Of a stretch of DNA of 64,000 bases, positions 1 through 64,000 are shown piece by piece (positions within the stretch are counted from its first letter, which is position 1; each line of letters opens with the position of its first letter). A model generated the notes under the pieces. It was not told where the DNA came from and made no database searches. It saw nothing but the letters and a program-made list of their open reading frames with translations. The translations under genes and the position numbers were made by a program. The stretch spans positions 200,918 through 264,917 of the forward strand of contig NZ_JAOEIY010000007.1 in NCBI RefSeq assembly GCF_025966695.1. Direction: 5' to 3'. Source of the stretch: Stutzerimonas sp. S1. Lineage in GTDB: Bacteria; Pseudomonadota; Gammaproteobacteria; Pseudomonadales; Pseudomonadaceae.

Positions 1-1510
1 GTTCGAGGAAGGTGTGCAGCTGCGAAAATAGCTTGATCTCGGTAGCTGACATCCTGCGCACCAGATGCTTGGCTTCCAGCTGTTCAGGATGCGACAGACC
101 CGCAGCCGCAAGCATCTCGGACAGCGCCTTCAGGGTGTTGCGATGAAAGTTGTAAACCCGTTGCGCTTTGTCCGGTACCACGAGCGCGCGCTGCCGCAGG
201 GGATCCTGGGTGGCAACGCCGGTGGGGCATTTGTTGGTGTGGCACGACTGCGACTGAATACAGCCGATGGCGAACATGAAGCCACGTGCCGAGTTGGCCC
301 AGTCGGCACCGATGGCTAGCACGCAGGCGATATCGAAGGCGCTGACGATCTTGCCGCTGGCGCCCAGTTTGATGTGGTCGCGCAGGTTCAGCCCCACCAG
401 GGTGTTGTGTACGAATAGCAGTCCTTCGCGCAGTGGTACGCCGATGTGGTTGGTGAACTCCAACGGTGCGGCGCCAGTGCCGCCTTCCTTGCCGTCGATG
501 ACGATGAAGTCCGGCAGGATTCCGCTCTTGAGCATTGCCTTGGCAATCGCCATGAATTCCCAGGGATGACCCAGACACAGCTTGAAACCCACTGGTTTGC
601 CGCCGCTTAACTCGCGCAACTGAGCGAGGAAGGTTAGCAGCTCAAGTGGTGTGGAGAAGCTGCTGTGGCTAGCCGGCGAGACGCAGTCTCTGTCCATAGG
701 GATGCCGCGGGTCGCGGCGATCTCGGCGGTGATTTTGTGCTTGGGCAGAATGCCGCCGTGGCCGGGCTTGGCACCCTGGCTGAGCTTCACTTCGATCATC
801 TTCACTTGCGGATCTTGCGCCTGGCGCGCGAAACGCACCGGGTCGAAGCGCCCCTGCTCGTCGCGACAGCCGAAGTAACCGCTTCCCAGCTCCCAGATCA
901 GGTCGCCGCCATGCTCGCGGTGATACTGGCTAATGCTGCCTTCACCAGTGTCGTGAGCGAAACCACCGAGCTTGGCGCCTTGATTCAGGGCTCGAATCGC
1001 GTTCGCGCTGAGCGAGCCGAAGCTCATCGCCGAAATGTTGAAGATCGATGCGGAGTAGGGCTGGTGGCATTGTGGGCCGCCCACCGTGACACGAAACCCT
1101 TGGGGGTCGCTATGCGGTGCGGTTCGGATGGAATGCCCGATGAACTCGAAGCCGGCGCCGTAGACATCGGCCAAGGTGCCGAAGGGTTTGTCGGCAGCCT
1201 CGTTCTTCGCGCGGGCATAGACCAGTGAGCGTTGCGCGCGAGAGAACGGTAGTGGATCGCTGTCGTTCTCCAGGAGGTACTGGCGGATCTCTGGGCGGAT
1301 GGTTTCGATCAGATAGCGCAGGTTGCCGAGGATTGGATAATTGCGGCGAATCGCTTGCTTGGGTTGCAGCAGGTCGAGCGTGCCGATGGCGCTGAGTAGC
1401 GCAGTAATCAGGGTCAATCCCCAGACCTGCTCGAGCCAGGGAAGGCTGAGCAAGGTAAATGACACGCAGAACGCATAGAAGGCATAGCGGTTCATCAGCG
1501 ACAGGTTCAT
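1..1510 (-). CDS. FMN-binding glutamate synthase family protein (3' end outside window)
   Basis: Partial gene: the first about 503 codons are present and the C-terminus lies beyond base 1. The N-terminus (MNLSLMNRYAFYAF) carries two hydrophobic segments in roughly the first 45 residues, so the protein is probably membrane-anchored. The remainder matches the glutamate synthase alpha-subunit FMN/Fe-S barrel: it has glycine-rich GGHGGILPKHK-like and GEGSISQYHREHGG segments and the cysteine motif CHTNKCPTGVATQDP typical of the Fe-S-binding region. It lacks the amidotransferase domain of GltB, so it belongs to the stand-alone GltB-like family whose physiological reaction is uncertain. The ATG at 1510 is chosen because AAGGA lies five bases upstream; an in-frame ATG at 1516 would have no usable spacing. 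A (GTGTCT)6 repeat directly precedes the ribosome-binding site. Confidence 0.9.
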   Translation of the reverse strand, partial: MNLSLMNRYAFYAFCVSFTLLSLPWLEQVWGLTLITALLSAIGTLDLLQPKQAIRRNYPILGNLRYLIETIRPEIRQYLLENDSDPLPFSRAQRSLVYARAKNEAADKPFGTLADVYGAGFEFIGHSIRTAPHSDPQGFRVTVGGPQCHQPYSASIFNISAMSFGSLSANAIRALNQGAKLGGFAHDTGEGSISQYHREHGGDLIWELGSGYFGCRDEQGRFDPVRFARQAQDPQVKMIEVKLSQGAKPGHGGILPKHKITAEIAATRGIPMDRDCVSPASHSSFSTPLELLTFLAQLRELSGGKPVGFKLCLGHPWEFMAIAKAMLKSGILPDFIVIDGKEGGTGAAPLEFTNHIGVPLREGLLFVHNTLVGLNLRDHIKLGASGKIVSAFDIACVLAIGADWANSARGFMFAIGCIQSQSCHTNKCPTGVATQDPLRQRALVVPDKAQRVYNFHRNTLKALSEMLAAAGLSHPEQLEAKHLVRRMSATEIKLFSQLHTFLE

Positions 1511-1520
1511 CGGCATCCTT

Positions 1521-1556
1521 GTGTCTGTGTCTGTGTCTGTGTCTGTGTCTGTGTCT
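1521..1556. repeat. (GTGTCT)6 hexanucleotide tandem repeat
   Basis: Six perfect consecutive copies of GTGTCT (36 bp), reading AGACAC on the gene strand, end about four bases before the AAGGA ribosome-binding site of the downstream minus-strand gene. Simple repeats in this place can change length by slipped-strand mispairing and alter leader or promoter spacing. Confidence 0.97.
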
Positions 1557-1658
1557 GGCAGCGCAGGGACGGGATGTTGCGCCTGCTAGCAGGATACTGG
1601 CAATTGCTCCTTTGGTCGGCTGAGCGCTTTGGGGCGGCGTCGAAAGCGGTTCGGCAAT

Positions 1659-1687
1659 AAAAAAGGGACGCCGAGGCGTCCCTTTTT
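1659..1687. terminator. Rho-independent terminator after rne
   Basis: Stem GGGACGC/GCGTCCC (1665-1682) with a four-base loop, flanked by A6 on one side and T5 on the other, so it works on either strand. It lies 16 bases past the rne stop codon and separates rne from the glutamate-synthase-like gene. Confidence 0.92.
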
Positions 1688-1702
1688 CCTTATCGCTGCG
1701 GA

Positions 1703-4700
1703 TCAGGCTTGAGGCTTGTCCTTGCTGTCCTGCTCGCTTTCCTGTGTGACCTCGCTTTGCTCAGGCGCTACAGGACGTTCTTCTTCGGCAGCCGGTTTGA
1801 CTGCCTCGCCTGTCTCTTCGGTCTCGCTGGACGCAATAATTTCTGGTTCCAAGCGCTCCTCAGTCTGAGCGGCAGCATCCGATTGTTCATCGGGCTGCTG
1901 CTCGGCAGCAGCGGCTGGCTCCGCGGCAACGATCTCCGGGGCGGCCGGTGGCTGCTGTGCAGCAGATTGAGCCTCACGTGCCGCTTGTTGTTCCGCTGCG
2001 GCGGCTTCCTGTGCCAGGCGCTCGGCTTCACGCTGACGGCGACGAACCTCGCGCGGATCGTTGGGTGCACGACCGCTTGGCTTGGCTGCGGCGGCTGGTT
2101 GCTCAATGAGCGCTTCTGCTGGCACCGGCTCGGTTTCCGGCGCTTCGGGTGCTGCTACCGCGACTTCGACGGTGGCCGGCGGCTGCTCTTCGCTGGCTGC
2201 CGGGAGTTCGATCGGCGCTTCGGGCTTCGCTTCCTCTGCGACCACGGCGGCCTCGACGGCAGTCGGGGCTACGATGGTCGTGCTTGGTTCGGTCGCAATG
2301 TCGGTCGGCATCTCGGCCTGAGGCGCAGCTTCGACATTGGCAACGATAGCGGCAGTCGTGGCAGCCACCGCAATCTCTTCGGTTTTCACCGGTGCATTGC
2401 TTTCATCGACGTCGGCGATTTCATTGCCATCGGCATCACGCTGACGCTCGCGGCGATTGCTGCGTCGGCGCTGACCGCGCGAACGGCGACGTGGGCGCTC
2501 GCCATCGGTGGTCTCCTGGCCTTCTTCCGCGCTCTCGTCGGTCTGCTGCAGCTCTTCCTCGCTCGGGATCTGCTCCGCGCGTGGCTTGCGTTCCTCGCGC
2601 GGTTGGCGCGGCTTGCGTTCTACGAGCTCTTCGCTCGGCGTTTCCACTACAGGGGTTGTTTCGTCGATCGGGGCGCGCAGTTCGCGTTTACGCTCTTCGC
2701 GCGGCTGCCGCTCTTCACGCGGAGCGCGCTCGCGACGTGGCTGAGTCTCCGGAGCCTCGACCTGTTCGCGGGGCTTGCGCTCTTCGCGCGGCGGTCGTGG
2801 TTGGCGTTCCTCGCGTGGCTGGCGCTCTTCCCGAGGTTGGCGCTCCTCGCGGGCCTGACGCTCCTCACGTGGTTTGCGTTCCTCGTCGCGACCGCGGCCG
2901 TCGCGGCGACGATTCTGTTGACGTCCGCTGCGACGCTCGTCATTGCGCTGTGGGCGGCTTGGGGTCGGCTTGGACGCGACCTCAACTGTCGGCTTCTGCT
3001 CTTCCTGCTTGCCGGCAAACAAGCCGACCAGCGATTTGATCAAGCCTTTGAACAGGCTTGGCTCCGGCGCGACGGCAGGGGCGGCGGCGGGTGCCTCGGC
3101 AGCAGCGACTGGTGTCGGTGCGGGCGCGCTACGTTGCGGTGCGGTCTTGACGGCGGCTTCCTGGCGTACCAGCGTCCGGGTCGAACTGACCGGCTGGACC
3201 TCTTCGGCCTCGCTGTGGCTCATCTCGTAGCTGGCTTGGCCGGCAACAATCTCAGGGCTGTCGTCGCGCAGTCGCTGAACTTCGAAGTGCGGTGTTTCCA
3301 GATGGTCGTCCGGCAGAATGAAGATGCGCGCACGGGTGCGCAGTTCGATCTTGGTAATCGCGTTGCGCTTTTCGTTGAGCAGGAATGCTGCAACCTGGAA
3401 CGGCACGCGGGCCCGCACCTCGGCAGTGCGGTCCTTGAGCGCTTCTTCTTCGATCAGACGCAGAATCGCCAGCGACAGCGATTCGACGTCGCGAATGATG
3501 CCCTGGCCATTGCAGCGTGGGCAGACGATGCCGCTGGTTTCGCCAAGAGAAGGGCGCAGGCGCTGACGGGACATCTCCAGCAGGCCGAAGCGCGAGATGC
3601 GGCCGACCTGGATGCGTGCACGGTCAGCTTCCAGTGCTTCGCGCATCTTCTCTTCGACGGCGCGTTGGTTCTTGGCTGGCGTCATGTCGATGAAGTCGAT
3701 GACGATCAGGCCGCCAATGTCGCGCAGACGCAGTTGGCGGGCGATTTCTTCGGCGGCCTCCAGGTTGGTCTGCAAAGCGGTTTCTTCGATGTCGCCGCCT
3801 TTGGTGGCGCGCGCCGAGTTGATGTCGATGGACACCAGTGCTTCGGTCGGGTCGATCACGATCGAGCCGCCAGAAGGCAGCTTCACTTCGCGCTGGAACG
3901 CGGTTTCGATCTGGCTCTCGATCTGGAAGCGGTTGAACAGTGGGACCGAGTCCTCATACAGCTTGATCTTGCTGGCGTACTGGGGCATCACCTGCTGGAT
4001 GAAGCTCAGCGCCTCGTCCTGAGCCTCGACGCTGTCGATCAGTACTTCGCCAATGTCCTGACGCAGGTAGTCGCGGATGGCGCGGATGATGACGTTGGAT
4101 TCCTGATAGATCAGGAACGGGGCGGCGCGGTCCTGCGATGCCTCCTTGACCGCCGTCCACAGCTGTAGCAGGTAGTCGAGGTCCCACTGCAGTTCTTCGC
4201 TGGAACGGCCCAGGCCTGCGGTACGGACAATGAGTCCCATGTCGGCGGGCACGTTGATGCCGTTGAGGGCTTCGCGTAGTTCATTGCGCTCTTCGCCTTC
4301 GATGCGACGCGAGATGCCGCCAGCGCGCGGATTGTTCGGCATCAGCACCAGATAGCGACCGGCAAGGCTGATGAAGGTGGTAAGCGCAGCGCCCTTGTTG
4401 CCGCGCTCTTCCTTCTCGACCTGGACGATGACTTCCTGGCCTTCGCGCAGGACGTCCTTGATGTTCACCCGGCCTTCGGGCGCCTTGCTGAAGTATTCGC
4501 GGGAAATCTCTTTGAGCGGTAGAAAACCGTGGCGCTCGGCGCCGAAATCTACGAAGGCGGCTTCGAGACTAGGCTCGACGCGCGTAATCTTGCCTTTGTA
4601 AATGTTGGCTTTCTTCTGTTCCCGGGCACCGGACTCGATGTCGAGATCGAACAGGCGCTGGCCGTCGACCAGTGCGACACGCAACTCTTCGGGCTGAGTT

Positions 4701-4723
4701 GCGTTAATTAGCATTCTTTTCAT
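1703..4723 (-). CDS. rne: Ribonuclease E
   Basis: Essential endoribonuclease that starts mRNA decay, processes rRNA and tRNA precursors and scaffolds the degradosome at the inner membrane. The protein has 1006 residues from [10 protein letters not shown], the conserved RNase E start; an in-frame upstream ATG at 4768 would add 15 unconserved residues. Residues about 35-125 are the S1 RNA-binding domain. Catalytic aspartates are expected at D300 ([11 protein letters not shown]) and D343 (VIDFIDM), and CPRC at 401-404 is the zinc link. After about residue 510 the protein is low complexity: an amphipathic helix near 556-572 ([17 protein letters not shown]) fits the membrane anchor, an arginine-rich block of EERQPR-type repeats runs over about 595-690, and an Ala/Glu/Pro tail follows. 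The C-terminal half is expected to bind RNA and degradosome partners. Gene position opposite rluC is as in other Pseudomonas. Confidence 0.98.
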
Positions 4724-5280
4724 GTAGTACCGTCGGTTTCCGTAGCGTCCGGAAACGGCGTTCGGCACACACGACTCTCGCGGTCGGTGTCAGGTGAGTC
4801 AGGAATGGTTGTAAGGCACTCCAGTGTCCAGCGATGTGCGGCCAATTGGGCCGGCGTCGCGACGACATCTCCTGCTTGCTGTCTTGACAGCAGCAATGGT
4901 TCGGGAGGAGGAATCAGGCATCGGTAGCGGACGGAATGAAGCGTCTGTGAAAGCCTTTGCTACGCAATCCGATGCTCTGTGCATCTCCACCCAACACGCA
5001 TACTTTGAAAATCGGGTGCCGCTCGCAGAATCCGGGGAGCGGGTTGTCGATTATCGCGATTCCCTAAAGGGGGCACGCATCATGTCTTCAAGGCTTGTTT
5101 CGCAACTTCACTACTGCTGAGGGAAGCTCCGTCGGACGGCCTCACGTCCTCGAGCATTTCTGCAGGTCCGGAATGGCGATATCGCTGGCATCCCTAGACC
5201 TGGCCGCTTTTGGCGGCGTTCGCGACTATAACAGCAATGTTTAAGTGCTTCAATTCCATGAAAATTGCTATGATGCCGCG
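4724..5280. other. rne/rluC divergent intergenic region
   Basis: 557 bp without a convincing gene. It must hold the rne promoter and a leader of unknown length on the minus strand, and the rluC promoter at its right end. In Escherichia coli the long rne 5' leader mediates autoregulation by RNase E; this region is long enough for an equivalent, but I could not recognise a conserved leader structure. Short open frames here (for example 4824-5120 plus) look non-coding. Confidence 0.6.
5266..5274 (+). promoter_or_regulatory. Extended -10 promoter of rluC
   Basis: TGCTATGAT is an extended -10 element (TG-N-TATGAT). Its last base is six bases before the rluC ATG, which places the predicted +1 on or next to the start codon. 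No clear -35 element and no Shine-Dalgarno sequence are visible. Confidence 0.6.
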
Positions 5281-6234
5281 ATGACCAATACCCCCTCCCA
5301 GACCTCCGGTGTGCAAATACTCGAGGTCGCGCCGGAACTTGCCGGCCAGCGCATCGATAACTTCCTGCGTACCCAGCTCAGAGGCGTTCCGAAGACGCTG
5401 ATCTATCGCATCCTGCGCAAAGGCGAGGTGCGGGTTAACAAGGGGCGGATCAAGCCTGAGTACAAGTTGCAGGCGGGAGATCTGGTGCGCGTGCCGCCGC
5501 TGCGCCTGGCTGAACGGGATGAGCCTGAGCCGCTTGCTCAGGGGCTGCTCGAGCGCCTTGAAGCGGCGATCGTCTATGAGGACAAGGCGCTGATCGTGTT
5601 GAATAAGCCGGCAGGTATCGCGGTGCATGGCGGCAGCGGACTTAGCTATGGCGTTATTGAAGCGTTACGGCAACTGCGGCCTGATGCTAAGGAGTTGGAG
5701 CTCGTCCATCGCCTGGATCGCGATACGTCGGGCCTGCTGATGGTTGCCAAGAAGCGCAGCATGTTGCGTCATTTGCACCAGGCGCTGCGTGGTGACGGTG
5801 TTGACAAGCGCTACATGGCGCTGGTACGTGGGCGGTGGGAGGCCTCTAAAAAGCAGGTCAATGCGCCGTTGCTGAAGAACACGCTGCGCTCCGGTGAGCG
5901 CATGGTTGAGGTGACTAGCGAGGGCAAGGAGGCGCTCACTCTGTTTCGCGTGCTGCGCCGTTTTGGTGATTTTGCCACGCTGGTTGAGGCTAAGCCGGTT
6001 ACCGGACGAACCCATCAGATTCGCGTGCATGCGCGGCACGCTGGACACAGCATCGCCGGAGACAGCAAGTACGGCGATGAGGAGTTCACTCGAGCCATTC
6101 GCGAGTTGGGCGGCAAGAGGTTGTTCCTGCACGCCTATGCATTGCGTGTTCCGCTTCCAGATGGCGGTGAGCTGTCGCTCGAGGCGCCGGTGGATGAGAT
6201 CTGGGCGCGCACGCTGGAGCGGCTGGGTGAATAG
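5281..6234 (+). CDS. rluC: 23S rRNA pseudouridine synthase RluC
   Basis: Isomerises uridines to pseudouridine in 23S rRNA (positions 955, 2504 and 2580 in E. coli). The 317-residue protein has an N-terminal S4 RNA-binding domain (about residues 18-75, [12 protein letters not shown]...[12 protein letters not shown]) and an RluA-family catalytic domain with the signature [11 protein letters not shown], whose aspartate is the catalytic residue, and [18 protein letters not shown] 5281 gives [12 protein letters not shown]; an upstream in-frame start at 5245 is not conserved in character. There is no Shine-Dalgarno sequence before 5281, which fits a leaderless transcript. The last eight bases overlap the next gene. 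Confidence 0.95.
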
Positions 6235-6913
6235 GTACGAGCTGCTGATTTTCGACTGGGACGGCACATTGGTCGATTCGATCGGGCGGATCGTTGAGTC
6301 GATGCAGGTTGCCGCTCGTGCCTGTGAGTTGCCGCAGCGTGATGAGGCTTCCCTTAAAGATATCATCGGCTTGGCGTTGCCCGAGGCGATTGCCACCCTT
6401 TATCCGCAATTGGCTGGTTCCTCCGTGGTTGAGGATTTTCGCCGCTACTACAGCGAGCACTATCTCGCGCTTGAAGCGCAGCCATCGCCACTATATCCCG
6501 GTGTGGCGGAGGTATTGCAGGCGTTTCGTGATCGTGGATATCTACTTGCGGTGGCCACGGGCAAGGGGCGGCTGGGGCTGAATCGCGTGTTGGCAGGGCG
6601 GGGTTGGGAGGCGTTCTTCGACGTCACGCGTTGTGCGGACGAGACTGCAAGTAAGCCCGATCCGCAGATGATCCACGAAATCCTCTGTCATTGTGGCAAG
6701 CGGCCGGAGCGGGCGCTGATGGTGGGCGATTCGGTATTCGATCTGCAGATGGCCCGGCATGCCGGCATCGATAGCGTGGCGGTTACGTATGGTGCGCAAC
6801 CGGTCGAGGTCCTGCGGGGGTGTAAGCCGCGGTTGATGATCGACCGTTTTGCGGAGCTTGGTGCCTGGCTGGGCGCTGTGGATAGCTTTGAGGTGAGTGC
6901 ATATGTCGGATGA
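6227..6913 (+). CDS. HAD-superfamily phosphatase (phosphoglycolate-phosphatase-like)
   Basis: A 228-residue HAD-IA hydrolase. Motif I is DWDGTLVDS (nucleophile Asp), motif II the threonine in AVATGKG, motif III the lysine in SKPDP, and motif [14 protein letters not shown]. The helical cap between motifs I and II places it with Gph/beta-phosphoglucomutase-like phosphatases; the substrate cannot be read from the sequence. Start is GTG 6227, inside the rluC stop region (overlap 8 bp), and its end overlaps sppA by 11 bp, so rluC, this gene and sppA are probably translationally coupled in one operon. Confidence 0.9.
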
Positions 6914-7886
6914 ATGGAAGGCGCCGGGAGTCGAGAGACCGGACGACCGTAGCAGTTGGAAGCTTCTAGAGAGAACCCTGCAGGCCGGCATTCAGGAGCA
7001 GCGGCGAGCCAGGCGCTGGGGCATTTTCTTCAAGCTGCTGACCTTCATCTACCTGTTCGGAGCCTTGGCGATGTTTTCGCCCACGTTGCAGTTCGGCAAG
7101 GATCGGGCTGCACGAGAGAGTCATACCGCGGTGATTAATGTGCGCGGAATGATTGCCGACGAAGAGTCAGCTAGCGCTGATAACGTGGTTGGCGCTCTGC
7201 GTGCAGCGTTCGAGGATGCCAATACTAAGGGCGTCATCTTGCGTATCAATAGCCCGGGTGGCAGTCCGGTGCAGTCGGGTTACATCTATGACGAGATTCG
7301 CCGGCTGCGTGGCGAATACCCGGCGATCAAGGTGTATGCGGTGATCACTGATCTCGGGGCGTCCGGTGCCTACTATATAGCCAGTGCGGCGGATGAGATC
7401 TACGCGGATAAGTCCAGTCTGGTGGGGTCCATTGGCGTGACGGCGGCGACGTTCGGTTTTGTCGAGACCATGGAGAAGCTGGGGGTGGAGCGGCGCGTAT
7501 ATACCTCGGGTGAGCACAAGGCCTTTCTCGACCCATTCCAGCCGGAAAAGCAGGAAGAGACCGAGTTCTGGCGCGAGGTGCTGGCAACCACGCATCGGCA
7601 GTTCATCGATAGCGTCAAGCTCGGGCGGGGCGATCGTTTGCAGGTCGCCGAACACCCTGAGTTGTTCTCCGGGTTGGTGTGGTCGGGTGAGCAGGCTTTG
7701 GAGTTGGGCTTGATCGATGGTCTGGGCAGTACCGCGCATGTTGCTCGCGAGGTGGTCGGCGAGCCGGAGCTTGTCGACTTTACCGTGAAGGAATCGACAA
7801 TCGATCGCTTTACCAAGAAGCTTGGTGCTGGGGTTGCCGAGCGTCTTGCGCTGCTCGTTGGACTGCAGGGACCGGTGCTGCGATAG
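6903..7886 (+). CDS. sppA: Signal peptide peptidase SppA, S49 family
   Basis: Inner-membrane serine protease that degrades cleaved signal peptides; 327 residues, the short single-domain form. One N-terminal transmembrane anchor lies at about residues 38-58 (WGIFFKLLTFIYLFGALAMF). The S49 core includes INSPGGSPVQSG, the nucleophile region DLGASGAYYIASAADEIYA and a candidate general-base lysine in the SGEHKAFLDPF stretch. ATG 6903 is preferred over GTG 6897 because the GAGGTGAG purine run is better spaced to it. Overlaps the upstream HAD gene by 11 bp and faces maf tail to tail. Confidence 0.93.
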   Translation: MSDEWKAPGVERPDDRSSWKLLERTLQAGIQEQRRARRWGIFFKLLTFIYLFGALAMFSPTLQFGKDRAARESHTAVINVRGMIADEESASADNVVGALRAAFEDANTKGVILRINSPGGSPVQSGYIYDEIRRLRGEYPAIKVYAVITDLGASGAYYIASAADEIYADKSSLVGSIGVTAATFGFVETMEKLGVERRVYTSGEHKAFLDPFQPEKQEETEFWREVLATTHRQFIDSVKLGRGDRLQVAEHPELFSGLVWSGEQALELGLIDGLGSTAHVAREVVGEPELVDFTVKESTIDRFTKKLGAGVAERLALLVGLQGPVLR

Positions 7887-7909
7887 TGGCGCTGTATGCG
7901 GCGGACGCG

Positions 7910-8488
7910 TTAGGGAACCTTGATGCCCTCGGCCTGCAGCATGTCCACCAGGCGAATCAGTGGCAGGCCTACCAGGCTGGTAATGTCCTCGCCTTCAGTT
8001 GTGCGAAACAGGCAGATGCCAAGTCCTTCTGCTTTGAAGCTGCCTGCACAGTCGTAGGGTTGCTCGATTCGCAGATAGCGTTCTATGCGGTCTTCGTCCA
8101 GTTGGCGGAAGTACACCGTGAAAGGGATGCAGTCTACTTGGATGCGTCCGCTGCTGCTGTCGAGTAACGCCAGTCCGGTGTGGAAGCGGACGGCGGATCC
8201 GCTGGCGGCCGTCAGCTGCTGTTTGGCGCGTTCGAAAGTGTGGGGTTTGCCGAGGATGGTGTCGCCGAGCGCGGCGACCTGGTCGGAGCCAATGATCAGG
8301 TGGTTCGGGTGCTTTTCGGCGAGGGCTCGTGCCTTGCTTTCGGCGAGTCGGCGTGCCATATGTTCGGCGTGCTCGCCGGGCAGTGGTGTCTCATCGATAT
8401 CCGGGGCGCAGCTATCGAAGGGTAGGTGCAGGCGCGAAAGCAATTCCTGGCGATATTGGGAGCTGGAAGCAAGAAGTAGGCGGCGCAT
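7910..8488 (-). CDS. Maf/YceF-type nucleoside triphosphate pyrophosphatase
   Basis: Maf-family house-cleaning pyrophosphatase of 192 residues that hydrolyses non-canonical or modified NTPs (YceF-type members prefer m7GTP). The N-terminal LLLASSSQYRQELL is the Maf phosphate-binding signature, followed by DIDETPLPGE, IIGSDQVAALG and GSAVRFHTGLALLD. GGAGG lies five bases before the ATG. Divergent from the yceD-rpmF-plsX operon and convergent with sppA, the usual Pseudomonas arrangement. Confidence 0.93.
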   Translation of the reverse strand: MRRLLLASSSQYRQELLSRLHLPFDSCAPDIDETPLPGEHAEHMARRLAESKARALAEKHPNHLIIGSDQVAALGDTILGKPHTFERAKQQLTAASGSAVRFHTGLALLDSSSGRIQVDCIPFTVYFRQLDEDRIERYLRIEQPYDCAGSFKAEGLGICLFRTTEGEDITSLVGLPLIRLVDMLQAEGIKVP

Positions 8489-8553
8489 GAATTCCTCCTA
8501 TATATATGGAACGAATTCTATGCGTTTCGCTGATGGGAATGGGCGGATTTCCT

Positions 8554-8582
8554 TTGACAGCTAGGGAGTGCATCCCTAGAAT
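8554..8582 (+). promoter_or_regulatory. Sigma-70 promoter of yceD-rpmF-plsX
   Basis: TTGACA (8554-8559), exactly 17 bp, then TAGAAT (8577-8582): a near-consensus sigma-70 promoter. The predicted +1 is about 8589, two to three bases before the yceD ATG at 8592. Confidence 0.85.
8561..8579. promoter_or_regulatory. Palindrome within the yceD promoter (candidate operator)
   Basis: Perfect inverted repeat CTAGGGA-GTGCA-TCCCTAG, filling the spacer between -35 and -10 and overlapping the -10 by three bases. This is the expected placement for a repressor site; the cognate regulator is unknown to me. Confidence 0.5.
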
Positions 8583-8591
8583 GCCGCGCTT

Positions 8592-9119
8592 ATGTTGAAA
8601 GGACCGATACCTCCGCACATTGATCCGCGCAAGCTCGCAGACCGGGCGGCTACCTTGGAAGGTGAGCTGCAATTGTCGCAGCTCACGCGGCTCGCTGATT
8701 CTCTCGAGGATGATCAGGGTGTGGTGCGCGCCAGTTTTGTTTTTGGGCGCGACGAGCAGCGAACTGCGGTAATCCACAGTCGGCTCGATGTTGAAGTCAA
8801 AATGATTTGCCAGCGTTGCCTGGAGCAGGTTGTTCTGCCGATTCATAGCGAATGCGATTATGCCGTTGTGAATGAAGGTGCGAGCAGTCAGCACCTGCCT
8901 AAGGGCTATGATGTGCTGGAAGTGGGGGAGGATCCTCTGGATCTGCTGGCGCTGGTCGAGGACGAGCTGTTGCTCGCCCTGCCGATTGTTCCACTCCATG
9001 ACCCTGAAATTTGCCAGCCGCCGGTTGGGCCGGATGAGCCTGAACCGAGTGAGGACGAGGTAACGCGGTCCAACCCGTTCAGCGTACTGGCGCAGTTAAA
9101 GCGTGACCCAAACGTTTAG
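8592..9119 (+). CDS. yceD: YceD family (DUF177) 23S rRNA accumulation protein
   Basis: 175 residues, DUF177 family. In E. coli YceD is needed for normal 23S rRNA accumulation, and the gene sits immediately before rpmF in most bacteria. A CQRC motif (residues about 75-78, MICQRCLEQVV) and an acidic C-terminal part are visible. ATG 8592 (MLKGPIPPH) starts almost at the predicted transcription start and has no Shine-Dalgarno sequence, so translation is probably leaderless. First gene of the yceD-rpmF-plsX-fabD-fabG group. Confidence 0.92.
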   Translation: MLKGPIPPHIDPRKLADRAATLEGELQLSQLTRLADSLEDDQGVVRASFVFGRDEQRTAVIHSRLDVEVKMICQRCLEQVVLPIHSECDYAVVNEGASSQHLPKGYDVLEVGEDPLDLLALVEDELLLALPIVPLHDPEICQPPVGPDEPEPSEDEVTRSNPFSVLAQLKRDPNV

Positions 9120-9131
9120 GAGTTGATCCAA

Positions 9132-9314
9132 ATGGCTGTTCAGCAGAACAAAAAATCCCGTTCCGCTCGCGACATGCGTCGTTCACATGACGCCCTGCAG
9201 GCGAACGCTCTGTCCGTGGAAAAGAGCACTGGTGAAGTTCACCTGCGTCACCATGTTTCCCCGGACGGTTTTTATCGTGGTCGCAAGGTGATCGACAAGG
9301 GCGCTGACGAGTAA
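9132..9314 (+). CDS. rpmF: 50S ribosomal protein L32
   Basis: 60-residue bL32. [20 protein letters not shown] and [18 protein letters not shown] are the conserved ends of the protein. No cysteines, so this is the zinc-independent form. ATG 9132 is chosen; an upstream in-frame TTG (9123) would add MIQ only. It lies 12 bp after yceD and 3 bp before plsX. Confidence 0.98.
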
Positions 9315-9317
9315 TCC

Positions 9318-10355
9318 TTGTCCGGTCCGGTCATCGCGATCGACGCAATGGGCGGGGACTTCGGTCCCCGTTGCATTGTTCCGGCCAGTCTGTCTTGCCT
9401 GGCTGAACTCCCCTCGCTTCATCTGGCCTTGGTTGGCCAATCCTCTTTATTAGAACGTCTCGTTGCCGAACATGGATCGGTCGATCGTGCACGCCTGCAG
9501 ATTGTCGATGCGGATGACGTGATTGGCATGGCTGAGCGGCCGGCGCAGGTGCTGCGCGGCAGGCCGCGTGCATCGATGCGAATTGCACTGGAGCTGGTGC
9601 GCGACGGGCAAGCACAGGCTTGCGTCAGTGCGGGCAATACAGGTGCTCTGATGGCTGTGGCAAGGCAGGTACTGAAAACACTGCCAAGCATTGATCGGCC
9701 GGCTATGGTTACGGCGGTGCCGACCCGCGGTGGTCCCTGTCTCCTGCTGGATCTAGGGGCGAACGTCGATTGCACTGCTGAGCAACTGTACCAGTTTGCT
9801 GTCATGGGCTCGGTTGCGGCTCAGGCGCTGGGCATAGCTGAGCCACGGGTCGCCTTACTGAATGTCGGTACCGAAGAGGTGAAGGGTAATCAACAGGTCA
9901 AGCTTGCGGCCGCATTGTTGCAGCAGGCGAGGGGCCTCAATTTCACTGGATTCATCGAGGGGGATGGGGTGTATCGGGGCGAGGCCGATGTCGCGGTATG
10001 CGATGGTTTTGTCGGCAATGTCCTGCTCAAATCCAGCGAAGGCCTGGCTGAGATGGTGGGGGAGCGTGTCGAGGCCCTTTTTAAGCGTTCGCTGGTGACG
10101 CGCATTGTGGGGGCGCTGGCATTGCCGATGTTACGCCAGTTGCGCGCGGATTTGCGGCCGTCTCGTTATAACGGTGCCAGTTTTCTCGGCCTGCAAGGCA
10201 TCGTGGTGAAAAGTCATGGCGCTGCTGGTGTGGTCGCTCTCAAGTCGGCAATCATGCGAGCCGCGCGAGACGTCGAACATGATCTGCCGGGGCATTTGCG
10301 AGAGCAGTTGGAGCGGACGCTGGCGCCGGTTGGCTCGAGCGCCGGTGGCGGGTGA
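9318..10355 (+). CDS. plsX: Phosphate acyltransferase PlsX
   Basis: Converts acyl-ACP to acyl-phosphate for the PlsY step of phosphatidic-acid synthesis; peripheral membrane protein. 345 residues with [13 protein letters not shown] at the N-terminus, [24 protein letters not shown] and [15 protein letters not shown]. The start is TTG 9318, three bases after the rpmF stop; the next ATG falls inside the conserved AMGGD motif. The gene that follows is fabD rather than fabH, as in other Pseudomonas. Confidence 0.96.
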
Positions 10356-10453
10356 TGTGACCGCACCGAGTGGCCCGTCATCCAACTGACATTCCCTGCG
10401 CCTGTCAGCAGGCGTGTTCATCCAGACGAACAGAACCATAAGAGAGCTGCTTC

Positions 10454-11392
10454 ATGTCCGCATCATTCGCTTTCGTCTTTCCCGGCCAGGGTTCGCAGTC
10501 GCTCGGCATGCTCGCCGAACTGGGTGCTCAGCAGAGCGTGGTCCTTGATACATTTGCCGAAGCGTCCGCGGCGCTGGGCTATGACCTCTGGGCGCTGGCT
10601 CAGCAGGGGCCAGAGGAGCAGCTGAATCAGACCGATAAAACTCAGCCCGCGATTCTCGCAGCGTCGATTGCCCTTTGGCGTCTTTGGTTGGCGGAGGGCG
10701 GCTCGCGTCCGGCATTCGTGGCCGGGCATAGTCTCGGCGAGTACTCGGCGCTGGTTGCCGCCAATAGTCTTTCCTTTGGCGATGCAGTGAAGCTGGTCGA
10801 GTTGCGCGGGCAGTTGATGCAGCAGGCAGTACCTGCGGGCAAAGGCGGTATGGCGGCCATTCTCGGCCTAGAAGACGCTGATGTGCTGGCAGCCTGTGCC
10901 GAGGCGGCGCAGGGTGATGTGGTCAGCGCTGTCAATTTCAACGCGCCGGGTCAGGTGGTGATTGCTGGTAGCGCCACTGCGGTGGAGCGCGCGATCGAGG
11001 CTTGTAAGGCCCGAGGTGCCAAGCGGGCAATGGCGTTGCCGGTCAGCGTGCCGTCACATTGTGATCTGATGCGCCCTGCTGCCGAGCGCTTTGCAGGTGC
11101 AGTTGCGGCTATCGCTTGGCAGACGCCGCAGATTCCGCTGGTGCAGAATGTCAGCGCGGCGATCGTTGCGGATCTGGAGACCCTCCGGTGCGATCTGCTT
11201 GCTCAGCTCTACAGTCCGGTGCGCTGGGTCGAGTCGATGGTTGCTCTAAGCGAGCAAGGTGTGACTGATCTGGTCGAATGTGGCCCTGGCAAGGTGCTAT
11301 CTGGACTGAACAAGCGCTGCGTGAAGGGCATCAGTACCTACAATCTGGATACCCCTGACGCCTTTGCAGCTACTCGTGCTGCGCTGGCTTGA
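10454..11392 (+). CDS. fabD: Malonyl-CoA:ACP transacylase
   Basis: Loads malonyl groups from CoA onto ACP for fatty-acid elongation. 312 residues. FVFPGQGSQSLGML at the N-terminus, the nucleophile serine in GHSLGEYSAL, an arginine in VELRGQLMQQA and a histidine in PVSVPSHCDLM are the expected active-site elements. It is 98 bp downstream of plsX and 14 bp before fabG; the gap before it holds no recognised site. Confidence 0.97.
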   Translation: MSASFAFVFPGQGSQSLGMLAELGAQQSVVLDTFAEASAALGYDLWALAQQGPEEQLNQTDKTQPAILAASIALWRLWLAEGGSRPAFVAGHSLGEYSALVAANSLSFGDAVKLVELRGQLMQQAVPAGKGGMAAILGLEDADVLAACAEAAQGDVVSAVNFNAPGQVVIAGSATAVERAIEACKARGAKRAMALPVSVPSHCDLMRPAAERFAGAVAAIAWQTPQIPLVQNVSAAIVADLETLRCDLLAQLYSPVRWVESMVALSEQGVTDLVECGPGKVLSGLNKRCVKGISTYNLDTPDAFAATRAALA

Positions 11393-11406
11393 ACAAGGAG
11401 AATGCA

Positions 11407-12150
11407 ATGAGTCTGCAAGGTAAGGTCGCACTGGTTACCGGTGCGAGCCGTGGTATCGGTCAAGCCATCGCTCTTGAGTTGGGGCGCCAGGGTGCCATTG
11501 TCATCGGGACCGCAACGACGCCATCGGGCGCTGAGCGCATCGCCGAAACGCTGAAGGCGAATGGTATTGAAGGCGCTGGGCTGGTTCTGGATGTCGGTAA
11601 CGACGAGTCGGTCGCGCGCACGCTGGAGCATATCCAGCAGCACCTCGGTCAGCCCGCCATTCTGGTCAACAATGCCGGCATCACTCGCGACAACTTGATG
11701 CTGCGCATGAAGGATGATGAGTGGTATGACGTCATCAATACCAACCTCAACAGCCTGTACCGCCTTTCCAAGGCTGTGCTGCGCGGCATGACCAAGGCGC
11801 GTTGGGGCCGAATCATCAACATCGGTTCCGTCGTGGGTGCCATGGGTAACGCAGGGCAGGTAAACTACGCCGCGGCCAAGGCCGGGTTGGAAGGTTTCAG
11901 CCGAGCCCTGGCACGTGAGGTGGGGTCGCGAGGCATTACGGTCAACTCCGTGGCGCCTGGCTTCATCGATACTGATATGACCCGCGAATTACCAGAAGCC
12001 CAGCGTGACGCACTCCTGGGTCAGATTCCCCTGGGTCGTCTTGGCCAAGCCGAAGAAATTGCCAAGGTTGTCGCTTTCCTGGCTTCGGACGGCGCTGCCT
12101 ATGTCACTGGTGCTACGGTTCCGGTGAACGGCGGCATGTACATGAGCTGA
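11407..12150 (+). CDS. fabG: 3-oxoacyl-ACP reductase
   Basis: NADPH-dependent beta-ketoacyl-ACP reductase, an SDR of 247 residues. TGASRGIGQ is the nucleotide-binding loop, VNNAGITRDN the structural motif, and the Ser-Tyr-Lys triad lies in GSVVGAMG and NYAAAKAG. The C-terminus is TGATVPVNGGMYMS. ATG 11407 follows AAGGAG at good spacing; an in-frame ATG-like start at 11389 overlaps fabD and is less likely. A hairpin separates it from acpP. Confidence 0.97.
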   Translation: MSLQGKVALVTGASRGIGQAIALELGRQGAIVIGTATTPSGAERIAETLKANGIEGAGLVLDVGNDESVARTLEHIQQHLGQPAILVNNAGITRDNLMLRMKDDEWYDVINTNLNSLYRLSKAVLRGMTKARWGRIINIGSVVGAMGNAGQVNYAAAKAGLEGFSRALAREVGSRGITVNSVAPGFIDTDMTRELPEAQRDALLGQIPLGRLGQAEEIAKVVAFLASDGAAYVTGATVPVNGGMYMS

Positions 12151-12171
12151 ATGTGACGCCAAACGCAGGTC

Positions 12172-12195
12172 GACAGTCATAAAGACTGTCTTATT
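12172..12195 (+). terminator. Hairpin after fabG
   Basis: GACAGTC-ATAAA-GACTGTC, a perfect seven-base stem, is followed by TTATTT. It is a weak intrinsic terminator or attenuator 21 bp past the fabG stop that would partly isolate acpP from the upstream operon. Confidence 0.55.
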
Positions 12196-12264
12196 TCGCT
12201 ATAAAACTGCGGACTGTTTATAGACAGAAGGTTGAAGGTGGGATCATGCTTGCCCGCTTTCAGC

Positions 12265-12292
12265 TTGAAATGCGGAAAACGCTTTCTATACA
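12265..12292 (+). promoter_or_regulatory. Probable acpP promoter
   Basis: TTGAAA (12265-12270), 16 bp, TATACA (12287-12292). Predicted +1 about 12299, giving a leader of about 44 bases to the acpP ATG. This fits the need for very high acpP expression independent of fabG. Confidence 0.6.
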
Positions 12293-12342
12293 CTACCGCG
12301 CAGACCAGCTGCCTGATTTTTCCATAGGAGTGAAAACAAGGT

Positions 12343-12579
12343 ATGAGCACCATCGAAGAACGCGTCAAGAAAATCGTTGCCGAGCAACTTGGCGTTAAAG
12401 AAGAGGAAGTAACCAATAGCGCTTCCTTCGTCGAAGACCTGGGTGCCGACTCTCTTGACACCGTTGAGCTGGTGATGGCTCTGGAAGAGGAATTCGAGAC
12501 CGAAATCCCGGACGAGCAAGCTGAAAAGATCACCACCGTTCAGGAAGCCATCGATTACATCAACGCGCACGCGCAGTAA
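12343..12579 (+). CDS. acpP: Acyl carrier protein
   Basis: 78-residue ACP that carries growing acyl chains on 4'-phosphopantetheine. The attachment serine is in [16 protein letters not shown], the signature of type II ACPs, and the protein is strongly acidic. A purine-rich AGGAG sequence lies upstream. It is flanked by a hairpin on the left and a strong terminator on the right, so it is probably transcribed mainly on its own. Confidence 0.98.
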
Positions 12580-12604
12580 GTTGTAATCCTGCTTCGGAAC
12601 TAGG

Positions 12605-12644
12605 AAAGCCGCACTGCCTTGTACAAGGTAGTGCGGCTTTTCTT
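12605..12644 (+). terminator. Rho-independent terminator after acpP
   Basis: An eleven-base stem AAAGCCGCACT/AGTGCGGCTTT, extended inward by CCTT/AAGG, ends in TTTTCTTT, 25 bp past the acpP stop. Confidence 0.9.
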
Positions 12645-12757
12645 TGAGAGTCTATTCGCGGTGCGGTACATCGCATGGTGTGTGCCTGCGGATGTTCCCG
12701 CGTTATCACGGAGATGACCGCGGGAATCGAACCAACGTTAGGTATAGGAGAATTGCT

Positions 12758-14002
12758 GTGTCGCGTAGACGCGTCGTGGTCACCGGTATGGGCATGCTAT
12801 CGCCACTGGGCAACGATGTGCCGAGTAGCTGGCAGGGCATTCTGGCCGGCCGCAGCGGTATCGGCCTGATTGAGCATATGGATCTTTCCGCCTACTCCAC
12901 ACGTTTTGGTGGTTCGGTCAAGGGCTTCGATGTCGAGCAGTATCTGCCGGCCAAGGAGGCGCGCAAGCTGGATCTGTTCATTCAGTACGGCCTTGCCGCC
13001 AGCTTCCAGGCGGTGCGCGATTCTGGTCTGGAGATCACCGATGCCAATCGGGAGCGCATTGGCGTTGCCATGGGCTCTGGTATCGGTGGGCTGACCAATA
13101 TCGAAACCAGCTGCAAAGCCCTGATCGAGCACGGGCCGCGGCGTATCTCGCCGTTCTTCGTGCCTGGTTCGATCATCAACATGGTTTCCGGCTTTCTGTC
13201 GATTCATCTTGGTTTGCAGGGGCCGAACTATGCGATCGCCACCGCCTGCACCACCGGTACCCACTGTATCGGTATGGCGGCACGCAACATTGCATATGGC
13301 GAGGCGGACGTTATGGTGGCCGGTGGCTCCGAAATGGCGGCCAGTGGTCTGGGCATCGGCGGTTTCGCCGCTGCGCGTGCCTTGTCGACCCGTAATGACG
13401 ATCCGGCCGCGGCCAGTCGCCCGTGGGACAAAGGCCGCGATGGTTTCGTGCTGTCCGATGGTGCCGGCGCGCTGGTGCTGGAAGAGCTTGAGCACGCGAA
13501 AGCGCGAGGTGCGCGTATTTACGCCGAGCTTATTGGCTTTGGCATGAGTGCCGACGCGTTCCATATGACTTCCCCGCCGGATGACGGGGCTGGTGCGGCG
13601 CGTTGTATCCGTAACGCGCTGAAGGATGCACAGCTCAATGTCGAGCAGGTGCAGTACATCAACGCCCACGGGACTTCCACGCCGGCGGGAGACAAGGCCG
13701 AAGCAGCAGCGATTCGCAGCGTGTTCGGCGATCACGCCTACGAGTTGTCGGTGAGTTCGACCAAGTCGATGGTAGGGCACCTGTTGGGGGCTGCTGGTGC
13801 GGTTGAGGCCATCTTCAGCGTGCTTGCGATTCGCGATCAGGTGGCGCCGCCGACCATCAACCTTGATGAGCCTGACGAAGGCTGCGACCTCGACTTTGTT
13901 CCGCATCAGGCCAAGGCAATGCCGATTGACGTGGCTATCTCCAATTCGTTCGGTTTTGGTGGTACCAACGGCTCGCTGGTGTTCCGCCGGTTCGCCGAGT
14001 GA
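12758..14002 (+). CDS. fabF: 3-oxoacyl-ACP synthase II
   Basis: Condensing enzyme that elongates acyl-ACP with malonyl-ACP. 414 residues from GTG 12758 ([18 protein letters not shown]), which follows AGGAG by seven bases; a longer in-frame reading from 12644 crosses the acpP terminator and is not credible. Active-site Cys is in [10 protein letters not shown] and the two histidines in [11 protein letters not shown] and [10 protein letters not shown]. The stop overlaps the pabC start by four bases. Confidence 0.97.
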
Positions 14003-14816
14003 AACGGAGCTGGGTTGACGGGCAACCCTGTACCGGGATGCCCGTCGACGATCGCGGTCTGGCTTATGGGGATGGCCTCTTCGAGACGATTCGAGTTGAG
14101 GCGGGGCAGGCGTGGTTGCTCGAGCGTCACCTACAGCGTCTGGCAGACGGCTGCGAACGCTTGGGCATCCCCTGTGACCAGGCGGCTACTCGGGCCGAGC
14201 TTCTGGAGTTCTGCCACGAACTGGTGCGGGGCGTAGCCAAGCTTATCGTTACCCGTGGTACCGGCCAGCGTGGCTACGCGCAGCCAAAGCCGTGTCACCC
14301 GCGGCGTCTCTTGCTCGGTTCGGCGCTGCCCGATTATCCAGCCCACAACTGGCAGGCGGGCGTGCGGCTTTTTCCTTGCGCGACTCGTCTCGCCGAACAG
14401 CCGCTGCTGGCGGGCATCAAACATCTCAATCGGCTGGAGCAGGTACTGGCGCGGGCCGAGTGGCACGATCCTGCCTATGCCGAAGGACTGTTGCGCGACT
14501 GCACTGGACGGGTGATTGAAGGGGTTTTCAGCAATCTGTTTGTCGTGCGTGACGGAGCATTGCTCACAGCCTCACTGCACCGCTGCGGCGTTGCAGGTGT
14601 TATGCGCGCGGAGATCATCGATCAGGCGCGGCAACTGGGTATCGTCACAGCGGTGCGGGACCTTGCTTATGACGAACTGCTGGCGGCGGACGAAGTATTT
14701 CTCTGCAATAGCGTCTACGGTATCTGGCCTGTGACGGCGCTGGCGGAGCATGCCTGGCCGGTCGGCGCGCTGACCCGTAAACTGCAAGCCGTTGTAGCCG
14801 ACCTGTCGAGAGAGTC

Positions 14817-14820
<4 letters not shown>
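13999..14820 (+). CDS. pabC: Aminodeoxychorismate lyase
   Basis: PLP enzyme of fold type IV that converts 4-amino-4-deoxychorismate to p-aminobenzoate and pyruvate in folate synthesis. 273 residues. [17 protein letters not shown] is the family N-terminal signature and the likely PLP lysine is in [12 protein letters not shown]; the later [13 protein letters not shown] segment binds the cofactor phosphate in the family. Start GTG 13999 overlaps fabF by GTGA, and its stop overlaps mltG the same way, so fabF-pabC-mltG-tmk are translationally coupled. Confidence 0.94.
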
Positions 14821-17492
<2,672 letters not shown>

Positions 17493-17523
17493 AATCCACC
17501 GCAATTGTCGCTAGGAAAATCGC

Positions 17524-17880
17524 ATGAGCCTGCCAGCAAATCTCGGTCCGCGTAACGGCATCTTGTCTCTGACGATCAAGGACAAATCGGTGCTGTACGC
17601 CGCCTTCATGCCTTTCATTAAGAACGGCGGATTGTTCATTCCGACCAACAAGAGCTACAAGCTCGGCGATGAGGTATTCATGCTGCTCAACCTGATGGAT
17701 GAGCCGGAGAAGATACCGGTGGCTGGCAAGGTGGTATGGATTACTCCCAAGGGAGCTCAGGGCAGTCGCGCGGCGGGAGTTGGCGTGCAGTTCAATGATG
17801 GCGACTCCACAGCGCGCAACAAGATCGAAACCTATCTCGCCGGTGCGCTGAAATCCGACCGTCCGACACATACCATGTGA
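17524..17880 (+). CDS. pilZ: Type IV pilus assembly protein PilZ
   Basis: 118-residue single PilZ domain, positioned after holB and before tatD exactly as in P. aeruginosa, where PilZ is needed for type IV pilus assembly. The N-terminal RxxxR and D/NxSxxG c-di-GMP-binding signatures of other PilZ proteins are not evident (it begins MSLPANLGPRNGILSLTIKD), which agrees with the known inability of the founding PilZ to bind c-di-GMP. In P. aeruginosa it works with PilB and the EAL protein FimX. Confidence 0.95.
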   Translation: MSLPANLGPRNGILSLTIKDKSVLYAAFMPFIKNGGLFIPTNKSYKLGDEVFMLLNLMDEPEKIPVAGKVVWITPKGAQGSRAAGVGVQFNDGDSTARNKIETYLAGALKSDRPTHTM

Positions 17881-17965
17881 GTCGGGCCGGCCATCTGCCG
17901 CCCTCCAGGCCAGCGCGCGTTTGCATTACAATCCTCGCCTTTACGATTGGCGTAGCGTTCTTCTC

Positions 17966-18751
17966 ATGCTGGTAGATTCCCACTGTCATCTGGATCGACT
18001 CGATCTCGCCCTGCATGGTGGCTCGCTCGACGCAGCACTGGACGCCGCGCGCGGACGTGGTGTCGGGCACTTTCTCTGTATCGGCGTCAGTGCCGCCAAT
18101 GCTGCTGCGGTCAAGGCGCTCGCCGAGCGTTACGAGGACGTCGACTGCTCGGTCGGTGTGCATCCGCTGGATTTGCAGCCAGGTAGTCAGCCGGCTTTGG
18201 ACTGGTTGCTGCGCGAGCTGGATCATCCGCGGGTGGTGGCCATCGGCGAGACGGGTCTCGACTACCATTACGAACCACAAGCGGCGGATAGGCAGCGCGA
18301 GTCATTCCGTCTGCATTTGCAGGCCGCCCGTAGCTGTGGCAAGCCGGTAATCGTGCACACTCGTGAGGCGCGGGCCGACACTCTGATGCTGCTGCGTGAG
18401 GCCGCGTTGCCACAAGCGGGGGTGTTGCACTGCTTCACTGAAGATTGGGAGATGGCCAAGGCCGCACTTGATCTCGGGTTCTATATTTCGCTTTCCGGCA
18501 TCGTCACCTTCCGCAACGCTGATGCCTTGCGCGAGGTGGCACGCCTGGTGCCGGCCGAGCGGCTGCTGGTTGAAACCGATTCGCCGTACCTGGCACCGAT
18601 TCCCTATCGGGGGAAGCCCAATCTGCCGCAGTACGTACGCGAGGTCGCCGAGTTCCTGGCGGACCTGCGAGGTGTGACATTCGACCGGTTGGCCGAACAG
18701 ACCACTGAGAACTTCAAGCGACTGTTCCCTCTGGCGCGCGTGGCAGGCTGA
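17966..18751 (+). CDS. TatD family hydrolase
   Basis: Metal-dependent hydrolase of 261 residues (TatD/YcfH family, probable deoxyribonuclease). Metal ligands are in DSHCHLD, IGETGLDYH, VIVHTREA, LHCFTED and VETDSPYLAPIPYRGKPN. ATG 17966 is chosen because the protein then begins MLVDSHCHLD, the family start; the in-frame ATG at 17921 adds an unconserved tail. Last gene of the fabF-to-tatD series. Confidence 0.94.
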   Translation: MLVDSHCHLDRLDLALHGGSLDAALDAARGRGVGHFLCIGVSAANAAAVKALAERYEDVDCSVGVHPLDLQPGSQPALDWLLRELDHPRVVAIGETGLDYHYEPQAADRQRESFRLHLQAARSCGKPVIVHTREARADTLMLLREAALPQAGVLHCFTEDWEMAKAALDLGFYISLSGIVTFRNADALREVARLVPAERLLVETDSPYLAPIPYRGKPNLPQYVREVAEFLADLRGVTFDRLAEQTTENFKRLFPLARVAG

Positions 18752-18934
18752 TTCCTGCCGGTCCTGCCGGGACTCGCTACGCTGTGGCACCGCCCGTGTA
18801 CAATGCGCGCCGTTAGGTCTACGGCCGTGGTCAAGTCCGGCGTTGAGTGCTGCTTGGAACTGCTGGCGCGACCTATGTTTCCATGCTGTCTGCTTTGGCA
18901 CGGCGCTCCCCAATCCGTCACAGAAGGTGGCGCA

Positions 18935-20329
18935 ATGACCCGCGATACATTGCATGCCGGCCCGCTTCAGCGTGGCCTGAAAAATCGTCACATTCAGCTC
19001 ATCGCGCTCGGTGGCGCGATCGGTACCGGCTTGTTCCTCGGCTCGGCAGGGGTGCTGAGAAGCGCCGGCCCGTCGATGATTCTCGGATACGCCATCGGTG
19101 GTCTGATCGCCTTCCTGATCATGCGCCAGCTCGGTGAGATGATCGTTGAAGAGCCAGTGGCCGGCTCATTTAGTCACTTCGCCCACCAGTATTGGGGGCC
19201 TTATGCGGGTTTTCTCTCCGGCTGGAACTACTGGGTACTCTATGTGCTGGTGGGTATGGCCGAGCTGACGGCAGTCGGCAAGTACGTGCAATTCTGGTGG
19301 CCGGAGATGCCTACGTGGGCGACGGCGGCGGTGTTCTTCGTGTTGATCAATCTGATCAACCTGACCAATGTGAAGGCCTTCGGCGAGGCGGAATTCTGGT
19401 TCGCCATCATCAAGGTCGCTGCGATCATCGGCATGATCGTGCTCGGACTGTTCCTTTTGTTCAGCGGCCAGGGGGGCGAACAGGCGAGTATCAGCAATCT
19501 GTGGAGTCATGGCGGCTTCTTCCCCAATGGCATCAGTGGCATGGTCATGGCGCTGGCGATCATCATGTTCTCCTTTGGCGGGCTTGAGCTGGTCGGAATC
19601 ACCGCGGCGGAAGCGGCGGAGCCGAGAACGGTCATTCCCAAGGCGATCAACCAAGTGGTGTATCGCATTCTGATTTTCTATATCGGTGCTTTGAGCGTGC
19701 TGCTGGCGCTCTATCCCTGGGATAGCTTGCTGCAGACCCTGGGGTCAGCAGGCGATCCGTACAGCGGCAGCCCGTTCGTGCAGATCTTTTCGCTGATCGG
19801 CAGCGATACGGCGGCGCACTTGCTCAACTTCGTCGTGCTGACCGCTGCGCTGTCGGTCTACAACAGCGGCGTGTACTGCAACAGCCGCATGCTCTATGGT
19901 CTGGCCGAGCAGGGCGACGCGCCGAGGGCGTTGCTCAAGGTCAATCGTCGCGGTGTGCCGGTACTGGCGATCGCGGTATCGGCCGCAGTGACACTGCTCT
20001 GTGTGGCCATCAACTATCTGGCTCCGCAGAATGCGCTCGAACTACTGATGTCGCTGGTCGTGGCCTCACTGGTAATCAACTGGGCGATGATCAGCCTGGC
20101 GCATCTGAAATTCCGCAAGGCAATGCAGCAGCGCGGTGTGGAGCCCGGCTTCAAGGCATTCTGGTTCCCCTTCAGTAACTACCTTTGCCTAGCATTCGTG
20201 GCTGGCATCCTGGTCATCATGCTGTTTATTCCGGGTATTCGCCTGTCGGTGTACGCCATTCCGTTCTGGGTCGCATTCCTCTGGCTGTGCTTTCGCCTGC
20301 GCCGTGCCCGGGCAGTCCGTATCGGTTGA
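18935..20329 (+). CDS. AroP-like aromatic amino-acid permease
   Basis: APC-superfamily amino-acid:proton symporter, 464 residues, about 12 transmembrane helices. IALGGAIGTGLFLGSAGVL is the first-helix signature; GGLELVGITAAEAAEP and SVYNSGVYCNSRMLYGLA are closest in memory to AroP/PheP (aromatic amino acids), though ProY- or CycA-like substrates cannot be excluded. ATG 18935 follows AAGGTGG; earlier in-frame starts lack hydrophobic or conserved sequence. It lies between tatD and the RgsA-like RNA as a monocistronic unit. Confidence 0.88.
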   Translation: MTRDTLHAGPLQRGLKNRHIQLIALGGAIGTGLFLGSAGVLRSAGPSMILGYAIGGLIAFLIMRQLGEMIVEEPVAGSFSHFAHQYWGPYAGFLSGWNYWVLYVLVGMAELTAVGKYVQFWWPEMPTWATAAVFFVLINLINLTNVKAFGEAEFWFAIIKVAAIIGMIVLGLFLLFSGQGGEQASISNLWSHGGFFPNGISGMVMALAIIMFSFGGLELVGITAAEAAEPRTVIPKAINQVVYRILIFYIGALSVLLALYPWDSLLQTLGSAGDPYSGSPFVQIFSLIGSDTAAHLLNFVVLTAALSVYNSGVYCNSRMLYGLAEQGDAPRALLKVNRRGVPVLAIAVSAAVTLLCVAINYLAPQNALELLMSLVVASLVINWAMISLAHLKFRKAMQQRGVEPGFKAFWFPFSNYLCLAFVAGILVIMLFIPGIRLSVYAIPFWVAFLWLCFRLRRARAVRIG

Positions 20330-20335
20330 GCGGGC

Positions 20336-20366
20336 AAAAAAAACCCGGATCCTGAGGAAGCCGGGT
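20336..20366 (-). terminator. Terminator of the RgsA-like RNA
   Basis: On the minus strand ACCCGG, a 12-base loop region and CCGGGT are followed by T8. The T run exists on this strand only, so it ends leftward transcription, not the permease transcript. Confidence 0.85.
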
Positions 20367-20444
20367 CAAGACCATTAGGAGTATGAGAGCGCAATCCTCG
20401 CGCTCTCAGCTGGTCAGGCAGTGGGGGGAATGCCTCACCAGTGC
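20336..20444 (-). ncRNA. rgsA: RgsA-like small RNA
   Basis: About 109 nt on the minus strand with three hairpins: GGTGAGGCA/TGCCTGACC (20412-20439, one mismatch), a perfect nine-base stem TGAGAGCGC/GCGCTCTCA (20384-20408), and a terminator ACCCGG/CCGGGT followed by eight Ts (20336-20366). A -10-like CTAATACT lies directly upstream. In P. aeruginosa the RpoS-dependent sRNA RgsA (PA2958.1) is encoded next to the tatD homologue, at this same place in the genome. The exact 5' end is inferred. There is no open reading frame. Confidence 0.75.
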
Positions 20445-20449
20445 TCTCA

Positions 20450-20457
20450 AGTATTAG
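20450..20457 (-). promoter_or_regulatory. -10 element of the RgsA-like RNA
   Basis: CTAATACT read on the minus strand, with the base context CGGACTAATACT, resembles the sigma-S preferred CTATACT. No good -35 is visible, as is common in RpoS promoters. Confidence 0.55.
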
Positions 20458-20535
20458 TCCGATCAGCGAGTTCTGCCGCGAATGGCCTTGTTTTTCTTAA
20501 ACCTATTTGGAATACATCACTTTGTGCTTGATCGC

Positions 20536-21669
20536 TCAGCCACGGGCAAGGCTGCGGATCAGGCTTAACGTATCGTCGATGACCGGCGTCTGAGTGTAGA
20601 AGTGCGGCGATAAGCGAATGCCACCACCGCGCATCGCGCAGACGACCTGGGCGGATTTCAGCTGCTCGAACAATTCCGGGTTGGGTCGGTTGTCGAGGCG
20701 GAATGTGAGTATGCCGGATCTGCGTTCACCGGCTCCTGGGCTGAGCAGCGTGACGCCATCGATGCCGGCCAAGCCTTGGCGTAGCCAGTCGATGCGCTCC
20801 GCCAATGCGTTGGCGACACTCGGGATGCCGACCTCCTCGAGCAGCGATAGGCTCGCTTCCAGCGCCATCGTGCCAAGCATGTTGGGACTGCCGCATTCGA
20901 AACGACGGGCTGTGCGTGCCGGCTCCCAGTCGTTGCGATCATAGTCGCCAGCGTGTTCGAGCATATGCCAGCCAAACTCGTGCAGCTTCAACTGTTCGCG
21001 CAAATCGCTCCGACAATAGAACACGCCGAGTCCCTCCGGCCCCATCATCCATTTATGTCCATCGGCCATGGCGAATGCGCAGCGGTTCTGCTGCGCGTCG
21101 AACGGTAGTGCGCCCAGTTGCTGGATTGCATCGATGCACAGGAGCACGCCGCGCTGCTCGCAGCCTTCGCCCAGGCGCGGAAGATTCAGGCGCATGCCGC
21201 TGGCGTACTGCACGGCGCTGATCGACATCAGGCGCACCCGCGGGCCGCAGGCGGCTAGCAGATCCGCTTCCGGATCCAGACCCTTGAGACTGACCTGAAT
21301 GACATCCACGCCCTGTGGGCGTAATGCCTCCCACACGACACAGTTGGAGGGAAACTCTTCGTCGCTGATGACGATCTGGTCGCCTTGCTTCCAGTCCAGG
21401 CCGAAAGCGACGAACGACAGTGCCTCCGACGTGTTCTTCACCAGGGCGATGTCCGCGCTGCTAGGGGCGTTGAGCAGCCGAACCAGGCGTTCACGCAGGC
21501 GGCTCTCAATGTGCAGCCAGTCCGGATAGTCGCGCGCACCGATGGTCATGTTTTGGTCAGCGAATCTCGCTACTGCGTCAGCCGCACGGCGAGGCCAGGG
21601 CGCGACGGCTGCATGGTTCAGATATCGCAATCCGACCGGATGTGGAAATTCGTCACTAAATTGAATCAT
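20536..21669 (-). CDS. Class V PLP-dependent aminotransferase family protein
   Basis: 377 residues. The Schiff-base lysine is in MADGHKWMMGPEGLG; an Asp-containing CIDAIQQLGALPFD segment and ECGSPNMLGTMALEASL support the class V (NifS/isopenicillin epimerase-like) fold. Substrate unknown: cysteine desulfurase activity is not assured because no mobile-loop cysteine is recognised. ATG 21669 (MIQFSDEFPHPVGLRYLNHA) fits the family start better than the frame from 21693. Divergent from the TetR gene with a 75-bp gap, so the regulator may act on this gene. Confidence 0.88.
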   Translation of the reverse strand: MIQFSDEFPHPVGLRYLNHAAVAPWPRRAADAVARFADQNMTIGARDYPDWLHIESRLRERLVRLLNAPSSADIALVKNTSEALSFVAFGLDWKQGDQIVISDEEFPSNCVVWEALRPQGVDVIQVSLKGLDPEADLLAACGPRVRLMSISAVQYASGMRLNLPRLGEGCEQRGVLLCIDAIQQLGALPFDAQQNRCAFAMADGHKWMMGPEGLGVFYCRSDLREQLKLHEFGWHMLEHAGDYDRNDWEPARTARRFECGSPNMLGTMALEASLSLLEEVGIPSVANALAERIDWLRQGLAGIDGVTLLSPGAGERRSGILTFRLDNRPNPELFEQLKSAQVVCAMRGGGIRLSPHFYTQTPVIDDTLSLIRSLARG

Positions 21670-21744
21670 GGCTGGATGTCCCGTGCATTTCATGACTGGA
21701 TAGGCATAATGGCCATCTCATTTTTAACGCCAGCAGCCTTTCCT

Positions 21745-22365
21745 ATGCAGATTGAACCTCGCAAGGTTCGCGAATTCCGTCGTCGCGAACAGGAAATACT
21801 CGATACCGCCCTGCAGCTGTTTCTCGAGCAGGGTGAAGACAGCGTCACGGTGGAGATGATTGCCGATGCCGTGGGCATCGGCAAAGGGACCATTTACAAG
21901 CACTTCAAGTCCAAGGCCGAGATCTACCTGCGCCTGATGCTCGATTATGAGCGCGATCTGAACGAGCTGCTCCACTCGCAAGACGTGGACCGTGACAAGG
22001 AGGCCCTGTCGCGTGCGTATTTCGAGTTCCGCATGCGCGACCCGCAGCGCTATCGCCTGTTCGATCGTCTGGAAGAAAAGGTCGTCAAGGGCAATCAGGT
22101 ACCGGAGATGGTGGAGGAACTGCACCGTATCCGCGCATCCAACTTCCAGCGCCTGACGCAGCTCATCGAGGGGCGTATCGCCGAGGGCAAGTTGGAGGAC
22201 GTACCCCCCTATTTTCACTACTGTGCAGCCTGGGCGCTGGTACACGGCGCGGTCGCGCTGTATCACTCGCCGTTCTGGAGCAACGTGCTGGAAGATCAGG
22301 AAGGCTTTTTCCAGTTCCTCATGGACATCGGTGTGCGCATGGGTAACAAGCGTAAGCGCGACTGA
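21745..22365 (+). CDS. TetR family transcriptional regulator
   Basis: 206 residues. The N-terminal helix-turn-helix spans about residues 15-60 (ILDTALQLFLEQGEDSV, IADAVGIGKGTIYKHFKSK). The C-terminal ligand-binding part is helical and unassigned. It occupies the position of PA2957 of P. aeruginosa. ATG 21745 (MQIEPRKVREFRR) is chosen; a long upstream extension of the frame is antisense to the aminotransferase. Likely targets are itself, the divergent aminotransferase or the downstream lipoprotein; this is inference. Confidence 0.9.
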   Translation: MQIEPRKVREFRRREQEILDTALQLFLEQGEDSVTVEMIADAVGIGKGTIYKHFKSKAEIYLRLMLDYERDLNELLHSQDVDRDKEALSRAYFEFRMRDPQRYRLFDRLEEKVVKGNQVPEMVEELHRIRASNFQRLTQLIEGRIAEGKLEDVPPYFHYCAAWALVHGAVALYHSPFWSNVLEDQEGFFQFLMDIGVRMGNKRKRD

Positions 22366-22498
22366 GGACTGCCCGTGCCGGCTTAGTTTGGCGCCGGTTC
22401 CGTGCACCGGGCAGGCGGGTACAGAGGCGCGATATGGCGTGGAAGCTGCATCCTCGCGAGGATATGCCGGCTTCCTGTCACCGGCTGGAGATAACCAG

Positions 22499-23101
22499 AT
22501 GCGATTGCTGTACGTGTTGCTAGGCTCGCTGGCCCTGACCGGCTGCATGAAGGTCAGCGATATGGCCGAGGGCACCCGTTATCACCTGCGCGATGCGGGC
22601 ATTCTTGATCACAGCGAAACCCGCCGCGCCAGCCCGTGGCGCCTGCAGGCGGATTCCTTCATCTATATTGCTCAGGGCCACTTCGTTCCGCCCGGTAATG
22701 GTTATCCGCGTCCTAACGTGGTCGCGGAAGAAACGTTCGCAGGGTTTGTCGAGTACTTTCCGATGGTGCGACGCTCGGCGCAGCCGGTCGGATTCGAGGA
22801 GGCGATGAACCAGGCGGCCGAGGTTGGCGCTCATTATTTGCTGTATACGCGTTTTGCCGCGGCGGATGATCGTATCGGCAGTTTCGACGAGCTAAACGAC
22901 CAGCGAGCCGTCGATCGACTGGGCGTGGATACTGGCGTGGTGCAGCTTATGCTGGTGGAAACCGGAACGCGTTATCTGGTCGACACGGCTCGCATCCGCG
23001 CGCGAGGAGGACTGCTGAACCTGTACGACGCCAAGCCGGACCAGCTGCTCGGGCCACCCATGCAGGACTACGCTCGGCGGCTGCTGGGGCTCAGTGACTG
23101 A
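22499..23101 (+). CDS. DUF4823 lipoprotein
   Basis: 200-residue predicted lipoprotein: signal MRLLYVLLGSLALTGC with lipobox LTGC, cleaved before Cys16. The mature part contains EAMNQAAEVGAHYLLYTRFA and a C-terminal LLGLSD, as in DUF4823 proteins of Pseudomonas. No +2 aspartate after the cysteine (Cys-Met), so outer-membrane sorting is expected. Function unknown. It follows the TetR gene by 133 bp and precedes the DUF1285 gene. Confidence 0.85.
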   Translation: MRLLYVLLGSLALTGCMKVSDMAEGTRYHLRDAGILDHSETRRASPWRLQADSFIYIAQGHFVPPGNGYPRPNVVAEETFAGFVEYFPMVRRSAQPVGFEEAMNQAAEVGAHYLLYTRFAAADDRIGSFDELNDQRAVDRLGVDTGVVQLMLVETGTRYLVDTARIRARGGLLNLYDAKPDQLLGPPMQDYARRLLGLSD

Positions 23102-23140
23102 GCTGCAATGCTGGCGAGCTGATCAGGCGGAGGTAAACGA

Positions 23141-23707
23141 ATGAGCGAATCCACCAGAGCAGCAGACCTGCTGGGGCAAATCCCCAAAGCGGATAAGAAG
23201 GCTCTGCCACCGGTACACCTTTGGAACCCGCCCTTTTGCGGGAACATCGACATGCGCATCGCCCGTGATGGGAGCTGGTACTACCTGGGCACACCGATTG
23301 GCCGACCGGCGATGGTGCGGCTGTTTTCCAGCGTGCTGCGTCGCGATGGCGATGACTATTTTCTGGTTACGCCGGTCGAGAAGGTGGGTATTCAGGTTGA
23401 TGATGCACCCTTCGTGGCGGTTCGTCTGGACGTGGCGGGACAGGGCGAGCGGCAACAGCTGCGCATGGTTACCAATGTCGAGGACGAGGTCCAGCTAGGG
23501 CGCGAGCACCGCTTGCGTGTCGAGTTGAACCCGCAAACCCAGGAGCCGTCACCCTACGTTCACGTGCGCGCCGACCTGGAGGCTCTGGTCCACCGTAACG
23601 TCTTCTATCAACTGGTTGAGCTGGCGGTGCCGCGGCAGATTGATGGGCAGAGTTGGCTGGGTGTCTGGAGCGGGGGAGAGTTCTTTCCGATCGGTCCGGC
23701 GGAGTAG
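23141..23707 (+). CDS. DUF1285 family protein
   Basis: 188-residue cytosolic protein. The N-terminal LPPVHLWNPPFCGNIDMRI followed by ARDGSWYYLGTPIGRPAMV is the DUF1285 signature. AGGCGGAGG lies before the ATG at 23141. Function unknown; structures of family members suggest a regulatory small-molecule-binding fold, which I cannot confirm here. Ends before a bidirectional terminator. Confidence 0.88.
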   Translation: MSESTRAADLLGQIPKADKKALPPVHLWNPPFCGNIDMRIARDGSWYYLGTPIGRPAMVRLFSSVLRRDGDDYFLVTPVEKVGIQVDDAPFVAVRLDVAGQGERQQLRMVTNVEDEVQLGREHRLRVELNPQTQEPSPYVHVRADLEALVHRNVFYQLVELAVPRQIDGQSWLGVWSGGEFFPIGPAE

Positions 23708-23763
23708 CGCGATGCGTTGCAGCGGTCCGTGATCTGGACGCATGCGGCGTCGGATAGAAAGCA

Positions 23764-23788
23764 AGAAGGCTCCCATGGGAGCCTTCTT
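23764..23788. terminator. Bidirectional terminator between DUF1285 gene and etfQO
   Basis: GAAGGCTCCC/GGGAGCCTTC forms a perfect 10-base stem with almost no loop, followed by TTTG on the plus strand; it sits between convergent genes. Confidence 0.75.
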
Positions 23789-23801
23789 TGCTGAACAGTA
23801 G

Positions 23802-25457
23802 TTACATGTTGGGGTAGTTCGGGCCCCCGGTACCTTCCGGCGCCACCCAGGTGATGTTCTGGGCGGGGTCCTTGATGTCGCAGGTCTTGCAGTGCACGCA
23901 GTTCTGCGCGTTGATCTGGAAGCGCTTGCTGCCATCGTCATTGGTGACGACTTCATAGACGCCGGCCGGGCAGTAACGCTGCGCGGGCTCGTCGTACAGC
24001 GGCAGGTTCTTTTGGATCGGGATGTTCGGGTCGGTCAGTTTCAGGTGAACCGGCTGATCCTCTTCATGGTTGGTGTTGGAAAGGAACACCGAGCTCAACT
24101 TGTCGAAGCTCAGTTTGCCGTCCGGCTTCGGGTAATCGATCTTCTTCGCCTCGGCGGCCGGCTTCAGGCAGGCGTGATCCGGCTTGGTGTCGTGCAGGGT
24201 GAAGGGGATCTTGCCGCCGAAGATGTTCTGGTCGATGAAGTTGAAGGCGCCACCTTTGATGGCTCCCCACTTGTGGATCGCCGCGCCGAAATTGCGGCTC
24301 TTGTACAGCTCGTCGTACAGCCAGCTGTTCTTAAAGCCTTCTTCATAGGCGGTCAACTCGTCGCCGCCCTCACGCCCGGCCAGCAGCGCGTCGGCGGCGG
24401 CTTCGGCGGCGAGCATGCCGGACTTCATGGCCGTGTGGCTGCCCTTGATCTTGGCGAAGTTCAGGGTGCCGGCGTCGCAGCCGATCAGTGCGCCGCCGTT
24501 GAAAACCATCTTCGGCAGGCAGTTCAGGCCGCCCTTGGCGATGGCGCGGGCGCCATAAGCAACGCGCTTGCCGCCTTCCAGATACTGCTTGATCACCGGG
24601 TGGTGCTTGTAGCGCTGGAACTCGTCGAACGGTGACAGATGTGGGTTGCTGTAAGCGAGGTCGACGATCAGACCGACCACTACCTGATTGTTCTCCAGAT
24701 GGTAGAGGAAGGAACCGCCGGTATTCTCATCGTCCAGCGGCCAGCCGGCGGTATGCACCACCAGGCCCTGCTCGTGTTTGGCAGGATCGATATCCCACAA
24801 TTCCTTGATGCCGATGCCGTAATGTTGCGGGTCGACATTGGCGTTGAGCTGGAAGCGATTGATCAGCTGCTTGCCGATGTGCCCGCGGCAGCCTTCAGCG
24901 AACAGGGTGTACTTTGCCCGCAGCTCCATACCCGGGGTGTACATCCCTTCCTTAGGATTGCCCTCGCGATCGACGCCGAGGTCGCCGGTGACGATACCGC
25001 GCACCACGCCATTCTCGTCGATCAGCGCTTCCTGGGCCGCGAATCCTGGATAGATCTCGACGCCGAGGTTCTCGGCCTGCTGCGCGAGCCAGCGGCACAG
25101 GTTGCCGAGAGAGATGATGTAGTTGCCTTCATTGTGCATGGTCTTTGGAACCAGCAGGTTCGGCAGCTTGCTGGCGGCGTCGGCATTCTTGAGCAGATAG
25201 ATATCGTCGCGCTTGACCGGGGTATTCAGCGGTGCGCCGAGCTCTTTCCAGTCAGGGAACAGCTCGTCCAGTGCGCGCGGCTCGAATACCGCGCCGGATA
25301 GAATATGGGCGCCTACTTCGGATCCCTTTTCAACAACGCATACACTGATTTCCTGGCCGGCGTCGGCAGCCTTCTGCTTCAGTCGGCAGGCGGCGGACAG
25401 GCCTGCTGGGCCGGCACCGACGATCACCACGTCGAATTCCATGTATTCGCGTTCCAT
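23802..25457 (-). CDS. etfQO: Electron transfer flavoprotein-ubiquinone oxidoreductase
   Basis: Membrane-associated FAD/4Fe-4S enzyme that passes electrons from ETF, hence from acyl-CoA dehydrogenases, to ubiquinone. 551 residues. N-terminal FAD loop VIVGAGPAGLSAACRL (about 10-25); the C-terminal cluster cysteines are in YCPAGVYEV and NCVHCKTCDIKDP. AGGAG lies at good distance before ATG 25457. It is transcribed away from etfBA from a shared control region with a PsrA-type operator. P. aeruginosa calls this PA2953. Confidence 0.97.
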   Translation of the reverse strand: MEREYMEFDVVIVGAGPAGLSAACRLKQKAADAGQEISVCVVEKGSEVGAHILSGAVFEPRALDELFPDWKELGAPLNTPVKRDDIYLLKNADAASKLPNLLVPKTMHNEGNYIISLGNLCRWLAQQAENLGVEIYPGFAAQEALIDENGVVRGIVTGDLGVDREGNPKEGMYTPGMELRAKYTLFAEGCRGHIGKQLINRFQLNANVDPQHYGIGIKELWDIDPAKHEQGLVVHTAGWPLDDENTGGSFLYHLENNQVVVGLIVDLAYSNPHLSPFDEFQRYKHHPVIKQYLEGGKRVAYGARAIAKGGLNCLPKMVFNGGALIGCDAGTLNFAKIKGSHTAMKSGMLAAEAAADALLAGREGGDELTAYEEGFKNSWLYDELYKSRNFGAAIHKWGAIKGGAFNFIDQNIFGGKIPFTLHDTKPDHACLKPAAEAKKIDYPKPDGKLSFDKLSSVFLSNTNHEEDQPVHLKLTDPNIPIQKNLPLYDEPAQRYCPAGVYEVVTNDDGSKRFQINAQNCVHCKTCDIKDPAQNITWVAPEGTGGPNYPNM

Positions 25458-25539
25458 AGGGCTTTCTCCTACTCAAGGCTTGGTTGTTATAAAAGGTGGT
25501 GGAGGGCTGTGCTCATCCCTGACCGAGCCGAGCCGGCGC

Positions 25540-25568
25540 ATTATATATAGACGCCGGAATCGGTCCAA
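25540..25568 (-). promoter_or_regulatory. Sigma-70 promoter of etfQO
   Basis: Minus strand TTGGAC (25568-25563), 17 bp, TATAAT (25545-25540): near-consensus promoter reading into etfQO. Its -35 abuts the operator-like sequence. Confidence 0.85.
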
Positions 25569-25570
25569 TA

Positions 25571-25584
25571 CAAACGTTTGTTTG
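25571..25584. promoter_or_regulatory. PsrA-type operator
   Basis: CAAAC-GTTT-GTTTG matches the Pseudomonas PsrA consensus (G/C)AAAC-N2-4-GTTT(G/C). PsrA is a long-chain-fatty-acid-responsive TetR repressor; etf genes have been reported among its targets in P. aeruginosa. The site lies between the etfQO -35 and the etfB -35 region. Confidence 0.7.
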
Positions 25585-25608
25585 AATTTTCTGCAAGCCT
25601 GCTAGAAT
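25580..25608 (+). promoter_or_regulatory. Probable etfB promoter
   Basis: TAGAAT at 25603-25608 with a poor -35 (GTTTGA, 25580-25585, 17-bp spacing) that overlaps the PsrA-type operator. Confidence 0.55.
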
Positions 25609-25781
25609 CGGCCCGCTGCGGCTTATGCGCGGGTATATGCGTTGTTGACCCCGCTAGGGCCTGCAGTCAAGATACGGGACAGTTTGCGCTCGCCGAACAG
25701 CCAGAAGGGCTATCGGAACCCAGGCCTCTGGCCGGTTCGCCTCGGCGATAAATCTAATCTCCGGAGAGTAACGAGGAATCC

Positions 25782-26531
25782 ATGAAGGTTCTTGTAGCTG
25801 TCAAACGAGTGGTCGATTACAACGTCAAGGTTCGCGTCAAGGCGGACAACTCCGGCGTTGACCTGGCCAACGTCAAGATGTCGATGAACCCCTTCTGCGA
25901 AATCGCCGTGGAAGAAGCCGTGCGCCTGAAAGAAAAAGGCGTGGCGAGCGAAATCGTTGTCGTCTCCATCGGCCCGAGCGCTGCCCAGGAGCAGCTGCGC
26001 ACCGCACTGGCGCTGGGCGCCGATCGCGCCGTGCTGGTCGAATCCAGTGAAGAGCTGAACTCGCTGGCCGTGGCCAAGCTGCTCAAGGCCGTGGTCGACA
26101 AGGAACAGCCGCAGCTGGTCATCCTTGGCAAGCAGGCCATCGACAGCGACAACAACCAGACCGGGCAGATGCTCGGCGCCCTCACCGGCTATGCCCAGGG
26201 TACTTTTGCCTCCAAGGTGGAAGTGGCTGGCGACAAGGTTAACGTGACACGCGAGATCGACGGCGGTCTGCAGACCGTCGCACTGAACCTGCCGGCGATC
26301 GTCACCACCGACCTGCGCCTGAACGAGCCGCGCTACGCGTCGCTGCCGAACATCATGAAGGCCAAGAAGAAGCCGCTGGAAACGCTGACCCCGGATGCAC
26401 TCGGTGTCACCACCACTTCCACCGTGAAGACCCTGAAAGTCGAAGCGCCGGCCGCCCGCAGCGCCGGTATCAAGGTCAAGTCCGTGGCTGAACTGGTCGA
26501 GAAACTGAAGAACGAGGCGAAGGTAATCTAA
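25782..26531 (+). CDS. etfB: Electron transfer flavoprotein beta subunit
   Basis: 249-residue small subunit of ETF, which binds AMP and with EtfA carries electrons from acyl-CoA and other dehydrogenases to [25 protein letters not shown] at the start and [18 protein letters not shown], an adenylate-binding segment, are typical. A purine-rich GAGAGTAACGAGG sequence precedes ATG 25782. The stop adjoins the etfA start. Codon use in etfBA is strongly biased, as for highly expressed genes. Confidence 0.98.
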
Positions 26532-27461
26532 ATGACTATCCTGGTTATCGCTGAACACAACAACGCCGTCCTCGCGGCTGCGACTCTGAATACCGTTGCG
26601 GCCGCCAAAGCCATCGGCGGCGACATCCATGTGCTGGTAGCCGGTAGCGGCTGCGGTGCTATCGGCGAGGCGGCGGCCAAGATCGAGGGCGTCGCCAAGG
26701 TATTGGTCGCCGACGATGCAGCCTATGCCAACCAGCTGCCGGAGAACGTCGCGCCGTTGATCGCCGATCTGGCGAAGAATTACAGCCACGTGCTGGCCGC
26801 TGCCACCACCAACGGCAAGAACTTCCTGCCGCGCGTCGCTGCTCAGCTGGACGTCGATCAGATCTCCGAGATCGTCGCCGTCGAGAGCGCCGACACCTTC
26901 AAGCGTCCCATCTACGCGGGTAACGCCATCGCGACCGTGCAGTCCAGTGCTGCGATCAAGGTCATCACCGTGCGCTCCACCGGCTTCGACGCCGTCAGTG
27001 CTGAAGGCGGTTCCGCTAGCGTCGAACAAATCTCTGGTACTGGCGACGCTGGCAAGTCCACCTTCGTTGGCGAAGAGTTGGCCAAGTCTGACCGTCCCGA
27101 ACTGACCGCAGCCAAGATCGTCATTTCCGGCGGCCGTGGCATGCAGAACGGCGAGAACTTCAAGCACCTGTACTCGCTGGCCGACAAACTCGGCGCGGCA
27201 GTCGGCGCCTCGCGCGCCGCGGTCGATGCTGGTTTCGTACCGAACGACATGCAGGTCGGCCAGACTGGCAAGATCGTCGCGCCGCAGCTGTATATCGCCG
27301 TCGGTATTTCCGGTGCGATCCAGCACCTGGCCGGCATGAAGGACTCCAAGGTGATCGTCGCGATCAACAAGGACGAAGAAGCGCCGATCTTCCAGGTCGC
27401 CGATTACGGCCTGGTGGGCGATCTGTTCGAGATCGTGCCGGAGCTGGAAAAGCTCGTCTGA
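26532..27461 (+). CDS. etfA: Electron transfer flavoprotein alpha subunit
   Basis: 309-residue FAD-binding ETF subunit. The C-terminal FAD domain contains [55 protein letters not shown] and [23 protein letters not shown]. Starts directly after etfB and ends before a strong terminator, so etfBA is a two-gene operon. Confidence 0.98.
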
Positions 27462-27474
27462 TTGACCGGCCCTA

Positions 27475-27504
27475 GAAAACCCGCTTTCGAGCGGGTTTTT
27501 TTAT
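27475..27504 (+). terminator. Rho-independent terminator after etfA
   Basis: AAAACCCGCT-TTCG-AGCGGGTTTTTTT: an eight to ten base stem with a TTCG loop and seven Ts, 14 bp past the etfA stop. Confidence 0.95.
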
Positions 27505-27590
27505 GGGCGAACGGATGGGGGGTGGATGCTAAGATCACGCCGCGCCCCTCGCTCGGGGGTCTTTTCACTCTTTCGATTAAGGTGTCATTC

Positions 27591-28415
27591 ATGGAGTTTG
27601 GCATTCGGCTGAAATCGGCTCTGCTCTTGCTGGCGCTGGCATCGCCGGTCATGGCAGTCGCTGCTGGCAAATGCGAACGGTTGATCGCCACCGGCGCTGC
27701 GGATAATCCGCCGTTTCTCTGGCGCGATCCGCAGAATCCGAAGCGTCTGATCGGAGCCAATGCCGACCTGCTCAAGCAGATTGGCAAGGCGCTTGAAGTG
27801 AAGGTCGAGCTGCTCTATAGCGGCGACGCCGGCAAGGCGCTCGACGAGGTCCGAAGTGGTCGGGTTGATATGCTGGCCGACGCCCGACTGGTGGTGCAGC
27901 GTCTGGACGAGATGGATTTCGTGCATCCCGCCATCGCGCCGTTGCAGACGGTGGCCTGGGTACGCAACGAGCCAGGTTTCCTCTATTCAAGCCGTGAAGA
28001 CCTCGCCGGGCACAGTGGCACCTTCGTCAGCGGAAACCGTTTTGATAGCGAGTTCGATGCCTTCGCCAGCCAGAAGCTGACGCTGCAGCCTACTGCGGCT
28101 TTGTCTCAGGCGATGCAGCAACTGGTCGCCGGCAGTACCGATTACGTGCTGCATGAGCGCTACAGCGCGCTTGCCAGGATTGGCACGTTGGGGCTGATGG
28201 ATAAGGTGCAGCGGCTGGAACCCCCAGTACTCAGCCAGGACATGCACCTGGCCGTTTCTCATAACTCAGCTTGTAACGATCCGTGGCTGCGGGGACAACT
28301 GGCACGGAAGATGACAGAATTGCGCGCCGCCGGGGTGCCCGAGCAGTTGCTCGTCAGCAACCTGGAACGCTGGAAGAGCCAGCAGGTTGGGTCGGCGAAA
28401 ACACCGCAACAGTAG
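27591..28415 (+). CDS. Periplasmic solute-binding protein, family 3
   Basis: 274 residues with a cleavable signal peptide (MEFGIRLKSALLLLALASPVMAVAA, cut near residue 24-26). The mature protein has the amino-acid-binding SBP fold: NPPFLWRDP, a NADLLKQIGKAL stretch and DEVRSGRVDMLADARL. No ABC permease or ATPase gene is adjacent, so it is either an orphan binding protein or feeds a distant system. ATG 27591 is chosen since it starts the signal peptide. Confidence 0.85.
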   Translation: MEFGIRLKSALLLLALASPVMAVAAGKCERLIATGAADNPPFLWRDPQNPKRLIGANADLLKQIGKALEVKVELLYSGDAGKALDEVRSGRVDMLADARLVVQRLDEMDFVHPAIAPLQTVAWVRNEPGFLYSSREDLAGHSGTFVSGNRFDSEFDAFASQKLTLQPTAALSQAMQQLVAGSTDYVLHERYSALARIGTLGLMDKVQRLEPPVLSQDMHLAVSHNSACNDPWLRGQLARKMTELRAAGVPEQLLVSNLERWKSQQVGSAKTPQQ

Positions 28416-28427
28416 GACTTCTTCGTT

Positions 28428-28787
28428 GTGAAAACTGCACTTTCCTGTGTCGCCCTCTGTTTGTCGCTAACCGCGCTGAGCGGCTGTGCCAGCGATCCGG
28501 CTCCGCTCGAACAATTGCGCCTGACCGAGCAGGCCGTGCTGCAAGCGCGGGCGGTCGGCGCCAATCAGCAGACCGCGGAGCTGGCGCTTGCCGAGCTGAA
28601 GCTGGCCGCGGCGCGTGCTGCCATGGCGGATGAGGACTACCGGCAGGCACGCCTGTTGAGCGAGCAGGCCGAGCTGGATGCCCGTCTCGCCGAGGCTCGG
28701 GTGTTGAATGAGAAGGGCAGCGAGCAGGTCGCGGAGCTGACTCGACGCATCGAGCGTCTGCGCCGCCAGCTGGGAGATCTACGGTGA
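28428..28787 (+). CDS. DUF4398 lipoprotein
   Basis: 119-residue predicted lipoprotein: lipobox LSGC (Cys20) in MKTALSCVALCLSLTALSGC. The mature part is almost entirely helical and rich in Ala, Glu, Leu and Arg, probably a coiled coil, as in DUF4398. Start is GTG 28428. Its stop overlaps the next gene by GTGA, which indicates co-expression with the OmpA-domain lipoprotein. Confidence 0.85.
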   Translation: MKTALSCVALCLSLTALSGCASDPAPLEQLRLTEQAVLQARAVGANQQTAELALAELKLAAARAAMADEDYRQARLLSEQAELDARLAEARVLNEKGSEQVAELTRRIERLRRQLGDLR

Positions 28788-29590
28788 GAACGCTTCGATT
28801 GCATGTCATCACATGCGCCATGCTGGCCGGACTCGCTGGTTGTGCCAATCCGGACGTCGAGCAGCAACTTGCGCAGGCCGCGGTCGCGTTCGCCAAGGTC
28901 AGCAATGACCCGCAGATCCAGCGCGGCGCTCCGAAGGACGTCGCGCGCGCCGGCGACTCGCTGGGGCGGGCTCAGCGCTTTGCCGAATTCTGGGGCGGCG
29001 CCGAGAACGCTCAGCATTATGCGTACCTCAGCCTGAGCTACAGCGAGATTGCCCGGCAGCACGGCGCGTTGTTGGAGCATCAGCAGCGTGTCATGCAGCT
29101 GGAAATGGAGCGCGAGCGGCTACTCGGGATGGTGCGTGACGCCCGCTTGCTGAGCGCGCAGCAACAGGGCCGTTGGGGCGAGGACCAGATGATCAGCATG
29201 GCCGCGACCGAGACGGATCGCGGTCTGGTGATGACGCTGGGCGACGTGCTGTTCCGTGCAGGCAGTGACGAACTTGGACGCGAGGCCAATCGTACCCTGC
29301 TCAAGCTGGCGCATTTCCTCGAGCTGAACCCGCAGCGGCGAGTGCGCATCGAGGGCTATACCGATAGCCGCGGTGGGGCGGAAGAGAATCTGGCGTTGTC
29401 GCGCGCGCGAGCACAGGCGGTCGCCGATGTCCTGATCGATCTGGGTATCGCCCCGCAGCGCATCCAGGTGCGCGGCTATGGTGAAGGATTCCCCATCGCG
29501 GAAAATGCTTCATCGCGCGGCCGTGCGCAGAATCGCCGCGTGGAAATCCTCTTCTCCGATGCTCAGGGCATGCTCGGCGCTGATCGCTGA
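28784..29590 (+). CDS. OmpA-family peptidoglycan-binding lipoprotein
   Basis: 268 residues. Lipobox LAGC (Cys20), then a helical region up to about residue 145, then an OmpA/MotB domain (about 148-262) with GDVLFRAGSDEL, EGYTDSRGGAEENLALSRARA and GRAQNRRVEI, the residues that hold diaminopimelate in peptidoglycan. It therefore likely tethers the outer membrane to the wall. Coupled to the DUF4398 gene; the two may form one envelope complex. Confidence 0.9.
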   Translation: MRTLRLHVITCAMLAGLAGCANPDVEQQLAQAAVAFAKVSNDPQIQRGAPKDVARAGDSLGRAQRFAEFWGGAENAQHYAYLSLSYSEIARQHGALLEHQQRVMQLEMERERLLGMVRDARLLSAQQQGRWGEDQMISMAATETDRGLVMTLGDVLFRAGSDELGREANRTLLKLAHFLELNPQRRVRIEGYTDSRGGAEENLALSRARAQAVADVLIDLGIAPQRIQVRGYGEGFPIAENASSRGRAQNRRVEILFSDAQGMLGADR

Positions 29591-29682
29591 GCAGCTGTTT
29601 CGCTCAGTCATTTTGTAACTGTATTGGTTGCATTTGTAGCTGGTGAGCTACTGTTACGGTTCAGTTGGCGGGGACCGGCAAA

Positions 29683-31113
29683 ATGACCAATCTGTTGCTC
29701 TATCAGCGCATCGCTCAGCAGCTGGCCGAGGATATTCGGCGTGGCGTCTATCGCCCGGGTGAGCGAGTGCCCTCGGTGCGCAAGATGAGCCTGCAGCTCA
29801 ATGTCAGCCATGCCACCGTGTTGCAGGCGTATGCCAACCTGGAAGACCAGGGCATGATCCGCGCGCGTCCGCAGTCGGGCTTCTACGTGCATCAGACACC
29901 CATGCTGACCGCGCCGACCCCGGACATCGCCCAGGTCGAGCGTCCGACCCTGGTCACCCGCAGCAGCATCATCAACCAGGTGCTCAGCGAGTCGCGCCGG
30001 GAGGGACTCATTCCGTTAGGTGCTGCCGTGCCGCATGTGGACTACCTGCCCGTGCGGGCTCTGCACCAACAACTGGCCAAAGTGACCCGCTTCCACAGTC
30101 CACGGGCGTTCAGCTACATGTTCAGTCCGGGTTACGAACCACTGCGCCGGCAGGTGGCGATTCGCATGCGTGATGCTGGCGTGGTGGTGGACCCGGCCGA
30201 GATCGTCATCACCCACGGTTGTGTCGATGCCTTGCAGATGTCGCTGCGCGTGCTGACCCGGCCAGGCGATCTTATCGCCGCCGAGTCGCCGACTTATTAC
30301 GGGCTGCTGCAACTGGCCGACCTGCTCGGATTGAAGGTTATCGAGATTCCCAGCGACCCGGATACCGGCATGAGCCTCGAAGCGCTGCAGTTGGCCGCCA
30401 GTCAGTGGCCGATCAAGGCGCTGGTCCTGACCGCACGGCTGAGCAATCCGCTCGGTGTCAGCATGCCCGACAGTCGGCAGAAGCAATTGCTCAGCCTGGC
30501 CGCGAGTTTCGATATCCAGATCGTCGAGGATGATATCTACGGCGAGCTGATGTTCGAACAGGGCCTGTACAAGGCGCTCAAGTCCAATGATCGGGAGGGG
30601 CGGGTCATCTATTGCTCGAGTTTCTCCAAGACCCTCTCGCCCGGTGTGAGGATCGGCTGGATCATTGCCGGTCGTCACCAGGCCGAGGTGCAACGCCTGC
30701 AGACCTTCAGCACTCACTCAGCCTGCAGCGTGACGCAGATGGGCGTGGCAGCGTATCTGGAGAATGGCGGCTACGACCGCCACCTGCGTTTCATTCGTCA
30801 CGAGTACCGCAAGAACCTGTCGGCGTTTCAGCTGGCGGTGCAGCGTTACTTCCCCGAGGGCACCCAGATGACGCGGCCCAAGGGCAATTTCATTCTGTGG
30901 GTCAGCCTGCCGGCACGGGTCAACACCAAGGAGCTGCACGCGAGGGCTTTGGCGCAGGGAATCAGCATTGCGCCGGGGCTGATCTTCAGCAATACCGAGC
31001 AGTTCAACCACTGCATCCGCCTGAACTGCGGCTTGCCTTGGAATCATGAGACCGAGCGAGCGCTGAGCACCTTGGGTGGGCTGGCTTGCGACCTTTGCCG
31101 GGAGGCACAATAG
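29683..31113 (+). CDS. MocR-type (GntR-PLP) transcriptional regulator
   Basis: 476 residues: GntR winged helix (about 1-75, PGERVPSVRKMSLQLNVSHATVLQAYANL) fused to a class I aminotransferase-like domain. The PLP lysine is in CSSFSKTLSPGVRIGW and the Asp/Tyr cofactor contacts in VEDDIYGELMF. MocR proteins usually act as PLP- or amino-compound-sensing regulators of a neighbouring gene; here no divergent enzyme gene exists, so the target is unclear. ATG 29683 is preferred over TTG 29665. Confidence 0.9.
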   Translation: MTNLLLYQRIAQQLAEDIRRGVYRPGERVPSVRKMSLQLNVSHATVLQAYANLEDQGMIRARPQSGFYVHQTPMLTAPTPDIAQVERPTLVTRSSIINQVLSESRREGLIPLGAAVPHVDYLPVRALHQQLAKVTRFHSPRAFSYMFSPGYEPLRRQVAIRMRDAGVVVDPAEIVITHGCVDALQMSLRVLTRPGDLIAAESPTYYGLLQLADLLGLKVIEIPSDPDTGMSLEALQLAASQWPIKALVLTARLSNPLGVSMPDSRQKQLLSLAASFDIQIVEDDIYGELMFEQGLYKALKSNDREGRVIYCSSFSKTLSPGVRIGWIIAGRHQAEVQRLQTFSTHSACSVTQMGVAAYLENGGYDRHLRFIRHEYRKNLSAFQLAVQRYFPEGTQMTRPKGNFILWVSLPARVNTKELHARALAQGISIAPGLIFSNTEQFNHCIRLNCGLPWNHETERALSTLGGLACDLCREAQ

Positions 31114-31154
31114 CGGCACGCGCGGTGCGCGCGAATCAAAGGAACAGCGCCTCG

Positions 31155-31637
31155 ATGGTCAAACCTGTGTTGGTGGCTTTTGCACTGCTCTTGCTGACCG
31201 CCTGCGACAAGGAGAACGTGCCGCCGGCGCCTGTCCCGCAGGAGCAGCCGTCCGTGCCGGCAAGCGATTCGGCCGAAACGCCGCCGGATCTGCAGATCGA
31301 AGTGGCCGCTCCGACAACGCAGCAGGGCGAGATAGTCAAGCCTGAGGTCACGATCAGCGTTCCCGAACCGCCGGCTGCGCCCAGTACGCAGAAAAAGACG
31401 GTTCCGGTGCAGGTCGAGGAGATCGAGCTGAACGAGCCGAAACTCGACCTTAGCCTGCCAGCGGACTGGGCCAAGGAATTCGAGGTGGACGATTCTTCGG
31501 AGGCAATGAGCCTGCTGCCGCCACTGTTCAGCGAGCCGAAGCGCTCCGTTCAGATGAGCGGTCGACTGATTACCGGCGAGGAGGAAGACGAACCGCTGAT
31601 CGAGGGGGCGGAAATCCAGTTCGAATTCAAGCGCTGA
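31155..31637 (+). CDS. Proline-rich hypothetical lipoprotein
   Basis: 160 residues. A signal sequence MVKPVLVAFALLLLTAC with lipobox LTAC (Cys17) is followed by Asp-Lys. Aspartate at +2 is the classic inner-membrane retention residue in enterics, although rules differ in Pseudomonas. The mature region is acidic, low complexity and rich in Pro, Glu, Val and Ala, with a short C-terminal part (VQMSGRLITGEEE...IEFQFEFKR-like). I do not recognise a family. It lies 41 bp after the MocR gene and converges on the c-di-GMP gene. Confidence 0.75.
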   Translation: MVKPVLVAFALLLLTACDKENVPPAPVPQEQPSVPASDSAETPPDLQIEVAAPTTQQGEIVKPEVTISVPEPPAAPSTQKKTVPVQVEEIELNEPKLDLSLPADWAKEFEVDDSSEAMSLLPPLFSEPKRSVQMSGRLITGEEEDEPLIEGAEIQFEFKR

Positions 31638-31683
31638 CCCTGTCCTTGCAGGGCCGCATTCTGGCCGGATGCGACCGTTTCGC

Positions 31684-34254
31684 TCACGCTTCCTCAGGCT
31701 GACGAGCCAGCAGTTCGTGCAGTGCTGCAACCGGCAACGGGCGACTCATGTGGAAGCCCTGCACCTCGGTGCAGCCGTCGTCCTGTAGCAGGCGCAGCTG
31801 CTCGGCTGTCTCCACTCCCTCGGCCGTCACTTCGAGGTTCAGACCTCGGCCGAGGTCGATCAGCGCGCGAACAATCGAGTGGTCCTCGGCGTTCTGCTGG
31901 ATGCCACCGACGAAGCTGTTGTCGATCTTGATCACGTCGAACGGATAGTTGCGCAGGTTGCTCAGTGACGAGTAGCCGGTGCCGAAATCGTCCATGGCCA
32001 ACCGTACGCCGAGTGCTTTGAGTTTTCCGAGCAGAGCCAGGGTGTCGTCGTTTTCCTGCAGCAGAGCGCTTTCGGTGATTTCCAGCTCCAGCCGCGCGGC
32101 CGGCAGTCCGCTTTCGGCGAGCGCCGCCTTCACCTCGTCGAGGAAGCGATCGTGGCGCAGCTGCAGTGGGGACAGGTTGACCGATACCACCGGCTGCCCC
32201 GGCCAGGTGGTGGCCTCGCGGCAAGCCTGGCGCAGCACCCAGCCACCCAGCAAGGCAATTACGCCGACCTCTTCAGCCAGCGGAATGAAAGCCTCGGGCA
32301 GCAACAGTCCGCGCTCGGGGTGTCGCCAGCGCAGCAGGGCCTCGGCGCCGTTGATGCGTAGGCCTTCGCTTCGGTAGCGCGGCTGATAGTAGATCTCGAA
32401 CTGCTGTTCGGCGATGGCCCGGCGCAGGTCATCCTCCTGGCGATGCCGATCATAGGGACGCTGATCCAGCTCCCTTGAATAGGCCCGCCAGGTGCCACGG
32501 CCGTCGGTCTTGGCCTGGTAGAGGGCAATGTCGGCGCAACGCAGCAGTTCGCTGGCGAGTCTGCCGTCGGTAGGCGCGGTGGCAACGCCGATGCTGGTGC
32601 CGATGTAGACCTTGTTGCCCTCGTAGAAGAATGGCTCGCCGATGGCGGCAATCACCCGCTCGCAGAGCCTGGCGATGTCGTCCTGTTCGCCCAGGCGGCT
32701 GAGCACCATGACGAACTCGTCGCCGCCCAGGCGCGCCACCAGATCATCGTCACGGATGCACTGCTTGAGCCGTTGCGCGACGCCGATCAGTACCTCGTCA
32801 CCGGCGGCGTGGCCGAGCGTGTCGTTGACGGGCTTGAAGCGATCCAGATCGAGATAGAGGACGGTCAGTCGGGATTCGGGATTGCTCAGCGAAGCTAGCT
32901 TGTTCTCCAGGTGATCGCGCATGCGGGCACGGTTGGGCAGCCCGGTCAGTGCATCGTGCTGTGACAGATACTGGACGCGCGCCTGCGCCTTGGTCTCCTC
33001 GGTGATGTCGCTGGCGGTGCCGCGATAACCACGCAGCTCACCGCCATCCCTGATCGCCCGCGCGGCGAGCCGACAGTAGCGTTCGCAGCTGTCGGCGGCA
33101 CGGTAGCTGCATTTCAGCGGCGCTGCCTGTGGCGCCTGCAACCAGTCGCGCAGGGCGGCATGGTCACTGATGAGCAGCTCGATCAGCGGGCGGCCGACCC
33201 AGGCATCGGGGTCGTGACCGGTGATCTCCTTGAAACGGCGCGAAAGATAGGTCAGGCGGGCCTGGGCATCGGTTTCCCAGATCCAGTCGGAGGCAGCCTC
33301 GGCGACATCGCGAAAGCGTGCTTCGCTGGCAGCCAGCGCGCGACGGTTGCTGGCCAGCCGCTCGTAGCTGGTTTCCATCAACTGCACACTGCGCAGCGCC
33401 TGCCGACTCAGCAGCCAGGCCAGCACGCCGAGCCCGAGGGCGACCAGGCCAAGGATCGGCAGGGCTATCCACAGTATCAGTCTCCCGGGTTGTGCCGGTG
33501 TCCAGGTCAGCGCTACCGGCGTGCCGTCTTCCAGCGCCAGCGCCAGTTGCGGTGCCGAGCGGCGCCGAGTGGCCTCATGCAGACGCAGCGCATCGATGGC
33601 ATAGCTTTCGCCGAGCTCGCCGAGGTGTGCGGAGTCCAGAAGATCGACGAACAGCACCACCGAGGCCGGGCCTTCAACGGCCTGCACCTTGCTGTCGCCC
33701 GGCGACAGCACCGCCGCCGCCACCATGGCGGGAGTGCCATTGGCCGACAGCAGCCCCACTGCGCCTTGCTCTTCTTCGAAGGCTGTTCGCGCACGGGCGA
33801 TCAGCAGGTCCAATCCACCCGTGAGCCATTGGCGAGCGTCGATCGGCTGCAATTCGCCCTGTATCACTGCATAAGCCGTACCACCTTGCGGCGTCACCAC
33901 CAGCAATCCCTCGTAGCCGAAGTCTTGATACAGCGAGGGACCGAAGTTGGCCTGTTCATACGCCCAATCGAGGCTGATCTTACCGTTGAGGTGCGCGTAG
34001 GCATCGCCCCAGAAGGCGTAGTCGATGACCGAACGCGACATCCACTCGCGCTGAGCCTCGATGGCCTTGCCGGCGAGGAAGTGGCTCTGTGCCAGGGCAT
34101 CTCGATCGATGCGGGCGGCGATCAGGCCGACGGCGATGGCGGCGCCGAGCAGCGCGCACACCAGCAGACCAAGCATGCCGGGGATGATACGACGGGCGAA
34201 CGTGGCGAGGGCTCGCGGACGGTCTTCATCGATGCGGATGGAAGCTGCTGGCAT
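31684..34254 (-). CDS. CHASE4-PAS-GGDEF-EAL membrane c-di-GMP enzyme
   Basis: 856 residues. Transmembrane helix 1 (about 24-46), a periplasmic CHASE4 sensor (about 55-210), transmembrane helix 2 (about 259-282), PAS (about 308-420), GGDEF (about 428-590) and EAL (about 605-850). The cyclase motif GGDEF (510-514) is intact, with an RxxD I-site (RDDD, 501-504) five residues ahead for product inhibition. The phosphodiesterase residues also look intact: EALLRW (638 on), NLSPLQL, EITES, DDFGTGYSS (755 on), KIDNSF and EGVET. The protein could therefore make and degrade c-di-GMP. Monocistronic, facing the lipoprotein gene. Confidence 0.93.
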   Translation of the reverse strand: MPAASIRIDEDRPRALATFARRIIPGMLGLLVCALLGAAIAVGLIAARIDRDALAQSHFLAGKAIEAQREWMSRSVIDYAFWGDAYAHLNGKISLDWAYEQANFGPSLYQDFGYEGLLVVTPQGGTAYAVIQGELQPIDARQWLTGGLDLLIARARTAFEEEQGAVGLLSANGTPAMVAAAVLSPGDSKVQAVEGPASVVLFVDLLDSAHLGELGESYAIDALRLHEATRRRSAPQLALALEDGTPVALTWTPAQPGRLILWIALPILGLVALGLGVLAWLLSRQALRSVQLMETSYERLASNRRALAASEARFRDVAEAASDWIWETDAQARLTYLSRRFKEITGHDPDAWVGRPLIELLISDHAALRDWLQAPQAAPLKCSYRAADSCERYCRLAARAIRDGGELRGYRGTASDITEETKAQARVQYLSQHDALTGLPNRARMRDHLENKLASLSNPESRLTVLYLDLDRFKPVNDTLGHAAGDEVLIGVAQRLKQCIRDDDLVARLGGDEFVMVLSRLGEQDDIARLCERVIAAIGEPFFYEGNKVYIGTSIGVATAPTDGRLASELLRCADIALYQAKTDGRGTWRAYSRELDQRPYDRHRQEDDLRRAIAEQQFEIYYQPRYRSEGLRINGAEALLRWRHPERGLLLPEAFIPLAEEVGVIALLGGWVLRQACREATTWPGQPVVSVNLSPLQLRHDRFLDEVKAALAESGLPAARLELEITESALLQENDDTLALLGKLKALGVRLAMDDFGTGYSSLSNLRNYPFDVIKIDNSFVGGIQQNAEDHSIVRALIDLGRGLNLEVTAEGVETAEQLRLLQDDGCTEVQGFHMSRPLPVAALHELLARQPEEA

Positions 34255-34420
34255 GGGTCATCCATCTGGAGGAAAAGGAGGGTCGTGCGGGTGGCGATAT
34301 ACGACCAGGACAAGCTGCCCGTCGTGCAAACCGTTCGCTGGGCGTTCCCTAGCATGACCGCGGGGTACGCGGCGGGTCGCCCTGACGACAGGATAGCAAC
34401 CAGCGGCACGTCTCAGCGAT

Positions 34421-34588
34421 TCAGCGGTCGCGTGCGTCCTGCGCATCCGCTTCGGCATTGCGAGCGGCGATGCGTTTCTTCTGCTCTTCGCTGAGCGGGA
34501 TCTTGCGGGCTGTCGAGCGCAGCATGAGCAGGCTGCCGACGATGGAGCCGAGAGCGACCACCAGGATCAACCAGAAGTACCAGGGCAT
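34421..34588 (-). CDS. DUF2897-like small membrane protein
   Basis: 55 residues: one N-terminal transmembrane helix (MPWYFWLILVVALGSIVGSL) followed by a charged cytosolic tail (PLSEEQKKRIAARNAEADAQ). GGAG lies seven bases before the ATG. It matches the small DUF2897 proteins common in Pseudomonas, divergent from pyrF. Function unknown. The longer frame reading from 35050 crosses pyrF antisense and is rejected as the gene. Confidence 0.8.
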   Translation of the reverse strand: MPWYFWLILVVALGSIVGSLLMLRSTARKIPLSEEQKKRIAARNAEADAQDARDR

Positions 34589-34783
34589 GGCAATTCTCCA
34601 CGGGTAGAAATAAGCGGAGCTGTACGTGACGCCCGCAGGTACCGTCACTTTACGCGGTGATGGCATACCGGGCCACGCTTTGCGCCCGCTGGCGCCATCG
34701 AGCAGTTTGACTAACGCCTGGGGGTTTCGTCGCTCCGGCGTTTTTCTGCGACAATGCGCGCCGAATTTTGCCGAGGACTCGTC

Positions 34784-35479
34784 ATGACTTGCCAGACTCC
34801 GATCATCGTTGCGCTCGATTTCCCTTCGCAGGACGCTGCCCTGGCACTGGCGCAGCAGCTCGATCCCGCGTTGTGCCGGGTCAAGGTCGGCAAGGAGTTG
34901 TTCACCCGCTGCGGCCCGGCGGTGGTCGAGGCGTTGCGCGAGCGCGGCTTCGAGGTGTTCCTCGATCTGAAATTCCACGACATTCCCAACACCACGGCGA
35001 TGGCGGTGAGGGCGGCGGCCGAGCTTGGCGTGTGGATGGTCAACGTGCACTGCTCGGGCGGCCTGCGCATGATGGCGGCCTGCCGCGAGACGCTGGACAA
35101 GGTCAGCGGCCCGACCCCGCTACTGATCGGCGTGACCGTGCTGACCAGCATGGAGCAGGCCGATCTGGCTGATATCGGCCTGGACATCGCGCCGCAGGAG
35201 CAGGTGCTGCGCCTGGCGGGGCTGGCGGCGCGGTCCGGTCTCGACGGTCTGGTCTGCTCGGCGCAGGAAGCGCAGCCGTTGAAGGCGCAATACCCGCAGC
35301 TGCAACTGGTGACGCCCGGCATTCGCCCGGCCGGCAGCGCCCAGGACGACCAGCGACGCATCCTCACCCCGGCGCAGGCGATGGCCGCGGGTTCGGACTA
35401 TCTGGTTATCGGTCGGCCCATCGCCCAGGCCGCCGACCCGGCGCAGGCGCTGGCCGCGGTCGTCGCCGAGCTGCGTTGA
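34784..35479 (+). CDS. pyrF: Orotidine-5'-phosphate decarboxylase
   Basis: Last step of UMP synthesis, 231 residues. Active-site array [20 protein letters not shown] contains the Asp-Lys-x-x-Asp core; IVALDFPSQ binds the substrate phosphate region together with VTPGIRPAG and VIGRPIAQA near the end. ATG 34784 is the family start. Tail-to-tail with the oxidoreductase gene with only four bases between the stops. Confidence 0.97.
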
Positions 35480-35483
35480 GTGC

Positions 35484-36482
35484 TCAGCCGACCTTGAGCA
35501 CCAGCTTGCCGAAGTTTTCGCCGCTGAAGAGCTTCAACAGGGTTTCGGGGAAGGTTTCCAGGCCCTCGACGATGTCCTCCTTGCTCTTCAGCTGGCCGCC
35601 GGCCAGCCAGCCGGCCATCTCGCGCATCGCCTCCGGGTAGCGCGCCATATAGTCGGTCACCACCATGCCTTCCATGCGCGCACGGTTGACCAGTAACGAC
35701 AGATAGTTCGCCGGTCCCTTGACCGCCTCCTTGTTGTTGTACTGGCTGATCGCGCCGCACAGCACCACCCGCGCGCCGACGTTGATACGGGTGAGCACCG
35801 CGTCGAGGATGTCGCCGCCGACATTGTCGAAATACACATCCACGCCCTGCGGACATTCGCGCTTCAGGCCCGCGGCGAGGTCCTCGTGCTTGTAGTCGAT
35901 GGCGCCGTCGAAGCCCAGCTCCGCGGTGAGGAAGCGGCATTTGTCGGCGCCGCCGGCGATACCTATCACCCGGCAGCCTTTGATCTTGGCGATCTGCCCG
36001 GCCACGCTGCCCACCGCGCCGGCAGCGCCGGACAGCACCACGGTATCGCCGGCCTTCGGCTGGCCGACGGCGAGCAGGGCGAAGTAGGCGGTCATGCCGG
36101 TCATGCCCAGCGCCGACAGGTAGCGCGGCAGCGGCGCCTGCTGCGGGTCGACCTTGTAGAAGCCCTTCGGCTCGCCGCGAAAGTACTTCTGCACACCCAG
36201 CGGACCGTTCACGTAGTCGCCGACGGCGAAGCCAGGATGCTGCGATGCGATCACCTTGCCGACGCCGAGCGCGCGCATCACCTCGCCGAGGCCCACCGGT
36301 GCGATGTAGGACTTGCCTTCGTTCATCCAGCCGCGCATGGCGGGGTCGATCGACAGGTATTCGACCTGCACCAGGATCTCGTTGGGTCCGGGCTCTCCGG
36401 TGTCGGTCTCGACGAACCGGAAGGTGTCGCGCGTTGGCGCGCCGATCGGCCGCTGGGCCAGCAGGTACTGTTGATTGAGCAT
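35484..36482 (-). CDS. NADP-dependent oxidoreductase (zinc-independent MDR, CurA-like)
   Basis: 332 residues of the leukotriene B4 12-hydroxydehydrogenase/CurA branch of medium-chain reductases: no structural or catalytic zinc cysteines, and a VLSGAAGAVGSVAGQIAK nucleotide loop, EYLSIDPAMRGWMN near the N-terminus, and a DVYFDNVGG motif. It reduces enones or related alkenals with NADPH; the substrate is unknown. ATG 36482 gives the family start MLNQQYLLAQRP. Divergent from the SDR gene. Confidence 0.92.
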   Translation of the reverse strand: MLNQQYLLAQRPIGAPTRDTFRFVETDTGEPGPNEILVQVEYLSIDPAMRGWMNEGKSYIAPVGLGEVMRALGVGKVIASQHPGFAVGDYVNGPLGVQKYFRGEPKGFYKVDPQQAPLPRYLSALGMTGMTAYFALLAVGQPKAGDTVVLSGAAGAVGSVAGQIAKIKGCRVIGIAGGADKCRFLTAELGFDGAIDYKHEDLAAGLKRECPQGVDVYFDNVGGDILDAVLTRINVGARVVLCGAISQYNNKEAVKGPANYLSLLVNRARMEGMVVTDYMARYPEAMREMAGWLAGGQLKSKEDIVEGLETFPETLLKLFSGENFGKLVLKVG

Positions 36483-36630
36483 GTCGAACAAGCCTTCGTT
36501 GAGCGAAAAGCTTGGTTTAGTCGCCCTTGATCCCGATCGCAACTTGCACCCGCTGACGCGTATGCAGCGGCATGCAGAGTGGTGATATCGGCGTTCACTT
36601 GTTAGCCGGCGCCGCGCAGAGCGGTATAAC

Positions 36631-36656
36631 GGTGACCGCACATCGTCCCGTGGTCA
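36631..36656. promoter_or_regulatory. Inverted repeat between the oxidoreductase and SDR genes
   Basis: GTGACC (36631-36636) and GGTCAC (36651-36656) are six-base arms 14 bp apart, about 50 bp before the SDR start in the divergent intergenic region. It may be an operator for the divergent pair, but the arms are short. Confidence 0.3.
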
Positions 36657-36704
36657 CGTAAGGACCGCGCGGCTAGGTTCCAACTCTTTCAGGGTTTATT
36701 CAGC

Positions 36705-37466
36705 ATGAGCATGAAATTCTCCGGTCAGGTCGCCCTCGTTACCGGTGCAGCGGCGGGCATCGGCCGTGCGACGGCGCTGGCCTTCGCCGAGCAGGGCCTC
36801 AAGGTCGTTCTCGCCGACCTCGATGACACCGCTGGCGAGGCGGCCGCAGCGGCGATTCGGGAAAATGGTGGCGAGGCGTTGTTCGTCCGTTGCGACGTCA
36901 CGCGCGACGAGGAGGTTCGAGCATTGCTGGAGCAGCTCGTGGGCCGATTCGGCCGGCTCGACTATGCCTTCAACAATGCCGGTATCGAGATCGAGCAAGG
37001 CCGGCTGGCCGAAGGCAGCGAGGCGGAGTTCGACGCGATCATGGGCGTCAACGTCAAGGGCGTGTGGCTGTGCATGAAGCACCAGTTGCCGCTGATGCTG
37101 GCCCAGGGCGGCGGCGCCATCGTCAATACCGCATCGGTGGCTGGCCTGGGGGCGGCGCCGAAGATGAGCATCTACTCGGCGTCCAAGCATGCGGTGATCG
37201 GCCTGACCAAGTCGGCGGCCATCGAATATGCGAAGAAGGGCATCCGGGTGAATGCGGTGTGCCCGGCGGTGATCGACACCGACATGTTCCGCCGTGCCTA
37301 TGAGGCCGATCCGCGCAAGGCGGAGTTCGCTGCGGCGATGCATCCGGTTGGGCGCATCGGCAAGGTCGAGGAGATCGCGGCGGCGGTGCTCTATCTGTGC
37401 AGCGATGGCGCGGCGTTTACTACGGGCCATGCGCTGACGGTGGATGGTGGAGCGACGGCCATCTAG
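36705..37466 (+). CDS. SDR family oxidoreductase
   Basis: Classical short-chain dehydrogenase, 253 residues. TGAAAGIGRA nucleotide loop, NNAGIE, catalytic Ser in VNTASVAGLGA and Tyr/Lys in YSASKHAV; C-terminus TGHALTVDGGATAI. The aspartate after the second strand (VVLADLDD) suggests NAD preference. Substrate unknown. ATG 36705 or 36711 could be used; CAGGG lies upstream of both. Confidence 0.9.
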   Translation: MSMKFSGQVALVTGAAAGIGRATALAFAEQGLKVVLADLDDTAGEAAAAAIRENGGEALFVRCDVTRDEEVRALLEQLVGRFGRLDYAFNNAGIEIEQGRLAEGSEAEFDAIMGVNVKGVWLCMKHQLPLMLAQGGGAIVNTASVAGLGAAPKMSIYSASKHAVIGLTKSAAIEYAKKGIRVNAVCPAVIDTDMFRRAYEADPRKAEFAAAMHPVGRIGKVEEIAAAVLYLCSDGAAFTTGHALTVDGGATAI

Positions 37467-37588
37467 CGTTCTGCTTGAGTGGGTGAGCTGGGCGATCCGC
37501 GAGTGTGTGGATGCCTCGGGTTTCGCCCTGCCGGTCAGCGTGCCTGCTGCCGGGACCGCCCGGAGCGGCGCGGAAACCAGGCCTGCTC

Positions 37589-38776
37589 TCAGCCCTGCCT
37601 ATTAAGCATCACCAGCGTCACCACTCCCGCGATCAACCCCCACAGCGCGGCCCCGATTCCAAACAGCGTCAGCCCCGACGCCGTGACCATGAAGGTGATC
37701 AGCGCCGCCTCGCGCTCATGCGGCTGCTGCATGGCCTGGGTCAGCCCCGCACCGATCGAGCCGAGCAGCGCGAGCGCCGCGATCGACAGCACCAGCGCCG
37801 CTGGAAACGCCGCGAACAGCGCCGCCAGGGTCGCGCCGAAGATGCCGGCGATGCCATAGAACACCCCGCACCATGCCGCCGCGGTGTAACGCTTGCCAGG
37901 GTCGGGGTGCGCCTCGGGGCCGGCGCAGATGGCCATGGTGATCGCCGCCAGATGAATGCCGTGCGAGCCGAACGGTGCCAGCAGCACCGAGGCGATGCCG
38001 GTCACCGAGATCAGCGGCGAGGCCGGCACGTCGTAACCTTCGGCACGCAGTACGGCGAGGCCGGGCATGTTCTGCGAGGCCATGGCGATGACGAACAGCG
38101 GGATGCCGATGCTCAGAATCGCAGCGAATGACAGCGACGGCGTGGTCCATACCGGTACCGCCAGTTCCAGACTGAAGTGCCGGAAATCCAGCAACCCCTG
38201 CGTCGCAGCCAGTGCGCAGCCGATCACCAGGGCGGTCAACACCGCGTAGCGGGGCCACAGCCGTTTTGCCAGCAGGTAGCTGAAGAACATGCCGAGCACC
38301 AGCAGCGGCTGCACTTCCACTGCGCGAAAGATCTCGATTCCGATGTTGAACAGCACGCCGGCCAGCAGCGCGGCGGCCAGTGAGGCGGGTACCCGACGCA
38401 TAAGCCGCTCGAAGCTGCCGGTTAGCCCGCAGAGTACGATCAGCAGCGAGGCGAAGATGTAGGCGCCAATCGCTTCGGCGTATGGCACGCCGGGCAGGCT
38501 GCTGATCAGCAGGGCGGCGCCCGGCGTCGACCAGGCCACCACCACCGGCGTGCGATAGCGCAGCGACAGGCCGATACTGCAGATCGCCATGCCGATCGAC
38601 AGCGCCCAGATCCACGAGGAAATCTGCGGAGCACTCAGGCCCGCCGCCTGGCCGGCCTGGAACATTAGTACCAGCGAGCTGGTGTAACCAGTGAGCATGG
38701 CGATGAAGCCGGCGGCGATGGTTGATGGCGAGCTATCGCTGAGCGGTCGTAACGTGGAGCGGATCGTTTCGGTCAT
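37589..38776 (-). CDS. benE: BenE family benzoate/H+ symporter-like transporter
   Basis: 395 residues and about 11-12 hydrophobic helices. STIAAGFIAMLTGYTSSLVLMFQ, VVVAWSTPGAALL and IASVLLAPFGSHGIHLAAI with AICAGPEAHPDP are hallmarks of the BenE family. No benzoate-catabolism gene is nearby, so the real substrate is uncertain. ATG 38776 (MTETIRSTLRPLS) precedes the first helix; the longer frame to 39424 overlaps fliE. Confidence 0.88.
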   Translation of the reverse strand: MTETIRSTLRPLSDSSPSTIAAGFIAMLTGYTSSLVLMFQAGQAAGLSAPQISSWIWALSIGMAICSIGLSLRYRTPVVVAWSTPGAALLISSLPGVPYAEAIGAYIFASLLIVLCGLTGSFERLMRRVPASLAAALLAGVLFNIGIEIFRAVEVQPLLVLGMFFSYLLAKRLWPRYAVLTALVIGCALAATQGLLDFRHFSLELAVPVWTTPSLSFAAILSIGIPLFVIAMASQNMPGLAVLRAEGYDVPASPLISVTGIASVLLAPFGSHGIHLAAITMAICAGPEAHPDPGKRYTAAAWCGVFYGIAGIFGATLAALFAAFPAALVLSIAALALLGSIGAGLTQAMQQPHEREAALITFMVTASGLTLFGIGAALWGLIAGVVTLVMLNRQG

Positions 38777-38988
38777 GGCGATTCGGCTGGTGGTCGCAGC
38801 GTTGAGGTCTGCACTGTCGTGCTGCCAGCGGTCGGCGGCGGGGTGTAAGTCAGGGTTGAAAGCGGAGGTTAGCCTAGCGGGCGCAGGGCTGTGGCGTCCC
38901 ATACAGCCAGCGGCCGGTTCGGCGTAACAGTGCCGACCGTCGCACTCTGATGACTGACCGGGCTGGCCGCCGAGAGCACACCTATTTT

Positions 38989-39004
38989 TGGCACCCTTGT
39001 TGCT
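38989..39004 (+). promoter_or_regulatory. Sigma-54 promoter of fliE operon
   Basis: TGGCAC-CCTTG-TTGCT, a perfect -24/-12 match. Predicted transcription start is about 39015, 47 bp before fliE. In P. aeruginosa the fliEFGHIJ operon is RpoN/FleR dependent. Confidence 0.92.
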
Positions 39005-39061
39005 ATCTACATCTCGCCTGCCGCGCAGCGTCAAAAAAACCGCGGCTGTTGGAGGAAGTAG

Positions 39062-39391
39062 ATGAGTCAGGGTGTCCAATTCAATCGCTTGATGCTGGAA
39101 ATGCGGGCCATGCAGACCGACGCAATGGCGCGCACCAAGCCCGAGGCGCCAGTCCAGGAAGCCGGCGCGCCGAGCTTCTCCGACATGCTCGGCCAGGCGG
39201 TGAACAAGGTGCACGAAACCCAGCAGGTTTCCAGCCAGTTGGCCTCCGCCTTCGAGATGGGGCAGGGCGGCGTCGACCTGACCGAAGTGATGATCGCCTC
39301 GCAGAAGGCCAGCGTTTCCTTTCAAGCCATGACCCAGGTGCGCAACAAGCTGGTTCAGGCCTATCAAGACATCATGCAGATGCCGGTGTGA
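39062..39391 (+). CDS. fliE: Flagellar hook-basal body protein FliE
   Basis: 109-residue rod/MS-ring adaptor exported by the flagellar type III system. [17 protein letters not shown] and [27 protein letters not shown] are the conserved helices. GGAGGAAG precedes the ATG. First gene of the fli operon; fliF starts 13 bp later. Confidence 0.97.
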
Positions 39392-39404
39392 GGCGGGTTG
39401 AATT

Positions 39405-41189
39405 ATGGCTGACGCGGTGAGCAACGTTCCGGTTCCGAGCGGCGCGGCAGAGGCGAAGAAGCCTCTGCTGGGGCTGTCGTTCCTGGAAAACCTCTCCGAG
39501 ATGTCGATGCTGCGTCAGATCGGCCTGCTGGTCGGGCTGGCGGCGAGTGTGGCGATCGGCTTTGCCGTAGTGCTCTGGTCGCAGCAGCCGGACTACCGCC
39601 CGCTGCTCGGCAGTCTTGCCGGGATGGATGCCAATCAGGTGATGGAAACCCTCGCCGCGGCGGACATCTCCTACACCGTCGAGCCGAACTCCGGCGCCCT
39701 GCTGGTCAAGGCCGACGATCTGGCACGCGCGCGACTGAAGCTCGCCGGCGCCGGTATTGCGCCGGCCGACAGCAACGTCGGCTTCGAGATTCTCGACAAG
39801 GATCAGGGCCTGGGCACCAGTCAGTTCATGGAGGCGACCCGCTATCGCCGTGGCCTCGAAGGCGAACTGGCGCGCACCATCTCCAGCCTGAACAATGTCA
39901 AGGGCGCCCGCGTGCACCTGGCAATCCCCAAGAGTTCGGTGTTCGTCCGTGACGAGCGCAAGCCCAGCGCCTCGGTGCTGGTGGAGCTGTATCCGGGCCG
40001 CTCGCTGGAGCCGAGCCAGGTAATGGCGATCATCAACCTGGTTGCCACCAGCGTGCCCGAGCTGAGCAAGTCGCAGATCACCGTGGTGGACCAGAAGGGC
40101 AACCTGCTGTCCGACCAGCAGGAGCTGTCCGAGCTGACCATGGCCGGCAAGCAGTTCGACTACAGCCGGCGCATGGAAAGCCTCTATACCCAGCGCGTGC
40201 ACAACATCCTGCAGCCGGTGCTGGGCAGCGGCCGCTACAAGGCCGAGGTCTCCGCCGACGTCGATTTCAGCGCGGTGGAATCCACCTCGGAAACCTTCAA
40301 TCCCGACCAGCCGGCGCTGCGCAGCGAGCAGAGTGTCAACGAACAGCGCCAGAGCAGCCTGCCGCCGCAAGGCGTGCCCGGGGCGTTGAGCAACCAGCCG
40401 CCGGGCCCGGCGTCCGCGCCCGAACAAGCCAACCAGGCCGCCGCTGCCGCAGGTGCCGTGCCGCCCGGCCAGCCGCTGCTGGATGCCAACGGCCAGCAGA
40501 TCATGGATCCGGTGACCGGCCAGCCGATGCTCGCGCCATACCCGGCGGACAAGCGCGAACAGGCCACCCGCAACTACGAGCTGGACCGCTCCATCAGCTA
40601 CACCAAGCAGCAGCAGGGGCGTCTGCGCCGGCTGTCGGTGGCGGTGGTGGTCGATGATCAGGTCATGACCAATGCCGCCGGCGAAGCCACGCGTACTCCC
40701 TGGACGCCCGAAGACCTGGCGCGCTTCACTCGCCTGGTCCAGGACGCCGTCGGCTTCGACGCCAGCCGGGGCGACAGCGTCAGCGTGATCAATACCGCCT
40801 TCGTCGCGGACTCCTTCGACGACGTCGTGGTCGACATTCCGTTCTACTCCCAGCCGTGGTTCTGGGATGTGGTCAAGCAGGTGCTGGGCGTACTGTTCAT
40901 CCTGGTGCTGGTGTTCGGTGTGCTGCGTCCGGTGCTGAACAACCTGACCCATGCCGGCAAGGGCAAGGAGCTGCAGACCAGCGACGCAGATGTCGAACTC
41001 GGCGACATGGACGGCGTCGACGCAGCGCTGGCCAATGACCGGGTCAGCCTCAGCGGCCCGCAGAACATCCTGCTGCCGAGTCCCAGCGAGGGATATGAAG
41101 CCCAGCTGAACGCGATCAAGAACCTGGTGGCCGAAGACCCGGGACGGGTCGCCCAGGTGGTGAAAGAGTGGATCAACGCCGATGAGTGA
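39405..41189 (+). CDS. fliF: Flagellar MS-ring protein FliF
   Basis: 594 residues. Two transmembrane helices (about 38-58 and 477-497) flank the periplasmic ring-building motifs; ADISYTVEPNSGALLV and GARVHLAIPKSSVFVRDE are typical. A Pro/Gln/Ala-rich loop lies at about 300-385. The C-terminal cytosolic tail (SPSEGYEAQLNAIKNLVAEDP) binds FliG. The last eight bases overlap fliG, which suggests coupling. Confidence 0.98.
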   Translation: MADAVSNVPVPSGAAEAKKPLLGLSFLENLSEMSMLRQIGLLVGLAASVAIGFAVVLWSQQPDYRPLLGSLAGMDANQVMETLAAADISYTVEPNSGALLVKADDLARARLKLAGAGIAPADSNVGFEILDKDQGLGTSQFMEATRYRRGLEGELARTISSLNNVKGARVHLAIPKSSVFVRDERKPSASVLVELYPGRSLEPSQVMAIINLVATSVPELSKSQITVVDQKGNLLSDQQELSELTMAGKQFDYSRRMESLYTQRVHNILQPVLGSGRYKAEVSADVDFSAVESTSETFNPDQPALRSEQSVNEQRQSSLPPQGVPGALSNQPPGPASAPEQANQAAAAAGAVPPGQPLLDANGQQIMDPVTGQPMLAPYPADKREQATRNYELDRSISYTKQQQGRLRRLSVAVVVDDQVMTNAAGEATRTPWTPEDLARFTRLVQDAVGFDASRGDSVSVINTAFVADSFDDVVVDIPFYSQPWFWDVVKQVLGVLFILVLVFGVLRPVLNNLTHAGKGKELQTSDADVELGDMDGVDAALANDRVSLSGPQNILLPSPSEGYEAQLNAIKNLVAEDPGRVAQVVKEWINADE

Positions 41190-42198
41190 GAACCGGGTTC
41201 AAACCAAGCTCAACAAGGTCGACAAGGCCGCCATCCTGTTGCTGTCGCTGGGTGAAACCGATGCCGCGCAAGTGCTGCGTCACCTCGGCCCGAAGGAAGT
41301 GCAGCGGGTCGGCACGGCGATGGCGCAGATGCGCAACATCCACCGGGAGCAGGTCGAGCGGGTGATGAGCGAGTTCGTCGAGATCGTCGGCGACCAGACC
41401 AGCCTCGGCGTCGGCTCCGACGGCTACATCCGCAAGATGCTCACCCAGGCCCTGGGTGAGGACAAGGCCGGCGGCCTGATCGACCGCATCCTGCTGGGCG
41501 GCAACACCAGCGGTCTGGACAGCCTGAAGTGGATGGAGCCGCGCGCCGTGGCGGACGTCATCCGCTACGAGCACCCGCAGATCCAGGCCATCGTCGTGGC
41601 CTATCTGGATCCGGACCAGGCCGGTGAGGTGCTGTCGCACTTCGATCACAAGGTGCGTCTGGACATCGTGCTGCGCGTGTCGTCGCTCAACACCGTGCAG
41701 CCGGCGGCGCTGAAGGAACTGAACCTGATCCTCGAGAAGCAGTTCTCCGGCAACACCAACACCAGTCGTGCCAGCCTCGGCGGCGTCAAGCGTGCCGCCG
41801 ACATCATGAACTACCTCGACAGCTCCATCGAAGGCCAGCTGATGGACGCCATCCGCGATGTCGACGAGGACCTGTCCACGCAGATCGAAGATCTGATGTT
41901 CGTCTTCGACAACCTGGCCGACGTGGATGACCGTGGCATCCAGATCCTGCTGCGCGAGGTTTCCTCCGACGTGCTGGTGCTGGCGCTCAAGGGCGCCGAC
42001 GAAGCGATCAAGGAAAAGGTCTTCAAGAACATGTCCAAGCGCGCCGGCGAACTGCTGCGCGACGACCTGGAAGCCAAGGGGCCGGTGCGCGTCAGCGAAG
42101 TCGAGAACGCGCAGAAGGAAATCCTCACCATTGCCCGCCGCATGGCTGAAGCCGGGGAGATCGTCCTGGGTGCCAAGGGCGGCGAGGAAATGGTCTAA
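41182..42198 (+). CDS. fliG: Flagellar motor switch protein FliG
   Basis: 338-residue C-ring protein that transmits torque. KAAILLLSLGETDAAQVLRHL at the start, the YEHPQIQAIVVAYL (EHPQR-type) middle motif that binds FliM, and the C-terminal charged ridge (IQILLREVSSDVLVLALKGAD, MSKRAGELLRDDLEAKGPV) that meets the stator. Confidence 0.98.
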   Translation: MSENRVQTKLNKVDKAAILLLSLGETDAAQVLRHLGPKEVQRVGTAMAQMRNIHREQVERVMSEFVEIVGDQTSLGVGSDGYIRKMLTQALGEDKAGGLIDRILLGGNTSGLDSLKWMEPRAVADVIRYEHPQIQAIVVAYLDPDQAGEVLSHFDHKVRLDIVLRVSSLNTVQPAALKELNLILEKQFSGNTNTSRASLGGVKRAADIMNYLDSSIEGQLMDAIRDVDEDLSTQIEDLMFVFDNLADVDDRGIQILLREVSSDVLVLALKGADEAIKEKVFKNMSKRAGELLRDDLEAKGPVRVSEVENAQKEILTIARRMAEAGEIVLGAKGGEEMV

Positions 42199-42201
42199 GC
42201 C

Positions 42202-42975
42202 GTGGCCAAGGAAAATCCCAGCGATGTGATCCGCGCTCAGGACGTGCGGCTGTTCGACCGCTGGGCGCTGCCCAGCTTCGATGCCGAAGGCGCGCAGGCC
42301 GACGATCCGCCGGAAGCGGCCGAGCCGGTTGTCGAGGAGCTGGCACACAGCGAAGAAGTGCCGGTCGAGGAAGTCAAACCCTTGACGCTCGATGAGCTGG
42401 AAGCGATTCGCCAGGAGGCCTACAACGAAGGCTTCGCCACCGGCGAGAAGGACGGCTTCCATGCCGGCCAGCTGAAGGCTCGCCAGGAGGCCGAGACGGC
42501 GCTGGCCGCACGCCTGCAGAGCCTGGAGCAGCTGATGACGCAGCTGCTCGATCCGATTGCCGAGCAGGATCGCAACCTCGAGCACGCGCTGGTCACGCTG
42601 GTCAGCCACCTGTCGCGCGAGGTGATCCAGCGCGATCTGCTGATCGATTCCAGCCAGATCCGCCAGGTGCTGCGCGAGGCGCTCAAGCTGCTGCCGATGG
42701 GCGCGCAGAACGTGCACGTTCACGTCAATCCGCAGGATTTCGAACTGATCAAGGCGCTGCGCGAGCGTCACGAGGAGAGCTGGCGGATTCTCGAAGACGC
42801 CAGCCTGCTGCCCGGCGGCTGCCTCATCGAGACCGAACACAGCCGCATCGACGCCAGCGTCGAGACGCGCCTGAGTCAGGCGATCAAGCAGTTGTTCGAG
42901 CAGCAGCGCGAGAACGCCACGCATCCGCCGGCGGCCGATCTGCACCTCGATCTGGATAGTCCCGATGCGCCTTGA
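42202..42975 (+). CDS. fliH: Flagellar assembly protein FliH
   Basis: 257 residues; negative regulator and cargo partner of FliI. A GxxxG repeat track ([14 protein letters not shown], about 74-87) typical of FliH precedes a coiled-coil and the conserved C-terminal part. GTG start at 42202, three bases after fliG. The end overlaps fliI by 11 bp. Confidence 0.95.
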
Positions 42976-44323
42976 CCGGGTCAGTTTCGCCCGGCGCCTG
43001 GCCTGTTACACCGAGGCGGTCAAGCTGCCCAGTCAGCCGGTCCTCGAAGGCCGTCTGCTGCGCATGGTCGGCCTGACGCTGGAGGCCGAGGGCCTGCGCG
43101 CCGCGGTTGGCAGCCGCTGCCGGGTGATCAACGACGATAGCTACCATCCGACCGAGGTCGAAGCCGAGGTCATGGGCTTCTCCAGCGGCAAGCTTTACCT
43201 GATGCCGGTCGGCAGCCTCGCCGGTATCGCGCCGGGTGCGCGTGTGGTGCCGCTGCCCAATACCGGTCGCCTGCCGATGGGCATGTCCATGCTTGGCCGG
43301 GTGCTCGACGGCGCCGGTCGCGCGCTGGACGGCAAGGGCGGCATGCGCGCCGAGGACTGGGTGCCGATGGATGGCCCGGTGATCAACCCGCTCAAGCGCC
43401 ACCCGATCAGCGAGCCGCTGGACGTCGGCATCCGCAGCATCAACGGCCTGCTCACCGTCGGCCGCGGCCAGCGCCTGGGCCTGTTCGCCGGTACCGGCGT
43501 CGGTAAGTCGGTGCTGCTGGGCATGATGACCAAGTTCACCGAGGCGGACATCATCGTCGTCGGCCTGATCGGCGAGCGTGGTCGCGAGGTCAAGGAGTTC
43601 ATCGAGCACATCCTTGGCGAGGAGAGTCTCAAGCGTTCGGTGGTGGTTGCCTCGCCCGCCGACGAGGCGCCGCTGATGCGTCTGCGCGCCGCGCAGTACT
43701 GCACGCGTATCGCCGAGTATTTCCGCGACAAGGGCAAGAACGTGCTGCTGCTGATGGATTCGCTGACGCGTTACGCCCAGGCTCAGCGCGAGATCGCCCT
43801 GGCCATCGGCGAGCCGCCGGCGACCAAGGGCTATCCGCCATCGGTGTTCGCCAAGCTGCCGAGCCTGGTGGAGCGGGCCGGCAACGCCGAGCAGGGCGGT
43901 GGTTCGATCACCGCGTTCTATACGGTGCTCTCCGAAGGCGACGATCAGCAGGACCCGATCGCCGATGCCGCGCGTGGCGTGCTCGACGGCCATATCGTGC
44001 TGTCGCGGCGCTTGGCCGAGGAAGGCCATTATCCTGCGATCGATATCGAGGCTTCGATCAGCCGGGTCATGCCGCAGGTGGTCAACGCCGAGCATGTGCG
44101 CAGCTCGCAGCGCTTCAAGCAGCTCTGGTCGCGCTACCAGCAGAGCCGTGACCTGATCAGCGTCGGTGCCTACGTGCCGGGCGGCGATCCGGATACCGAC
44201 CTGGCGATCGCCCGCCAAGCCGAAATGGTGCGCTACCTGCGCCAAGGACTTAACGAGAGCGAATCGCTGGGCGAAAGTGCGGCACAGTTGAGTGCGGTGT
44301 TCAGCCCGCGTCAGGGCGCGTAA
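42965..44323 (+). CDS. fliI: Flagellum-specific ATP synthase FliI
   Basis: Hexameric ATPase of the flagellar type III export apparatus, 452 residues. Walker [16 protein letters not shown], Walker [19 protein letters not shown] and the family stretch [21 protein letters not shown] 42965 lies within the end of fliH. Confidence 0.98.
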
Positions 44324-44326
44324 ACC

Positions 44327-44779
44327 GTGCCACTCAGTCGTGCCGCCCGGCTGGCGCCGGTCATCGAGATGGCCGAGCGGGCCGAGCGCGATGCCGCTCG
44401 CCTGCTTGGGCAAGGACAGGCGCAGCTGGCGCAGGCCGAGGCCAAACTCGGCGAGCTTGAACAGTATTTCAGCGATTACCAGCAACAGTGGATGCGCCAG
44501 GGTAGTCAGGGCGTCTCCGGCCAGTGGCTGATGAACTACCAGCGCTTCCTGTCCCAGCTCGAATCGGCGATCGGGCAGCAGCAGCGTAGCGTCGCGTGGC
44601 ATCGCGACAACCTGAGCAAGCTGCGCGCCCAGTGGCAGCAGCGTCACGCGCGGGTCGAGGGGCTGAGCAAGCTGGTGGAGGGCTATCTGCGCGAGGCGCG
44701 GGTGGCTGCCGACAAGCGCGAGCAGAAGCTGCTCGACGAGTTCTCGCAGCGTCTGGCAGGGCGCCGCCGGCAGGATTGA
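44327..44779 (+). CDS. fliJ: Flagellar export chaperone FliJ
   Basis: 150-residue all-helical coiled-coil protein, the central stalk of the FliHIJ complex. Rich in Gln, Arg and Leu heptads (RDAARLLGQGQAQLAQAEAK; ending QKLLDEFSQRLAGRRRQD). GTG start three bases after fliI. Last structural gene before a 191-bp gap with no convincing promoter. Confidence 0.93.
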   Translation: MPLSRAARLAPVIEMAERAERDAARLLGQGQAQLAQAEAKLGELEQYFSDYQQQWMRQGSQGVSGQWLMNYQRFLSQLESAIGQQQRSVAWHRDNLSKLRAQWQQRHARVEGLSKLVEGYLREARVAADKREQKLLDEFSQRLAGRRRQD

Positions 44780-44970
44780 GCTTGCCGCACCGGGCCTTGG
44801 ATGCTAAATCTTGTCCCGCTTCATTGCAGCAGCCCGCGACAGGTCGTTGAGAAACAGCGAGCCCATCCGCTGAGCAGTGCAGCCTGCGTCAGCAGGCATC
44901 GATTGTTTTTCAATGCAAAGATTGCGAGCGTGGGTCTGCCCAGATCCCGTTTCGGACCAGGGAGTGCTAC

Positions 44971-45276
44971 ATGACCATTACTTCTCAGCCTTCGGCGGAT
45001 GGGCGCGAGTTGACGATCGCCATCAGCGGTCGCTTCGACTTCAATGCCCATCAGGCGTTTCGCGACGCCTATCAGCGCCAGGATGTCGCTCCCCAGCGGT
45101 ATGTCGTCGATCTGCAAGGCACCACCTATCTGGATAGTTCGGCGCTTGGCATGTTGCTGTTGCTGCGTGATCACGCCGGCGGCGACGAAGCCGATGTGCG
45201 TCTGCTCAACTGCAACGCCGACGTGCGAAAGATTCTCTCGGTCTCGAATTTCGAACAGCTTTTCGTGATCGGCTGA
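44971..45276 (+). CDS. hsbA: STAS-domain anti-sigma factor antagonist HsbA-like
   Basis: 101-residue STAS protein. The phospho-acceptor serine lies in TTYLDSSALGMLLLLRDHA. In P. aeruginosa HsbA is phosphorylated/dephosphorylated by HsbR and binds FlgM (motility) or the cyclase HsbD (biofilm). Here it precedes an HsbR-like and an HptB-like gene, the same trio. AGGGAG before ATG 44971 is a good ribosome-binding site. Confidence 0.85.
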   Translation: MTITSQPSADGRELTIAISGRFDFNAHQAFRDAYQRQDVAPQRYVVDLQGTTYLDSSALGMLLLLRDHAGGDEADVRLLNCNADVRKILSVSNFEQLFVIG

Positions 45277-45277
45277 G

Positions 45278-46972
45278 ATGTTCGACCAGCTGACGATCCT
45301 GATCGCCGAGGACAATCCGGTCGATCGGATGCTGCTGTCGACCATCATCGCCCGCCAGGGGCATCAGGTGCTGACGGCCAGCGATGGTCTGGAAGCAGTG
45401 GCCCTCTACGAGCGGGAGCGCCCACAGCTGGTGCTGATGGATGCGCTGATGCCGCTGATGGACGGCTTCGACGCCGCGCGGCGCATCAAGCGTCTGGCCG
45501 GCGACGAGCTGGTGCCGATCATCTTTCTCACCTCGCTCAGCGAGAACCAGGCGCTGGTGCGCTGCCTGGACGCCGGTGGTGACGATTTCATCGTCAAGCC
45601 GTACAACCCGGTCATTCTCGAGGCCAAGATCAAGGCCATGCATCGCTTGCGCCGCTTGCAGGCAACGGTGCTCGAACAGCGCGATCTGATCGCCCGGCGC
45701 AACCAGCAGCTGCTCGACGAGCAGCGCGCGGCCAAGGCGATCTTCGACAAGGTCGCGCATGCCGGCTGTCTGGGTGCGCCAAATATCCGCTTCCGGCAAT
45801 CACCGCGGGCGCTGTTCAACGGCGACCTGCTGCTGGCCGTGCAGGCCCCTGCTGGACAGATGTTCGTGCTGCTCGGCGATTTCACCGGTCACGGTTTGCC
45901 GGCGGCGATCGGCGCCATGCCGCTGGCGGAAACCTTCTACGGCATGACGGCCAAGGGTTATGCGGCCAAGGACATCCTTCGCGAGCTGAATGCCAAGCTC
46001 AAGCAGATTCTGCCGGTGGAGATGTTCTGCTGCGCCACGCTGCTGGACATCAACATGGCCCAGGGCGTGCTCAACGTCTGGAATGGCGGCCTGCCGGACG
46101 GCTACCTGATTCGCCCGGATGGTCGGCGCGTGGCGCTGGTATCCCGGCATCTGCCATTGGGTGTGCTGAGCCCGGGAGCATTCGAACCGCGCTTCGAAAG
46201 CCATCCGCTGGCGCTCGGCGACCGCCTGTTGCTGCTGTCCGACGGAGTGGTGGAGAGCCGTAACGCCAACGACGAGCTGTTCGGCGAACAGCGCCTGCTG
46301 GCGACCTTGGACGCCAATCGCGATCCGGCGCGCCTGTTCGACGAGATCGAGCAAGCGCTGCTGGCGTTCCACGGACAGTTGCAGGATGACCTCAGCCTGG
46401 TCGAGGTGGACCTGACCGAGAAGCTGGTGCCGATGCAGCTGCCGTTGTCGCTCGGCGCACCTAACGAGTCGCGTCCGATGGATTGGTCGGCGCAGTTCGA
46501 ACTGCGCGCGGCTAGCCTGCGGACCGGCAATCCGTTGCCGCTGCTGTTGCAGGTGTTGCTGCAGGTTCAGCAGTTGCGCCCACGCGCAGGTGCGGTCTAT
46601 ACCGTTCTGGTCGAACTGTTTTCCAACGCGCTGGAGCACGGCGTGCTGGGCCTGGACTCGAACCTCAAGCGGGATGCCGAAGGCTTCGCGCAGTACTACG
46701 AGTTGCGGCGCCAGCGCCTGGCCGAGCTGACGACGGGACATATCCATCTCGAGCTGGAGATCCGGTCCGGCGACGAAGGTGGCTACCTGCGTATCGGCAT
46801 CCAGGACAGCGGGCCCGGTTTCGATGTCGCTCACGTATTGGGTGAACGGCACGGCGTCGACAGCTTGTGCGGCAGAGGCTTGCGGCTGATCCGTCAGCTG
46901 AGCGACGGGTTCGATTGGCAGGCGGACGGGCGGGGGCTGAGCGTGGAGTTCCGCTGGTCGGCTCATGCATAA
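45278..46972 (+). CDS. hsbR: HsbR-like response regulator with PP2C phosphatase and anti-sigma kinase domains
   Basis: 564 residues. Receiver domain (about 5-125) with acidic pocket ED (11-12) and phospho-acceptor D55 in LVLMDALMPLMDGF. The SpoIIE/PP2C domain (about 170-385) keeps metal ligands in LLGDFTGHGLPAA, LLSDGVVESRN and DDLSLVEV. The C-terminal HATPase (about 405-560) has an N-box in VELFSNALEHGVLG and G1 DSGPGF. In P. aeruginosa, phosphorylation by HptB switches HsbR from kinase to phosphatase on HsbA. Starts one base after the hsbA stop. Confidence 0.9.
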   Translation: MFDQLTILIAEDNPVDRMLLSTIIARQGHQVLTASDGLEAVALYERERPQLVLMDALMPLMDGFDAARRIKRLAGDELVPIIFLTSLSENQALVRCLDAGGDDFIVKPYNPVILEAKIKAMHRLRRLQATVLEQRDLIARRNQQLLDEQRAAKAIFDKVAHAGCLGAPNIRFRQSPRALFNGDLLLAVQAPAGQMFVLLGDFTGHGLPAAIGAMPLAETFYGMTAKGYAAKDILRELNAKLKQILPVEMFCCATLLDINMAQGVLNVWNGGLPDGYLIRPDGRRVALVSRHLPLGVLSPGAFEPRFESHPLALGDRLLLLSDGVVESRNANDELFGEQRLLATLDANRDPARLFDEIEQALLAFHGQLQDDLSLVEVDLTEKLVPMQLPLSLGAPNESRPMDWSAQFELRAASLRTGNPLPLLLQVLLQVQQLRPRAGAVYTVLVELFSNALEHGVLGLDSNLKRDAEGFAQYYELRRQRLAELTTGHIHLELEIRSGDEGGYLRIGIQDSGPGFDVAHVLGERHGVDSLCGRGLRLIRQLSDGFDWQADGRGLSVEFRWSAHA

Positions 46973-47000
46973 TTCGCGGCTTTCACCAAGGAGCGGCTCT

Positions 47001-47351
47001 GTGTCCATCCCTCATCTCGACAGTTCCGTGCTCGCGACCTTGCAAGCGGTAATGGAAGCCGAGTATCCGGTGCTGCTGGACACCTTTCTGATCGATTCCG
47101 AGGAACGCTTGCGCCTGCTCCAGCATGCGCTTCAGGCCGGTGAAAGCGAGGCACTGCGCCGTGCCGCGCACAGCTTCAAGGGCAGTTGCAGCAACCTGGG
47201 CGCCGCTGCACTCGCTGACCTGTGCTCTGAGCTGGAGGTTCTGGCGCGCGAGCAGCAATTGGTCGAGGCGCCAGCCATGCTCGAGCGGATCGAGCGCGAG
47301 TTCGCGATCGTCGGCATCCTCTTTCGTGCCGAGCGGCAACGCTACGCCTGA
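47001..47351 (+). CDS. hptB: Histidine phosphotransfer protein HptB-like
   Basis: 116-residue Hpt domain, the same length as P. aeruginosa HptB. The phosphohistidine is in RRAAHSFKGSCSNLGAAAL. GTG 47001 follows AAGGAG by seven bases; an in-frame ATG at 46965 overlaps hsbR and has no spacing. It would relay phosphate from hybrid kinases to HsbR and so link surface signalling to motility. Confidence 0.9.
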   Translation: MSIPHLDSSVLATLQAVMEAEYPVLLDTFLIDSEERLRLLQHALQAGESEALRRAAHSFKGSCSNLGAAALADLCSELEVLAREQQLVEAPAMLERIEREFAIVGILFRAERQRYA

Positions 47352-47430
47352 GCGGACGGCTCTCTGGCGTTTTGTGCTGGCCCGGAACTTGCTCAAGGTT
47401 CTGCACGAATCACCCTGAGCGGAAAGATCC

Positions 47431-48660
47431 ATGGCCGTTTCCCCTGATCTGTTGCTGAAATCCCCATCAGTTGACGCACGCCCCAAGGCGGCCGCGGCGA
47501 AAGCGGCAGAGGCGCCTGAGCCCAACGCTGGCGGGCGTTCAAGCTTCTCCGAGGTGTATGCGCGCGAGCGCCAGAGCAAGCCTGTCGAGCGCAAGGACGG
47601 TGCTGCGGCGTCGGCGCGCGAACCGGCCGACGAGGATCAGCCTGTCGATGAAACGACGGCAGCGAGTGACGCCGAAAAGCCGGCAGTTGCCGAAAGCGGC
47701 AATTCCTTGCCTGCCGGGGACGAGGCCGAGGGGCTGGCGCTCGATAGCGAGCTCGACCCATTGCTGCTGCTTGGCTTGAGTGGTCAGTTCCCGCCCCAGG
47801 AAGAGGCCGTGGCTACGCAGGCGAGCTTTTCCTTCACGCCGGGACTGACGCAGCCGCAGGCGCAGTTGCAGCAGCCAACTGCCGCGGTCGATGTGCTGGC
47901 AGATGATGGGTTGGCCGCCCTTGGCAAGGTGAGCGACTCGACTGCACCGAGCATGAAGACTCCTCTGGTTTCCGAATTGACCAGCAGCACGAAGGACGCC
48001 GCGATAACCAGCGAGGACAGCTTCGCCGGTCTGCTGGTGGCCAGCGCCGAGCCGGAGGAAGACGCCGAACTCGAGGTGGCCGTCGGTGAGTTGCTTGAGG
48101 GGCTGGATGGGCCGAAGGAGAGCCGCCAGGCTGCCGAACCGGCGACCAGCCGCATCAATCCGCTGAGCCAGGCGATCGCGCAGCAGATTCAGCAGGCGCA
48201 CAAGCCTGCCCTGGTGCCCGGGCAGCCGGTGCAGATGCAGCAGGCCGGTTGGAGTGAGGCCGTGGTGGATCGGGTGATGTGGCTGTCCAGCCAGAACCTC
48301 AAGTCCGCCGAGATCCAGCTCGATCCGGCTGAGCTGGGGCGGATGGAGGTGCGCATCGAGATGAGTCGTGATCAGGCGCAGATCACCTTCCTCAGCCCGC
48401 ATGCCGGCGTACGCGACGCGCTCGAAGGGCAGATGCAGCGGTTGCGTGAAATGTTCGATCAGCAAGGCATGAGCATGAACGTCAACGTGTCCGACCAGTC
48501 CTCGGCGCGCGGTTGGCAGGGGCGTGGCGAGGGCGAAGCGGGGCGCAATAATGCCCTGGCGGGTGGCGCGTCGAGCGACGATGAGCACCCGTTAGGCGTC
48601 AGCGAGATCGCCAGCAATCGGACGGTCGGCGATCGCGGTCTGGTGGACTATTACGCCTGA
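47431..48660 (+). CDS. fliK: Flagellar hook-length control protein FliK
   Basis: 409 residues. The N-terminal 290 are low-complexity, Ala/Glu/Pro/Gln-rich; the conserved C-terminal domain (about 290-355) includes LDPAELGRMEVRIEMSRDQAQ, HAGVRDALEGQMQRLREMF. It measures hook length and flips FlhB specificity. Confidence 0.93.
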   Translation: MAVSPDLLLKSPSVDARPKAAAAKAAEAPEPNAGGRSSFSEVYARERQSKPVERKDGAAASAREPADEDQPVDETTAASDAEKPAVAESGNSLPAGDEAEGLALDSELDPLLLLGLSGQFPPQEEAVATQASFSFTPGLTQPQAQLQQPTAAVDVLADDGLAALGKVSDSTAPSMKTPLVSELTSSTKDAAITSEDSFAGLLVASAEPEEDAELEVAVGELLEGLDGPKESRQAAEPATSRINPLSQAIAQQIQQAHKPALVPGQPVQMQQAGWSEAVVDRVMWLSSQNLKSAEIQLDPAELGRMEVRIEMSRDQAQITFLSPHAGVRDALEGQMQRLREMFDQQGMSMNVNVSDQSSARGWQGRGEGEAGRNNALAGGASSDDEHPLGVSEIASNRTVGDRGLVDYYA

Positions 48661-48853
48661 GCCGGGACGCCCGACCGGGTACACCGGCGTGCCTGTTGAG
48701 CAACCGCGACAGCCTGCTGACGGTTTTCCGGCGCGTGTGCTTGCTCGATGAGCGACGATAGTCAGCGGTTTATCTCTGCCTGAACGCCGACGATCGTCTC
48801 GCGTGTGGGTCATCACCCGTTCACCCTCTGTTGCTTGCCGCGCTTCCCCACGT

Positions 48854-48869
48854 TGGCACAGCAGTTGCT
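48854..48869 (+). promoter_or_regulatory. Sigma-54 promoter of fliL operon
   Basis: TGGCAC-AGCAG-TTGCT, a perfect -24/-12 match, 50 bp before the fliL ATG. Drives fliLMNOPQR-flhB. Confidence 0.92.
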
Positions 48870-48918
48870 CCTGTCCTGCCCCAGCGGGATGTTGCGCGCA
48901 CAACGACGGATATTTGGC

Positions 48919-49446
48919 ATGGCGAAGAAACAGGTACCTCCCGGCCCACCGATTGCCGGCGCAGAAGGCGCGGATGGCAAGGGGCGGCTGAAACTCATCA
49001 TCGCGATCGCGGTCGCTTTCTTGTTGGCCATCGGTTTGTCGATTGGCGGCACGCTGTTCTTTCTCGACAAGGGCGATGAGGCGGACGAACAACCGGCCGA
49101 GGTGGCGGGAACTCCTTCGGGCAAGCCGGCGGCTGTCTACGAAGTGCTGATGCCGGCTTTTGTGGTCAATTTCAATCACAAGGGGCGTCAGCGCTATATG
49201 CAGGTCAGCGTGGCCTTGATGTCGCGTGATCAACTGGCGCTCGACGGGCTCAAAGAACACATGCCGCTGCTGCGCAATCGGTTGGTGATGCTGTTCTCCA
49301 GTCAGGATTTCGCGGCGCTGATGACGCCGGTAGGCAAGGAAATGCTGCGCCAGCAGGCCACGTCCAGCGTGCAGGAGCTTGCGCAGAAGGAAGTCGGCAA
49401 GCTGGCGGTCGAGCAAGTGCTTTTCACCAACTTCGTACTGCAATAG
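48919..49446 (+). CDS. fliL: Flagellar basal-body-associated protein FliL
   Basis: 175 residues with a single transmembrane helix (about 25-48, LIIAIAVAFLLAIGLSIGG) and a periplasmic domain that supports stator function. The C-terminus EVGKLAVEQVLFTNFVLQ is typical. ATG 48919 (MAKKQVPPGPP) is chosen since it lies downstream of the sigma-54 promoter; the frame extends upstream through the promoter to 48805. Confidence 0.95.
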   Translation: MAKKQVPPGPPIAGAEGADGKGRLKLIIAIAVAFLLAIGLSIGGTLFFLDKGDEADEQPAEVAGTPSGKPAAVYEVLMPAFVVNFNHKGRQRYMQVSVALMSRDQLALDGLKEHMPLLRNRLVMLFSSQDFAALMTPVGKEMLRQQATSSVQELAQKEVGKLAVEQVLFTNFVLQ

Positions 49447-49459
49447 AAGGTTTTTGCCG

Positions 49460-50431
49460 ATGGCTGTTCAGGACCTGCTTTCGCAAGACGAGATCGATGC
49501 GCTCCTGCACGGGGTCGACGACGGTCTGGTGGATACCGAGAGCGACGCCGAACCCGGTTCGATCAAGAGCTACGACCTCACCAGCCAGGACCGCATCGTC
49601 CGTGGGCGCATGCCCACGCTGGAGATGATCAACGAGCGCTTCGCGCGTTACACCCGCATCAGCATGTTCAACCTGCTGCGCCGCTCGGCGGACGTCTCGG
49701 TGGGCGGTGTACAGGTGATGAAGTTCGGCGAGTACGTGCATTCGCTGTACGTGCCGACCAGTCTCAACCTGGTGAAGATGAAGCCGCTGCGTGGCACGGC
49801 GCTGTTCATACTCGACGCGAAGCTGGTGTTCAAACTAGTGGACAACTTCTTCGGCGGCGACGGCCGTCACGCCAAGATCGAAGGGCGCGAGTTCACGCCT
49901 ACCGAGCTGCGTGTGGTGCGCATGGTGCTGGATCAGGCGTTCACCGATCTCAAGGAAGCCTGGCACGCGGTGCTGGACGTCAACTTCGAGTACATCAATT
50001 CGGAAGTGAACCCGGCGCTGGCCAACATCGTCAGCCCCAGCGAGGTGGTGGTGGTGTCGACCTTCCACATCGAACTCGACAGCGGCGGCGGCGACCTGCA
50101 CGTGACCATGCCTTATTCGATGATCGAGCCGATCCGCGAGATGCTCGACGCCGGCTTCCAGTCCGACGTCAGCGACCAGGACGAGCGCTGGGTCAAGGCG
50201 CTGCGCGAGGACATTCTCGACGTCAACGTGCCGCTGGGCGCGACCGTGGTGCGGCGGCAGTTGAAGCTGCGCGACATTCTCAACATGCAGCCGGGCGATG
50301 TCATCCCGGTGGAAATGCCCGAAGACATGATCATGCGCGCCAATGGCATGCCGGCCTTCAAGGTCAAGCTGGGTGCCCACAAGGGCAACCTGGCGCTGCA
50401 GGTGCTAGAGCCGGTGGTTCGTCCGCGGTGA
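49460..50431 (+). CDS. fliM: Flagellar motor switch protein FliM
   Basis: 323 residues. The N-terminal LSQDEIDALLHG (7-18) is the CheY-P-binding peptide; the middle CheC-like domain starts near YDLTSQDRIVRGRMPTLEMI and the C-terminal SpoA domain (LKLRDILNMQPGDVIPVEMP) joins FliN. ATG 49460 is 13 bp after fliL. Confidence 0.98.
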   Translation: MAVQDLLSQDEIDALLHGVDDGLVDTESDAEPGSIKSYDLTSQDRIVRGRMPTLEMINERFARYTRISMFNLLRRSADVSVGGVQVMKFGEYVHSLYVPTSLNLVKMKPLRGTALFILDAKLVFKLVDNFFGGDGRHAKIEGREFTPTELRVVRMVLDQAFTDLKEAWHAVLDVNFEYINSEVNPALANIVSPSEVVVVSTFHIELDSGGGDLHVTMPYSMIEPIREMLDAGFQSDVSDQDERWVKALREDILDVNVPLGATVVRRQLKLRDILNMQPGDVIPVEMPEDMIMRANGMPAFKVKLGAHKGNLALQVLEPVVRPR

Positions 50432-50471
50432 CTCACTTTCTTACTCAATTCGAGCCGGTCGAGGATTAGCG

Positions 50472-50945
50472 ATGGCAGACGAACACGAAAACACTTCCCC
50501 AGAAGAGCAGGCGCTGGCCGACGAGTGGGCCGCGGCGTTGGCCGAGGCTGGCGATGCCAGCCAGGACGACATTGACGCGCTGCTCAATCAGGGGCCGGCC
50601 GCAGCCGAGCCTGCAGCACCGCGCGCGCCGCTGGAAGACTTTGCCAGTATGCCGAAGGCCGGCGGCGCACCGCTGGGGCTGGAGGGGCCGAACCTGGATG
50701 TGATCCTGGATATTCCAGTCTCCATTTCCATGGAGGTCGGCAGCACCGAGATCAGCATTCGCAACCTGCTGCAGCTCAACCAGGGCTCGGTGGTGGAGCT
50801 CGATCGGCTGGCAGGTGAGCCGCTGGACGTGCTGGTCAACGGTACGCTGATCGCGCATGGCGAGGTGGTGGTGGTCAACGAGAAGTTCGGCATTCGCCTG
50901 ACGGACGTGATCAGCCCCACCGAACGCATCAAGAAGCTGCGCTGA
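50472..50945 (+). CDS. fliN: Flagellar motor switch protein FliN
   Basis: 157 residues. The C-terminal SpoA domain (about 75-150, VSISMEVGSTEISIRNLLQL, GEPLDVLVNGTLIAHGEVV, VISPTERIKKLR) builds the C-ring base. The N-terminal extension contains SQDDIDALLNQG (30-41), which closely resembles the FliM CheY-binding peptide. Confidence 0.97.
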   Translation: MADEHENTSPEEQALADEWAAALAEAGDASQDDIDALLNQGPAAAEPAAPRAPLEDFASMPKAGGAPLGLEGPNLDVILDIPVSISMEVGSTEISIRNLLQLNQGSVVELDRLAGEPLDVLVNGTLIAHGEVVVVNEKFGIRLTDVISPTERIKKLR

Positions 50946-50946
50946 C

Positions 50947-51366
50947 ATGCGCGCGCTAGCCTTTCTCGGCCTGCTGCTCGCACTGCCGGCGCTGGCCGCC
51001 GAGCCGGCGACCAGCATGAGCAGCACCGACATGGGCGCTCAGTTGAGCAAGCTGCTGCTCGGCCTGCTGCTGGTGGTCGGGCTGATCTTCCTGCTCGCCT
51101 GGCTGCTGCGCCGCGTCCAGCAGCTGAACCCGCGCGGTACTCAGGTGATCAAGCTGGTTTCCAGTCAGGCGCTGGGCCCGCGCGAGCGGCTGGTGCTGGT
51201 GCAGGTAGGCAGCGAGCAGGTGCTGATCGGTCTATCCGCCGGCCGCATCACGCCGCTGCACGTGCTCAAGGAACCGGTGCATCTGCCCGATTCCGAGCCA
51301 GCCAATCCGGAGTTCGCTCAGCGCCTGATGGAGTTGCTGGGCAAGGATCACAAGGACAAGCCCTGA
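50947..51366 (+). CDS. fliO: Flagellar biosynthetic protein FliO
   Basis: 139 residues: signal-like N-terminus [20 protein letters not shown], a transmembrane helix (about 34-56) and a cytosolic part with [21 protein letters not shown] typical of FliO. It assists FliP assembly in the export gate. Starts one base after fliN; its stop overlaps fliP by one base. Confidence 0.93.
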
Positions 51367-52142
51367 TGTTGCGTATTCTGCTGGCGGTCCTGCTGGCTAC
51401 GATTGCCCCGCTGGCGCTCGGTCAGGAGGCTGGCGGATTGCTGGCGCGCGGTGACAACCCGTTGTCGATTCCGGCGATCACCCTGAGCACCGACGCTCAG
51501 GGCCAACAGGAGTATTCGGTCAGCCTGCAGATCCTGCTGATCATGACGGCGCTGAGTTTCATTCCGGCGTTCGTCATGCTGATGACCAGCTTCACGCGGA
51601 TCATCATCGTCTTTTCCATCCTGCGCCAGGCGCTGGGCCTGCAGCAGACGCCGTCGAACCAGATCCTCATCGGTCTGACGTTGTTCCTCACGCTGTTCAT
51701 CATGGCGCCGGTATTCGAGCGGATAAACCAGGAGGCGCTGCAGCCCTACCTGGCTGAGCAGCTGCCGGCGCAGGAGGCGATCGCCCGCGCCGAGGTGCCG
51801 CTCAAGGCGTTCATGCTGGCGCAGACCCGCGAAAGCGACCTCGACCTGTTCATGCGCCTGTCGCGGCGGACCGACATCGCCAGTCCGGAGGCGGCGCCGC
51901 TGACGATCCTGGTGCCGGCATTCGTCACCTCGGAGCTGAAGACGGCGTTCCAGATCGGCTTCATGATCTTCATTCCGTTCCTCATCATCGACATGGTGGT
52001 GGCCAGCGTGCTGATGGCGATGGGCATGATGATGCTGTCGCCGCTGATCATCTCGCTGCCATTCAAGATCATGCTGTTCGTGCTGGTCGACGGCTGGGGG
52101 CTGATCATCGGCACCCTGGCCGGCAGCTTCGGCACGCTCTAG
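51366..52142 (+). CDS. fliP: Flagellar export gate protein FliP
   Basis: 258 residues with a cleavable signal peptide ([19 protein letters not shown]) and four later helices. [38 protein letters not shown] and [18 protein letters not shown] are the FliP signatures. Confidence 0.98.
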
Positions 52143-52152
52143 GAGGCTCGTC

Positions 52153-52422
52153 ATGACGCCCGAAGTCGCGGTGGACCTGTTTCGCGAAGGCCTTTGGATG
52201 ACCGCGATGATCGTCGGTGTGCTGGTAATGCCCAGCCTGCTGGTCGGTCTGGTGGTGGCGATGTTCCAGGCCGCCACGCAGATTAACGAGCAGACGTTGA
52301 GCTTCCTGCCGCGCCTTTTGGTGATGCTGCTGACGCTGATCTGGGCTGGGCCTTGGCTGGTACGCGAGCTGATGGAATACACCCAGGGCCTGATCGCCAA
52401 CATTCCGCTGATCATCGGCTGA
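52153..52422 (+). CDS. fliQ: Flagellar export gate protein FliQ
   Basis: 89 residues, two transmembrane helices; MTPEVAVDLFREGLWMTAMI and the AATQINEQTLSFLPRL motif are family hallmarks. GGAGG precedes the ATG. Confidence 0.97.
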   Translation: MTPEVAVDLFREGLWMTAMIVGVLVMPSLLVGLVVAMFQAATQINEQTLSFLPRLLVMLLTLIWAGPWLVRELMEYTQGLIANIPLIIG

Positions 52423-52425
52423 GCC

Positions 52426-53202
52426 ATGCTGGAGCTGAGCAACGCGCAGATCGGCAGCTGGGTAGCGCAGTTCATGCTGCCGCTGTTTCGCATCGCGGCC
52501 TTGCTGATGAGCATGCCGATCATCGGTACCCAGCTGGTGCCGACGCGCGTGCGCTTGTACTTGGCGTTGGCCATTACCCTGGTGCTGGCACCAACCCTCG
52601 GCCCGATGCCGCTGGTCGAGGCGCTGAGCGTGCGCGCGCTGTTGCTGATTGCCGAGCAACTGTTGATCGGCGTGATGCTCGGCTTCGTGCTGCAGCTGTT
52701 CTTCCATGTCTTCATCGTTTCCGGGCAGCTGCTGGCGATGCAGATGGGCCTGGGCTTCGCCTCGATGGTCGATCCGGCCAACGGCGTGTCGGTGCCGGTG
52801 CTCGGACAGTTCTTCAACATGCTGGTGATCCTGCTGTTCCTGGCGATGAACGGCCATCTGGTGGTGCTGGAAATTCTCACCGAAAGCTTCGTGACCCTGC
52901 CGGTGGGTGGCGGGCTGTCGACCAACCATCTGTGGGAGGTGGCGGGGAAGCTTGGCTGGGTGCTCGGCGCCGGGCTGCTGCTGGTGCTGCCGGCGATCAC
53001 CGCGCTGCTGGTGGTCAACCTGGCGTTTGGCCTGATGACTCGCGCCGCACCGCAGCTGAACATTTTCTCAATCGGCTTTCCGCTGACTCTGGTACTGGGC
53101 CTGATCATCGTCTGGATCGGCATGGCCGATATCCTGGCGCAGTACCAGATCTTCGTCGGCGAGGCGCTGGCCATGCTGCGCGAGCTGGTGGGGCTGCGCT
53201 GA
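52426..53202 (+). CDS. fliR: Flagellar export gate protein FliR
   Basis: 258 residues, about six to seven hydrophobic helices. MLRELVGLR closes the protein; GLGFASMVDPANGVSVPVLG and VNLAFGLMTRAAPQLNIFSIG are conserved. Starts three bases after fliQ. Confidence 0.97.
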   Translation: MLELSNAQIGSWVAQFMLPLFRIAALLMSMPIIGTQLVPTRVRLYLALAITLVLAPTLGPMPLVEALSVRALLLIAEQLLIGVMLGFVLQLFFHVFIVSGQLLAMQMGLGFASMVDPANGVSVPVLGQFFNMLVILLFLAMNGHLVVLEILTESFVTLPVGGGLSTNHLWEVAGKLGWVLGAGLLLVLPAITALLVVNLAFGLMTRAAPQLNIFSIGFPLTLVLGLIIVWIGMADILAQYQIFVGEALAMLRELVGLR

Positions 53203-53235
53203 TGAACATGCTCATGCACAACGCGGAGGCCGTCG

Positions 53236-54372
53236 ATGGCTGAAAGCGAAAGCGGTGCCGACAAAAGCGAGGAACCCACAGAGAAACGCCGACGGGAATC
53301 TCGCGAGAAAGGCCAGATCGCGCGCTCGCGCGAGCTGAACACGGTGGCGGTCACCATCGGCGGGATCGGAGGGCTGCTGGCCTCCGGCGGCGGGTTGGCG
53401 CAGGCGCTGATGGGCATGATGCAGGGCAGCTTTGAGTTGAGCCGGGAGATGCTGCTCGATGAGGGCAGCATGGTGATGCTGCTGATGGCCAGCGGCATGA
53501 TCGCGCTGGAGGCCATCCTGCCGCTGCTGATCGCCCTGCTGATCGCCTCCATTGTCGGCCCGATTGCCTTGGGCGGCTGGCTGTTTTCGGCCAAGGCGAT
53601 GGCGCCCAACTTCGGCCGGATGAACCCCGGTGCCGGACTCAAGCGGATGTTTTCGACCAAGGCGCTGGTCGAGCTGCTCAAGGCGCTCGGCAAGTTTCTG
53701 GTGGTGCTGCTGGTGGCCTTGCTGGTGCTGTCTTCCTACCAGGACGACCTGCTGTCAATCGCCAAGCAGCCGCTGGATCTGGCGATCATGCACAGCGTCG
53801 AGCTGGTGGGCTGGTGTGCGCTGTGGATGGCCTGCGGGCTGATCCTGATCGCGGCGGTAGATGTGCCGTTCCAGCTCTGGGACAACAAGCAGAAGCTGAT
53901 GATGACCAAGCAGGAGGTCAGGGACGAGTACAAGGATTCCGAGGGCAAGCCCGAGGTCAAGTCGCGCATCCGCCAGTTGCAGCGCGAGATGGCCGAGCGG
54001 CGCATGATGCAGGCGGTGCCCGAAGCCGACGTGGTGATCACCAACCCGACGCACTTCGCCGTGGCGCTGAAATACGACGCCGCGCGGGGCGGGGCGCCGA
54101 TGCTGGTGGCCAAGGGCGGCGACTTCCTCGCGCTGAAGATCCGCGAGATCGCCCAGGAGCACAGCGTCACCGTCCTCGAATCACCGGCCTTGGCGCGGGC
54201 GGTGTACTACTCGACGGAGTTGGATCAGGAAATCCCGGCGGGGCTATATCTCGCTGTGGCTCAGGTGCTCGCCTATGTCTACCAGCTGCGGCAGTACCGC
54301 GCCGGCAAGGGCAGGCGGCCCGATCCGCTGCACGAACTGCCGATTCCGCCGGAATTACGCCGCGACGAATAA
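53236..54372 (+). CDS. flhB: Flagellar export switch protein FlhB
   Basis: 378 residues: DKSEEPTEKRRRESREKGQIARS N-terminus split over the charged head, four transmembrane helices, and the cytosolic autocleavage motif NPTH in VVITNPTHFAVALKY at about residue 272. It switches export from rod/hook to filament substrates. Last gene of the fliL operon. Confidence 0.98.
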   Translation: MAESESGADKSEEPTEKRRRESREKGQIARSRELNTVAVTIGGIGGLLASGGGLAQALMGMMQGSFELSREMLLDEGSMVMLLMASGMIALEAILPLLIALLIASIVGPIALGGWLFSAKAMAPNFGRMNPGAGLKRMFSTKALVELLKALGKFLVVLLVALLVLSSYQDDLLSIAKQPLDLAIMHSVELVGWCALWMACGLILIAAVDVPFQLWDNKQKLMMTKQEVRDEYKDSEGKPEVKSRIRQLQREMAERRMMQAVPEADVVITNPTHFAVALKYDAARGGAPMLVAKGGDFLALKIREIAQEHSVTVLESPALARAVYYSTELDQEIPAGLYLAVAQVLAYVYQLRQYRAGKGRRPDPLHELPIPPELRRDE

Positions 54373-54416
54373 TGGACGTAGGCTTGGCAGAGTATGGCGG
54401 CCGCCCTGCGTCGGCC

Positions 54417-54938
54417 TTACTCGATGACGCCGCAGGCGACCCGCGCGCCGCCACCGCCGAGTGGTTGCGGGTGATCGGAGTGATTGTCGCCGCCCTGATG
54501 CACCATCAGCGCCAGACCCTTGATATCACCGAGGCTCTTCAGTCGCGGGGCCAGTACCGGCTGGGTAGCCTTGCCATCGCCGTCCACGTACAGCGCCGGC
54601 AGGTCGCCCATGTGGCCGTCGCCCCAGGGTTCGCCATGCTTGCCGCTGTTCTTCGGGTCCCAATGGCCGCCGGCGGCGCCTGCGGCGGTGGGCTTGCCGT
54701 CGATCTCTGCTGCCTCGCAGCTGCCCTTGGCATGCACATGGAAGCCGTGGAGGCCCGGCTGTAGGCCCGCCAGCTCGGGGCGAAAGACCAGACCGTAGTC
54801 GCTGCTTTCGATCTTCACGCTGCCGACCGCCTCGCCGATGCCCTGGGCACTGACGGCTTTGAGCGGGACGCTGAGGGTTTCCGCCTGGACGCCGAGGACG
54901 GTGCAGCCGGCCAGCGCGGCGATGATCCACTGTTTCAT
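54417..54938 (-). CDS. sodC: Cu/Zn superoxide dismutase, periplasmic
   Basis: 173 residues with a signal peptide ([19 protein letters not shown]). Copper/zinc ligands are in [37 protein letters not shown] and [13 protein letters not shown]; the disulfide cysteines are in GSCEA and ACGVIE. It detoxifies periplasmic superoxide. It is the only minus-strand gene inside the flagellar cluster and lies between flhB and flhA. Confidence 0.95.
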
Positions 54939-55138
54939 CACGTGTCTCCTTGCAGATTGGACGGGGCGGCGGATTCCGCCGCACGAAGCTCTGACTGCGC
55001 GCGGCCCGGCGGGTTCGCAGACTTGGGCAGCGGACTCACCAGACCGCGACACGATGAGCTAAGTCCCGATGTCTGCGCCTCGCCAGCTCGCCGCGCCTGT
55101 CGATGTCGTCGGGCTGGGTGTAGGCCGGCGCGTCGAGT

Positions 55139-55154
55139 TGGACCCCTTCTTGCT
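55139..55154 (+). promoter_or_regulatory. Sigma-54 promoter of flhA operon
   Basis: TGGACC-CCTTC-TTGCT keeps the essential GG-N10-GC spacing with a two-base deviation in the -24 element. It lies 61 bp before the flhA start used here and reads into flhA-flhF-fleN. Confidence 0.75.
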
Positions 55155-55215
55155 ATAGCCCCGACAGAACGCATTCCTGCGTCAAAAAAACGATTCTGTC
55201 CGCTTGGGGGCTACG

Positions 55216-57336
55216 TTGGATCGCACGCAACTCATCAACATGCGCAACAGCCTGACGGGAGTCGGTCGGGGCAACCTCGGCGTGCCGCTGCTGTTGCTGG
55301 TCATGCTGGGCATGATGATGCTGCCGATCCCGGCATTCCTGCTCGACGTGCTGTTCACCTTCAATATCGCGCTGTCGATTGTGGTGCTGCTGGTCAGCGT
55401 CTATGCGCTGCGTCCGCTGGATTTCGCGGTATTTCCCACCATCCTGCTGGTCGCCACGCTGATGCGCCTGGCATTGAACGTCGCCTCGACCCGTGTGGTA
55501 CTGATCAACGGCCACGAGGGTGGCGCCGCGGCGGGGCACGTGATCGAAGCCTTCGGTAATGTGGTGATCGGCGGCAACTACGTGGTCGGTGTGGTGGTGT
55601 TCGCGATCCTGATGATCATCAACTTCGTGGTGGTGACCAAGGGCGCCGGGCGTATCTCCGAGGTGAGCGCGCGCTTCACCCTGGATGCCATGCCCGGCAA
55701 GCAGATGGCGATCGATGCCGACCTCAATGCCGGACTGATCGATCAGAGCGAGGCGAAAAAACGCCGCGTCGAGGTCGCTTCGGAGGCGGACTTCTATGGC
55801 TCGATGGACGGTGCCAGCAAGTTCGTCCGCGGCGATGCGATCGCCGGCCTGCTGATCCTGTTCATCAACCTGATTGGTGGCATCGGTATCGGTATGGCGC
55901 AGCACGGCCTGAGCTTCGCCGAGGCTGGTCGGGTCTACGCGCTACTGACGATCGGTGACGGTCTGGTGGCGCAGATTCCGTCGCTGTTGCTGTCGACCGC
56001 GGCGGCGATCATGGTGACCCGCGTCACCAGTTCAGAGGACATGGGCCAGCAGGTCCAGCGGCAGATGTTCGCCTCGCCGAAGGCGCTGGCCGTGTCGGCG
56101 GCGATCATGATTGCCATGGGCCTGGTGCCGGGCATGCCGCACATGTCCTTCCTCGGCCTGGGCGCCGCTGCCGCCGCCGGTGCTTACTGGATCTGGCATC
56201 GGCAGCGGCAGGTCAAGCAGCAGGCCGAGCAGGAAGTACAGAAGCAGCAGGAGCTGTTGCCAGCACAGCGTGCGGCGGAAACCAAGGAGCTTGGCTGGGA
56301 CGACGTCACGCCGGTGGACATGGTCGGTCTGGAGGTTGGCTACCGGCTGATCCCGCTGGTCGATCGCAACCAGGGTGGCCAGCTGCTGGCGCGGATCAAG
56401 GGTGTGCGCAAGAAGTTGTCGCAGGACCTGGGCTTCCTCATGCCGTCGGTGCATATCCGCGACAACCTCGATCTGTTGCCCAATGCCTATCGCCTGACGC
56501 TGATGGGCGTCAGCCTGGGCGAGGCGGAGGTCTACCCGGACCGCGAGCTGGCGATCAACCCGGGCCAGGTGTTCGGGCCGCTCAACGGCATCGCGGCCAA
56601 GGACCCGGCGTTCGGTCTGGAGGCGGTGTGGATCGAGGGCAGTCAGCGCGATCAGGCGCAGTCGCTCGGCTATACCGTGGTGGATGCCAGCACGGTGGTC
56701 GCCACGCACCTGAACCAGGTATTGCACAAGCACGCCCACGAACTGCTCGGTCATGAAGAGGTCCAGCAATTGCTGCAGCTGCTGGCCAAGAGCTCGCCGA
56801 AACTCGCCGAAGAGCTGGTGCCGGGCATGGTATCGCTGTCCACGCTGCTCAAGGTGCTGCAGGCGTTGCTGCAGGAGCAGGTGCCGGTACGCGATATCCG
56901 CACCATCGCCGAGGCCATCGCCAATGTGGCTGCCAAGAGTCAAGATCCCGCCGCTATGGTGGCGGCGGTGCGGGTCGCGCTGTGCCGCGCGATCGTGCAA
57001 AACGTTGTGGGACTAGAGCCCGAGCTGCCTGTGATCACCCTTGAGCCACGGTTGGAACAGATTTTGCTCAATAGCCTGCAGAAGGCCGGTCAGGGTGCCG
57101 AAGATGGCATCTTGCTGGAGCCGGGAATGGCCGAAAAGTTGCAGCGCTCATTGGTAGAGGCGGCGCAGCGTCAAGAAATGCTCGGCAAGCCGGCAATCCT
57201 CCTGGTAGCCGGACCGGTTCGCGCGATGTTGTCCCGGTTCGCGCGGTTGGCAGTGCCGAACATGCATGTGCTGGCCTATCAGGAAATACCGGACAACAAG
57301 CAGGTCACCATCGTTTCGACGGTGGGTCAGAATTAA
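55216..57336 (+). CDS. flhA: Flagellar export protein FlhA
   Basis: 706-residue export-gate component: about eight transmembrane helices in residues 20-325, then a cytosolic ring domain. Hallmarks are GRISEVSARFTLDAMPGKQM and AIDADLNAGLID. The start is a TTG at 55216 (LDRTQLIN) with GGGGG upstream; an earlier TTG at 55204 is less likely. There is no ATG start candidate before the conserved N-terminus. Confidence 0.96.
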   Translation: MDRTQLINMRNSLTGVGRGNLGVPLLLLVMLGMMMLPIPAFLLDVLFTFNIALSIVVLLVSVYALRPLDFAVFPTILLVATLMRLALNVASTRVVLINGHEGGAAAGHVIEAFGNVVIGGNYVVGVVVFAILMIINFVVVTKGAGRISEVSARFTLDAMPGKQMAIDADLNAGLIDQSEAKKRRVEVASEADFYGSMDGASKFVRGDAIAGLLILFINLIGGIGIGMAQHGLSFAEAGRVYALLTIGDGLVAQIPSLLLSTAAAIMVTRVTSSEDMGQQVQRQMFASPKALAVSAAIMIAMGLVPGMPHMSFLGLGAAAAAGAYWIWHRQRQVKQQAEQEVQKQQELLPAQRAAETKELGWDDVTPVDMVGLEVGYRLIPLVDRNQGGQLLARIKGVRKKLSQDLGFLMPSVHIRDNLDLLPNAYRLTLMGVSLGEAEVYPDRELAINPGQVFGPLNGIAAKDPAFGLEAVWIEGSQRDQAQSLGYTVVDASTVVATHLNQVLHKHAHELLGHEEVQQLLQLLAKSSPKLAEELVPGMVSLSTLLKVLQALLQEQVPVRDIRTIAEAIANVAAKSQDPAAMVAAVRVALCRAIVQNVVGLEPELPVITLEPRLEQILLNSLQKAGQGAEDGILLEPGMAEKLQRSLVEAAQRQEMLGKPAILLVAGPVRAMLSRFARLAVPNMHVLAYQEIPDNKQVTIVSTVGQN

Positions 57337-57351
57337 CCGAGGGTGCAGGCC

Positions 57352-58632
57352 ATGCAGGTCAAACGTTTCTTCGCCGCCGATATGCGCATTGCCATGAAGA
57401 TGGTGCGCGACGAGCTGGGCGCCGATGCCGTGATCATCGGCAATCGTCGGGTTGCTGGCGGCGTCGAGCTGACTGCCGTGCTCGATTACCCGATGCAGTC
57501 CGCACCCGAGGCCAAGAAACCCAACCCCGTGCTGGAAGCGGAGCTGCGCAAGACGCAGTCGCGCATTGCCTCGGCGCATGCTGAGCTGAGCACGCCGAGC
57601 CGCATGAAGGTGACTCAGGATCGTCAACTGCTTGACGAACAGCCGGTAGCTGCCGCGCCGCAGGCGGTGGCCGCCAGTGCCCCGCTCGATTCGCGAGCCT
57701 TCGAGAGCATGTACACCGAGCTGCAGGGCTTGCGCGAGCTGATCGAAGTGCAGCTCGGCTCGATCGCCTGGGGGCAGGAGCAGAGCCGTCGTCCGCAGCA
57801 GGCCGGCCTCTGGCGTCGCCTGCAACGCCTCGGACTGCCGGCGGAGCTGTCGCGCAGCCTGCTGGAGAAGGTCGCGGCCATCGCCGATCCGCGTCAGGCC
57901 TGGCGCATGGTGCTGGCGCATCTGGCGCAGGCGATCAAGGTCAGCAAGCAGGAGCCACTGGAAGAGGGTGGGGTGATCGCGCTGGTGGGACCGGCTGGGG
58001 TCGGCAAGACCACCACCTTGGCCAAGCTGGCGGCCCGTTACGTACTGAAGTACGGCGCGCAGAATATCGCGCTGGCAAGCATGGACAACTACCGCATCGG
58101 TGCCCAAGAGCAGCTGAAGACTCTCGGACGCATTCTCGATGTGCCGGTGGTACAGATCGATCCGTCGCAGCCGCTGGGCAAGACGCTGGCCCCGCTGGCG
58201 CGCAAGCGGATCATCCTGATCGACACCGCCGGGCTGCCGGCGAGCGATCCGACGCTGCGCATGCAGCTGGAGGCGCTGTCCGACCGTGGCGTCAAATCGA
58301 AAAACTATCTGGTGCTGGCCGCGACCAGTCAGAGCCAGGTGCTCAAGGCTGCCTGGCACAACTACCGGCGTTGTGGCCTGGCCGGTTGCATCCTGACTAA
58401 GCTTGACGAGGCCGGCTCGCTCGGCGATGTACTCGGGCTAACGATCAGCCAGCACTTGCCGATAGCCTATCTCGCCGACGGGCCGCGTATTCCCGATGAC
58501 CTGCACCTGCCGCGCAGCCATCAGCTGGTCAGTCGGGCGGTGAGTTTGCAGTCCGGCGAGGAGCCGAGCGAGGAAACCATGGCCGACATGTTCGCCGGTC
58601 TGTACAACGAATCATCGCGGCAGGCCGGATAA
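57352..58632 (+). CDS. flhF: Flagellar biosynthesis GTPase FlhF
   Basis: 426-residue SRP-type GTPase that sets the polar site of flagellum assembly. MQVKRFFAADMRIAMKMVRD N-terminus, N domain, then the G domain with GPAGVGKTTTLAKLA, DTAGLPASD and TKLDEAGSLGDVLGL. ATG 57352 follows GAGGGTG; GTG 57343 adds three residues. Confidence 0.96.
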   Translation: MQVKRFFAADMRIAMKMVRDELGADAVIIGNRRVAGGVELTAVLDYPMQSAPEAKKPNPVLEAELRKTQSRIASAHAELSTPSRMKVTQDRQLLDEQPVAAAPQAVAASAPLDSRAFESMYTELQGLRELIEVQLGSIAWGQEQSRRPQQAGLWRRLQRLGLPAELSRSLLEKVAAIADPRQAWRMVLAHLAQAIKVSKQEPLEEGGVIALVGPAGVGKTTTLAKLAARYVLKYGAQNIALASMDNYRIGAQEQLKTLGRILDVPVVQIDPSQPLGKTLAPLARKRIILIDTAGLPASDPTLRMQLEALSDRGVKSKNYLVLAATSQSQVLKAAWHNYRRCGLAGCILTKLDEAGSLGDVLGLTISQHLPIAYLADGPRIPDDLHLPRSHQLVSRAVSLQSGEEPSEETMADMFAGLYNESSRQAG

Positions 58633-58722
58633 GCTCTGCACGGCGTTACTCGAATAAACCAGATGCGTTCGGGCTGAATGCATCGCCGGCCTCCTGGCCC
58701 GAGCAATATATAGGCGTAGAAC

Positions 58723-59550
58723 ATGGGTATGCATCCCGTACAGGTGATTGCGGTGACCGGCGGCAAGGGTGGCGTCGGCAAGACCAACGTGTCGGTCAAT
58801 CTGGCGCTGGCCCTGGCCGAACTCGGGCGGCGCGTGGTGTTGCTGGATGCCGACCTCGGTCTGGCCAATGTCGACGTGCTGCTGGGGTTGACCACCAAAC
58901 GCACGCTTGCCGACGTGATCGCCGGCGAGTGCGACCTGCGCGATGTGTTGATTCCGGGGCCCGGCGGCATCCGCATTGTGCCGGCCGCCTCCGGCACGCA
59001 GAGCATGGTTCAGCTGTCCTCGCTGCAGCATGCCGGGCTGATCCAGGCCTTCAGCGACATCGGGGATGATCTCGATGTGCTGATCATCGACACGGCCGCC
59101 GGTATCGGCGATGCGGTGGTCAGCTTCGTGCGCGCCGCGCAGGAAGTGCTGCTGGTGGTGACCGACGAGCCGACTTCGATCACCGATGCCTATGCGCTGA
59201 TCAAGCTGCTCAACCGTGACTATGGCATCAACCGCTTTCGCGTCCTGGCCAACATGGCGCATGCCCCGCAGGAAGGGCGCAACCTGTTCGCCAAGCTGAC
59301 CAAGGTTACCGAGCGTTTTCTCGACGTCGCGTTGCAGTATGTCGGCGCGATCCCCTACGACGAAGCCGTGCGCAAGGCCGTGCAGAAGCAGCGTGCAGTC
59401 TATGAAGCCTATCCACGGTCCAAATGTTCACTGGCTTTCAAAGCCATCGCGCAGAAGGTCGACACCTGGCCGTTGCCGGCGACCCCGCGCGGGCACCTCG
59501 AGTTCTTCGTCGAGCGCCTGATCAGACCGGCTGCCGACACCCACGAATGA
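58723..59550 (+). CDS. fleN: Flagellar number regulator FleN (FlhG)
   Basis: 275-residue MinD/ParA-type ATPase that inhibits FleQ and limits flagellum number. Deviant Walker A GGKGGVGKTNVSVNLA, Walker B region VLIIDTAAGIGD, and a C-terminal amphipathic FFVERLI helix. Overlaps fliA by ATGA. Confidence 0.97.
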   Translation: MGMHPVQVIAVTGGKGGVGKTNVSVNLALALAELGRRVVLLDADLGLANVDVLLGLTTKRTLADVIAGECDLRDVLIPGPGGIRIVPAASGTQSMVQLSSLQHAGLIQAFSDIGDDLDVLIIDTAAGIGDAVVSFVRAAQEVLLVVTDEPTSITDAYALIKLLNRDYGINRFRVLANMAHAPQEGRNLFAKLTKVTERFLDVALQYVGAIPYDEAVRKAVQKQRAVYEAYPRSKCSLAFKAIAQKVDTWPLPATPRGHLEFFVERLIRPAADTHE

Positions 59551-60293
59551 CAGTTGCTGGATCTGCCATGTATTACAGCAAAGCTCAGGCGAAGGATGCT
59601 CAGCATCGTTTGATCGACCAGTATGCGCCGCTGGTCAAGCGTATTGCCTATCACCTGCTGGCGCGCTTGCCCGCCAGCGTTCAGGTCGATGATCTGATCC
59701 AGGCCGGCATGATCGGCCTGCTCGAGGCGGCGAAAAAATATGACGCTGGCAAGGGTGCCAGCTTCGAGACCTATGCCGGCATCCGCATCCGCGGCACCAT
59801 GCTCGACGAAGTGCGCAAGGGCGATTGGGCGCCACGTTCGGTGCATCGCAATTCGCGGATGGTCAGCGAGGCGATTCGCGCCATCGAGGCGAAAACCGGG
59901 CGTGACGCTAAAGATCACGAAGTCGCGGCCGAACTTAAGCTGAGCCTTGATGAGTATTACGGCATTCTCGGTGACACCCTGGGCAGCCGTCTGTTCAGCT
60001 TCGACGACCTGTTGCAGGACGGCGAGCACGGCGAGCTGCACGAGGATGCCGCCAGTACCCATTCGGAACCCTTTCGTGATCTGGAAGACGAGCGCTTCCA
60101 GCAGGCTCTGGCCGATGCCATCACCAACCTGCCCGAGCGCGAGAAGCTGGTGTTGTCGCTGTACTACGACGAAGAATTGAATTTGAAGGAAATCGGTCAG
60201 GTGCTCGGCGTCAGCGAGTCGCGGGTCAGTCAGCTGCACAGCCAGTGCGCCGCCCGTTTGCGCGCTCGCCTCGGCGAATGGCGTGCAAGCTGA
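59547..60293 (+). CDS. fliA: RNA polymerase sigma factor FliA (sigma-28)
   Basis: 248-residue flagellar sigma factor for late genes. Region 2 QYAPLVKRIAYHLLARLP and DDLIQAGMIGLLEA, region 4 LNLKEIGQVLGVSESRVSQL. ATG 59547 (MTVAGSAMYYSKAQ) overlaps the fleN stop by four bases; the frame's earlier ATGs lie inside fleN. Confidence 0.97.
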   Translation: MTVAGSAMYYSKAQAKDAQHRLIDQYAPLVKRIAYHLLARLPASVQVDDLIQAGMIGLLEAAKKYDAGKGASFETYAGIRIRGTMLDEVRKGDWAPRSVHRNSRMVSEAIRAIEAKTGRDAKDHEVAAELKLSLDEYYGILGDTLGSRLFSFDDLLQDGEHGELHEDAASTHSEPFRDLEDERFQQALADAITNLPEREKLVLSLYYDEELNLKEIGQVLGVSESRVSQLHSQCAARLRARLGEWRAS

Positions 60294-60356
60294 TCGACGT
60301 TTTATCGCTGCGAGACGTGCTCGGTTGCCGAGATTTTGGGACTTACGGAGGTCGAC

Positions 60357-60743
60357 TTGGACAAGAACATGAAAATCCTCATCGTCGATGACTTCTCGAC
60401 GATGAGACGCATCATCAAGAACCTCTTGCGCGACCTGGGGTTTACCAATACCGCCGAGGCTGACGACGGCACCACCGCCTTGCCGATGCTCAAGAGCGGT
60501 AGCTTCGACTTCCTGGTCACCGACTGGAACATGCCGGGCATGAGTGGCATCGATCTGCTGCGTCACGTGCGCGCCGACGAGCGTCTCAAGCATCTGCCGG
60601 TGCTGATGGTGACCGCCGAAGCCAAGCGCGACCAGATCATCGAAGCGGCCCAGGCCGGGGTCAACGGTTACGTGGTCAAGCCTTTCACCGCCCAGGTGCT
60701 CAAGGAAAAGATCGAAAAGATCTTCGAGCGCGTCAACGGCTGA
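60357..60743 (+). CDS. cheY: Chemotaxis response regulator CheY
   Basis: Single-domain receiver whose phosphorylated form binds the motor switch. From the ATG at 60369 it is 124 residues ([15 protein letters not shown]), the usual annotation. The ribosome-binding site, however, is GGAGG at 60347-60351, five bases before an in-frame TTG at 60357 and 17 bases before the ATG, so a 128-residue form starting LDKNMKIL is favoured here. Phospho-acceptor Asp is in [13 protein letters not shown]; Thr in VTAEAK and Lys in VVKPF complete the site. Confidence 0.95.
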
Positions 60744-60766
60744 AGCAGTAACGCCGCGAGGGCACT

Positions 60767-61561
60767 ATGACGCAAGCAGATCAAAGCCTGGCAGAGTTCG
60801 AAGCGACTCTGAAGGCTCATGCACCCCAGTTGATCGAGAGTCTGCAGGAAGGTCGCTTCGACGAAGCGGCGCAGATGTTCAACGAGCTCAACCAGACCCG
60901 CAATCAGGGGCTCTATCAAGAGGTTGGCAAGCTCACCCGCGAACTGCACAACGCCATCGTCAAGCTCGAGATGGACACTTGCGCCACCGGGGGTGATCCG
61001 TCACCGATCACCGATGCGACGGATCGGCTTTCCTACGTGGTGGAAATGACCGAGAAAGCGGCCAATCGCACCATGGACCTGGTGGAGGAATCGGCGCCGC
61101 TGGTCAATTACGTGAGTTACGAAGCCCAGAGTCTGACCGCCGACTGGCAACGTTTCATGCGCCGCGAAATGAATGCCGAGCAGTTCAGGGAGCTGGTCCG
61201 CCGGATCGATCAGTACCTGCAGCGCTCGATGAACGACAGCAGTCAGCTGTCGCAGAACCTCAGCGAAATCATGCTGGCTCAGGATTTCCAGGATCTGACC
61301 GGGCAGGTGATCAAGCGTGTTACCCGTCTGGTTACCGAGCTGGAAAGCAATCTGCTCAACCTGGTGCTGATGGCCGGCCAAGTGGACCGCGTGGCGGGCA
61401 TCCAGCATGACCGCGAAGAGATGCGCGCCGAGCAGGAAAAGAAAAAACAAGAGAAAGAACCTTCCAACGGTGAAGGTCCGCAGATGCATGCCGATATACG
61501 TGAGGACGTCGTGTCCGGACAGGACGACGTGGATGATCTGCTTTCGAGCCTAGGATTTTAG
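60767..61561 (+). CDS. cheZ: Protein phosphatase CheZ
   Basis: 264 residues, long helical bundle. The CheY-P phosphatase Asp/Gln pair is in MLAQDFQDLTGQVIKRV and the C-terminal CheY-binding peptide is QDDVDDLLSSLGF (252-264). Starts 23 bp after cheY. Confidence 0.97.
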   Translation: MTQADQSLAEFEATLKAHAPQLIESLQEGRFDEAAQMFNELNQTRNQGLYQEVGKLTRELHNAIVKLEMDTCATGGDPSPITDATDRLSYVVEMTEKAANRTMDLVEESAPLVNYVSYEAQSLTADWQRFMRREMNAEQFRELVRRIDQYLQRSMNDSSQLSQNLSEIMLAQDFQDLTGQVIKRVTRLVTELESNLLNLVLMAGQVDRVAGIQHDREEMRAEQEKKKQEKEPSNGEGPQMHADIREDVVSGQDDVDDLLSSLGF

Positions 61562-61572
61562 GGGATAGGAAT

Positions 61573-63756
61573 ATGAGCTTCGACGCCGATGAAGAAATCC
61601 TCCAGGATTTCCTGGTAGAGGCCGGCGAGATTCTCGAACTATTGTCTGAGCAGCTGGTGGAGCTGGAAAGCAGCCCCGACGACATGGCATTGCTCAATGC
61701 GATTTTTCGCGGGTTCCACACGGTCAAGGGCGGCGCAGGGTTTCTCCAGCTGCATGAGCTGGTCGAGTGCTGCCACATTGCCGAAAACGTCTTCGACATC
61801 CTGCGCAAGGGCGAACGCCGCGTAGATTCCGAACTGATGGATGTGGTGCTGCAGGCACTGGATGCCGTCAACGCGATGTTCAGCGAAGTGCGCGAGCGCG
61901 TCGAGCTCACTCCGGCAACTCCCGAACTCCTGGCAGCGCTGTCGCGCCTGGCCGAGCCGGCAGCAGCCGAGCAAGCCAGCGTAGCGGCGGCCGCGCCGGC
62001 CATCGTGCAAACCGTGGCTGACGACGAGTTCGAGCAGATGCTCCAGGCCATCGACGAACCGGCAGCCGCAGAGGCTGTGGTGCCTGGCGGCGATGAAATC
62101 ACCGACGACGAATTCGAGTCGCTGCTCGACCAGCTGCATGGCAAAGGCCAGTTCAGCGCAACGGCTTCCGAAGCCGCGGCTGCACCGGCCGAACCGGCCG
62201 CGGCGGCGGCCAGCGACGAGATCACCGACGCCGAATTCGAAGCGTTGCTGGATCAGCTGCATGGCAAGGGCCAGTTCAGCGAGCCCGCTGCCGCAGCCCC
62301 GGCTGCTGTCGAGCCGGCAGCGACTGCTGCGGTCGAGGCGAGTGCGCCGGCTGGCAGTGAAAATATCACCGACGACGAATTCGAGGCTCTGCTCGACCAG
62401 TTGCACGGCAAGGGCAAGTTCGAGCCCGAGAGCGTGGCGGTGGCCCCTGCAGCCGCTGCCCCTGCAACACCCCCACCGTCACCAGCCGCCAGTCCAGCCA
62501 AGGCTGCACCACGTCAGCCAGCCGCTGTCGCAAGCAAGGCCGAAGCGCCGGCGCGTGCCGCCACTGCGACCGAGAAGCCGGCCAGCGAGGCGGAAACCAC
62601 CGTGCGCGTGGACACCGCCCGCCTCGACGAGATCATGAACATGGTTGGCGAGCTGGTGCTGGTGCGTAACCGGCTGGTGCGTCTGGGCGCCAACAGTGGC
62701 GACGAGGCCATGTCCAAGGCCGTGTCCAATCTCGACGTGGTCACCGCCGATCTGCAGAGTGCGGTGATGAAGACCCGCATGCAGCCGATCAAGAAGGTTT
62801 TCGGGCGCTTCCCGCGGCTGGTGCGCGATCTGGCGCGCAGCCTGAAGAAAGAGATCAACCTGGAACTGGTAGGCGAAGAAACCGACCTCGACAAGAACCT
62901 CGTCGAGGCGCTGGCTGATCCGCTGGTGCACCTGGTGCGCAACGCGGTCGACCACGGTATCGAGTCGCCCGAGGACCGCGAGGCGGCGGGCAAATCGCGC
63001 ACCGGGCGCGTGGTGCTCTCTGCCGAGCAGGAAGGCGACCACATCCTGCTGATGATCACCGACGACGGCAAGGGCATGGATGCAAACGTCCTGCGCGCCA
63101 AGGCGGTCGAGAAAGGCATGCTGGACAAGGACGCCGCCGATCGTCTGAGCGACCTGGAATGCTACAACCTGATCTTCGCTCCGGGTTTCTCGACCAAGAC
63201 CGAGATTTCCGACGTGTCCGGCCGTGGTGTCGGCATGGACGTGGTCAAGACCAAGATTTCCCAGCTCAACGGTACGGTCAACGTGTTCTCCACCAAGGGC
63301 CAGGGCTCGAAGGTGGTAATCAAGGTGCCGCTGACGCTGGCGATCATGCCGACGCTGATGGTCATGCTCGGCAATCAGGCATTCGCCTTCCCGCTGGTCA
63401 ACGTCAACGAGATCTTCCATCTCGATCTGTCGCGCACCAACGTGGTCGACGGGCAGGAAGTCGTCATCGTTCGCGACAAGGCTCTGCCGCTGTTCTATCT
63501 CAAGCGCTGGCTGGTCCAGGGTGCCGAGCTGGAAGAGCCGCGCGAGGGGCACGTGGTGATCCTGAGCGTAGGCAACCAGAGCATCGGCTTCGTCGTCGAT
63601 CAGCTGGTGGGACAGGAAGAGGTGGTGATCAAGCCGCTCGGCAAGATGTTGCAGGGCACGCCCGGCATGTCCGGCGCGACCATCACCGGCGATGGCCGCA
63701 TCGCCCTGATTCTCGATGTTCCCAGCATGCTCAAGCGCTACGCGCGCCGGGTTTGA
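61573..63756 (+). CDS. cheA: Chemotaxis histidine kinase CheA
   Basis: 727 residues. The Hpt (P1) domain carries phospho-acceptor H49 (FHTVKGGAGFL). Residues about 128-345 form a low-complexity Ala/Pro/Glu linker with three near-identical 19-residue segments starting ITD (176-194, 217-235, 265-283) and one degenerate copy (148-160); I see no folded P2 domain. Then dimerisation (TARLDEIMNMVGELVLVRN), HATPase (HLVRNAVDHGIE, DDGKGMD, GRGVGMDVVK) and the CheW-like P5 domain. Confidence 0.97.
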   Translation: MSFDADEEILQDFLVEAGEILELLSEQLVELESSPDDMALLNAIFRGFHTVKGGAGFLQLHELVECCHIAENVFDILRKGERRVDSELMDVVLQALDAVNAMFSEVRERVELTPATPELLAALSRLAEPAAAEQASVAAAAPAIVQTVADDEFEQMLQAIDEPAAAEAVVPGGDEITDDEFESLLDQLHGKGQFSATASEAAAAPAEPAAAAASDEITDAEFEALLDQLHGKGQFSEPAAAAPAAVEPAATAAVEASAPAGSENITDDEFEALLDQLHGKGKFEPESVAVAPAAAAPATPPPSPAASPAKAAPRQPAAVASKAEAPARAATATEKPASEAETTVRVDTARLDEIMNMVGELVLVRNRLVRLGANSGDEAMSKAVSNLDVVTADLQSAVMKTRMQPIKKVFGRFPRLVRDLARSLKKEINLELVGEETDLDKNLVEALADPLVHLVRNAVDHGIESPEDREAAGKSRTGRVVLSAEQEGDHILLMITDDGKGMDANVLRAKAVEKGMLDKDAADRLSDLECYNLIFAPGFSTKTEISDVSGRGVGMDVVKTKISQLNGTVNVFSTKGQGSKVVIKVPLTLAIMPTLMVMLGNQAFAFPLVNVNEIFHLDLSRTNVVDGQEVVIVRDKALPLFYLKRWLVQGAELEEPREGHVVILSVGNQSIGFVVDQLVGQEEVVIKPLGKMLQGTPGMSGATITGDGRIALILDVPSMLKRYARRV
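62098..62421 (+). repeat. Three CheA linker repeats (57 bp each)
   Basis: In-frame repeats at 62098-62154, 62221-62277 and 62365-62421 encode ITDxEFExLLDQLHGKGxF. Base identity is high with mostly silent changes, and the units are separated by Ala/Pro-rich spacers of 66 and 87 bp. Confidence 0.95.
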
Positions 63757-63811
63757 TCAGATAGGCAGGGGTCGTCGTCGATGACGGGACCGCTGCCGCT
63801 AGGAGTGTGTT

Positions 63812-64000
63812 ATGGCAGTCAAGGTCCTGGTAGTCGACGATTCGGGTTTCTTCCGCCGCCGCGTTTCGGAAATCCTCTCGTCTGACCCGGGCATCCAGGT
63901 CGTCGGCACCGCTACCAATGGCCGCGAGGCGATCGACCAGGTACTGGCGCTCAAGCCTGATGTCGTCACCATGGATTACGAAATGCCCATGATGGACGGC
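63812..64000 (+). CDS. cheB: Chemotaxis methylesterase CheB (5' part)
   Basis: Partial: the first 63 codons reach the window end. Receiver domain start [20 protein letters not shown] and phospho-acceptor Asp in [13 protein letters not shown] (the MDYEMP sequence typical of CheB). AGGAG lies eight bases before ATG 63812. Its position after cheA fits the cheYZAB order of Pseudomonas. Confidence 0.93.

Follow-up and report, generated by a model that had tools for sequence, protein, structure and literature searches.

How does a CheA kinase without a P2 domain locate CheY? The window (the whole stretch of 64,000 nucleotides analysed here) bears on this question: similar short peptides occur in FliM, FliN, CheZ and, repeated, in the linker of CheA, each at the position that the original prediction had given. 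FliM is well known to bind CheY, and the C-terminal peptide of CheZ also binds it. The features concerned are listed below, with peptides and motif copies read from the sequence and linker structure predicted by AlphaFold2.

49460..50431, + strand: fliM, flagellar switch protein, 323 aa (TIGR01397, 360.7 bits, cut-off 219.6; ATG at 49460)
49478..49513, + strand: FliM residues 7-18, LSQDEIDALLHG, the motor's CheY-docking peptide
50472..50945, + strand: fliN, 157 aa (TIGR02480, 111.5 bits, cut-off 84.05)
50559..50594, + strand: FliN residues 30-41, SQDDIDALLNQG, FliM-like peptide
60336..60743, + strand: cheY (NF007901, 189.4 bits, cut-off 189; candidate ATG, MKILIVDD, at 60369)
60767..61561, + strand: cheZ, 264 aa (PF04344, 253.1 bits)
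61520..61558, + strand: CheZ residues 252-264, QDDVDDLLSSLGF, C-terminus, CheY-binding peptide by its general role
61573..63756, + strand: cheA, 727 aa (Pfam: Hpt 8-100, dimerisation 342-401, HATPase 449-588, CheW-like 595-722)
61951..62595, + strand: CheA linker, residues 127-341, Ala/Pro-rich, with predicted disorder broken by four short helices
62014..62052, + strand: weak motif copy, CheA 148-160, VADDEFEQMLQAI (VADDEFEQML from 148)
62098..62154, + strand: motif copy, CheA 176-194, ITDDEFESLLDQLHGKGQF, core ITDDEFESLLDQLHG from 176, predicted helix
62221..62277, + strand: motif copy, CheA 217-235, ITDAEFEALLDQLHGKGQF, core ITDAEFEALLDQLHG from 217, predicted helix
62365..62421, + strand: motif copy, CheA 265-283, ITDDEFEALLDQLHGKGKF, core ITDDEFEALLDQLHG from 265, predicted helix

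The FliM peptide is identical or near-identical in the N-termini of the other FliMs compared, and the closest sequence match of the window CheY in the PDB is 3to5_A. Together with locus L004, the window has the gene order cheY-cheZ-cheA-cheB-(motor genes)-parC-parP-cheW, which we take to mark flagellar CheA class F6, and the window CheA belongs to this class. The name F6 is the one given to a flagellar CheA class in the available text of two studies (PMC7184735, PMC10782961). The CheA copies follow the rough motif ITDDEFEALLDQLHG, and those at 176, 217 and 265 are each directly followed by KG[QK]F. An acidic pair, which had been proposed as common to all copies, is generally present, except in the middle CheA copy (217), which has Ala-Glu.

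No Pfam P2 match was obtained in the window CheA at E values up to 1, nor in ten further motif-bearing CheAs (0 of 11 in all); PF07194 is presumably a CheA P2/CheY-binding domain family beside PF09078. In the AlphaFold2 model of CheA residues 1-400, the linker has low confidence and contains no strand, its helices (151-160, 178-188, 219-230 and 267-278) fall on the four copies, and the stretch joining P1 to P3 is not predicted to fold into an alpha-beta domain. All five E. coli-like CheAs contain PF09078 and lack EFxxLL, and P2 and the linear motif are thus mutually exclusive among the CheAs examined. In the second CheA of the same genome (L005:5023-6963), Pfam likewise detected no P2 and the phmmer matches were unconvincing, although its linker looks folded to us. 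According to the accessible portion of PMC10782961, many P2s are missed by Pfam, more than half of the surveyed CheA homologues have no P2, and the domain was judged dispensable; E. coli CheA without P2 still works, more slowly, so that a replacement is not strictly needed. The P. putida CheA is drawn with a Pfam-based CheY-binding domain in the part of PMC11978298 available, in contrast to our Pfam scans of four Pseudomonas CheAs (P. putida not among them), which contained no P2.

The bare pattern [DE][DE]hyd[DE]x[LF][LF] was rejected as evidence, since a genome-wide search at the DNA level found it at 46 places compared to 39 for the reversed pattern. The case rests instead on clustering and conservation. 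Five of the 46 places (FliM, FliN, CheZ and two CheA copies) share a strand and fit into 12.9 kb, a span expected to hold ~0.14. When scored against the FliM 10-mer, CheA copies rank 2nd and 5th among the 19,371 10-mers of the automatically picked window gene set (without FliN), and those at 148 and 217 score equally, at 8th to 12th place; with the CheZ 10-mer as the reference, the top 14 of this set include no CheA copy. Across 75 CheA linkers, which are mutually related and therefore not 75 independent tests, the best FliM-like 10-mer per linker has a median score of 28 (shuffled mean 12.5), and 66 linkers score above all 100 of their own shuffles. The observed median was reached by none of 200 scrambled FliM peptides and by 18 of 200 scrambled CheZ peptides, which places the CheA likeness with FliM and led us to reject the CheZ tail as a template of the copies. 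The FliM-type pattern L-S-Q-x-E-I-D-A-L-L is matched by similarity, not identity, with Phe at the Ile position.

This likeness is accompanied by broad conservation. At least one motif copy was found in 74 of the 75 usable linkers, all from the same bacterial class; the exception (L195) has divergent copies and was counted as zero. These linkers come from 80 loci (L116-L195) at the head of the match list, lower-scoring and incomplete ones being left out, beside which seven further regions were read; among the 80, two linkers were incomplete (L170, L182), two were masked (L176, L191), and one failed the P3 anchor with two copies visible (L133). Copy number varies from 1 to 5 per linker. Four copies are present in 78 of 80 named Pseudomonadaceae CheAs, where the first mostly reads xEFEQLL. 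An alignment of 39 sequences, built independently of the motif expression, shows complete conservation at F222, L226 and D227 (window CheA numbering) and at least 90% at E269, F270, L274 and D275; residue percentages over copies found by the expression are partly built in, because it demands Phe/Tyr and hydrophobics. Among the linker 5-mers, the 40 most frequent derive from the motif, from Ala/Pro runs or from the P3 start, and the motif is essentially the sole conserved content of the P1-P3 linker in related CheAs.

We give an even chance to the reading that these repeats are response-regulator docking motifs acting in place of P2, as originally predicted. Its CheA part is partly supported by the missing Pfam P2, the linker disordered apart from its helices, and the conserved, FliM-like repeats, while the proposed kinship with CheZ does not exceed that of scrambled peptides. 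If this reading is correct, an F6 CheA without a folded P2 would carry several FliM-like helical peptides in its disordered P1-P3 linker, each of which would hold a response regulator, chiefly CheY and perhaps CheB as well, by contacting its alpha4-beta5-alpha5 face. The local concentration of the captured regulator would rise beside phosphorylated P1, as by P2 in E. coli, and several weak copies could give avidity plus fast exchange. Binding, choice of regulator and effect on phosphotransfer are what we infer for the CheA copies. The peptides of FliM and CheZ bind CheY preferentially in its phosphorylated form, which a docking site on the kinase would be expected to let go; this counts against docking, as does the Phe that the CheA copies have where FliM has Ile. 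The open-access literature, as far as its text was available, yielded no report of a FliM-like peptide in CheA.

A further objection, and the source of the main rival reading, is that a role in ParP binding has been published for the same part of CheA in Vibrio (available text of PMC7534058 and PMC5706961). The repeats could be this CheA-LID, binding the CheW-like AIF domain of ParP and thereby linking CheA, and with it the array, to ParC as polar anchor, with no role for CheY, which we regard as possible but rather unlikely. The same partial sources place the LID between P2 and P3 and confine it to species that have both ParC and ParP. The window repeats do lie between P1/P2 and P3, a region in which little else is conserved; parC and parP lie 3' of the window cheA (L004), and among the 80 related loci, 61 have a nearby ParC match and 48 a ParP match. 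However, five genomes (G172, G008, G001, G020 and G152) keep readable motif copies (3, 2, 4, 1 and 1, respectively) without recognisable ParC or ParP: their best ParC-like matches score 110-123 bits, no higher than other ParA paralogues, compared to ~180 or more for accepted ParC, and no ParP match was found at E 1e-4. Two more genomes were excluded from this count (G154, linker masked; G023, copies divergent). Strict linkage was therefore rejected, and the motif, not being confined to genomes encoding ParC and ParP, is no strict marker of their system. Since ParP is poorly conserved (14 of the 80 loci have a ParC match only), failure to find it by similarity counts for little, and the copies may still bind ParP. 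The LID reading does not predict the likeness to FliM.

A combined use seems improbable to us, with CheY/CheB docking on part of the copies and ParP on the rest, and a single disordered linker serving both tethering of the array and phosphotransfer. The variation in copy number and the different tails among copies of one CheA (LHGKGKF, LQG, LYG) would suit it, but by eye we noticed no copy-specific feature separating genomes with ParC/ParP from those without. We consider it very improbable that the repeats act as helices for SHOCT-like oligomerisation or for protein-protein contacts in general, and resemble FliM only because both converged on an amphipathic helix that is acidic and capped. Pfam SHOCT (PF09851) does match the repeats, with L155 scoring 32.6 bits, but this was the only one of 11 motif-bearing CheAs scanned to pass the cut-off of 27 (window CheA, 22.0 bits), and SHOCT leaves unexplained the different motifs of other P2-less CheAs.

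Among these, nine CheAs forming a second group in Pseudomonas and related genomes carry three or four FGFF-type linker repeats (P2 in 0 of 9). In other classes of the phylum, 13 of 17 CheAs have one copy of a GEVSLDELERAF-type motif (P2 in 0 of 5 tested). Such motifs are absent from the linkers of five P2-less CheAs (L286, L287, L292, L293, L324), a point against the docking reading. P2-less CheAs might use short linear motifs in the linker as regulator docking codes, one per CheA class (EFEALL in F6, FGFF-type, GEVSLDELERAF-type), that insulate parallel pathways; we advance this tentatively, with the balance somewhat against it.

CheY sequences also speak for docking of regulators by the F6 repeats. 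Among the 75 CheYs beside motif-bearing CheAs, 62 have R at position 92, 71 have Q at 94, 74 have V at 103 and 63 have K at 117 (E. coli numbering); the CheY of 2che, presumably from Salmonella, has K, N, A and E. In the available text of PMC7184735, the same four changes accompany CheY's move to a different CheA class, which assigns 92, 94 and 103 to the face that meets P2 and places 117 on the helix in contact with FliM.

For FliN, proposed as a second motor site, Q-x-x-[IV]-D-[AS]-[LM]-[LM] is present in 23 of 25 readable Pseudomonadaceae FliNs (window included), which makes the role plausible in this family; none of 14 FliN N-termini of other families has this pattern, and the proposal does not extend to them.

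If the docking reading is true, kinase and motor would meet one face of CheY through related peptides, the number of motif copies could be tuned, and different docking codes in one cell could separate parallel chemosensory pathways, motif identity providing the insulation. The LID would be recast, and Pseudomonas CheA schemes with P2 (e.g., that in the accessible part of PMC11978298) would need re-examination.

Compared to known systems, the CheA repeats occupy the same place as P2 (PF09078 and, as we assume, PF07194), between P1 and P3, and are proposed to do the same job, but as short repeated helices, without a Pfam match, modelled strand or folded domain. With the Vibrio CheA-LID, compared by described region, they share their location and, usually, ParC and ParP encoded nearby; unlike it, the motif is also found in genomes where no ParC or ParP could be recognised. 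With the C-terminal CheZ peptide they share acidic residues, a hydrophobic residue and LLxxL, a likeness no greater than that of scrambled controls. Relative to the FliM peptide, the copies are internal, repeated within a kinase linker, have Phe for Ile and bear an extra LHG tail, but they match [LI]-[ST]-x-D-E-hyd-[DE]-x-L-L, are predicted to be helical, and belong to the same pathway in the same cell.

In the window, part of a Pseudomonadaceae genome, fliM, fliN, cheY, cheZ and cheA all lie on the plus strand, followed 3' of cheA, partly past the window end, by cheB, two motor genes, parC, parP and cheW (named by order and similarity). The closest named CheA found, from Stutzerimonas stutzeri TS44, shares 88% identity with the window CheA. 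Reading the sequence placed the CheY-binding-like peptides where the original prediction had them, in FliM (residues 7-18), FliN (30-41), CheZ (252-264) and CheA (main copies starting at 176, 217 and 265, a weak one at 148). The acidic pair ascribed to all of them does not hold for every main CheA copy, the middle one having Ala-Glu and the others Asp-Glu. Elsewhere, in the che locus L142:4877-7666, cheY adjoins cheA directly, without an intervening cheZ.

The bare peptide pattern is no rarity, occurring genome-wide at 46 places versus 39 for the reversed control; five of the 46, belonging to FliM, FliN, CheZ and (twice) CheA, fall on the same strand in a 12.9 kb stretch (about 0.14 expected). 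Among the 19,371 10-mers of the window's automatic gene set, a FliM 10-mer query ranked CheA copies second and fifth, with two further copies tied at ranks 8 to 12, and a CheZ 10-mer query placed no CheA copy among its top 14. In 75 CheA linkers (the stretch between P1 and P3), which are mutually related and do not amount to 75 independent tests, the best FliM-like 10-mer had a median score of 28 versus a shuffled-linker average of 12.5, and 66 linkers beat all 100 shuffles. Scrambled query peptides reached the observed median in 18 of 200 cases for CheZ and in 0 of 200 for FliM, so that the CheA copies resemble the FliM peptide rather than the CheZ peptide. Of the peptide proposed as common to FliM, CheZ and CheA, the FliM likeness thus withstands shuffling and scrambling, and the CheZ likeness falls within the scramble range.

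At the FliN site, Q-x-x-[IV]-D-[AS]-[LM]-[LM] was present in 23 of 25 readable N-termini from 26 family loci (window included; absent from L350 and L351), its last pair being Leu-Leu in only four, and in none of 14 N-termini from other families. A putative second CheY site at the motor, limited to the family, is plausible.

Among 232 genomes from the window's class, 120 gave a CheA match at E 1e-80, some with other CheA classes matched in the kinase part only; 80 loci were taken from the top of this list, 75 with a usable linker. In a separate set of 80 loci from named organisms, almost all of them Pseudomonadaceae going by their names, four copies were counted in 78 and three in the other two; a permissive expression found 0, 1, 2, 3, 4 and 5 copies in one, three, 28, 34, eight and one of the 75 linkers, respectively. 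Because that expression presupposes part of the motif, the residue frequencies it yields are to some extent circular. An alignment of 39 sequences built independently of it shows F222, L226 and D227 (window CheA numbering) as invariant and E221, L225, E269, F270, L274 and D275 as conserved to 90% or more. The linkers' 40 commonest 5-mers are pieces of the motif, Ala/Pro runs or the beginning of P3, and together with the alignment they indicate that the motif is essentially the linker's sole conserved content. The CheA at L155:5474-7612 carries three copies within a longer repeat such as LPEGVDPDGEITDDEFEALLNQRD, which also resembles an EF-hand loop and scores above the Pfam SHOCT cut-off.

The copies had been proposed to replace a folded P2, the CheY-docking domain. 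In a profile search, the window CheA matched Hpt, dimerisation, ATPase and CheW-like models and no P2 model. HMMER detects P2 in fewer than 20% of CheAs and profile methods detect more (PMC10782961); Pfam being a weak P2 detector, the AlphaFold2 model of residues 1-400 weighs more than the missing match. This model has a confident P1 and no strand thereafter, and its four short predicted helices (151-160, 178-188, 219-230 and 267-278) coincide with the four copies. Foldseek returned P1 structures, the top match being 2LP4 at 20.4 Å rmsd, of which only the P1 part was given weight. Against P2 absence counts the P. putida CheA, drawn with a Pfam-based CheY-binding domain (PMC11978298); Pfam found no such domain in four other Pseudomonas CheAs. 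The missing match and strandless linker favour the absence of P2, and CheY docking by the copies stays a proposal. The genome's second CheA (L005:5023-6963) has a stretch resembling folded P2 and no FliM-like copies; Pfam found no P2 there either.

None of the 11 motif-bearing CheAs tested, the window CheA among them, had a Pfam P2 match, and five CheAs judged E. coli-like from sequence had PF09078 and lacked EFxxLL. Two further groups of CheAs carry different linear motifs in the linker:

CheAs with other linker motifs
L301, L305-L310, L312, L314 (linkers): FGFF-type motif ([FY]G[FLI][FY]) repeated three or four times in nine CheAs, of which four belong to the window's family and five to different families in its class; no Pfam P2
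L288-L291, L315-L323 (linkers): one GEVSLDELERAF-type motif each in 13 of the 17 CheAs from outside the window's class but within its phylum (probably alphaproteobacterial); Pfam P2 in none of the five of these 13 that were scanned

P2 and linear motifs are mutually exclusive in the examined sample. Some CheAs do not follow this pattern: those of L286, L287, L292, L293 and L324 have none of the EFxxLL, FGFF-type or GEVSLDELERAF-type motifs. A CheA group of the same class (L294-L296) has neither a clear P2 nor the FliM-like motif; by eye, its linkers show only a loosely defined stretch with Trp, for example DDINWDALHAVLTG. In genomes G147 and G401, a single locus (L355, L358) encodes two CheAs, one bearing FliM-like copies and the other a P2-like-looking stretch without them.

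In Vibrio CheA, a LID domain binds ParP, lies between P2 and P3 and is described as confined to species with ParC and ParP (PMC7534058; PMC5706961). The repeats make up almost all that is conserved in that part of CheA and for this reason may be the LID. Near the 80 loci taken from the 232-genome search, ParC and ParP were both matched in 47, ParC only in 14, ParP only in one and neither in 18, some of the last explained by a contig end or genes located elsewhere. However, five whole-searched genomes retain readable copies without recognisable ParC or ParP (G172, three; G008, two; G001, only 91% complete, four; G020 and G152, one each). ParP is poorly conserved, and the absence of ParC is therefore the stronger half of this argument. 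By eye, many ParPs (L116-L186) share an N-terminal motif, approximately QxALxxYLDxLLxE, in an otherwise variable region. Regulator docking and ParP binding are compatible with one another.

As to docking, the flexible linker would, most likely, act as a tether whose several weak, helical sites keep CheY near phosphorylated P1. Helices predicted at the three better copies in a neighbouring cheY-cheA read-through (pLDDT 79-84 for the best blocks) have no bearing on it. The 75 CheYs encoded beside motif-bearing CheAs (window included) are strongly conserved in the alpha4-beta5-alpha5 region, with R92 in 62, Q94 in 71, V103 in 74 and K117 in 63 (E. coli numbering); these positions are K, N, A and E in the CheY of 2che, from Salmonella, whose CheA has P2. 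The same changes are described for CheYs whose partner switched from an F6 to an F7 CheA; residues 92, 94 and 103 are mapped to the face that contacts P2, and 117 to the helix meeting FliM (PMC7184735). This correlation fits a CheY face that contacted another part of CheA prior to the switch.

The main doubts about docking are the LID, a residue difference and phosphorylation. The FliM peptide has Ile where the CheA copies have Phe. FliM- and CheZ-type peptides favour phosphorylated CheY. A kinase with a FliM-like site would therefore be prone to retain its product, barring a different tuning of the Phe version. Searches of open-access literature brought up no description of a FliM-like peptide within CheA; the FliM and CheZ peptides themselves are already known. 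Loss of P2 from CheA has likewise been described (PMC10782961).
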